From positions 26,324 to 63,196 of the forward strand of contig JAABPV010000005.1 in NCBI GenBank assembly GCA_011391865.1: 36,873 nt of DNA. Reading direction: 5' to 3'. The DNA is from Desulfobulbaceae bacterium. Its GTDB lineage: Bacteria > Desulfobacterota > Desulfobulbia > Desulfobulbales > Desulfobulbaceae. The translations under genes and the position numbers were made by a program. Positions within the stretch are counted from its first letter, which is position 1; every line of letters begins with the position of its first letter. Shown in pieces: positions 1-36,873 of the stretch. The notes under the pieces were generated by a model. It made no database searches and was not told the origin of the DNA. It saw nothing but the letters and a program-made list of their open reading frames with translations.

Positions 1-339
1 GGGGCGGATAAAGCCTTTCTCCGGGAAGAGCGCATGGCATACGCCGTTGCGGCCCACGTCAAAGAAATCCTTGATGCTATGCCGACGCGCCCAGTCGCGC
101 ATAATCTTTGCCTGCATCGCGGTCTTGGAGTCCTTGGCAGGCGTGACATGATCTATCACCGCCTTGATCTTGCTTGGATCAAAGACACGGTCTTTCCCCT
201 TCTCCATCAAATCCATGATGGCTATCGGCGTGGTGATCTCGTGGCACATCACCACGTCGATGCCCAGCACCATGCTGCCCGGCGCTGGCGTGTCGCGCAG
301 GTGAGCAGCGAATATCTTCTCTGCGATGGTTTGACCCAT
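1..339 (-). CDS. leuC: 3-isopropylmalate dehydratase large subunit, 5' part only
   Basis: The minus strand reads from an ATG at 339 off the left edge, giving the first 113 residues. It begins MGQTIAEKIF and contains the GIDVVMCHEITTPIAI and KAVIDHVTPAKDSKT blocks and a DVGRNGVCHALFPEKG segment, all typical of the N-terminal part of the aconitase-like LeuC/HacA family. The enzyme isomerises isopropylmalate in leucine synthesis with a 4Fe-4S cluster; the cluster cysteines lie beyond the window. A clear GGAGAT ribosome site precedes the ATG. A homoaconitase or a methanogen-type relative is possible because only the N-terminus is visible. leuD and leuB would be expected further left. Confidence 0.88.
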   Translation of the reverse strand, partial: MGQTIAEKIFAAHLRDTPAPGSMVLGIDVVMCHEITTPIAIMDLMEKGKDRVFDPSKIKAVIDHVTPAKDSKTAMQAKIMRDWARRHSIKDFFDVGRNGVCHALFPEKGFIRP

Positions 340-372
340 TCTATATCTCCGTAAATAAGATGTGGATACGAT

Positions 373-393
373 GGATTCATCAATGATGAATCC
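373..393. promoter_or_regulatory. Inverted repeat upstream of leuC
   Basis: GGATTCATC and GATGAATCC form perfect 9-bp arms around a 3-nt AAT loop, between the DUF2442 stop and the leuC start. No T-tract follows on the minus strand, so an operator is more likely than a terminator. A weak TTGATG-17-TCTTAT promoter candidate overlaps it and reads toward leuC. The function is inferred from position only. Confidence 0.35.
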
Positions 394-426
394 CCGCATG
401 AGTTCGTCTATCCTGCCGCAAGCTGT

Positions 427-678
427 TTACGCCCTTCCTGTCAATCTCGCTAACAGCGTCTCTGGAGCAATATCAAAGCCGCACTTCCATGCTAACGTGG
501 GCCAGGAATCAAGGTGGAACGCAGCAAAGCTCTGAGGCGTTTGCAAAGGAGCCGCTGCTTTGTACTTGAAAATGAGATCATGGAGATCAATTTCTCCGGC
601 CTCACCAGTATTGAAGCGCACAAACACCCTGAAGCCATAGAGGTATTTCGCTTCCAGCAGATACACGCATTCCTTCAT
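427..678 (-). CDS. DUF2442 domain protein
   Basis: An 83-residue protein beginning MKECVYLLEAKYLYGFRVFVRF, with the FNTGEAGEIDLHDLI core and a closing DIAPETLLARL segment, matching the compact DUF2442 layout at about full family length. DUF2442 proteins are very often paired with DUF4160 proteins and are suspected of being toxin-antitoxin-like, but no activity is established. Here the DUF4160 gene lies immediately upstream on the same strand with a 15-nt gap, so the two are probably cotranscribed. The gene sits between that partner and leuC. Confidence 0.8.
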   Translation of the reverse strand: MKECVYLLEAKYLYGFRVFVRFNTGEAGEIDLHDLIFKYKAAAPLQTPQSFAAFHLDSWPTLAWKCGFDIAPETLLARLTGRA

Positions 679-693
679 GATGCTGTCTCGTTG

Positions 694-942
694 TCAAACA
701 AGCGGTTGCAACTGATGAAAGTCCTTGGTCTCCCACATGGCCAAGAGTTCCTGCTGGTGCAGCTCTGCCCATTCTTCAACCAGCCCGCGCACTTTTGCCG
801 GCAGACTTCCAGCAAGGATGTTCAAATCGTCAATCCGCATTAAGGCTCTGAAGTCATTGTAGCGGACATGAAAATGCGGCGGGTTGTGCTCATCATAATA
901 CATGGAGATGATGATGCCAAGAAAACGGGCAATCTCAGGCAT
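694..942 (-). CDS. DUF4160 domain protein
   Basis: From the ATG at 942 the product is 82 residues and begins MPEIARFLGIIISMYYDEHN, the characteristic DUF4160 start, followed by PPHFHVRY and the helical C-terminus LVEEWAELHQQELLAMW. The reading frame stays open upstream to 1011, but those 23 residues match nothing in the family, so the family start is preferred although no clear ribosome site precedes it. Partner of the downstream DUF2442 gene. The pair resembles a small mobile toxin-antitoxin-like module; which partner would be toxic cannot be told from sequence. Confidence 0.8.
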   Translation of the reverse strand: MPEIARFLGIIISMYYDEHNPPHFHVRYNDFRALMRIDDLNILAGSLPAKVRGLVEEWAELHQQELLAMWETKDFHQLQPLV

Positions 943-994
943 GATTTTGTTAAGCGATGTTTTTTGTATAACAACTATGCTACGGCCAGTCAAG

Positions 995-1336
995 TCAGGT
1001 CTTGCCGCCACACTTGGCCTTGCAGATGGCGGCTTCCAATTCCTTAATCTGCCCGCTGCTTGATACTTTGACCATATATGTGCTTGCCGCTGTGCAGACT
1101 GTCACCGCAGCATAAGGAGTCTTCCGGCTGTGGCAGGCGGTCAGCCATACTGCTGGCGCAAGGAAGAGGAGGCTGCACAGGGGATGCAGGAAGAGAATCA
1201 GCAGAATGCCGACAAGCAGCAAAGGCAGCACGGGCGCAGGAAGATAGTCCTTGTCCGCCGCTTTGACGGAGAGAATCTTGCCCAGCTCCACCTTCCCTTG
1301 TTCTGTGATCAGGAACTGCCCGTCGATCCGCATCAT
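995..1336 (-). CDS. Small membrane protein, resembles DUF6232-type
   Basis: 113 residues. The N-terminal 25 residues (MMRIDGQFLITEQGKVELGK) are polar. A strongly hydrophobic stretch at about 34-67 probably forms one hairpin or two membrane segments. The C-terminal part (TVCTAASTYMVKVSSSGQIKEL) ends in a charged tail with two cysteines. The layout of short N-terminal strand region, central membrane hairpin and C-terminal strand/helix resembles DUF6232-type proteins, which I recall only in general form, so the assignment is tentative. The 3' end overlaps the longest possible DUF4160 frame but not its preferred start. No function can be assigned. Confidence 0.5.
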   Translation of the reverse strand: MMRIDGQFLITEQGKVELGKILSVKAADKDYLPAPVLPLLLVGILLILFLHPLCSLLFLAPAVWLTACHSRKTPYAAVTVCTAASTYMVKVSSSGQIKELEAAICKAKCGGKT

Positions 1337-1471
1337 CCCCAGCCCCTTGCGGCCGCACCCTGCCCTTTGCGCCGAACTAACGACTGAGGCATATTACCTT
1401 TCTCTGGCGGATTTGGCAACAGCCCAGCAAGGGGTCTGCTGGCGGAGACGGCTCCACTGGCGGAGAGAAAT

Positions 1472-1622
1472 ACATGCAGGCATGTTCCGGTGAAACAATA
1501 CAGTATGTACAGGTGATACATACCAGTATGTTTCGGAAAACATACTGGTATGTATTGCTGGAACATGCTGGTATGTATTGTCAGAACATACCAGTATGTA
1601 TTTTGCAAACATGCTGGCATAT
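1472..1622. repeat. Palindromic repeat array A (23-nt period)
   Basis: Seven copies of a 14-bp palindrome, consensus ACATACYRGTATGT, start at 1472, 1495, 1518, 1540, 1563, 1586 and 1609. Steps are 23, 23, 22, 23, 23 and 23 nt, with 8-9 nt spacers. The right end overlaps the last codons and stop of the wecB frame. A second array at 20715-20842 has the same core and the same step pattern. Not CRISPR: units are too short and spacers are not of protospacer length. Confidence 0.85.
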
Positions 1623-2744
1623 ATCCGCCCACTGCTGAAGAAGTACCGCAATCCGCGCTGCCGCGTGGCCGTCGCCGTAAGGGTTGATCGTCCCGCTCAT
1701 CTTTTGGTATACAGCCGCATCGTCAAGCAGACGCTCGGTTTCTTGGATAATGCGATCCTTGTCCGTGCCAACCAGCAGGACAGTGCCAGCGGCCACTGCT
1801 TCGGGTCGTTCGGTCGTCTCCCTTGTCACCAAGACCGGTTTGCCTAAGGACGGTGCTTCTTCCTGCACGCCGCCGGAATCTGTAAGAATAAGCCGCGCTT
1901 GGTTCATGGCGTACACAAAGGGGGCGTAATCCAAAGGCGGGATGAGATGGATGTTTGCAATCCCGCCCAAGATTGAGTACACTATGCCCTGGACGTTGGG
2001 GTTGAGATGCACCGGATAGATGAAGTGCAGCTGCGGGCGGCGTTCCGCAAGTAAGGCAATGGCCTCGCAGATGCGCCGGAAGCCGGAGCCGAAGTTCTCG
2101 CGCCGGTGGCCGGTGATAAGAATATACGGCCTGCCTGCACGGATGACCGCCTCCGCACTACCAAAGACCCCGCGCCAATCCTGATCGGCAGAGAGCTGAT
2201 CACGCACTTGCAGCAGCGCATCAATCACCGTGTTGCCGGTGACATGCACCGCGTCGGCGGCAATGCCCTCCGCCAAGAGATTGCGGCGGGCCTGCTCAGT
2301 GGGCGCAAAATGCAATGCAGCAAGGCGGGAAGTCATGGCCCGGTTGGCTTCCTCCGGGAAAGGCGCGTAGATGTCATGCGTGCGTAGGCCAGCTTCGACA
2401 TGCCCCACCGGTATGCGCAGGTAGAAAGCAGCTAAACTGCCGACAAAGCAGGTGGTTGTATCGCCCTGCACCAGCACCATGTCGGGCTGCTCGACCGCAA
2501 GCACATCGCGCAGGGCAGGCAGCATCCGTGCGGTGAGGCCGAATAAGTCCTGGCCTTCCTGCATGATGTCTAAGTCGTAATCCGGGCGGATGGCGAACAG
2601 CTCCAGCACTTGATCCAGCATCTGCCGGTGCTGGGCTGTGACGCAGACCTTGACGGTAAAGGTTGCATCCGCCTGAAGAGCTTGGATGACCGGGGCCATT
2701 TTAATGGCTTCAGGGCGGGTGCCGAATATGGAGAGGAGCTTCAT
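1581..2744 (-). CDS. wecB: UDP-N-acetylglucosamine 2-epimerase (non-hydrolysing)
   Basis: Converts UDP-GlcNAc to UDP-ManNAc for surface polysaccharide synthesis. From the ATG at 2744 the protein starts MKLLSIFGTRPEAIKMAPVI, the conserved WecB N-terminus; the upstream extension to 2810 is not family-like. Family motifs in order: LVQGDTTTCFVG, GHVEAGLRT, VTGNTVIDAL, LITGHRRENFG, IYPVHLNPNV, and DSGGVQEEAPSLGKPVLV followed by RETTERPEA. The last residues, about ICQHVCKIHTGMF, are encoded by palindromic array A and have no family counterpart. First gene of the polysaccharide block; its start lies 16 bp from the divergent glycosyltransferase. Confidence 0.93.
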   Translation of the reverse strand: MKLLSIFGTRPEAIKMAPVIQALQADATFTVKVCVTAQHRQMLDQVLELFAIRPDYDLDIMQEGQDLFGLTARMLPALRDVLAVEQPDMVLVQGDTTTCFVGSLAAFYLRIPVGHVEAGLRTHDIYAPFPEEANRAMTSRLAALHFAPTEQARRNLLAEGIAADAVHVTGNTVIDALLQVRDQLSADQDWRGVFGSAEAVIRAGRPYILITGHRRENFGSGFRRICEAIALLAERRPQLHFIYPVHLNPNVQGIVYSILGGIANIHLIPPLDYAPFVYAMNQARLILTDSGGVQEEAPSLGKPVLVTRETTERPEAVAAGTVLLVGTDKDRIIQETERLLDDAAVYQKMSGTINPYGDGHAAARIAVLLQQWADICQHVCKIHTGMF

Positions 2745-2760
2745 GGGCTGTATATAACCG

Positions 2761-3879
2761 ATGCGGTGCCAATATTCAATGCTGCCTGACAAGCCAAACA
2801 CATTTTGCATCCTGACCTGCTACTACCGGCCCAAGCCGGGCGGCTTCTGCAAGCGGCTGTTCAGGGGTATCAATGCCCTGCTGGACGCAGGGCATACGGT
2901 GCATTATCTGGCTGTGGTGCCCTTCCCCATCGAGCATCCGAACTGCCATTTTCACCGCTTTCCTTGGCCGGAGGAACGCACATCAGGCTATCTGTTCTGG
3001 GGCTGCTTTCATCTGCTCGCGCCGCTGATGCTGCTCTGGCTTGGCTTCCGTTGCCGGATAGACCGAGCCTTCGCTTTTGGGCATACCTATGCGCTGTTCT
3101 TGCAGCCGCTCCGCTTGGTAAAGCGTGTGCCGCTGGTGCTGTTTGCACACGGAGACACGTTAGCAAAGCATCGTACTACAGACCGTTCAGAAACTCTTAT
3201 TAATTTTGAACAGTACCTTGAAGGAATGGGCATTGCCGGGATTAAGGTATATGGGGTATCAAACTCGCTCATACAACGGATTAACGCTCGCCATAAATAC
3301 TTGCAGCCTTCAGAGTGCAGAGTTCTTCGTAATGACATCGAGCAATCTTCTGCTCAAGAGCGAAAGACTTCATTGCCGTTGAAAACAGCCTGTGTCGGAT
3401 TGCTGGAACGTGGGAAGAATCAACGATTTATTCTTGATGTTTTTGAGGAGATAACAGCAAAAGAGGCACAGCTCTATCTATATGGTGTTGGCCCTGACGA
3501 AGAGTTGTTACGGGATATGGCACAGGAAAAAAATATGATAGACCGGGTACATTTTATGGGTTGGGTGCAATCAGAGCGTATCTGGCCTGAAGTCGATTTG
3601 CTACTCATGCCGTCACTGCACGAAGGCGCACCGCTTGCAGTGCTGGAAGCCTTAGGAAATAAAGTAGCTGTGCTGGCGAGTGATATTCCAGAACATGCGG
3701 AGATATTACCAGAGAAATGTCTGCTTCCTCTTGGCAATGCAACGGGGTGGCGAAGCCGGATACTGTTTCTTGCAGAGGAGCCAGAAGCGCGGCTGCGAGA
3801 GCTTATTGAAGAACAGAGGGTTGCTGCGGAGGCGTTGCGGTTTGACTGGGATAAGGAGTTTGTTAGATGTGTTGTTTGA
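2761..3879 (+). CDS. GT4 family glycosyltransferase
   Basis: A 372-residue GT-B glycosyltransferase, probably adding a sugar to a surface polysaccharide on the cytoplasmic membrane face. Seen: an N-terminal Rossmann-like half with YYRPKPGGFCKRLFRGINAL, an inter-domain VYGVSNSLIQRI, a nucleotide-sugar half opening TACVGLLERGKNQRFILDVF, and the GT4 donor motif LMPSLHEGAPLAVLEALGNK. The ATG at 2761 is used; ATG at 2779 is also possible and neither has a good ribosome site. Base composition changes inside the gene: the first 400 nt are GC-rich like the flanks, the rest from about 3160 is AT-rich. The 3' end overlaps the convergent next gene by 17 bp. Sugar specificity is unknown. Confidence 0.85.
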   Translation: MRCQYSMLPDKPNTFCILTCYYRPKPGGFCKRLFRGINALLDAGHTVHYLAVVPFPIEHPNCHFHRFPWPEERTSGYLFWGCFHLLAPLMLLWLGFRCRIDRAFAFGHTYALFLQPLRLVKRVPLVLFAHGDTLAKHRTTDRSETLINFEQYLEGMGIAGIKVYGVSNSLIQRINARHKYLQPSECRVLRNDIEQSSAQERKTSLPLKTACVGLLERGKNQRFILDVFEEITAKEAQLYLYGVGPDEELLRDMAQEKNMIDRVHFMGWVQSERIWPEVDLLLMPSLHEGAPLAVLEALGNKVAVLASDIPEHAEILPEKCLLPLGNATGWRSRILFLAEEPEARLRELIEEQRVAAEALRFDWDKEFVRCVV

Positions 3880-4978
3880 AAAGCTGAATGTACTTATCAG
3901 CGATCACATCAATATCGAAATTATTTTTTACTCGCTCCCGTGCTGCTTGGCCCATAACTTGGAGTTCTTCATCACTGAGTTCAATCATCTCCTGTAAGGC
4001 TTGCGCAAGGGAATCGGCATCTCCTGCCTTTACTATTCTGCCTACTGAATCATCGACAAAATCATCGGGGCCACCGCATCGTGTTGCAATCACAGGCAAA
4101 CCTGCGGCCATTGCTTCTATCAAAGCAACACCAAATCCCTCAAATATAGACGGAAGAATAAAAACATCATATTCTATCAATAAATTGTTTATATATTCCT
4201 GCAGCACTTTTCCTTTAAAAATAACTTGCTGCGATAAATCCAAAGAGAATGATAATTTTTTTACATCTTGAATCAAAGGTCCATCTCCAACTATTGTTAA
4301 TAGTATTGATACGCCTCTCTTCTTCAAGAGATATATAGCCTGAAGTAAAAAAGAAACACCTTTTTCTTCACAAATTCTTCCGATAAATACAAATTTTCTG
4401 TCCCTGTTTATCTTTTTTTTATATAATTCAGGAATATTAACGCCGTTGGCGATATAGGAAAACCGTCGCTGAAAAATCCCTATATCGATCAGCTCTTTTT
4501 GCATTACTGACGATATTATATTTATACAATCACATTCTTTGTTGATCAATGATATTATCATTTTTGAAAAAGGCAATCTTTTCAATATAACAGCATCACC
4601 TTTCTCTCCCAACCCTTCCGAACAGCATATCAATGGAATTTTTAACAAATTAAATTTCTTGAGCAAGCTAATTACAATAACAGAATCTTGAACAAATCTA
4701 CAATATACGACATCAAATTTTTTCTTTTCGAGGAAAAAAAATAGCGATAAAGAGAACGTGTATGACACAGCATGTAAAATTCTACTTTTCCCTATAGTGT
4801 TAATATTTACACATTCAAAATATCCTTTCTTAATATATTCGAACACTGATGGAATACGATTGCCAGCAACAGTAATTTGATGACCTTGTTGTGTCCAAGC
4901 CTCAGCAAGAAGCCTTGCTTGAATTTCCGCGCCACCAGTTTGGAAAGGATATATATTTGAAACAATAAGAATATTCAA
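3863..4978 (-). CDS. GT4 family glycosyltransferase
   Basis: 371 residues, full GT4 length. The start MNILIVSNIYPFQTGGAEIQ carries the glycine-rich acceptor loop. The C-terminal half has KFVFIGRICEEKGVSFLLQA, LLTIVGDGPLIQDV and the donor-site motif LPSIFEGFGVALIEAMAAGL, followed by PVIATRCGGPDDFVDD. It probably transfers a hexose or acetamido sugar during polysaccharide assembly. The start overlaps the stop of the upstream methyltransferase by 4 nt (ATGA), implying translational coupling. Strongly AT-rich, except the last 300 nt, which approach the surrounding composition. Confidence 0.88.
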   Translation of the reverse strand: MNILIVSNIYPFQTGGAEIQARLLAEAWTQQGHQITVAGNRIPSVFEYIKKGYFECVNINTIGKSRILHAVSYTFSLSLFFFLEKKKFDVVYCRFVQDSVIVISLLKKFNLLKIPLICCSEGLGEKGDAVILKRLPFSKMIISLINKECDCINIISSVMQKELIDIGIFQRRFSYIANGVNIPELYKKKINRDRKFVFIGRICEEKGVSFLLQAIYLLKKRGVSILLTIVGDGPLIQDVKKLSFSLDLSQQVIFKGKVLQEYINNLLIEYDVFILPSIFEGFGVALIEAMAAGLPVIATRCGGPDDFVDDSVGRIVKAGDADSLAQALQEMIELSDEELQVMGQAARERVKNNFDIDVIADKYIQLFKQHI

Positions 4979-5703
4979 CTTTTCTTACCTGTTGCGATTA
5001 GATTTATAGAAATAATTCGCGGCCAATCTGATTCAGTTAGGTAAATTAACACCTTAATCATTAGTCGTGCTATAGTGACTAAAATTTTCTTGATCGCAAA
5101 CAAAATATTGTAAGTACCTATCTCTTCCTGATAACAGGAAATATCAGAAAATCCAACATGACGAAGCAGTTGAGTCAATGCTTTTTCATGAAAAGATACA
5201 GTATGTGTAAAGTCAAGATACCGAGCAGCGTTACTAAGCGGATAAGCTGAATTTATTGTTTTGATTACAACAATTCCACCAGATTTAAGGGATTGAAAAA
5301 CATCCTTCAAAAAAGGAATTATTTCTTTCTTGTCAAAATGCTCTATTACATCGTTAATCACGATAACATCGTATGTATTTTTATTTTCTTGTAAAAACTT
5401 AACGGTATCAGAAAAATAAAGAAAATTAACATCTGGTTGCATCCGTAGAGCAATCGCTATTTGTGATCTTGATATATCAATACCTGTTATATTCTGAAAG
5501 CCTTCTTTTTTAAGATAAAACAAAAATTGTCCAACACCACAACCAAAATCAAGTATTTTGATATCTTTTTGAAGCTGCGAAAAAAAACGCTGATAATTCC
5601 ATCTAAACTTCCTTGCAACTAATTCAAAATTCTTCAAATCAAGACTCTGACTTGCATTTTGTGAAAGCATTTCTTGATGGTAATTCTCAAACAATTCTTT
5701 CAT
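4975..5703 (-). CDS. Class I SAM-dependent methyltransferase
   Basis: 242 residues. Motif I KILDFGCGVGQFLFYL and the acidic loop ITGIDISRSQIAIA bind S-adenosylmethionine. The DVIVINDVIEHF segment and GGIVVIKTINS are motifs of the UbiG/COQ5-like class (Methyltransf_11/23). The C-terminal segment KKILVTIARLMIKVLIYL is amphipathic to hydrophobic and may hold the enzyme at the membrane. Lying between a flippase and a glycosyltransferase gene, overlapping both (17 nt and 4 nt), it likely methylates a sugar or a lipid-linked glycan. The acceptor cannot be read from sequence. AT-rich like its neighbours. Confidence 0.82.
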   Translation of the reverse strand: MKELFENYHQEMLSQNASQSLDLKNFELVARKFRWNYQRFFSQLQKDIKILDFGCGVGQFLFYLKKEGFQNITGIDISRSQIAIALRMQPDVNFLYFSDTVKFLQENKNTYDVIVINDVIEHFDKKEIIPFLKDVFQSLKSGGIVVIKTINSAYPLSNAARYLDFTHTVSFHEKALTQLLRHVGFSDISCYQEEIGTYNILFAIKKILVTIARLMIKVLIYLTESDWPRIISINLIATGKKS

Positions 5704-6988
5704 GAAAGGCTATTTGTTCTGATTTAATTAAGTAGGCGAGAGAGGAACACGCAGCAATCAGCAAAGATACCCCACCGGCAACTATACCAATATGCCCAAC
5801 CAGTAGAAGCAGCGCGGCAACGTTGATGATCAAAAAAATCAACTGCGATTGCAAAGTTGTTCTGCTCTCGCTCGCCCCCTTGCTGGCAAGATACCATGTT
5901 TTAATCTGAACATGAAACTGAACTGCATTAAATAAACATAGACTGCCGAATAGAGCAAACGAGACAGGGAACGAATACATCCACAATACCGTACCGCCTA
6001 CAATACCGGAAACAGCTATTGTGATAGGATATTGAACTTTGTTCAGTTTTCCGATAACAGCATGAATGTCGTTATTTTTTTCTCGGCAAAAGAAGGGAAA
6101 TATATAGGTCAGCAGAATAGTCATAAATGCGCTAATGATCCCATAAGTGGAAAGAAAATGAGCCTGATAAATTCCCACATCTTCTGCGCCAAGACTTTTA
6201 TTGATAAGCACCCGGTCGATGCTGAAGGTTGCTACTCCAACAAGACCACTTAGAAGCAGAAACCAGCCATGCGAAAGGATATCCTTTAGATAATTTTTAT
6301 CAATTCTAACAAAAAGAGACTGCCAGATGCCTTTGACAAGAACAAGACCTGCGACAATATACCCTGCAAAAAAAATCCAACTAACCGTGATGAGATTAAA
6401 TTTTCCCCAGAAAGCCAGTATTAAAAGACCTGCTAAAATAATAACTGCCCAGATATTTTCAATCAGAATATATGTATGCCAATCCTGGAACCCCTGTGCA
6501 ATTTGTTTGCTTAATATCCACCAAGCATAACAAACGGTCATGACAAGTGACAAATGCATCATTCTTTGGTCAATATCCAACAAATTCGCAATCGGTCTTT
6601 GCAGGATAAAAAGGACGAACATGGTTAAGATGCAGCAAGCAGAGACAATAGCTATCAAAGATTTGAGGGCTTGGTTTCTTCTGCTGTTATCGGTTTCTTT
6701 TGCTGCAATTTTGGTAAAAACCAAACCCCAGCCATTGACTATAGGCATAGCAAAATAGCTTGCTACGAGCAAAATCATAGTAATCTGTCCATAAATTTCT
6801 GGTCCAAATTTTCTCCCCATAATAACTTGGGCGGCAACGGACAGAAATCGTGCCGCCATCATGCCTGTTCCAAAAACTAAAAATTTTTTAGCCTGCTGAA
6901 CTATTCCGGGAGAAGGTTCACAATTAAAAATAAATATCCAGCACAAAATGATAAACTTTGTACACACTGTGTCAATTGAAAAGAACAA
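5687..6988 (-). CDS. Polysaccharide flippase (Wzx/MATE-like)
   Basis: 433 residues with about 12 hydrophobic segments and few charges, the oligosaccharide flippase (MOP superfamily) pattern. The first repeat VFGTGMMAARFLSVAAQVIMG and the following KFGPEIYGQITMILL are the family's conserved N-terminal region; a central LGAEDVGIYQAHF loop is also typical. It would move lipid-linked glycan across the inner membrane. The start chosen is TTG at 6988 because an AAGGA ribosome site lies 5 nt ahead; about 30 residues before the family-like part are unusual, so an internal start is possible. Head of a tightly overlapping operon with the methyltransferase and glycosyltransferase. Confidence 0.85.
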   Translation of the reverse strand: MFFSIDTVCTKFIILCWIFIFNCEPSPGIVQQAKKFLVFGTGMMAARFLSVAAQVIMGRKFGPEIYGQITMILLVASYFAMPIVNGWGLVFTKIAAKETDNSRRNQALKSLIAIVSACCILTMFVLFILQRPIANLLDIDQRMMHLSLVMTVCYAWWILSKQIAQGFQDWHTYILIENIWAVIILAGLLILAFWGKFNLITVSWIFFAGYIVAGLVLVKGIWQSLFVRIDKNYLKDILSHGWFLLLSGLVGVATFSIDRVLINKSLGAEDVGIYQAHFLSTYGIISAFMTILLTYIFPFFCREKNNDIHAVIGKLNKVQYPITIAVSGIVGGTVLWMYSFPVSFALFGSLCLFNAVQFHVQIKTWYLASKGASESRTTLQSQLIFLIINVAALLLLVGHIGIVAGGVSLLIAACSSLAYLIKSEQIAFHERIV

Positions 6989-7005
6989 AATAATCCTTCG
7001 ACTGT

Positions 7006-8112
7006 TTACTGCACATTCGATGCCTTCGCCTGCTGCTGCCGGGCGAGCTGCGCCATCCTGACCTGCTCCTTTTTCTCGAAACCGTAATCAACCAGCCATC
7101 GGATGTCGCGCCACATGCTCTCGCTGCCCATAATGGCGATCACGATGCTGTCGCCGCCCCGCTCAAACTTCCCGACATAAGTCTGTCTGGCCAAGCTGGT
7201 GTAGCCGGTCTTTCCGCCGACCGCGCCAGCCACCTGCCAAAGTGCCTTATTGTGGTTGCGCAACGTCTTGCCGTCAGAGGTGCTGAACTGCCGCTCGCGC
7301 ATCCGTCTGGAAAACTCCCTGTCCTGCATGGCATGACGAAATATCTCCGCCAGATCGCGGGCCGTGGACTGCTGGCCTGGCGCGGTCAGACCGGAGGCGG
7401 TGCGGCAGACAGTGTTTCTTGCGCCCCACAGGGTGGCGTGAAGGGTCATCAGATTGGCGAAGTCCTCCTCGCTGCCCGCGATTTTCTCCGCCAAGGCCAC
7501 GCTGGCATCATTGGCTGAGGATAACAGCACCGCATTGATCAAATCATCAGCCTTGTACTGCTTTCGTGCGTTTAGATAAATCTTCGATCTGGGCATTGAC
7601 TCCGCATGAGCACTAACCTCAACCGATTCATGCGCTTGAAGCCGCTTGAGGGCGATCAGCCCGGTCAGCACCTTGATCGTTGAGGCGGGCTGTCTCGGCT
7701 TGTCCGCCTCTTTGGCGAACAAGGTTTCGCCGGTGCGGGCATCTAAAATGACCACGCTTTTTGAGGTGATGCGACCGCCGACAGCACCCATCTCAACCGG
7801 AGCTGCATAAGCGACTTTTGAGCGAGACGCAACGTTTCTCCGAACAGCAGCAGGCTTTTTTTTCGCTGCGATCTGCCGGGCAGTGTCAGGCTTTCTTTTC
7901 TTTGGTGATGCGGAACTATGCGCCGTTGTTTTCTTTTTTGAGACGGAAGATGATGCCGCAGCCGCCTTTTTCTTCACCGGCGCAGATTTTTTGGCCTGCG
8001 CGACCTGAGGACGCTTTTTCGCGCCGCTGTCAAAAACAGGAACAGCCTCAGCCGGGGCAGTTGGCAGGCTCAGCAGAACTATGGATATGAACAGCAGAAG
8101 ATAGCGTTGCAT
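7006..8112 (-). CDS. D-alanyl-D-alanine carboxypeptidase (S11 family, PBP5-like)
   Basis: Trims the terminal D-Ala of peptidoglycan peptides in the periplasm. From ATG 8112 there are 368 residues: a signal peptide (MQRYLLLFISIVLLSLPTAP), a long Lys/Ala/Ser-rich linker at about 28-100, then the S11 transpeptidase fold. Catalytic motifs are all present: STIK at 144-147, SAN at 199-201 and KTG at 301-303. The usual C-terminal beta domain of PBP5 seems absent, so this is a short DacD/DacF- or PBP7-like form. The ATG is preferred over an upstream TTG at 8184 because that TTG is part of the -35 box. The basic linker is unusual and may bind the cell wall or DNA-like polyanions. Confidence 0.9.
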   Translation of the reverse strand: MQRYLLLFISIVLLSLPTAPAEAVPVFDSGAKKRPQVAQAKKSAPVKKKAAAASSSVSKKKTTAHSSASPKKRKPDTARQIAAKKKPAAVRRNVASRSKVAYAAPVEMGAVGGRITSKSVVILDARTGETLFAKEADKPRQPASTIKVLTGLIALKRLQAHESVEVSAHAESMPRSKIYLNARKQYKADDLINAVLLSSANDASVALAEKIAGSEEDFANLMTLHATLWGARNTVCRTASGLTAPGQQSTARDLAEIFRHAMQDREFSRRMRERQFSTSDGKTLRNHNKALWQVAGAVGGKTGYTSLARQTYVGKFERGGDSIVIAIMGSESMWRDIRWLVDYGFEKKEQVRMAQLARQQQAKASNVQ

Positions 8113-8155
8113 GGAATGGCTGGCAGATGAGTCAATAACATGAGGCCCTTCTATT

Positions 8156-8184
8156 TTAATATCCCCTGAGAGCTGAGATGTCAA
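8156..8184 (-). promoter_or_regulatory. Sigma-70-like promoter of the S11 carboxypeptidase gene
   Basis: A perfect TTGACA (8184-8179), a 17-nt spacer and TATTAA (8161-8156) on the minus strand. The expected transcription start near 8149 leaves about 37 nt before the ATG at 8112, which supports that start. Confidence 0.6.
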
Positions 8185-8228
8185 GCGTTACAGGGTTCTT
8201 TCGGCCTTGTTGAGAATGATTCCCGCAA

Positions 8229-9887
8229 TTATTTTTCTGCTTCCCGGCGCGGAGCAGGGCGAAGAAAAAACGACGCATCAGCAGCTTGCCCATCTGCATT
8301 CGCCCATGCTGCGGCCAGCTCGACCGCCTGCATCAAAATAAGAATTTCTTCCCGCAGCCGTTCCGCCGCGCCTGCCCTTGTCCCGGCAAGAGCGGCGGTC
8401 AGCCAGTCCTTGGCTTTGCGCGCCTCAGCGGCCAGCCGGGACGGACGAGCCGCAAAGGTCAGCAGGCTGGCGGCGGCAAGTTGGTCAGCCAATGCCGGGC
8501 CAAGGCTGTCGCGGGCTGCCGGAGACAGTCCGGCCTGCTCTTCCGCCAGCAGGTACTTCAGTCCAGCCGGACCGTTGGCAATATACAGCATCTCGCTGGT
8601 CAAAGCAACAGCGGGCTGCGCGGCCTCGGCAGGCAGGAGCCGCCAATAGTGAATGGCGTGGTCGGCCGCCGCTGCGGTCTGCTCCTTAGCAAAGCCTTGA
8701 CGGCTGATCCTGCGCCGCAGCTGCTCCATGAGCAGGCTGGCCGTTTCCGGCTGCCGCATCTGGAGAAAAAGCGTCAGCTGAGGCAGAGGAAAAAGCCCGG
8801 CACTGGCGATGCCGCTCATGGCCAGCCCTGCCTGCGGCCCTGCTGCGGCTATGATCTCTTCCAGAGAAAGGCCCAGCTCCTGCCGCAGTGTTTCCGGGCG
8901 AACATTAGCCCATGTAAGCAATGTCTCGGCAACCTGCTTGTCTAAAGCGGCAGTCCATAAATACAGCGGCGCGGTTTCAGTCAGCAAGGCAAGGGCTTTT
9001 TTATGATCGCTAACCGCACCGGGCATCGCTATCAAGCTGTGTTCGGCGTGGATACTCAGCTTCAGCCCGTCCTGCTGTTCAGTGATCAGGCCGCTCAGGC
9101 TGAGCAGCTGCTCCAGTCGATCAGCGATGCTGTGCGCCTCTGGCTGCTTTGAGGCCGCTAAAAGCGGGCGAAGCTGTTCAGGATTGAGGCTGAAATGCAG
9201 CAGGCTGCGGCCCGCTGTTTCTTGCTGCCAGAATTTTTTTGCCGCAAGGAAAAAAGGCTGCTCCCGCAGGCCGATAGTTGCCTTCTGCGCCAGCGCGGCG
9301 GCTATGCGCTCAGGATTGAAAGCGAGAAGTAGCACCCCGTCCTTGCCGCAGCCGTAGAGAAAGCCGTCCTCCAAGCGAAGGCGTGTCAGCGCAAGTCCAT
9401 TCACGGTCTCTTGGCTGAACTCGCTGCTCAAAGTGCTGGCAATGCCGCCGATGATGCCCGCTGTTGGCGAGCTGCCGAAAGCGATGAGAGAATCGCGCAG
9501 GGCTTGTACAGGATCGGTTTTAAGCAGCGCAGGGTCAGGAGGCAGCAGGGCGAAGGTGACATCATCGCCAAAGAGTAGCTGAAAGAACGGATTGGTCAGA
9601 ATGTCCGCCAAGCTGTCGTGGAACGCCTCATAGCGGAGAACCGCCTCCTCATCCATCCCTTGCTCGGCCAAGATCGCCCGCATGACCGGCTTGGAGAAAA
9701 ATCTGCCCGGCGCGGAATCAGGAAAGGTCTTCGCCAAGCCCTTGAGGTCAAAAAGACTGAGCGCGGCCACAGTCTCCGCAGGCAGATGATCCGCATAATA
9801 AAGACGGTCAGTCGGACGCGGCAGGAGCTGCCACGCCGCAGCGGCGGCACAGGCCAGCAGCACGGCGAGCACGGCGATTTTTTTCAT
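8229..9887 (-). CDS. Large secreted or membrane-anchored protein, DUF3352-like
   Basis: 552 residues from the ATG at 9887, which begins a signal or anchor sequence (MKKIAVLAVLLACAAAAAWQ). The upstream 30 residues of the open frame are not signal-like and are left out. The rest is Leu/Ala-rich with alternating helices and strands: repeated forms such as LPAETVAALSLFDLKGLAKT, a FFQLLFGDDVTFALLPPD segment and a LYIANGPAGLKYLLAE segment. This resembles DUF3352-type periplasmic proteins, where an early segment describes a protein's use of an aspartate-rich loop, but the match is from general resemblance. No catalytic motif is visible. It lies upstream of the carboxypeptidase on the same strand. 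Confidence 0.6.
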   Translation of the reverse strand: MKKIAVLAVLLACAAAAAWQLLPRPTDRLYYADHLPAETVAALSLFDLKGLAKTFPDSAPGRFFSKPVMRAILAEQGMDEEAVLRYEAFHDSLADILTNPFFQLLFGDDVTFALLPPDPALLKTDPVQALRDSLIAFGSSPTAGIIGGIASTLSSEFSQETVNGLALTRLRLEDGFLYGCGKDGVLLLAFNPERIAAALAQKATIGLREQPFFLAAKKFWQQETAGRSLLHFSLNPEQLRPLLAASKQPEAHSIADRLEQLLSLSGLITEQQDGLKLSIHAEHSLIAMPGAVSDHKKALALLTETAPLYLWTAALDKQVAETLLTWANVRPETLRQELGLSLEEIIAAAGPQAGLAMSGIASAGLFPLPQLTLFLQMRQPETASLLMEQLRRRISRQGFAKEQTAAAADHAIHYWRLLPAEAAQPAVALTSEMLYIANGPAGLKYLLAEEQAGLSPAARDSLGPALADQLAAASLLTFAARPSRLAAEARKAKDWLTAALAGTRAGAAERLREEILILMQAVELAAAWANADGQAADASFFLRPAPRREAEK

Positions 9888-10073
9888 GGCGTTGTTCGGC
9901 TCTTGAAAAGAAGGGTGGCCGCGCTGGGCCAAGAGGCGGAAGCAGGCAAATTGTAGCCGAACCCGGTGCAAAGTCAATGCGCATCAGGTATGATGGGGCG
10001 GACTGAAAACGGTTTTTCCATGCTTTCATCATCAGGGCGGGCGCAGAGCAGCCGCCCGCAGGAGGTTTTATTC

Positions 10074-10754
10074 ATGAACAGCATCATTGTGCTCGCCACC
10101 AGCAATGAAAACAAAGTCAAGGAGCTGCGGGCCTTGCTCAAGGACGTTCCGGTGGACATCCGCTGTCTAAAGGACTTCGGCCCCGTGCCAGAAGCGGTGG
10201 AAGACGGCGCGACCTTTGAGGAGAACGCCTACAAGAAAGCCCTGCACTACGCCCGCATTCTCGGCCTGCCCGCGCTGGCCGACGACTCCGGGCTGTCTGT
10301 GAACGCGCTGAACGGCGCACCCGGCGTGTACTCGGCCCGCTACAGCGACGAAAAGGCCACAGACTGGGACAACTGCGAGAAGCTCCTGCGGGAAATGGCA
10401 GGCATGACTGACCGCACCGCCCGTTTCGAGTGCGTCCTCTCGCTGGCGGTGCCGCACGGCCCGGCCTTGACATGGGAGGGCCGCTGCGAAGGCCGGATCA
10501 CCGAGCAGCGGCAGGGCGAGGCAGGTTTCGGCTACGATCCAGTCTTCTTTTATGAGGATTTCGGCAAGACCTTTGCTGAGGTGAGCATGGAGGAGAAAAG
10601 CCAAGTCAGCCACCGAGGCAAGGCGATGCGCGAGTTCGCGGCGGAGATCGACAAGGTGCTGCAATGGCTCAAGCTGCGGATGAACGAGGTCAAACCGCCC
10701 AAGCCCGATCATGCCGAGTTTGAGCATAACGACTGGTCTGAAGCGCGGTGCTGA
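10074..10754 (+). CDS. rdgB: dITP/XTP pyrophosphatase (RdgB/HAM1)
   Basis: Hydrolyses non-canonical purine triphosphates (ITP, dITP, XTP) to monophosphates, keeping them out of DNA and RNA. Starts MNSIIVLATSNENKVKELRA with AGGAGG at 10060-10065 ahead, so the upstream frame is not used. Motifs: TSNENKVKEL (substrate loop), ALADDSGLSVNALNGAPGVY with the catalytic acidic pair, GFGYDPVFF, and SHRGKAMREF. 226 residues against about 195-200 usually; the extra 25-30 residues are a charged C-terminal tail (NEVKPPKPDHAEFEHNDW) of unknown role. Confidence 0.95.
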   Translation: MNSIIVLATSNENKVKELRALLKDVPVDIRCLKDFGPVPEAVEDGATFEENAYKKALHYARILGLPALADDSGLSVNALNGAPGVYSARYSDEKATDWDNCEKLLREMAGMTDRTARFECVLSLAVPHGPALTWEGRCEGRITEQRQGEAGFGYDPVFFYEDFGKTFAEVSMEEKSQVSHRGKAMREFAAEIDKVLQWLKLRMNEVKPPKPDHAEFEHNDWSEARC

Positions 10755-10768
10755 GGCGCAGCATTTCC

Positions 10769-10797
10769 TTGACAAACGCGGCGACGGCCTTTAGGAT
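10769..10797 (+). promoter_or_regulatory. Sigma-70-like promoter of the cysteine-rich protein gene
   Basis: TTGACA (10769-10774), 17-nt spacer, TAGGAT (10792-10797). It lies just after the rdgB stop, with a predicted start near 10804 and a leader of about 55 nt, so the next gene is expressed independently of rdgB. Confidence 0.55.
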
Positions 10798-10858
10798 GAC
10801 GGATCAGCTATATGCCGAGCAGTTAACTGGCAATATCCTGTCGAGAGGAGGAACGATT

Positions 10859-11632
10859 ATGCAGAAACAGTTGAAACTCAGTCTGCTGGGAGCTGCGCTG
10901 CTGCTGTTGACGGCAGGAAGCGCAGCTGCTGAAGATCGCTGCGGCGTGTTTCCAGAGCAGCAGCGCGGGAGTTCCGCACGTGAATACCGAAGCTGTGAAG
11001 AATGCCAGCTGCATCATGACCGCTGCGAGGAGCGCTGCTCGGATGCAGGCTATGTTTGCACGGCCTCTGGGTATGACCGGCGCAACCGCCTACAGCGGGT
11101 GGAGGGCGAGGTCGCGGAACGGGAGCGGCAGGCCAAGAAGAATGCGGAAGAGCGGTGCCAAGATGAGAGGCTGACAGACTGCCAAGTGGAACGCTGCTCT
11201 GAAGAGGCGGGGCAGGAGCGCGTGCAGCCCTGCCAGGAGACAGCGGAGGAAAGGCCGCATCACCGGCCTGCTCGTGAACCTCGACGCGACGATCCTCCGG
11301 TGACTGTCATCCTCCCGGATGTTCCGCCGACACAGCCTCACGTTCCACAGCAGCCCCATGTGGTCTCGTGGCAGCACGTCAAGGAGCAGTGCCAAGGCCA
11401 GCCCTACCACAAAATTGCCCAGCAGTGCGGCAACCGAGTGGGCTTCTGGCATGGCATCCGCTGCCAAGTGACGTGGAGCGACGGCAGAACCGAGAACCTC
11501 GGCGGCAAGGTTGACCTGACCGACCCTTATGGCCGGAGATACTGCACCCGCGACACCCGGCCCGCCAACTTCAACTGCGTCAGCCAGTGCGACAACAGCC
11601 CCGGCCCGCTGATCAATCTACCAAAGCCGTAA
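10859..11632 (+). CDS. Secreted cysteine-rich protein of unknown function
   Basis: 257 residues from ATG 10859, which has a strong GAGGAGGAA ribosome site. A signal peptide (MQKQLKLSLLGAALLLLTAG) is followed by a mature protein with 16 cysteines. Three regions are visible: a Cys-rich N-terminus (SCEECQLHHDRCEERC), a highly charged Glu/Arg/Gln stretch likely to be helical or coiled coil, and, after a proline-rich hinge (VILPDVPPTQPHVPQQP), a C-terminal domain with six cysteines (HGIRCQVTWSDGRTENLGG). The even cysteine number suits disulfides in the periplasm or outside, or metal binding. I do not recognise the family. A hairpin terminator follows. Confidence 0.7.
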   Translation: MQKQLKLSLLGAALLLLTAGSAAAEDRCGVFPEQQRGSSAREYRSCEECQLHHDRCEERCSDAGYVCTASGYDRRNRLQRVEGEVAERERQAKKNAEERCQDERLTDCQVERCSEEAGQERVQPCQETAEERPHHRPAREPRRDDPPVTVILPDVPPTQPHVPQQPHVVSWQHVKEQCQGQPYHKIAQQCGNRVGFWHGIRCQVTWSDGRTENLGGKVDLTDPYGRRYCTRDTRPANFNCVSQCDNSPGPLINLPKP

Positions 11633-11656
11633 GCTGCGGCACTCACCAGCAACCAT

Positions 11657-11687
11657 GCGGCAGAGGCGCATCCGCCCTGCCGCTTTT
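11657..11687 (+). terminator. Rho-independent terminator after the cysteine-rich gene
   Basis: GCGGCAG pairs with CTGCCGC (7 bp) and, past a bulged A, GGCG pairs with CGCC around a CATC loop; TTTT follows. It separates the gene from murA, which starts 20 nt later. Confidence 0.65.
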
Positions 11688-11707
11688 CTATTGCCTTCAC
11701 ATTGATA

Positions 11708-12994
11708 ATGGACAAACTGCGCATACACGGAGGCCGTCCGCTCAACGGCAGCATCGCGGTCAGCGGGGCTAAGAACGCGGCCCTGCCCCTTTTGGCGGCC
11801 ACCCTGCTGGCTCCCGGCATTCACACCCTGCGCAACGTGCCCGACCTGCGCGACACCCGCACCATGCTCAAACTGCTCCAGATCATGGGTGCGCACTGGG
11901 AGCGGGACGGCGGCACCGTGCGGGTGGACAGCTCCCAACTCACCGGCGCGGAGGCCCCGTATGACTTGGTCAAGACCATGCGGGCCTCGGTGCTGGTGCT
12001 GGGGCCGCTGCTGGCACGGGCCGGACAGGCGCGGGTCTCGCTGCCGGGCGGCTGCGCCATTGGTGCGCGGCCTATTGACTATCACCTCAAGGGCTTCGAG
12101 GCTTTAGGCGTGGTGACAGAGATGGCGGGCGGCTACGTTGAAGCCCGCGTGCAGGGCGAGCTGCGCGGCGGCACCATCTGCTTTGACATCCCCTCCGTGA
12201 CCGCGACTGAGAACGTGCTGATGGCGGCGGCGCGGGCCAAGGGCAAGACCGTGATTCAGAACGCGGCCAAGGAGCCTGAGGTCGGCAACCTGATTGACAT
12301 GCTGGAGGCGATGGGGGTGCGGATCGAGGGCAAGGACAGCGACTGCCTGACCGTAACTGGCGCGGCGGAGCTGCGTCCGGCAGAGATCAGCATCATCCCC
12401 GACCGGATCGAGGCGGGCACCTATCTGATCGCCGCCGGAGCCGCTGGCGGCAGCTTGGAGGTGACAGACTGCGACCCCTCGCATCTCACTGCCCTGATTG
12501 AGAAGCTGCGCGCCGCCGGAATGCAGATTGAGACCAAGGCCGACCGCTGCACAGCCTTCTGTCCCGTGAACAGCGAGGGCCAGCCCTGTCCGCTGCGGGC
12601 GGTGAACATCACCACCATGCCCTATCCCGGCTTCCCGACTGACCTGCAAGCCCAGTTCATGGCCCTGATGAGCCGCAGCAGCGGCGTGTCGATCATCCAT
12701 GAGACCATCTTTGAGAACCGTTTCATGCACGTGGCCGAGCTGCGGCGCTTGGGCGCGGAGATCGCCATTGACGGCGGCAGCGCGGTGGTCACGGGCATTC
12801 CGCATGAACGGCTGCTCGGCGCGCCGGTGATGGCCACTGACCTGCGGGCTTCGGCCTCCTTGGTCGTGGCCGGACTGGCCGCTTCTGGCACCACCGAGAT
12901 TTCCCGCATCTACCACTTGGAGCGCGGCTACGAGCGGATGGCCGAGAAGCTGCGCAAGGTCGGCGCGGCGATTGAGCAGGTGCCGGAGGATTGA
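11708..12994 (+). CDS. murA: UDP-N-acetylglucosamine 1-carboxyvinyltransferase
   Basis: Adds enolpyruvate from PEP to UDP-GlcNAc, the first committed step of peptidoglycan synthesis; the fosfomycin target. 428 residues from ATG 11708 ([20 protein letters not shown]), about normal length. [16 protein letters not shown] is the conserved N-terminal motif. The catalytic loop [20 protein letters not shown] keeps the cysteine (residue 116), so a fosfomycin-sensitive type is expected. [18 protein letters not shown] and the closing [15 protein letters not shown] are also typical. A TTG 6 nt upstream is in frame but the ATG fits the family. No clear ribosome site is seen. Confidence 0.96.
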
Positions 12995-13000
12995 GGCCGA

Positions 13001-13213
13001 GTCAGCAGGCTGACTCGCTTGGTATCAGCCTGCTGATACGTTCGGTATGAGCCTGCTGATACGCCAAGCATGAGCAGGGGCATACGGCTTGGTATGAGCA
13101 GGGGCATACGGCTCGGTATGAGCAGGGGCATACGGCTCGGTATGAGCAGGGGCAGACGGCTCGGTATGAGCAGGGGCATACGCTCGGTGTGAGGAAGCTC
13201 ACACCGAGCGTAT
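13001..13213. repeat. Palindromic repeat array C (23-24-nt period) ending in a long hairpin
   Basis: Nine palindromic units with centres 23 or 24 nt apart. The early units are near-perfect palindromes (GTATCAGCCTGCTGATAC); four middle ones are nearly identical GTATGAGCAGGGGCATAC copies with a weaker dyad. The last unit is embedded in a perfect 16-bp inverted repeat (ATACGCTCGGTGTGAG, 13178-13193, with its complement at 13198-13213) around a GAAG loop. It fills the gap between convergent murA and the kinase gene, so the final hairpin may terminate one or both. Confidence 0.85.
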
Positions 13214-13240
13214 CAGTTTCTGCTGGGTGACAGGCAGGGC

Positions 13241-14974
13241 TTAATACTCGTCGGGCAGAGAGGGCAGAGGCAGGCAGACCTCGGCCACGCAGCCGGTGCC
13301 TGTCTCTGGCTCCAGCAGATGGACGCTGCCGCCGTGCTGCTCGGCTAACTGGCGGACAATGGACAGGCCCAGTCCGGCGCAGTTGGCCTTGGTCGAGAAG
13401 AAGGGGGTGAAGACCACCTCGCGCAGGTCTTCGGCGATGCCGGGGCCATGATCCAGCACCGCGAGGCAGACGGCGTTGCGCCCGCTTGCCTCGTTCTCCC
13501 GCGCCCGCACCAGCACCGGCCACTGGCCGGTCTGAGACGCGGCGGCGCAGCTGTTTTCGAGCAGATGGGTGAGCAGGGTTTGCACAAGCTGGCGGTCGGC
13601 CCAGCAGTCTAAGTGGTCGGGGATGTCCAGCTCCATCGCGGCGGAGAGCGGGCAGGACTCCTTGCCCTTGACCTGGCGGATGGTCTCCTCGCACAGCCGC
13701 CGCAGGTCGAACCATTCCAGAGTCAGGGCCTGAGGCCGGGCGAACTGGAGGAAGTCGGTGATCGTCTTCTCCATCCGCACGGATTCGCGCAGGATGATCT
13801 CGGTCAGATGCCGGTTGGCCCGGCTAAGGGGATCAGGGCTGCTGTCCGCCGCATGAACGTTCTTCAGGAGCTGGGCCGAGCCAGAGATGGCGGCGATGGG
13901 ATTGCGGAAGTCGTGGGCAATGGCCGCGCTCAGTTCGCCGATGGCGGCCATCTTCTCGGTGTTGCGCATCTGCCGCTCCATCTGCTCTAACTGGCTGACA
14001 TCCTGCACGGTCAGCACCTTGCACTGCGCCCCGCCGGGATCGTTCAGGGCGGGATCAGGCGGCAGATTGAGCGTGGCAAAGGTATGCCGCACCCGCGTCA
14101 TGACCCCATCCTTGCGCTGCAAATCCGCCACCTGCCTGCTCTGGTCGGTCTCCGTCAGCATTCCAGCCGGGAAGAAGCTGCCAAAGGGCAGGCCGAGCAG
14201 CTCGGCGGCAGTGAAGCCGCTGATCCGCTCCAAGGCCGGGTTGCAGGAGGTGATGCGGTTGCGTCCGTCCACGGTGACGATACCGGTGCCGATGTCGTCA
14301 AAGACCTGCTTGTAGAGCAGGTGCAGGCGGTCGAACTGCACAGAGGTCTGCGTGAGCGCCGCCTCGGTCGTGCGCAGCCGCCCGGCCAGCAGGTTGCTGA
14401 GGAAGCCGAGGGTGAAGAAGGTCAGCCCATAGACCGCATAGACGTTGGTCAGGGTGAGGTACTCGGTCGGCGGCACATAGCGGGTCTGGGCGTAGAAATG
14501 CGGGATGTAGCCCAGATACTCGCAGGCGAGGATGCTGCCGTAGAGGATGGAGGTCGCCGCAGCCGCGATCAGGCCGCCGGTGCGGCTGAGGCTCATGCCG
14601 CCTGCAATCACCGGGAAGAGAAAGACCGGGGTGAAGATGGACTGGCTGCATCCGGTGCCTGCCACCAGCAGGGCGGCGAAGATGGCATCGGAGAGGAGCT
14701 GGAGCAGGCCGAAGCGGGGCAGGTGCCGCACCATGTTCTGGAGCAGGCCCGCCGAGCCGATGGAATAAATAAAGACCACGGAGAGGAAGGCCATGGTCAC
14801 GGCAGGCGGCGGCAGGATGATGTCCCGGCCCTTGGTTTGCAGCACCACTGTGACCGCGATGAGCAGGGTGAAGAGCATCACCCGGATCATCAGCAGCCAG
14901 AGGATGTGCAGGCGCAGCTGCTCGCCGCTGCTCTGCCGGGGCGACAGCTCGCTGATCAGTCGGCTTTTCACCAT
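13241..14974 (-). CDS. Membrane sensor histidine kinase, PilS/NtrB-like
   Basis: 577 residues. Five to six membrane helices at about 22-195, a PAS domain at about 220-330 (FDDIGTGIVTVDGRNRITSC, SGFTAAELLG), a HisKA dimerisation helix with the phospho-acceptor His354 in AAIAHDFRNPIAAI, and an ATPase domain with LLENSCAAA, LDHGPGIAEDL and AGLGLSIVRQLAEQHGGSV. The AHDFRNP form and multi-helix N-terminus fit PilS-type kinases, which partner NtrC-type regulators of pili. It lies 25 nt after the regulator gene in the same operon. The signal sensed is unknown; other NtrB-like kinases with the same architecture exist. Confidence 0.88.
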   Translation of the reverse strand: MVKSRLISELSPRQSSGEQLRLHILWLLMIRVMLFTLLIAVTVVLQTKGRDIILPPPAVTMAFLSVVFIYSIGSAGLLQNMVRHLPRFGLLQLLSDAIFAALLVAGTGCSQSIFTPVFLFPVIAGGMSLSRTGGLIAAAATSILYGSILACEYLGYIPHFYAQTRYVPPTEYLTLTNVYAVYGLTFFTLGFLSNLLAGRLRTTEAALTQTSVQFDRLHLLYKQVFDDIGTGIVTVDGRNRITSCNPALERISGFTAAELLGLPFGSFFPAGMLTETDQSRQVADLQRKDGVMTRVRHTFATLNLPPDPALNDPGGAQCKVLTVQDVSQLEQMERQMRNTEKMAAIGELSAAIAHDFRNPIAAISGSAQLLKNVHAADSSPDPLSRANRHLTEIILRESVRMEKTITDFLQFARPQALTLEWFDLRRLCEETIRQVKGKESCPLSAAMELDIPDHLDCWADRQLVQTLLTHLLENSCAAASQTGQWPVLVRARENEASGRNAVCLAVLDHGPGIAEDLREVVFTPFFSTKANCAGLGLSIVRQLAEQHGGSVHLLEPETGTGCVAEVCLPLPSLPDEY

Positions 14975-14999
14975 TGCAGCCTGCGGTCTAAGGTTTCCA

Positions 15000-16382
<1,383 letters not shown>

Positions 16383-16436
16383 GGTCTGCGCGGCGGGGGT
16401 TGCGTTTGACAGGTGCTTTTGCTGCCGTCTGTTCGC

Positions 16437-16466
16437 AGTGTAGCAGTGAACAGGCCCGGAAGTCAA
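16437..16466 (-). promoter_or_regulatory. Sigma-70-like promoter of the pilR-like gene
   Basis: TTGACT (16466-16461), 18-nt spacer, TACACT (16442-16437) on the minus strand. Predicted start near 16430, about 48 nt before ATG 16382. It is divergent from, and close to, the tatC promoter. Confidence 0.45.
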
Positions 16467-16487
16467 TCCCCGCCTGCCGCTGGAGAT

Positions 16488-16516
16488 TTGACAGCGCGGG
16501 CGGAACAGGGTATGCT
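16488..16516 (+). promoter_or_regulatory. Sigma-70-like promoter of tatC
   Basis: A perfect TTGACA (16488-16493), 17-nt spacer and TATGCT (16511-16516). A start near 16523 leaves about 34 nt before ATG 16557 and rules out the upstream ATG at 16512 as the start. Confidence 0.6.
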
Positions 16517-16556
16517 GCGCCAGAACCTCTGCCCACAGGAGCACCGCGCATCCGCC

Positions 16557-17327
16557 ATGACCGATCAGGAATCCTTGAACCAGCAGCCGCTGACCGAGCA
16601 TCTTGCCGAGCTGCGCTCCTGCCTGATCATTTCCCTGACTGCCGCCTTTGTCGGCTTTGCCCTTGCCTATTCAGTGATCGAGCCGGTGGCGGACTGGTTC
16701 TTCGCCCCGCTGGTGCAAGTCATGCCGGCGCAGAAGAGCCTGATTTTCATCTCCTATCAAGAGGGCTTCTTCTTCTATCTCAAGCTGGCCTTGGTGGCAG
16801 GCGTGCTGCTGGCCAGCCCGGTGATCTTCTATCAATTCTGGCGGTTTGTCGCCCCTGGGCTGTATCAGCACGAGAAGAAGGCACTGTTGCCCTTTACCGT
16901 GGTGTCGTCCATCTGCTTCCTTGGCGGTGCGGCCTTTGGCTATCTGGTCATTTTCCCGCCGACCTTCCGTTTTCTCCTCGGCTATTCCAGCAGCTTTCTG
17001 GAGCCGATGCCTGCGGTGAGCGAGTATTTCTCCTTGGCCCTGTTCCTGCTCATCGCTTTTGGCATGATCTTCGAGCTGCCGGTCTTCATGGTCTTTCTCG
17101 CCAAGCTGGGCAAGGTGGACGCGCCCTTTCTGGTGAAGAACCGCAAATACGCCGTGCTGATCGCCTTTATCGTCGCAGCAGTCATCACGCCAACCCCGGA
17201 TCCGGTTAACCAATTTCTCATGGCCGGGCCGTTGGTCGTGCTATATGAGATAAGCATCATCGCGGTGCGTTTTTTTTGTCAAGAAGCCGCTGGTAGCACT
17301 TGCGCCAGAAGAGACAACGCGGCATAA
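16557..17327 (+). CDS. tatC: Sec-independent translocase subunit TatC
   Basis: Core inner-membrane receptor of the twin-arginine pathway, which exports folded proteins. 256 residues with six membrane segments. Family motifs: QPLTEHLAELRSCLII at the N-terminus, FWRFVAPGLYQHEKK, FGYLVIFPPTFRFLLGY, FGMIFELPVFMVFLAKLG and AAVITPTPDPVNQFLMAGPL. The C-terminus follows a run of eight T (17270-17277). As read, it ends FFCQEAAGSTC and so on; one T fewer would give FFVKKPLVALAPEE with a stop at 17332-17334, a more usual basic tail. Length is otherwise normal. No tatA or tatB is nearby. Confidence 0.93.
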   Translation: MTDQESLNQQPLTEHLAELRSCLIISLTAAFVGFALAYSVIEPVADWFFAPLVQVMPAQKSLIFISYQEGFFFYLKLALVAGVLLASPVIFYQFWRFVAPGLYQHEKKALLPFTVVSSICFLGGAAFGYLVIFPPTFRFLLGYSSSFLEPMPAVSEYFSLALFLLIAFGMIFELPVFMVFLAKLGKVDAPFLVKNRKYAVLIAFIVAAVITPTPDPVNQFLMAGPLVVLYEISIIAVRFFCQEAAGSTCARRDNAA

Positions 17328-17371
17328 CCTGTAGTGCATCTGCCAGATTAACCAGAACGAAAGGAGGAATC

Positions 17372-18652
17372 ATGTCCTATATTGCAGACTTTGAGAAAGC
17401 CTTAGAAGTAGGCCGACCGCCCAACATCAAGGCCCTGCTTCCCAATTCCCGCGCCTTGATTGTCAGCGGGAAGGTGATAGACCGGGCCATGCTGCGCAAG
17501 GGCAAGGCCATGACTATGGCTGCCAATGGCCGCAGCAACTTAGTGATTCGGGGCGCACTGCTGGCTGCCCAGCGGGCGCAGGCTGCCTTAATCATCGAGA
17601 TTGCTCGCTCAGAAGGCGGTGCTTCCTTCTACTGTGCCACCAACTACTGGAACATGGCTCGGCAGGTGGACGCGCTCTGCAACGAGCTGGCCATCACTGT
17701 GCCTGTGGCGATTCACGCCGACCACTACGGCATCAAGTCCGCAGCTGACTTGCCCTTTGCCCGCACCGAGATACCGAGCATGTTTGACGCGGGCATCACC
17801 TCGATTGCCGTTGACGCATCGCACATGCAGGACGACGACAATCTGCTCGCCAGTCTCGCCCTGAGCAGCGTCATTCCGGCATGGGCAGGCTACGAAACCG
17901 AGGTGGGCGAGATCAAAGGCACGGCTGGCCTGTCGTCCGCACCAGAGGCACTCTTTTTAGTGCAAGGCTTGAACGCGCACGACATCTTCCCGGACTGGAT
18001 AGCACTCAACAACGGCACCACGCACGGTCTGGAGGCTTCCGACGCAGGCATTCAGGTTGGATTGACGGCAGATATTCACTCGGCCTTGGCCAAATACGGC
18101 GTATCAGGGGCGCAGCACGGCACTTCCGGCAACAGCTCGGAGCGGCTGCGCGAGATTGCCAGCCAGACTCGCACTACCAAGGCCAATGTTGCCACCGCCT
18201 TGCAGATGATATCTTGGGGCGTGGAAGTGAACGACTACGGCAATGCCATCCTCGATGCGGATGGCGAGTTTATCAAAGTGCCGGGCCAAGGTGTCACCGA
18301 AGAGCTGTGGGCGCAGATGAAGGCGTATGCCAAGGACAAAGGCTGGTCGAAGGGCAATTACAAGAGCCTCAACGCGCCGTTTGAGAACCGCATCATGGGT
18401 CAGCCGCGAGAGATTCGGGAGCGCATGGCCCGCCGAGTCAGCGATTTCGTCTTTACCATGTTGACCGAGGTCTTCAACGCCCAAGGCACGGCCCGCCACG
18501 CCGTGGATGTGATCTTGGAGGCAGGCTCTTACGACCTTGGCCCGAAAGCCGGTCGGATGGAGTCACCGGACGAGTGGACAGAGGAGAAGATCCGCGCCCG
18601 CGCCGCCACGCTCTGCACGGACAAAGGGCCAGAGGGTGACTTCTCGGACTAA
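17372..18652 (+). CDS. Class II fructose-bisphosphate aldolase (long form)
   Basis: 426 residues from ATG 17372, preceded by AAGGAGGAA. Recognised by VPVAIHADHYGIKS (the metal-binding HxDH motif as HADH), FDAGITSIAVDASHMQDDD, an AGYETEVGEIKG segment (equivalent of the family's ExG-type strand), LNNGTTHG and the phosphate loop GAQHGTSGNSSERLREI. It would cleave or form fructose-1,6-bisphosphate in glycolysis or gluconeogenesis with a divalent metal. It is longer than the classic 340-360-residue enzymes and ends in an acidic tail (RMESPDEWTEEKI). Another ketose-bisphosphate aldolase activity cannot be excluded. A 13-bp inverted repeat follows the gene. Confidence 0.85.
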   Translation: MSYIADFEKALEVGRPPNIKALLPNSRALIVSGKVIDRAMLRKGKAMTMAANGRSNLVIRGALLAAQRAQAALIIEIARSEGGASFYCATNYWNMARQVDALCNELAITVPVAIHADHYGIKSAADLPFARTEIPSMFDAGITSIAVDASHMQDDDNLLASLALSSVIPAWAGYETEVGEIKGTAGLSSAPEALFLVQGLNAHDIFPDWIALNNGTTHGLEASDAGIQVGLTADIHSALAKYGVSGAQHGTSGNSSERLREIASQTRTTKANVATALQMISWGVEVNDYGNAILDADGEFIKVPGQGVTEELWAQMKAYAKDKGWSKGNYKSLNAPFENRIMGQPREIRERMARRVSDFVFTMLTEVFNAQGTARHAVDVILEAGSYDLGPKAGRMESPDEWTEEKIRARAATLCTDKGPEGDFSD

Positions 18653-18667
18653 GCCGTTCATCACCTT

Positions 18668-18710
18668 GAGCAATTCAGAGTAAGCGTGTTCCGCTCGCTC
18701 TGAATTGCTC
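18668..18710. terminator. Inverted repeat after the aldolase gene
   Basis: GAGCAATTCAGAG at 18668-18680 is the exact complement of 18698-18710: a 13-bp stem with a 17-nt loop that can itself pair partly (AAGCG with CGCT). No T-run follows directly, so it may act as a processing or stabilising 3' hairpin rather than a classic intrinsic terminator. Confidence 0.5.
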
Positions 18711-18921
18711 TATGCAAAAAGCATCTGAAGGACAAGATGCAGGGGATTTATACAGCCAATTCACCCTTCCAACCCCCCTATTCTTTAGGCAGGCTCAACC
18801 GGTTGATCAACTGAACTGTTGCGCTTGGGCAAGCAGTGCTTCAGCCATGTGCTTTTCTCCGATTGCTCCAAGTGATATGCCAGCAAAGCTGGGCTGCAAG
18901 GCAGGTAACGGTAGATGGATG

Positions 18922-19395
18922 CTATGGCAATCTTGGCAAATTATTTCTCTTACGAAACTCATGTATCGCATCTAACACAAGTGAAACTGTCGCAGATGTT
19001 TTATAGCTAACAAATATAGTTACCCCGCCGAGTATAAGAAACAATATAGCTAAAAAATCAAGATCAAACACCATATTGAATTTCTGAGGCATAATTACCA
19101 CCATTATTGGCCATGTAAAATACATGGTAACAGAAATCCCAAGCATTACAACCTTTAACACCATAACAAATAGGGATATTGTAAAATACATTTGATTTGA
19201 AATCATTACATTGACAACCTCATCTCGTTTGGCCTTACTACCTTCCCTCCACCTCCGAAGACCACTAAAAGCGTTGCCTAATAATTCTGAAATTTTATCC
19301 TTCAGAAATCCCGCTATGACACTTGCAACTATCGCTATAAAAAACGCAGTAAACCACCAACTAGGGTCACTCAGGTTCGTGATGATCGAGTTCAT
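18922..19395 (-). CDS. Hypothetical membrane protein
   Basis: 157 residues with an N-terminal membrane segment (WWFTAFFIAIVASVIAGFL), a basic loop (GLRRWREGSKAKRDEVVN), two further hydrophobic segments (ISLFVMVLKVVMLGISVTMY and the ILFLILGGVTIFVSY region) and a positively charged C-terminus. I do not recognise the family. It is clearly AT-rich compared with the aldolase and the HU-like gene on either side and stands alone between two spacers, which suggests acquisition. An inverted repeat (TTATGAT with ATCATAA) lies about 55 nt upstream of the start. Confidence 0.6.
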   Translation of the reverse strand: MNSIITNLSDPSWWFTAFFIAIVASVIAGFLKDKISELLGNAFSGLRRWREGSKAKRDEVVNVMISNQMYFTISLFVMVLKVVMLGISVTMYFTWPIMVVIMPQKFNMVFDLDFLAILFLILGGVTIFVSYKTSATVSLVLDAIHEFRKRNNLPRLP

Positions 19396-19516
19396 AGATG
19401 ATTGCCAGTTGCTGTAGTCGCATAGACTATTTTATGATAGATCGTAAAATCATAACCAAAACTCTGTTGAGGAGAGCACGCGCCCTCCCCAACGTCCACC
19501 CTTCCAGCCGCCTATC

Positions 19517-20584
19517 CTACACCACCACATCCAAGATATCCACCAGCCTGCCGTCGTAGTTGTTGCGGATCATCGTTCTGAGGGCGGCGTAATTGTCGAC
19601 CGCGATGATCATATCGCTCACAGCGGAACCGGCGAAGCCCGGCAGCGTGAATTCCCCGTTCTCAACCACCGGCACCATCGCCCCGACCGCGCCGCCGTCC
19701 TGCATGGCAATCAGCCGGAAGGCAAGCATGTTTTCCTGCAAGCTGCTGTCCACTTGGATGCGCAATCGTTCGGTCGCGCTGGCCGTGTAGCTCGTGACCC
19801 GCACATGCGCAGCGTCCTCGCTGCCGGTGAGGATGCCTGCGCCTGACGCGCCCGCAGCGGCCAGATCCACGGTCAGGGGCGTGCGCAGCTTGCGGCCATA
19901 AATGCCGGTGCGCAGCGAGCCGTGTTCGGTGTAGCGGGTCGTGATAGACACCGTATATTCGTTGTTCCAAGGATGCGCCTGGGCCGGAATGTGCGGCACC
20001 AGCAGGATTTCGCCGTCACTGATGCCCGCGAACTGGCTTTGCGTGGTGCTGCCGCTCTGGGTCCCGGCGATGACGCAGCGGCAGTCCGGCTTGCTCTTGT
20101 CAAAGAGCAGATTGCTGCCAGTCAGCCGGAGCACGCCGTCCGGGTTGAGAACGTTGTTCAGCTCCAGCGTGGTGTCTGCGGTCGAGAGGATGGACGGGGC
20201 CTTTTCCTCGGTCGAAACCCGTTCCAAGCTCACGTTTTGCTGCACATATTGGACAAAAGGGCGTGTGGCCGAGACGCTGATCCGCACGAGTTCGTCAATC
20301 GGCGGCAGCGGGTCGTCCGGGCTGTTCAGGCGGCCACTCAAGGATGGGCAGAAGGTCAATGCCTCTTCCAGCGTGACCTGTATCCCGTTGCAGAGCATCT
20401 CTCTGATATTCTTCACGGTTGACTGGAGGAACGCCTTGGCCTGCTCGGCAGTCATGCCGGTGTCTTTGCCAACGGCGGCGGCCAACTCATCATAGCCCGC
20501 TGTCTGCTTCGGCATGAAGCGCAGCTTGTAGGAGACAGGTTTGGTCAAAGGATTCGGTTCGACGCGGTATTGCACAGTTCCCAT
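19517..20584 (-). CDS. HU-like DNA-binding protein with C-terminal DUF4469/TIG-like domains
   Basis: 355 residues from the ATG at 20584, chosen over 20596 because GGAGGG lies just ahead of it. The N-terminal 125 residues (VSYKLRFMPKQTAGYDELAA, TAEQAKAFLQSTVKNIREML, QVTLEEALTFCPSLSGRL) match the HU/IHF-like DNA-binding domain seen in Bacteroidota and other phyla. The C-terminal part carries strands with DGVLRLTGSNLLFDKSKPD, fitting a DUF4469 IPT/TIG-like sheet domain, and a final strand-rich region. Likely a nucleoid-associated or structural DNA-binding protein. Its promoter is 60-90 nt upstream and palindromic array B a further 40 nt away. Confidence 0.75.
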   Translation of the reverse strand: MGTVQYRVEPNPLTKPVSYKLRFMPKQTAGYDELAAAVGKDTGMTAEQAKAFLQSTVKNIREMLCNGIQVTLEEALTFCPSLSGRLNSPDDPLPPIDELVRISVSATRPFVQYVQQNVSLERVSTEEKAPSILSTADTTLELNNVLNPDGVLRLTGSNLLFDKSKPDCRCVIAGTQSGSTTQSQFAGISDGEILLVPHIPAQAHPWNNEYTVSITTRYTEHGSLRTGIYGRKLRTPLTVDLAAAGASGAGILTGSEDAAHVRVTSYTASATERLRIQVDSSLQENMLAFRLIAMQDGGAVGAMVPVVENGEFTLPGFAGSAVSDMIIAVDNYAALRTMIRNNYDGRLVDILDVVV

Positions 20585-20644
20585 GATGCCCTCCATTTTG
20601 GTTTTTCAGATATTGATACAACGAGTTGCGGCTGATCAAAAGCC

Positions 20645-20673
20645 AAGATACGGCGGAGACTGCGCTTTGTCAA
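20645..20673 (-). promoter_or_regulatory. Sigma-70-like promoter of the HU-like gene
   Basis: A perfect TTGACA (20673-20668), 17-nt spacer and TATCTT (20650-20645) on the minus strand. Predicted start near 20638, about 54 nt before ATG 20584. Array B begins about 40 nt upstream of the -35 box. Confidence 0.6.
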
Positions 20674-20714
20674 CAAAATAGGGCGCGGCGCGGCAAGGAG
20701 AAGAGCGGCGGAAT

Positions 20715-20842
20715 ACATACAGGTATGTACCGAGGAAACATACCTGTATGTATGACTGGTATATACCAGTATGTTTTCCGAAACATACCAGTATATATTG
20801 CTGGTACATACTGGTATGTATTGGGGGTACTATTCGGTATGT
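20715..20842. repeat. Palindromic repeat array B (23-nt period)
   Basis: Six copies of the array A palindrome (ACATACYRGTATGT) begin at 20715, 20738, 20761, 20783, 20806 and 20829: steps 23, 23, 22, 23, 23. The single 22-nt step is at the same place as in array A, and spacer 4 is almost identical (ATTGCTGG in both), so A and B are aligned copies of one element. The region 20585-20918 otherwise holds only the HU-like promoter. Confidence 0.85.
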
Positions 20843-20918
20843 TTTTGGGGGAGATGGAGGGAGGGGGTAAGGCTGAGATGGAAGCGCAGGCTGTGTGGCT
20901 TAACTGGCTTGTGATAAA

Positions 20919-21320
20919 TTATTTTTTGGCATAGTAATATAAAATATAACCTGAATAGATAATCTCAGAATTGGCGGCAGCTTGCTCAAATATATCTTTA
21001 AAATGCGCTTCATCCTTGAAACCATAATTCATTCTATGATTTTCTGCGAATGACCACAAGCGCGAAGCATCAAAACCATCTATTTCTCCATTTTCGCCAA
21101 AATCGAAATCAACAACCCCTAAGGATAGGTGTACAGCGCATCCATATCCATGCTTAAAATACCTTACGCCACCTTTCAACATACCATATTGTTTAATATG
21201 GCAGCAGGCCCAAGCAATGTCGCTTTCTGGAGTTGCTATTCCAGAGCGATTCATCAAAGCAACGGCTTGACGAACAGCATCTTGATAGTCATTTATAAGG
21301 TTAGAGAGATTGATGTTCAT
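20919..21320 (-). CDS. DUF6896-like protein, possible immunity protein
   Basis: 133 residues, no signal or membrane segment. It has IKQYGMLKGGVRYFKHGYGC followed by VDFDFGENGEIDGFDASRLW, the motif series I associate with DUF6896 proteins, often found near contact-dependent or polymorphic toxins and thought to be immunity-like. Assignment is from recalled motif style and is moderately secure. No toxin gene is nearby. AT-rich and adjacent to another AT-rich hypothetical gene upstream on the same strand (36-nt gap). Confidence 0.6.
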   Translation of the reverse strand: MNINLSNLINDYQDAVRQAVALMNRSGIATPESDIAWACCHIKQYGMLKGGVRYFKHGYGCAVHLSLGVVDFDFGENGEIDGFDASRLWSFAENHRMNYGFKDEAHFKDIFEQAAANSEIIYSGYILYYYAKK

Positions 21321-21356
21321 GATTTAAAACAAGAAAATGTGTATAAAACGATCATG

Positions 21357-21950
21357 TTACATGGATTGCAAATCTATCGCATCCCAAATAGGCTTATCCA
21401 AAAATCTGGCAAGAACAGAAGCATCCTGCCTAACTTTGTCCTTCTTCGCATAAGAAACAACATGAATTCTTCTCAAATCTTCCAAAACAATGTTTAACTC
21501 GTAACTATCCCATATATCATCATCATCTTCAACTTCCTTCCAAAGTAACTGTATTGCATGTATGTCGCTAATTATTGCATTTTTCTTGCAATTATCATTA
21601 TAACAGTTACGCTCTGTTACGCCTCTCCAAAAAAGCATTTTATTTTTATCAAACACAACTTTATTTATAGAATTAAATATAGTTAAAAAAACAAGAACGA
21701 TAAAAATAATTACTGGCTCGCCGAATTTATTTGCGTCTAATATTTCTGCTATGAAAAAGATGATAACCATCACAACGGAAAGAATTGTACTCATCAATGA
21801 TGATTTGAATTCTATACGATTATTATCAATCATTATCATTTCGTAGGCATCAAAATTTGATCCTCCTTCCTTTACAGGAAGCCACTGCGTCTTCATAGCC
21901 ACTGCGTCTCCAAAGATAGACGGATCAAAACTATTATCCTTCTCATCCAT
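21357..21950 (-). CDS. Hypothetical protein with two membrane segments
   Basis: 197 residues. The N-terminal 50 are soluble (TQWLPVKEGGSNFDAYEM, NRIEFKSSL); two membrane helices follow at about 53-98 (TILSVVMVIIFFIAEIL and VIIFIVLVFLTIFNSI). A C-terminal cytoplasmic domain of about 100 residues contains SDIHAIQLLWKEVED, SYELNIVLEDLRRIHVV and a closing ARFLDKPIWDA. I recognise this as a widespread uncharacterised layout of strands after a membrane hairpin, possibly a PH-like domain, without a known role. AT-rich; shares strand and spacing with the DUF6896-like gene, so the two may be one acquired cassette. Confidence 0.6.
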   Translation of the reverse strand: MDEKDNSFDPSIFGDAVAMKTQWLPVKEGGSNFDAYEMIMIDNNRIEFKSSLMSTILSVVMVIIFFIAEILDANKFGEPVIIFIVLVFLTIFNSINKVVFDKNKMLFWRGVTERNCYNDNCKKNAIISDIHAIQLLWKEVEDDDDIWDSYELNIVLEDLRRIHVVSYAKKDKVRQDASVLARFLDKPIWDAIDLQSM

Positions 21951-22055
21951 ATTAAATACGCAACTCGTAGTAGCAAAGTAAAGCAGGCTGGGAAAAGCAT
22001 AGCAATCCCCAAGCCCGCATTTTCATATCCCGCAGTAAGAATGAATGTGTTCCGC

Positions 22056-22370
22056 TTACGCCGCCCTCTGCGAATCCACATACCGCTGAAGAATATCGTT
22101 CAGCTTGTTCTGCCAGCCTTGGCCGCAGCTTCTGAAGAACTCCACAACTTCATGGTTGAGATTCAGCGTGACGCGCTCCCGCTCCGGCAGCCCTTGCGCT
22201 GCTGGGCGCATTCGGCTGACTGTCTCCTCATCCAAGGGCGGATTGTCTGGATCAGACAAGGCGGCACGGGTCAGCTCCTCGTCAGTCAGCGCGTCAATTG
22301 CATCCCAATTGCTTGCTGAACGCATTTGTTTCAACTCATCCGCAGTGTAGGTCACGCCCGCATCATTCAC
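22056..22370 (-). CDS. BrnA-like antitoxin, orphan
   Basis: 104 residues. The last 45 ([38 protein letters not shown]) form the BrnA ribbon-helix-helix-like DNA-binding domain. The N-terminal part ([20 protein letters not shown]) matches BrnA partners that wrap the BrnT toxin. No BrnT gene is found next to it: upstream is glnS, whose stop overlaps this start by 4 nt (ATGA), and downstream is a spacer. BrnA normally follows brnT directly. It may be a lone antitoxin or regulator, or bind a toxin encoded elsewhere. Confidence 0.75.
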
Positions 22371-24052
22371 TCCCCGCTCACCTTCGCCCAGCTGTCCTTC
22401 AGCGTGACGATGCGGTTATACACCTGTTTGCCCGGCAGGCTTTCTTTGCTGTCCAGGCAGAAATAGCCCTGCCGCTCGAACTGGAAGCGGTCGGCCAAGG
22501 TTGCGCTGGCAAGAGACGGCTCCAAGATGCAGTTGTCCAGCACCTTCTTGGAGTCAGGATTGAGGAAGTCCTTGAAGTCGCGCTCCTTGTCCGCATCTGG
22601 ATGCTCGGCGGTGAAGAGGCGGTCATAGAGGCAGACGCGGGCCGGAATGCCGTGCCGCGCCGACACCCAATGAATGGTGCCTTTGACCTTGCGCCCATCC
22701 GGTGCTGAACCGCCTTTGGTGGCCGGATCGTAAGTGCAATGCAGCTCGACAACCTCGCCCTGCGCATTCTTCACCGCTTGCTGGCAGGTGATCAGGTAGG
22801 CATAACGCAGGCGCACCTCCCGGCCCTCGGACAGGCGGAAGAACTTCTTCGGCGCGTTCTCCATGTAGTCACTGCGTTCAATGTACAGCTCACGGCAGAA
22901 GGGCAGCTTGCGGGTGCCCATATCCGGGTTCTGCGGGTGATTCTGTCCCTCCACCTCTTCCACCAGCTCTTCAGGGTAGTTGGTAATCAGCACCTTGAGC
23001 GGCTCCAATACTCCCATCACCCTCGGCGCATGGATGTTGAGATCATCGCGCACAGCATTTTCCAAAACCCCCATGTCTATCCACGACTCCCGCTTGCCCA
23101 CGCCCACGGTGGCACAGAAGCTGCGGATAGAGGCAGGTGTGTAGCCACGGCGACGCAGACCGGAGATAGTCAGCATCCGGGGGTCATTCCATCCATCCAC
23201 ATAGCCTTCCTGCACTAATTGCAGGAGCTTGCGCTTGCTCATCACGGTGTAGTTGATGTTTAAGCGGGCAAACTCATACTGGCGCGGGTGACAGGGCGTT
23301 TGCAGCGTGTCCAAGACCCAGTCGTACAAAGCGCGGTTGTTCTCAAACTCCAAAGTGCAGATGGAATGCGTGATGCCTTCGATCATGTCCGAGAGACAAT
23401 GGCAGAAATCGTACATCGGATAGATGCACCATGTGTCGCCTGTGCGGTGGTGGCTGCTTTTGAGGATGCGGTAGATGACCGGGTCGCGCATGATGATGTA
23501 GGGCGAGGCCATGTCAATTTTGGCCCGCAGCGTGCACGTGCCTTCCTCCAGCTCGCCGTTCTTCATCTGCTCGAAAAGAGTAAGATTTTCCTCGACGCTG
23601 CGGTTGCGGTAGGGGCTGTCCTTGCCTGGCTCGGTCAGCGTGCCGCGATATTCCCGCATCTCGTCGCCGCTCAGGTGGCAGACGTAGGCTTTGCCCAGCT
23701 TGATGAGCTGGACGGCGAAGTCATGCAGCTGGCCGAAGTAGTCCGAGGCATAATACTTATGCTCATCCCAGTTGAAGCCCAGCCAGTGCACGTCACGCTG
23801 GATGGATTCAACGTACTCCAGCGACTCCTTGCCGGGGTTGGTGTCGTCAAAGCGCAGGTGGCACACGCCGTTGTTCTCTTGGGCAATGCCGAAGTTCAGG
23901 CATATAGACTTGGCATGGCCGATGTGCAGGAAGCCGTTTGGCTCCGGCGGAAAACGGGTGACGATGCTGGTGTGCTTGCCAGAGGCAAGGTCTTCGGCAA
24001 CAATCTGCCGGATGAAGTCAAGGGGCTTGTCGGGGGTGGTTATGTCGGTCAT
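22367..24052 (-). CDS. glnS: Glutaminyl-tRNA synthetase
   Basis: Charges tRNA-Gln with glutamine. 561 residues from ATG 24052 ([20 protein letters not shown]), normal length for bacterial GlnRS. The class I HIGH motif is in [17 protein letters not shown] and the KMSKS equivalent is [11 protein letters not shown]. The [19 protein letters not shown] and [19 protein letters not shown] segments are diagnostic, and the C-terminal anticodon-binding barrels are complete ([14 protein letters not shown] to the end). The upstream 39 residues in the open frame are not family-like. A palindromic terminator lies in the leader region, belonging to the gene upstream. The stop overlaps the BrnA-like gene. 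Confidence 0.96.
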
Positions 24053-24097
24053 GATGTGAGTTTCTGTTGTCAGCTTGCCGTGGCGTTTTAATAATGC

Positions 24098-24132
24098 AAA
24101 AAAAAAAGTAGGGTGCGTTAAACGCACCCTAC
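24098..24132. terminator. Perfect-palindrome terminator
   Basis: GTAGGGTGCGTT (24108-24119) and its exact complement (24121-24132) form a 12-bp stem with a one-base centre. On the minus strand a run of ten T follows, so it is a strong intrinsic terminator for the membrane-protein gene upstream of glnS. The GTAGGGTGCGTT core resembles dispersed REP-like palindromes seen in other genomes. Confidence 0.8.
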
Positions 24133-24150
24133 CCATAACGTGTGCTAATT

Positions 24151-24624
24151 TCAGGCCGCTGTGGTGCAATGAAGCGGCGAAATCATGCCTACATTACGAA
24201 TTTCACCTGTGTTTGCTGCATGATCTGCACGTGCCGAAGTTGTATTTTGTGGACGTGGAAGTGAAGATGCACCAATACGTATTTCGTAACCAGAACTTCC
24301 TGTTGGTATGAGTTCTATCGTTGGTCGGGTTCTATAGGCCAGAAAGAAAGGAACTAAGCTGGCGGCCATGACCACCGCGCCGAATCCCCCGGCTGTCACT
24401 TTTATTTTATTTGGAATTTCAAAAAGAATAGACTGGATCTCTGTGCTTTTAAGGCTGGCGAGAAGCATGTTGCCTCCAAAATAGAGACAGGCTACCCCGC
24501 CAAGAATGAGTCCAAAAGCTAATGCAGTGCGGAGGAGGAACAAGGTCTTTAATGATCCCGCTATTTCTGGTATCTGAACCGTGCGACCTTGCGGGATGCT
24601 TGCTGCTGACGGGCTTGACTCCAT
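24151..24624 (-). CDS. Hypothetical membrane protein
   Basis: 157 residues from the ATG at 24624, which has GGAGG at 5 nt. The 84 upstream residues of the open frame are rejected as they lack a ribosome site and coding character. Two hydrophobic segments ([20 protein letters not shown] and [17 protein letters not shown]) flank a polar loop, and a soluble C-terminal part of about 50 residues has strand-like [18 protein letters not shown]. Not recognised. It ends in front of a strong terminator and is monocistronic. Confidence 0.6.
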
Positions 24625-24878
24625 GTTCGCCTCCAAGGCACAAGACTGGAAATACAGCTTGGGATAGGATGCTACAGGTGTAAAAAAATATAAATCAACT
24701 AATAGGGAAAGACAAGAAAAAAATTCTACTTGCCTCCCGGCACTGGAGCGGCCGCTGCGACTCCATGTCGCTGTACCGCAGCCCGTCCCTCCTGAGTAAA
24801 AATTTCCCAGCCTGCCACCTGCTTCTGCGTAAGAATTACACATCGTGCAAAGCTCCGAAACCTCTATGCTCATCAATC

Positions 24879-24897
24879 GGAATGAAAATCATTCTCA
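24879..24897. promoter_or_regulatory. Fur-box-like palindrome
   Basis: GAATGA-AAA-TCATTC is a perfect 6-bp-arm inverted repeat, and the 19-nt window around it matches 14 of 19 positions of the Fur consensus (GATAATGATAATCATTATC). It lies about 45 nt upstream of the sigma-54-like promoter. By-eye match; binding is not shown. Confidence 0.4.
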
Positions 24898-24940
24898 AAT
24901 CATATTGATATAGCGAAGAGGCGCATTTTCACGAAATATC

Positions 24941-24956
24941 AGGCATGTTTTTTGCA
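24941..24956 (+). promoter_or_regulatory. Sigma-54-like promoter of the two-CW gene
   Basis: AGGCATGTTTTTTGCA keeps the invariant GG and GC with 10 nt between them and matches most of TGGCACGNNNNTTGCA. The predicted start is near 24966, leaving about 54 nt before the ATG at 25020. Confidence 0.55.
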
Positions 24957-25019
24957 TGAACAGCAGCGGCTCATCGTTAACATGAAAAAAAGAAAAGTGC
25001 AACAGCGTAGGAGGAACAT

Positions 25020-25256
25020 ATGAACTGCTGGGAATACAACAAATGCGGTCGTGAAAGAGGTGGCCTCAATGCCAAACTGCACGGTGTTTGTCCAGTCTGG
25101 CCTGACCACGGCCAGCAATGCGCCCGCGTCGCAGGTACCTTCTGCGGCGGCAAGGTGCAGGGAACTTTCGTCATGAAGCTGCTCACCTGTATGAAGTGCG
25201 ACTTCTATCAGAGCGAGCACTACGACAAGACCTACAGCAAGAGCAAAGCCGCCTGA
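25020..25256 (+). CDS. Small two-CW domain protein
   Basis: 78 residues with AGGAGG just ahead of the ATG. It begins MNCWEYNKCGRERGG and has a second CPVWPDHGQQCARV block; the CW pairs and spacing match the two-CW domain family of small cysteine-rich proteins common in Desulfobacterota and relatives. A further CMKCDFYQ motif brings the total to seven cysteines. Metal binding or redox sensing is the usual suspicion; no function is established. A sigma-54-like promoter and a Fur-like box lie upstream, and a 10-bp hairpin follows the gene. Confidence 0.85.
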   Translation: MNCWEYNKCGRERGGLNAKLHGVCPVWPDHGQQCARVAGTFCGGKVQGTFVMKLLTCMKCDFYQSEHYDKTYSKSKAA

Positions 25257-25269
25257 CTGCAACGCCCCT

Positions 25270-25294
25270 GAAGGCAGGCAGTGCGCCTGCCTTC
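25270..25294. terminator. Hairpin after the two-CW gene
   Basis: GAAGGCAGGC (25270-25279) pairs perfectly with GCCTGCCTTC (25285-25294) around a 5-nt loop. Only scattered T follow (CTCTCC), so termination may be partial. Confidence 0.5.
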
Positions 25295-25316
25295 CTCTCC
25301 CTGCCTGAAAATCCTG

Positions 25317-25345
25317 CTGACTGTTTGCCGCAGACAGCGTATATT
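25317..25345 (+). promoter_or_regulatory. Sigma-70-like promoter of nadC
   Basis: CTGACT (25317-25322), 17-nt spacer and TATATT (25340-25345), 5 of 6 in the -10 box. Predicted start near 25352, about 37 nt before ATG 25389. Confidence 0.4.
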
Positions 25346-25388
25346 CCCGTCCATAACTGCTCCTTTTTCATTCTTCCGCAGGCACAGC

Positions 25389-26228
25389 ATGGACACCTTC
25401 CTTCTTGACGAATTGCTGCGGGGCTTCCTCCGTGAAGACCTTGAACACGGCGACATCACCACTGAAGCCATCTTCTCCGGCGAGGAGACAGGTTCGGCTC
25501 TCTTTGTAGCGCGGGATCCTTTAGTTGCCGCCGGACTGGAGATTGTTGCTGCCCGCGTCTTCCGCCTGCTTGATGAGCAGATACGCTTTTTCCACATCAC
25601 ACCAGACGGCACTCGTGTTGCCCCCGGTGAAACATTGCTGACGGTCAGCGGGCCAGTGCGGAGCATCCTGCGTGGCGAGCGCGTAGCCCTCAATTTGACC
25701 CAACGGCTTTGCGGCATAGCCACATTGACAAGGCAGTACGTGGACACAGTGCAGGGCTGCAAGGCGGTCATTGCCGACACCCGCAAAACCACGCCCGGCC
25801 TTCGTCTGCTGGAGAAATACGCCGTGCGCTGCGGCGGCGGACGTAACCACCGCTACAGTCTCAGCGACGGCGTGCTGATTAAGGACAACCACATCGCCGC
25901 CTGCGGTTCCATCAGCGAGGCGGTGCGCCGGGCGCGGTCTGTCGTGCCGCACACCATCGCCATTGAGGTGGAGACCGACACGCTGGCGCAGGTGGAGGAA
26001 TGCCTATCCTGCGGCGTGCCGATCATCATGCTTGACAACATGGATGTGCCGACGCTGCGGCAGGCGGTGGAACTGATTGGCGGGCGAGCATTGATCGAAG
26101 CGTCGGGCGGGGTGAACCTGCGCACGGTGCGGGCCATTGCTGAAACCGGCGTGGATATTATATCCGTTGGCGCACTGACGCATTCAGCTCCGGCCTGCGA
26201 CATCGGGCTGGATTGGGCGGCGGGCTGA
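25389..26228 (+). CDS. nadC: Nicotinate-nucleotide pyrophosphorylase (carboxylating)
   Basis: Converts quinolinate and PRPP to nicotinate mononucleotide in NAD synthesis. 279 residues from ATG 25389 (MDTFLLDELLRGFLREDLEH, then GDITTEAIF). Conserved features: GERVALNLTQRLCGIATLT, IADTRKTTPGLRLLEKYAV, GGGRNHRYSLSDGVLIKDNH, IEVETDTLAQVEE, MLDNMDVPTLRQ and EASGGVNLRTVRAIAETGVD. The phosphate-binding and quinolinate-binding Arg and Lys residues sit in these blocks. The stop is directly adjacent to the recB stop (convergent, no gap). The 36-residue upstream frame is rejected. Confidence 0.95.
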   Translation: MDTFLLDELLRGFLREDLEHGDITTEAIFSGEETGSALFVARDPLVAAGLEIVAARVFRLLDEQIRFFHITPDGTRVAPGETLLTVSGPVRSILRGERVALNLTQRLCGIATLTRQYVDTVQGCKAVIADTRKTTPGLRLLEKYAVRCGGGRNHRYSLSDGVLIKDNHIAACGSISEAVRRARSVVPHTIAIEVETDTLAQVEECLSCGVPIIMLDNMDVPTLRQAVELIGGRALIEASGGVNLRTVRAIAETGVDIISVGALTHSAPACDIGLDWAAG

Positions 26229-29200
26229 TCACCTGTTTCTCCCGCAGCATTTGTCCAAGCCCTCAATCAGGGCCAGCGGTGGCTTGACCGCATACACACC
26301 TGCTCCGCCTGAGTCAGGCCGCATCCCGCGCAGAAAGAGATAAAAGGCTCCGCCGAAGTGCCGCTCGTAGCTGTAATCGCGGATTCGTCCGGCAAGAAAG
26401 CGGCGCAATGCCACAGTGTAGATTAGGTATTGCAGATCATAGCGGTGCTCCAGCATGGCGGCATCAAGCCGCTCCGGGCTATAGTCCTCCGTCCGGCTGC
26501 CGAGATAGTTTGATTTGTAATCGGCTAAGTAATATTTCCCCTGCCAGCAGAAGACCAGATCGATGAAGCCGGTCATCAGCCCGTTGAGGCTGCCGCCGCT
26601 TTCCGGCAGAGGCGGCACGCCGAACGCGGCCAGCGTCCGGTTGAATCGCTCCAGCCGCAGCTGCTCCAGCGGAAAGTGAAAGGCCATCTCGTTGACCCGC
26701 TCGCTGTCTTTGAGGCGGGAAAGAGAGAAAGATCCGTCCTGTTCGGCCAACGGCGTATGCAGGACATCCTCCAGCCAAGCACTGACCGCTGGCAGCCACT
26801 GGCCGCTGGCAAAGCCCGCCCGCTCCAGCCCAGCGCGGATGATCTCCTCGCGGCCCGCCGGATCGGTGAAGCTGATCTGCTCCAGAATGCCGTGCAGGCA
26901 GGTGCCTGCCGCCGCGCCTCTGGGGAAAGTGAAGGCGTTGCATTCCGCTGCTGCCGCTGACTGCGCTTCGGTCTGCACCGCGTCGTAATCCGGCTGCTCC
27001 GGGCTGCTCTCGCGCTGGCCCGCTGTGAGGCTGGAATAGCTGACAATGCGCCAGTCATTGTCGATTCTGCCGGTGAAGCGGGTCGGCTGGAGCGGCTGCT
27101 CCGGTGCCGCCGCAGGCCCCAGTTCAGGCGGAGCAGTCAATGCCTGCAACGGCCTGAGTGTGGCCACACGCCCCAGCCGTTGCATCGCCTCTTCGCCTGA
27201 CTGCTGGAGGAGATAGAAAAACGCGCTGTCGTCCATGCCGCTGACTCGGCCCCAGCAGAAGAAACAGGCGTGGGCGGATCTGGTCATCGCCACATAGAGC
27301 AGGCGAAGGTCTTCGGAGAGCCGCTCGCGCTCGGCCAAGGCAAGGTTTTCCTCGCTGCCGGTGCCGAGATCAAGGCAGAGCCGCTCCGGCTGCGCAGGCC
27401 GGTGGAAAGAGAACGGCTTGCCGCCATCGCAGGGGCGGCACGTCCACAGAAAGGGCAGGAAGACCAACGGATATTCCATGCCCTTGGCCTTGTGGATGGT
27501 GACGATCCGCACCAAGTTCTCGTCGCTTTCCAAGCGGAGCTGCTGGGCCTCAGACTGCCCTTCCGGCTGCCGCAGCTGGCTGCTGAACCAGCGCAGGAGC
27601 GCGTCCGGGCCATGCTGCTGGCGCGAGGCTTCCTGAATCAGCTCGGCAAGGTGGAGGTAGTTGGTCAACGACCGCTCGCCGGAGGGCGCACTGTGCAGCC
27701 GCCGCACCGTGCGCTGCTCGCTGAGAAGCTGCTGGAACATAGGCAAAAAGCCCTGTTCCAACCACGTCTTCCGGCTGCGGGCGAACATCTCCATCATCGC
27801 CTCCCGCGCCTGATCGTCCTCGCGCAGGCGGTCGATCTGCTCCGCTGTCCAGCCGAAAAGGCCGTCCGCGAGCACAGCGCGGGCCAAGGCCAGATCGCTG
27901 AGATCGCTGAGGCTGGTCAGCAGGCGGAGAAGCTGCTGCGCCTCCTTGGCGGCAAAGACGGAATCCTTGTCGCCGCAAACGCTGGCGATGCCTGCCGCGT
28001 TCAGCTCCTGACGGATCAGCTCGGCCTGCTCGTTGGTGCGCACCAGCACGGCGATGTCTCCAGCAGCGAGCGGAGTTTCACCCAGCCGGGCGCGGCCTGC
28101 CTGTCCGGCGGCTAAAAGCGCGGCGATTTCCCCGGCGCAGCGGCGGGCGGCTTGCTCCTCAGCCGCCGCCTTGGCCAGCGGCTTGTCGCTGGCTTCCAAG
28201 AGCAGACAGGTCAGAGGCGGCTGCGGCTGCCCGTCACAATGCAGGGCATGAACATCCTGCCGCCCGGCAGCCTGCACGCGGGGAAAATCAATCTCTTCTT
28301 TGGCAAAGCCGAACGGCGCGTCCACAGCAAAGAGCGCGTTCACCGCCTCGACCATCGCTGTGCTGGAGCGGTGATTGACGGCCATGGTCAGGCGGTTCTG
28401 CGGCTTGGTGTCGCGCCGTGCTTGCAGATAGGTGAAGATTTCCGCGCCCCGGAAGCTGTAGATGGCCTGCTTGGGATCGCCGATCAGGAACAGCCCGGCT
28501 GTCCCGGCCTGCGCCGCCGCGTGGATGGTCTTGAAGATGCGGTATTGCAGCGGGTCGGTGTCCTGAAATTCATCCACCAGTATGGCTGGAAAACGCCGGG
28601 CGATGCTCCGGGCAAGAACGCCGCCCTCAGCTGCCCGCAGGCCCTTGTCTAACCAGCTTTGCAGGTCATCGAAACTGAGCTGATTCTGCTCCTGCTTGCG
28701 CCGGGCCAGCTCGTCGCGCAGGAAACGCCGCGCATCCAGCAGCAGGGCCGCGCTCCGGCTGCGCATCAGGCTTTCTTGCTGCGATAAGAAGTTCTCGAAG
28801 AAGTCGAAGAAGGGCTGATCCGGCGGCGGCTCCTTGCTTTTCTTCAGCAGCGAGCTTTCTATCTTGCTGCGGGTGAGCAGCTTCAGCTCCTCCGGCGGCA
28901 GCAGGGGCAGCGTCCCTGTTTCGGCAAAGCGGTCGAGCAGGGCCAAAGCCGTGTCCAGCCGCTCCGGGATGTAGCCGTCTTTCTTGTTCTGCGAGAGCTT
29001 CTTGCTTTCCCGCAGCAGACTGGCGACTGCGTCGGCGCAGGATTGCCATTGCCGCCGCGCCTCTTCAGCCAGCCGCGCCTGCGCCGCTGTCTGCTGAGTC
29101 AGTTTATCAGGCTGAATATCGGGCAGGCAGTCCACATCCTCACGCTCCAAATGCCCGCCCAGCGCGGCCAGCAGTCCTTCCGGCGAACGCCACTGCGTCA

Positions 29201-29714
29201 AGGCCCAAGCGGCCTCCTCCGGCGGAGCAGGATACAAACGCTGCCGCCAGAACTCCTCGATAATCCGCAGGCGCAGCAGCCACTCGCTGTCGGTCAGCTC
29301 CATCTCAAAGGGCGCGCCTGACTCAAAGGCGTGCTCTTGCAGCATTCGGTGGCAGAAGCTATGGATGGTGTAGATGGCCGACTCGTCCATCCGCGCCAGC
29401 GCATCGCGGAGCAGCACAGCGGCCTTCTCTGCATCGCCAGCCTGAGCCAGCAGCGCAGCCAAGTTTTGGTCATCCGCCGCGCCGCGTTCCAGCGCGTCGA
29501 GGCCGTCGCGGATGCGCTGGCGGATGCGGCCCCGCAGCTCCTCAGCCGCCGCCTTGGTGAAGGTGACGACAAGGATTTCGTCCACGGCCAGTTCCTGTTC
29601 CAGCAGCAGGCGGAGGAAGAGCTGGGCGATGGTGTAGGTCTTGCCCGTGCCTGCGCTGGCTTCAATCAGGATTTGGCCGCGCAGGGGGAGAGTGAGGGGA
29701 TTGAGGGCGAGCAT
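26229..29714 (-). CDS. recB: RecB-like UvrD helicase/nuclease (exodeoxyribonuclease V beta)
   Basis: Helicase-nuclease subunit for double-strand-break repair. 1161 residues from ATG 29714 (MLALNPLTLPLRGQILIEAS), the family-like start; an ATG at 29741 is possible. SF1 motifs: Walker A EASAGTGKT, ILVVTFTKAAAEELR, PAILVDEFQDTDPLQYRIF, GLFLIGDPKQAIYSFRGAEI, VTIHKAKGMEYPLVFLPFLW and LRLLYVAMTRSAHACFFCWG. C-terminal RecB nuclease: GLMTGFIDLVFCWQGKYYL with ADYKSNYLG (the Asp and DYK residues). The full domain set supports RecB rather than AddA. No recC or recD is next to it; a toxin-antitoxin pair lies immediately upstream. Confidence 0.93.
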   Translation of the reverse strand: MLALNPLTLPLRGQILIEASAGTGKTYTIAQLFLRLLLEQELAVDEILVVTFTKAAAEELRGRIRQRIRDGLDALERGAADDQNLAALLAQAGDAEKAAVLLRDALARMDESAIYTIHSFCHRMLQEHAFESGAPFEMELTDSEWLLRLRIIEEFWRQRLYPAPPEEAAWALTQWRSPEGLLAALGGHLEREDVDCLPDIQPDKLTQQTAAQARLAEEARRQWQSCADAVASLLRESKKLSQNKKDGYIPERLDTALALLDRFAETGTLPLLPPEELKLLTRSKIESSLLKKSKEPPPDQPFFDFFENFLSQQESLMRSRSAALLLDARRFLRDELARRKQEQNQLSFDDLQSWLDKGLRAAEGGVLARSIARRFPAILVDEFQDTDPLQYRIFKTIHAAAQAGTAGLFLIGDPKQAIYSFRGAEIFTYLQARRDTKPQNRLTMAVNHRSSTAMVEAVNALFAVDAPFGFAKEEIDFPRVQAAGRQDVHALHCDGQPQPPLTCLLLEASDKPLAKAAAEEQAARRCAGEIAALLAAGQAGRARLGETPLAAGDIAVLVRTNEQAELIRQELNAAGIASVCGDKDSVFAAKEAQQLLRLLTSLSDLSDLALARAVLADGLFGWTAEQIDRLREDDQAREAMMEMFARSRKTWLEQGFLPMFQQLLSEQRTVRRLHSAPSGERSLTNYLHLAELIQEASRQQHGPDALLRWFSSQLRQPEGQSEAQQLRLESDENLVRIVTIHKAKGMEYPLVFLPFLWTCRPCDGGKPFSFHRPAQPERLCLDLGTGSEENLALAERERLSEDLRLLYVAMTRSAHACFFCWGRVSGMDDSAFFYLLQQSGEEAMQRLGRVATLRPLQALTAPPELGPAAAPEQPLQPTRFTGRIDNDWRIVSYSSLTAGQRESSPEQPDYDAVQTEAQSAAAAECNAFTFPRGAAAGTCLHGILEQISFTDPAGREEIIRAGLERAGFASGQWLPAVSAWLEDVLHTPLAEQDGSFSLSRLKDSERVNEMAFHFPLEQLRLERFNRTLAAFGVPPLPESGGSLNGLMTGFIDLVFCWQGKYYLADYKSNYLGSRTEDYSPERLDAAMLEHRYDLQYLIYTVALRRFLAGRIRDYSYERHFGGAFYLFLRGMRPDSGGAGVYAVKPPLALIEGLDKCCGRNR

Positions 29715-29724
29715 GGAGAAACTG

Positions 29725-30051
29725 TTATGCCCGTTCGCCATACATTTCGGTGATCAGCTGGCGGAGCTGCAAGGCATCAGCTGCCGACAACTGGTCAATC
29801 TTCTGCTTGAGGCGGCTTTTGCTGATCGTCCGTATCTGATCAACAGCGATCTCTGCCGCTCGGCCAGCGCACTGAATTTGCAGGCGGGTGCGCCATGCCG
29901 GATGCAGCTTTGAGGTCAGCGGGCAGACCACCACCGTTTCCAGATGCTTGTTCATACCGTCTTGGCTGACGATCACCACCGGACGAATCTTGCAAATCTC
30001 GCTGCCAATGGTCGGGTTGAGGTCTGCGCAGTAAATCTCGTACCGTCTCAT
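29725..30051 (-). CDS. MazF/PemK-type toxin endoribonuclease
   Basis: 108 residues. Recognised by RRYEIYCADLNPTIGSEICK with RPVVIVSQDGMNK, VVVCPLTSKLHP and the closing AVDQIRTISKSRLKQKID, all core MazF/PemK positions, including the RPVVIVS substrate strand and the TS motif. MazF-type toxins cut single-stranded RNA at short sequences. The start follows the antitoxin stop by 2 nt, the normal antitoxin-then-toxin order. The 3' end runs to 10 nt before the recB start (it would overlap an alternative recB ATG). Confidence 0.92.
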   Translation of the reverse strand: MRRYEIYCADLNPTIGSEICKIRPVVIVSQDGMNKHLETVVVCPLTSKLHPAWRTRLQIQCAGRAAEIAVDQIRTISKSRLKQKIDQLSAADALQLRQLITEMYGERA

Positions 30052-30053
30052 GT

Positions 30054-30320
30054 TCAGCCGTTCTCTTCAAGCCCGTCTGCGGAGAGCGCGTCAAAGTCGC
30101 TCCAATCTTCCTGCTCCTTGGCCATCTCTTTATAAGTGTTCTCCCAAGACAGCTTGTTCTCCTCCTGCTTCCTTCGCAGCAGGAGGCCAGCGGCAGTTTC
30201 TTCCAAGATGAGCGAGTCCGTGAAGCCGTACCGCTGCAAGATGGATTTCGGCAGGCGGATGCCTTGGGAATTGCCGATGGGCACAATGCTGATCTGTCGG
30301 GGTTTGGTTCGCTTTTCCAT
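30054..30320 (-). CDS. MazE/AbrB-type antitoxin
   Basis: 88 residues from ATG 30320 (MEKRTKPRQISIVPIGNSQG), with a GTG 9 nt upstream as an alternative. The N-terminal swapped-hairpin DNA-binding domain has IGNSQGIRLPKSILQRYGF, VSSKM-like strand pairs (SLILEETAAGLLLRRKQ) and an acidic C-terminal tail (EQEDWSDFDALSADGLEE) that would mask the toxin. It forms the first gene of the pair and probably autoregulates the operon. A 504-nt spacer without genes precedes it, most of it a repeat array. Confidence 0.88.
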   Translation of the reverse strand: MEKRTKPRQISIVPIGNSQGIRLPKSILQRYGFTDSLILEETAAGLLLRRKQEENKLSWENTYKEMAKEQEDWSDFDALSADGLEENG

Positions 30321-30833
30321 GAGGGTCACATCCGATTAGCCACTTGATCTAAAAGCTGCCAGATATTTTTCCGCAGAGCGGATGCTGTGATTGCCATCTG
30401 TGCATTCTCCGAAGTTATGCGCATCCGTCACGAATGCGAATCAGGTGTGAACGAGCTGCCGCTTTCATGGTGCCGCCGCATCGTAGAGAGGAGCGCGTTT
30501 TCTGTCAACAGGAAAGAAGCGGCAACCTGTTCCGGTTTGGCAGCAATCGTTTGCTGCTCGGCAACAAAAGGTTGTTGTCTAACAACGGAAGGTTTTTGCC
30601 GAGCAACAACCTTCTCTTGCTCGGCAGCAGAAGGTTGTCAGTCGGCTGCAAAGGTCTGCGGCTTGACAAGAGAAGGTTTCTGCCAAGCAACAACCTTTTG
30701 TTGTTTGGCAGAAGAAGGTTGTTAGTTGGCTGCAAACGTCTGCTGTTTCGCAGAAGAAGGTTTTTGCCAAGCAACAGCCTTCTTCTGCCGGGCGGCAAAG
30801 AAGCTGCGCGGGGCAAAAAACAAAAAGGCCAAA
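30321..30833. other. Gene-free spacer with a repeat array
   Basis: Between the caspase stop (30834) and the antitoxin start. 30519-30811 is array D. The rest (30321-30518) shows no coding signal; no good promoter for the antitoxin was identified. Frames of up to 138 codons across the array are products of its 21-nt period. Confidence 0.7.
30519..30811. repeat. Palindromic repeat array D (exact 21-nt period)
   Basis: Thirteen full 21-nt units in strict register from 30519 to 30791, plus a degenerate 14th. Clear palindromes are GCAGCAATCGTTTGCTGC (30540), CAACAAAAGGTTGTTG (30562) and GCAACAACCTTTTGTTG (30687). Units at 30624-30707 and 30708-30791 align as two copies of an 84-nt, four-unit higher-order repeat, and 30540-30623 is a more diverged third. 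Because 21 is a multiple of 3, all six frames give heptad-repeat peptides, so no protein is called. Confidence 0.85.
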
Positions 30834-32321
30834 TCACTGTCCGCCGCGCACCAGACGTACCGCGTAGGTGCTGCTGCGGTTGCAGATGCGGGAATGGCCA
30901 TAGAGGAAACTGACGTACCACGCGCCGTCAGCATACGGCGACCCGGACCAATACACCGTGGCCTTTGTATTCGCAAAAGCCTGCTGGTTGATCGTCGGTC
31001 GTTCTGACCAATCGTTGCATCTGCCGCTATTTTTGTCTTTCATCCCCTTGCTGCACTGCACCAAGGTTTTCAGCTCATCAATGGTTGACAGTCGCCAGTC
31101 AGAGTAGCCTGCGTATTCAGCATTCTTGAAACGCTTCACCGCATCATCCCATGTATATGTTTCCGTCTTGCCCTCTTTGCAGTTCACGCCGGACAAACCT
31201 TCTGAACAGCGTTTCCACATCAATTTGCTTACGGTGTCGGTGATTGTGCCATTGCCATGATCAATATATTGCCCGATAGTTTTACTTTCCGGCTGATCGG
31301 CGTTACCAGACTCTAATTTTTTTATTACCTCTTCTACTACCTCTTTTGGTATCGCCACTTCCTCTACTACTACCTTTTCTGGTATCTTTCCTTTTTCTAC
31401 TACCGTTTTCCCTTCCATTGTTATCGGTTGCAAATTTTTGTCACCGTCGCTGCGTTGCAGAAAACTCAAATCCGTTCCTCGCTCTGGCTGCTTCTGCAAT
31501 TCAGTTTCGTGCAGTTCCTTTGGCACCAAGAGAAAATCCCCCATTTCATGCCCACTCTTGCGAATATCGCTGTACTGCGGAGTTTGGTCCGCATTCAATG
31601 CGACGGGCCGCTTGATCTTGTCATATAAACCATCGCCGTCCAGAATTTTCTGATTTTCACGCAGCGCATCTAAAAATGCTTTAGCAAAAACCGAATGCCC
31701 GCTCCCGCCGCCGTCGGCGACAGGCTCCTCCCCGCCCGAAGTCATGGCGGTGCGGGAACGTTTCTGATACATCCGCCGCAGCCATTCATCTTGCTCCATG
31801 CCGGAAGCGAGCTTTGCCCCGGAATCTCGCGTCAGCAGGCTACCGGAATAACAGGAGTCCGCAACGATCAAGACATGCCGGGCTTGGATAACTTTCAGCA
31901 TGTCTGTGATTCGAGAAGTCGGAACCCAATCCACATCATTGTCCCTTGCCGCATTCACCGGCTGCCAGTAATCAACACCGCTCTGCTTGTCAAGAAAGCC
32001 ATGTCCGGCGTAGTAAATAAGCAAGCTGTCATCTTCCTTGGTCATAGTTTTGCGGAGATTGGAGACGGCTGTCAAGATATGCTTATCGGTTGCATCCAGC
32101 AGTAGCTCAACCGTGAATCCATACTGTTTCTCCAGCACCTCAGCCACTGCCTTCGCATCAGCTATCGGTGTTTCCAGCGGTTTAATATTTGTGTAATTCT
32201 GATTGCCGATCACCAAAGCATGAAAACGGCCAAAGCCGGAAGCTGCCTGCGTCTGCGCCGCCGCAGCAGGCAGCACGGCCAGCGCAATCAGCAGCAGCAA
32301 ACATCTTTCGCGCCGTTTCAT
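30834..32321 (-). CDS. Secreted caspase-like protease fused to a DUF1566 domain with a DGR-like variable region
   Basis: 495 residues. Signal peptide MKRRERCLLLLIALAVLPAA, then a peptidase C14 caspase domain at about 32-270 (HALVIGNQNYTNIKPLETPI) with the catalytic dyad His107 in YYAGHG and Cys157 in VADSCYSG. A charged Val/Glu/Lys linker (about 300-337) leads to a DUF1566 C-type-lectin-like domain at about 350-495 (DHGNGTITDTVSKLMWKRCS, YAGYSDWRLSTIDELKTLV). The final 30 residues, after SGSPYADGAW, alternate fixed and apparently variable positions and end AVRLVRGGQ. A protease triggered by ligand binding to the lectin domain is plausible. Its start overlaps the upstream membrane-protein gene by 4 nt. 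Confidence 0.9.
   Translation of the reverse strand: MKRRERCLLLLIALAVLPAAAAQTQAASGFGRFHALVIGNQNYTNIKPLETPIADAKAVAEVLEKQYGFTVELLLDATDKHILTAVSNLRKTMTKEDDSLLIYYAGHGFLDKQSGVDYWQPVNAARDNDVDWVPTSRITDMLKVIQARHVLIVADSCYSGSLLTRDSGAKLASGMEQDEWLRRMYQKRSRTAMTSGGEEPVADGGGSGHSVFAKAFLDALRENQKILDGDGLYDKIKRPVALNADQTPQYSDIRKSGHEMGDFLLVPKELHETELQKQPERGTDLSFLQRSDGDKNLQPITMEGKTVVEKGKIPEKVVVEEVAIPKEVVEEVIKKLESGNADQPESKTIGQYIDHGNGTITDTVSKLMWKRCSEGLSGVNCKEGKTETYTWDDAVKRFKNAEYAGYSDWRLSTIDELKTLVQCSKGMKDKNSGRCNDWSERPTINQQAFANTKATVYWSGSPYADGAWYVSFLYGHSRICNRSSTYAVRLVRGGQ
30846..30950 (-). other. Candidate DGR variable region
   Basis: Codons for residues 458-492 of the caspase/DUF1566 protein. The core (30917-30864) has variable-type codons TAC, AGT, CTC, TAT, CAT, TCC, CGC, ATC, TGC, AAC, AGC, AGC and ACC, each ending in C or T as expected from AAC/AAT template codons, set between GTC, TTC, GGC and CGC codons and followed by TACGCGGTACGTCTGGTG. 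No template repeat or reverse transcriptase is in the window. Inference from sequence pattern. Confidence 0.65.
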
Positions 32322-32980
32322 TTTCCTTGCCTCCGCAACGAGTCAGCCGCCTGTTCGGTCTTCAATGCCTCGTCCTCATCGCCATTCACCCGCAGCAGTT
32401 CGGCCAGCAGGGTCAGATGATCGGCTTTATTTTCCGCTTTGCCGTATAAAGCAGCCAACCTTGCCAGCGAAAGAGCTTCGCCGACACGCTTTTCCTTCTG
32501 CCATACTGTGGCTATCCTGCTTAAAGGAAGAGCTGCCTCGGACAAGCTGGTTTCCGGTTTCAGTTTATCCCATTCTTGGCGTATATCCAAAGAGTCATTT
32601 TCACAGTCAGCGCCAAGGCATCCATCAATGCGCATATTTTTTTCTGTTGTGCTGCGCAGCACAACAGATGCCTGCTTTTCATTGTGCCCAGTTGTTTCAG
32701 TGACATCTTTTTGATTCAACTGCGGCTCGCCCTTCCACAGCATAATGCCAATAATCATCGTGCCAAACAGGGCGAAATAGGTTCCCGGTAGCAAGTTGGT
32801 GAAGGTCAGCTTCACGCCGCCTGCTTCCGCACTGGCGGAGCCGCTGCCGTCCGCAGCCTTGCCTTTGCTCCCGGCAGTGCTGAACAGGCGAAAGCCAAGC
32901 CAGATAGACAAGGCCCCAACCGCCAGCACAGTCAGGCGGTACAGGGCGGCGTAAATGAGAAATAAAGTGGAATTGTCCAT
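32318..32980 (-). CDS. Membrane protein of the caspase operon
   Basis: 220 residues with an AGAGGA ribosome site. Two membrane helices: about 5-32 (FLIYAALYRLTVLAVGALSI, WLGFRLF) and about 58-82 (FALFGTMIIGIMLWKGEP), joined by a low-complexity Gly/Ala/Ser loop. The C-terminal half is helical (LPLSRIATVWQKEKRVGEAL, ALYGKAENKADHLTLLAELL, EDEALKTEQAADSLRR), TPR-like in look. No known family; the stop overlaps the start of the caspase gene by 4 nt (ATGA), so the two are probably made in a fixed ratio. It may anchor or control the exported protease. Confidence 0.75.
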   Translation of the reverse strand: MDNSTLFLIYAALYRLTVLAVGALSIWLGFRLFSTAGSKGKAADGSGSASAEAGGVKLTFTNLLPGTYFALFGTMIIGIMLWKGEPQLNQKDVTETTGHNEKQASVVLRSTTEKNMRIDGCLGADCENDSLDIRQEWDKLKPETSLSEAALPLSRIATVWQKEKRVGEALSLARLAALYGKAENKADHLTLLAELLRVNGDEDEALKTEQAADSLRRQGK

Positions 32981-33006
32981 AATTGCTTCCTCTCGAAAGT
33001 GCCCGG

Positions 33007-33096
33007 TTAAGCGCGGTGCTGCAACAGCCAGGCGGTCAATGTCTGAAGATCTTCAGCCGCCATCCGGCTGTCATGCAAAGAAAGGGTCGCGTCCAT
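33007..33096 (-). CDS. 29-residue ORF at the head of the caspase operon
   Basis: ATG 33096 has an AGGAGC ribosome site, and the frame MDATLSLHDSRMAAEDLQTL, continuing TAWLLQHRA, stops 26 nt before the membrane-protein start. The strand-then-helix pattern resembles the N-terminus of EACC1-type effector-associated proteins that accompany caspase-type conflict systems, but it is only a fragment in length. It may be a truncated component, a leader peptide or chance. No other assignment is possible. Confidence 0.35.
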   Translation of the reverse strand: MDATLSLHDSRMAAEDLQTLTAWLLQHRA

Positions 33097-33213
33097 GCTC
33101 TGCTCCTGTTAGGATACGTTCAGACAGATTCATCCTCTGAACATACCATCAAAATGAAGCGGCGCTCAAGGGATTTGTGCAGCGTGTTCTATGCCCGCGC
33201 CGCTGCAAAATCC

Positions 33214-33242
33214 TTGACAGAAATTCCCCTGCTGTCTAATCT
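33214..33242 (+). promoter_or_regulatory. Possible promoter of argG
   Basis: TTGACA at 33214-33219 is consensus. The -10 box is uncertain: TCTAAT (33235) with a 15-nt spacer or TAATCT (33237) with 17. A start near 33249 would give a 90-nt leader before argG. Confidence 0.3.
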
Positions 33243-33338
33243 GCTTGACAAACTGCGCAGTCATCGAGCTTTTCTGCGCGTCATCGTGCCGCCCGCCATA
33301 TTCCGGCGGCGCGGATTGAACTGACAAAACAAGAAATC

Positions 33339-34535
<1,197 letters not shown>

Positions 34536-34537
34536 CG

Positions 34538-35953
34538 ATGGCTGATCAGACACATTGCCCGAAGCAGCAGTGCTCCGGCAAGCTCTGGGGCGGGCGTTTT
34601 GCCGCGCAGACCGCCGCCTCAGTGGAGAGCTTCACCGAATCGATCAGCTATGACTGGCGGCTCTACCGGCACGACATCATGGGTTCCAAGGCCCATGCCA
34701 AGATGCTGGCCAAGCAAGGGCTGATCAGCGGCGAGGAACGGGACGCGATCATCTCTGGATTGACGGAGATTGAGGAGGAAATCCGCGAGGGCCGCTTCCA
34801 GTTCCGTGTTGAGCTGGAAGATATTCACATGAATATCGAGCAGGCTCTGACCGAGAAGATCGGCGCGGCAGGCGAGAAGCTGCACACCGCCCGCAGCCGC
34901 AACGATCAGGTGGCCTTGGACATCCGCCTTTACCTGCGTGACGAGGCGGCGGAATTAGACAGGCTGCTGGCTGAGGTGCAGCGGGCCTTTGCCCGTCAAG
35001 CCCGCGCCAATCTTGACGTGATCATGCCCGGTTACACGCACATGCAGCGGGCGCAGCCCGTGCTGCTGGCGCACCATCTGCTGGCCTATGTGGAGATGTT
35101 CGGCAGGGACCGCGAGCGGCTGGCCGACTGCCTGAAGCGGCTGAATGTGCTGCCCCTTGGCGCGGCGGCTTTGGCTGGCACTGGTCTGCCTATAGATCGG
35201 GACTTTGTGGCGAAAGAGCTGGGCTTTCCGACTGTCTCGGCCAACTCAATGGACACCACGGCTGACCGCGACTTCGCCTTAGAGTTCCTCTTCGATCTGA
35301 GCGTGATTCAGCTCCACCTCAGCCGGATGGCGGAAGAGTTTGTCCTCTGGGCCTCGAAGGAGTTCGGCTTCATCAGCATCGGCGACCAGTACTGCACCGG
35401 CTCCTCGATTATGCCGCAGAAGAAGAACCCGGACATCCCGGAGCTGATTCGGGGCAAGAGCGGTCGGGTGGCGGGCGCGCTGGTCTCTCTGCTGATGACC
35501 ATGAAGGGCCTGCCCATGACCTACAACCGCGACATGCAGGAGGACAAGGAGCAGCTCTTTGACGCGCTGGACACGGTCAAGGCCAGCCTGAGCATCACCG
35601 CCGAGCTGCTGGCGCACAGCCGCTTCAACAGCGGGCGGATGCAGGAGGCAACCGCAGGCGGCTTCATGACCGCCACTGATCTGGCTGATTATTTAGTGAA
35701 GAAGAACCTGCCCTTCCGGCAGGCGCACCGGGCAGCGGGCAAGATTGTCGCCCTCTGCCAAGAGCGCGGCCTTGAGCTGACTGAGCTGAGTCTGGCTGAA
35801 ATGCGCCAGTTCTCCGAGCTGATTGAAGAAGATGTGTTTGCAGTCCTTACCGTGGAAGGCTCGGTCAACAGCCGGGTCTCTGCTGGCGGCACCGCCGGGG
35901 CCAGAGTTGCTGAGGCCCTTGCACGTGCGGAACAACAACTGGGGATAGCATGA
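34538..35953 (+). CDS. argH: Argininosuccinate lyase
   Basis: Cleaves argininosuccinate to arginine and fumarate, the last step of the pathway. 471 residues, of which the first 12 (MADQTHCPKQQC) extend the usual start SGKLWGGRF. Superfamily signature CTGSSIMPQKKNPDIPELIR, and also EDIHMNIEQALTEKIG, KLHTARSRNDQVALDIRLYL and PGYTHMQRAQPVLLAHHLLA. The stop overlaps the following lipoprotein start by 4 nt, so all three genes are likely one transcript. Confidence 0.97.
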   Translation: MADQTHCPKQQCSGKLWGGRFAAQTAASVESFTESISYDWRLYRHDIMGSKAHAKMLAKQGLISGEERDAIISGLTEIEEEIREGRFQFRVELEDIHMNIEQALTEKIGAAGEKLHTARSRNDQVALDIRLYLRDEAAELDRLLAEVQRAFARQARANLDVIMPGYTHMQRAQPVLLAHHLLAYVEMFGRDRERLADCLKRLNVLPLGAAALAGTGLPIDRDFVAKELGFPTVSANSMDTTADRDFALEFLFDLSVIQLHLSRMAEEFVLWASKEFGFISIGDQYCTGSSIMPQKKNPDIPELIRGKSGRVAGALVSLLMTMKGLPMTYNRDMQEDKEQLFDALDTVKASLSITAELLAHSRFNSGRMQEATAGGFMTATDLADYLVKKNLPFRQAHRAAGKIVALCQERGLELTELSLAEMRQFSELIEEDVFAVLTVEGSVNSRVSAGGTAGARVAEALARAEQQLGIA

Positions 35954-36735
35954 TGAAACTGCCTTTGCTGCTGCGAATTTCTGTTTTATCCGGCCTGCTG
36001 CTTGGTGGCTGCGGCTACAAGACCCTGCCGGTGGCTCCGTCGGCCATGATTCCCCGACCTGTGACCGATCTCAGCTACGAGCTGACTGACAGCGGAGCAG
36101 TGCTCCGCTGGACTTTCCCAGACCGCACCGTGACCGGCGAGAAGATCGCCGAGCTGGACAGCTTCCAGCTCTACCGGGCCGAGGTGCCTGTGGACGACTA
36201 CTGCGAGACCTGCCCGGTTCCCTTTGCCGCGCCCATCACTGTGGCGGGCGGCAGCCTGCCGAATAAGGGCAGCCGCCAAGGAAGCTGGGAGAATGCGCCG
36301 ATGCGGCCCGGCTACATCTACTTGTTCCAGCTGCGCAGCCGCAGCGGCTGGCTGTCTGAATCGGAAGACTCCAACCTGATCTCCTTCCGCTGGGAGAAGC
36401 CCTCCGCCGCGCCGAAGCAGGCAGCAGCCCCTGTTGCAGCGGCTGACCGGACTCCGCCGCAGGTGCCGGGCAATGTCAAGGCGGCCCGCACTGCGTCTTC
36501 AGTCAAAGTGTTCTGGGATGCGGGCGAGGACAAGGATTTGGCCGGGCACAAGGTCTATCGCCGCGTCGGCGAGGCCGCGCCGGAGCTGATCGGCGAGGCC
36601 AAGGCACCGTTCAACATCTTTGAGGACAAAAATCCGCCGCCGAAAAGCGCGTCGGTCTTCTACGCTGTGAGCAGCTTTGACCAAAGTAGCCCGCCCAACG
36701 AGAGCCAGAAATCCGCTGAAGCCAGCGTGAGGTGA
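35950..36735 (+). CDS. Lipoprotein with fibronectin type III-like domains
   Basis: 261 residues with a lipobox (MMKLPLLLRISVLSGLLLGG, then C), so exported and lipid-modified at that cysteine. Two FnIII-like domains: about 40-160 (PVTDLSYELTDSGAVLRWTF and FQLYRAEVPVDDYC with FQLRSRSGWLSESEDSNLISF) and about 170-261 (PPQVPGNVKAARTASSVKVF, WDAGEDKDLAGHKVYRRVG, VFYAVSSFDQSSPPNES). These are binding modules with no catalytic residues. Position behind argH with a 4-nt overlap is common for this lipoprotein in related genomes as far as I recall, but its role is unknown. Either of two adjacent ATGs may start it. Confidence 0.82.
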   Translation: MMKLPLLLRISVLSGLLLGGCGYKTLPVAPSAMIPRPVTDLSYELTDSGAVLRWTFPDRTVTGEKIAELDSFQLYRAEVPVDDYCETCPVPFAAPITVAGGSLPNKGSRQGSWENAPMRPGYIYLFQLRSRSGWLSESEDSNLISFRWEKPSAAPKQAAAPVAAADRTPPQVPGNVKAARTASSVKVFWDAGEDKDLAGHKVYRRVGEAAPELIGEAKAPFNIFEDKNPPPKSASVFYAVSSFDQSSPPNESQKSAEASVR

Positions 36736-36762
36736 TTGCGGAGCGGATGCAGGGAGTTTGGC

Positions 36763-36793
36763 AAGGGTCACAGTTCGCTGCGGCCCTTTTTTT
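36763..36793 (+). terminator. Rho-independent terminator after the arginine operon
   Basis: AAGGGTC pairs with GGCCCTT (one G-U), then a mismatch, then CAG and CTG around a stable TTCG tetraloop; a run of seven T (36787-36793) follows. It ends the argG-argH-lipoprotein transcript. Confidence 0.7.
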
Positions 36794-36873
36794 CACGTCG
36801 TGGATTCAAGTTCCAAGTGCAATTTTTTGGCGTGTTGAAGCCAAGAGATTTTCGTGGCCTGTTGTTAATTTTT

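Follow-up and report, generated by a model that had tools for sequence, protein, structure and literature searches.

A DGR-type variable region in a caspase-DUF1566 protein of a cable bacterium whose assembly has no recognised DGR

Results

The locus and its genomic setting

The window, meaning the whole stretch of 36,873 nucleotides analysed here (G000:C5:26324-63196), comes from a 2.8 Mb genome (G000; 87 contigs, 95.2% complete) that falls with the cable bacterium genus Candidatus Electronema. The genomes of two genera number 13 in all. Five are of the window's genus, two of them just 69% and 78% complete, and the relatives there include Candidatus Electronema sp. KV (G001) and a genome deposited as Desulfobulbus sp. 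F5 (G004). The eight of the second genus include Ca. Electrothrix gigas AU1_5 (G077), Ca. E. aarhusensis MCF (G074) and Desulfobulbaceae S24.Bin023 (G021).

The window encodes a caspase-DUF1566 protein, the features of which are listed in Table 1. The Peptidase_C14 domain scores above its curated cut-off and contains, by eye, YAGHG and DSCYSG stretches, which we take to be the putative catalytic motifs (His and Cys); its nearest solved sequences are those of MALT1 paracaspase (E 3e-6). The N-terminus is hydrophobic by eye, and the protein is probably secreted. The AlphaFold model has a mean pLDDT of 55.9, with values below 50 across residues 472-495, and was set aside on these grounds. Part of the 220-aa frame directly upstream aligns at a like position upstream of the related genes G000:C52 and G003:C29, and this frame and the caspase gene possibly form one operon.

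Two further elements lie nearby. Just downstream of the caspase gene (window 30519-30788) is an array with 21-, 42- and 84-base periods and many inverted repeats. A like array lies 3' of the C52 gene, and one exact array pattern was found in 13/275 loci, all at these two places. A PemK/MazF-like toxin gene lies next to the caspase gene (window 29725-30329), and the adjacent frame weakly matches MazE, scoring under the cut-off. On the argG side, F5 has another caspase-DUF1566 gene and no cassette aligns in G001, G002 and G003; the window variable region therefore has no clean ortholog.

Table 1 Features of the caspase-DUF1566 locus in window coordinates.
Feature	Position	Strand	Basis
Caspase-DUF1566 protein gene, 495 aa	30834..32321	-	Open frame and translation; Pfam
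Signal-peptide-like N-terminus, residues 1-27	32241..32321	-	By eye from translation
Peptidase_C14 caspase domain, residues 34-251	31569..32222	-	Pfam, 85.8 bits vs cut-off 21.4
Lcl_C/DUF1566 domain, residues 358-492	30846..31250	-	Pfam, 97.2 bits vs cut-off 34.9
Homogenised variable-region tract, WSGS to stop	30834..30950	-	Column third-base agreement, codon composition, codon-position profile
Tract 3' end (GTACGTCTGGTGCGCGGCGGACAGTGATTTGG), candidate homing (IMH-type) end	30829..30860	-	Common to variable regions of complete DGRs
220-aa frame directly upstream of caspase gene	32318..32980	-	Partial alignment to relatives; without Pfam match

The variable tail of the window gene

The initial annotation had placed a variable region (VR) of the kind written by a diversity-generating retroelement (DGR) at 30846-30950, and its coordinates, residues and minus-strand frame were confirmed. 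These 105 bases are the codons from WSGSPYADGAW to AVR. Read from 30950 down, the first half is TGG TCC GGG TCG CCG TAT GCT GAC GGC GCG TGG TAC GTC AGT TTC, and the sequence continues to 30846 as CTC TAT GGC CAT TCC CGC ATC TGC AAC CGC AGC AGC ACC TAC GCG GTA CGT. The assignment of fixed and variable residues mostly stood, with two corrections: the Ser (TCC) that had been called variable is constant (Ser in 21/21 of the tails described below), and the Tyr before AVRLVR that had been called fixed varies in the same 21 tails (D, F, L, N, S, V or Y).

In the revised set, W (30918-30920) and AVRLVR bracket the variable codons, all 13 of which end in C or T (NNY), a pattern with a probability of ~4e-4 for the window gene alone. 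Against an inferred template built on the 20 remaining tails, the window tail has 15 changes at A sites and four elsewhere, two of the latter being common to other Electronema tails; this comparison is partly circular, as the adenine sites were placed where other tails vary. The VR sits 3' in the Lcl_C/DUF1566 domain (358-492 of 495) and has the homing-type end GGCGGACAGTGA, which is also present in the VRs of loci L208, L104 and L105. We infer that the tract end GTACGTCTGGTGCGCGGCGGACAGTGATTTGG works as a homing (IMH-type) end.

A family of tails in cable bacteria

Protein searches found similar tails on a second caspase (C52; tail at G000:C52:12175-12261) and an RCC1-repeat protein (C9; tail at G000:C9:6400-6486) of the same genome, and in G001, G003, G004 and G021. 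A DNA search with the inferred template gave matches in 12/73 genomes of the family. Tails of the window type were read in nine of these (G000, G001, G003, G004, G021, G074, G075, G077 and G080), corresponding to 9/13 genomes of the two genera; in G020, G056 and G079 the matches were short and no window-type tail was visible. Among 29 matched tails, L007, L008 and L042 were set aside as unlike, leaving a working set of 26, of which 21 are of standard length and the five of non-standard length are outside the 21-tail counts. The frameshifted tail L113 and the hit L127 are not in this set. A domain scan of 10 of the 26 genes (mostly longer ones, the window's not counted) found Lcl_C in all 10, with a caspase domain in eight, RCC1 repeats in one and nothing else in one.

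The RCC1-repeat protein (L103 4861-6486; G000:C9), an unusual partner for such a tail, ends in the same DUF1566 tail. The less similar tails of the window's genome that were set aside have 12/13 (C17) and 8/13 (C33) NNY codons; the former (L007 1372-1911) is on a short DUF1566 protein with an altered framework and is perhaps a decayed VR.

Footprint of adenine-directed change

The C/T ending noted for the window gene extends to the family. NNY was found in 270/273 variable codons of the 21 tails, compared with 1633/2961 (55%) in the scaffold of the same genes. The Electrothrix tails came from BLAST with the inferred template, which may favour NNC codons; the eight standard-length tails found via protein similarity alone are without such bias and have NNY in 104/104. 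In most variable codons, each of the four bases occurs at positions 1 and 2, with C or T kept at position 3. Differences fall at codon positions 1, 2 and 3 in proportions of 42, 38 and 19% in the VR and 30, 25 and 46% in the scaffold. At the family level, variation is confined to positions that adenines of the inferred template explain, and the A-position-biased variation predicted by the initial annotation is thus present between paralogs and species.

At conserved residues, third bases agreed at 0.91 across 11 columns of the VR and at 0.69 across 36 of the scaffold (p = 0.0009; p-values are rough because all pair counts stem from related sequences). Pairs with few shared scaffold codons were left out of the codon-position and third-base distance comparisons. 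The last scaffold columns, from WSGS onward, gave agreements of 0.96, 0.96, 0.96, 0.40, 0.96 and 0.88; since these are mostly high, the tract starts near window 30950. The likeness also runs past the stop codon across tails of otherwise different genes, with TTT following in 22/26 tails and TTTTGT in 17/26. Taken at the level of sequence, these data establish that the last 39 codons of the DUF1566 domain carry the footprint of adenine-directed mutagenic retrohoming together with a DGR-type 3' end.

Comparison with complete DGRs

The end GGCGGACAGTGA also closes the VRs of G025, G035 and Ectothiorhodospira haloalkaliphila, all of which have a reverse transcriptase (RT) and a template. IGxxxSQ is a motif of DGR-type reverse transcriptases, and the control DGRs show it. 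An exact-pattern scan for the GGCGGACAGTGA end yielded 22 stretches in named genomes, and an IGxxxSQ RT was present within the examined part of four (L202, L208, L213 and L221). In four VR/template pairs of complete DGRs, 60/61 mismatches were at template adenines (16/0, 12/0, 18/0 and 14/1 at A and elsewhere, respectively), the exception sitting in the 3' end.

The DUF1566 DGRs of E. haloalkaliphila ATCC 51935 (L208), Halorhodospira abdelmalekii (L202) and the same-order genomes G025 and G035 resemble the window in having a DUF1566-type tail with the W-x-V-x-F-x-x-G frame, NNY codons and the VR end GGCGGACAGTGA. They carry an IGxxxSQ RT and a nearby template, whereas the window genome shows neither. 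Their templates were not the source of the window VR because the central fixed residues of the VR are not the same.

Search for the reverse transcriptase and the template

The check proposed in the initial annotation, a genome search for an A-rich near-copy and a DGR-type RT, found neither in this assembly. G000 has a single PF00078 RT match (L001 868-2445; G000:C75), a Drt2-type defence reverse transcriptase (2e-134) with IPQGSPISS and YSDD, and no Brt-like RT match at 1e-5. BLAST searches using either the VR or the inferred template as query, and a pattern search, found no template repeat in G000. Both components of a complete DGR, the DGR-type RT and the A-rich template repeat, were thus not found in a genome that is 95.2% complete; a small DGR could be missing from an assembly of this completeness in 87 contigs.

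The template pattern search covered 15 genomes. It recovered the true templates of both controls without mismatch and detected no comparable stretch in any of the 13 genomes of both genera; G000 gave two 3-mismatch matches, no better than chance, and the one that was read sits in an unrelated gene. Brt-like RTs were searched in 37 genomes and eight of the second genus, PF00078 was searched in 15 genomes, and motifs were read. The five genomes of the window's genus showed no recognisable DGR-type RT, and the same held for 8/9 tail-bearing genomes, two of which (G075 and G080) are single contigs. RT matches that are short or cut in G075 (two), G080 (one) and G077 (one) are incompletely typed, as are full-length matches in G001 and G079, where the search for the IGxxxSQ motif was negative.

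Among the 13 genomes, IGxxxSQ RTs occur only in G021 (two) and G076 (one). The A-rich stretches beside these RTs encode, by eye, other target types, and the two sets of DGRs were therefore rejected as donors, not being cognate by sequence. The Electrothrix-group DGR-type RTs (L090 and L094 in G021, L246 in G076 and the fragment L161 in G078) are accompanied by A-rich templates, FGE-like or otherwise, that are distinct from the window-type tails. G078 lacks such tails; there, a YMDD fragment beside an FGE-like frame may be another DGR-type RT.

Beyond these genomes, neither 50,697 phage records nor 72,556 plasmid records matched the inferred template, and the window DUF1566 stretch had no match among the latter. 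A protein-pattern scan across genome contigs gave no match. Three exact patterns gave 0 matches in IMG/VR; a looser pattern gave nine stretches, all with other 3' ends. These stretches on viral contigs (L267-L275) are template-like, with NFNNGNSN followed by R-x-VR or R-x-CR and GAGTGTCA, and in three of them Ser and Arg stand where they do in the cable-bacterium tails.

Evidence on past activity and its probable loss

One close gene pair between species, G000:C52 and G003:C29, was found. The residues from W to AVRLVRGG are identical (27/28 including the last codon), while the DUF1566 scaffolds share 87.3% DNA and 81.8% protein identity and differ at 22/121 residues. Decayed tails were also seen: G075 has a frameshifted one (L113), the end is altered in G003, and a tail of G074 has eight framework changes. 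In the G075 case (L113 1496-1591), the VR end lacks one base (GGAAGTGA instead of GGACAGTGA) and the frame runs on.

The unchanged pair and the decayed tails favour loss of the machine, although this frozen state rests on a single gene pair to which the window's own VR does not belong. The third-base difference between the genera was 0.161 in the VR and 0.350 in the scaffold, and within Electronema it was 0.128 and 0.234, respectively. The closer likeness of third bases in the VR than in the scaffold speaks against a loss of the machine that long predates the divergence of the genes. Both a loss that followed long activity and a supply in trans are compatible with these sequence data; we rank loss first.

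Discussion

The best reading of the sequence data is that the tip of the window protein was written by a DGR and is now frozen or supplied in trans. More specifically, we consider it probable that the window gene encodes a DGR-type variable protein without its DGR, the machine having been lost later and selected variants kept. Within the cable-bacterium lineage, the window gene and its sisters would have been rewritten by a DGR whose template had the form W-N-V-N-F-N-N-G-N-S-N-x-N-N-R-N-N-N-N-A-V-R-L-V-R. Electronema would then have lost the machine and retained the selected variants. The protein is predicted to reside in the periplasm, where its now fixed lectin-like tip may bind one ligand. 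Ligand binding would gate the caspase, so that sensor and effector are joined in one chain in a multicellular filament; that the DUF1566 tip gates the caspase is suggested by the architecture. The initial annotation had described a hypermutated secreted caspase sensor. The VR codon pattern, the homogenised framework, the DGR 3' end and the signal-peptide-like N-terminus (by eye) agree with that description. Current hypermutation finds no support in G000, where the sole RT is Drt2-type and no template was found, or in the unchanged VR of the close inter-species pair.

Continued diversification in trans, by a DGR outside the assemblies on an unassembled contig, plasmid or phage of cable bacteria, is rather unlikely. 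It would account for the framework being homogenised beyond the scaffold in both genera and for the state of the window tail, with 13/13 NNY codons and, among its four off-adenine changes, two shared with other Electronema tails. Remote DGR targets have also been described in two studies (PMC7517822, PMC10907252). Weighing against it are the lack of a recognised template or DGR-type RT in 8/9 tail-bearing genomes, G075 and G080 among them as single contigs, the phage, plasmid and exact-pattern IMG/VR searches without a match, and the VR that stayed the same in the one close gene pair.

Spread of a C-terminal cassette by recombination or gene conversion without a DGR, with selection on the binding face making the differences, is very improbable. 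Tails do sit on different N-termini (caspase, RCC1 repeats), G001, G002 and G003 lack the caspase cassette where their argG flanks align, and some tails have residues in common beyond the template pattern. Recent copying, however, predicts that all codon positions be alike, whereas positions 1 and 2 vary and position 3 stays C or T, and the same pattern accompanies an RT and a template in G025, G035 and Ectothiorhodospira. An ordinary DUF1566 fold in which W-x-V-x-F-x-x-G and AVRLVR are structural and the codon pattern reflects chance or codon usage is hardly credible: DUF1566 tails with the motif and without the codon pattern exist (e.g. G000:C33, 8/13 NNY), but the 104/104 NNY of the eight protein-search tails, the reversed codon-position profile and the conserved bases past the stop codon stand against it.

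Publications already cover DUF1566, caspase-linked and remote DGR targets. In line with the initial annotation, DUF1566 is a common DGR target domain (PMC4159848). Caspase-type variable proteins have been described in cyanobacteria (PMC7517822). According to published descriptions, orthocaspase-linked DGR targets share with the window gene a caspase-like domain, a C-terminal diversified domain and dispersed targets. Their genomes have DGR components while none were found in the window genome, and the window gene differs from them in its target domain, DUF1566, and its cable bacterium host.

In multicellular bacteria, effector-linked DGR targets have been proposed as antigen sensors in a study on Thiohalocapsa PB-PSB1 (PMC10907252). 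That organism resembles the window's host in being multicellular and in having such effector-linked targets, some of them, as here, away from a complete DGR. According to that study, PB-PSB1 differs from the window genome in having seven RTs and a VR diversity that was measured; it uses NACHT or ternary conflict systems, whereas the window encodes a single-chain caspase-DUF1566 protein (PMC10907252). Full-text searches of an open-licence library returned no paper pairing cable bacteria with DGRs or Electronema with caspases, and a term search of three cable-bacterium genome papers returned no mention of reverse transcriptases or caspases.

With loss of the machine as the preferred reading, the finding, if true, describes a caspase-linked receptor family across a multicellular bacterial lineage that was written by a hypermutation machine absent from most genomes checked. 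It makes a question testable: were the products kept as a frozen repertoire after the machine was lost, or is the machine supplied in trans? More tentatively, and on balance doubtfully, cable bacteria may have dispersed secreted caspase sensors with tips that an extrachromosomal DGR on a phage or other mobile element writes in trans, useful variants being kept in a germline-like manner. If such writing in trans is true, a multicellular filament would borrow receptor diversity and then fix the useful variants.
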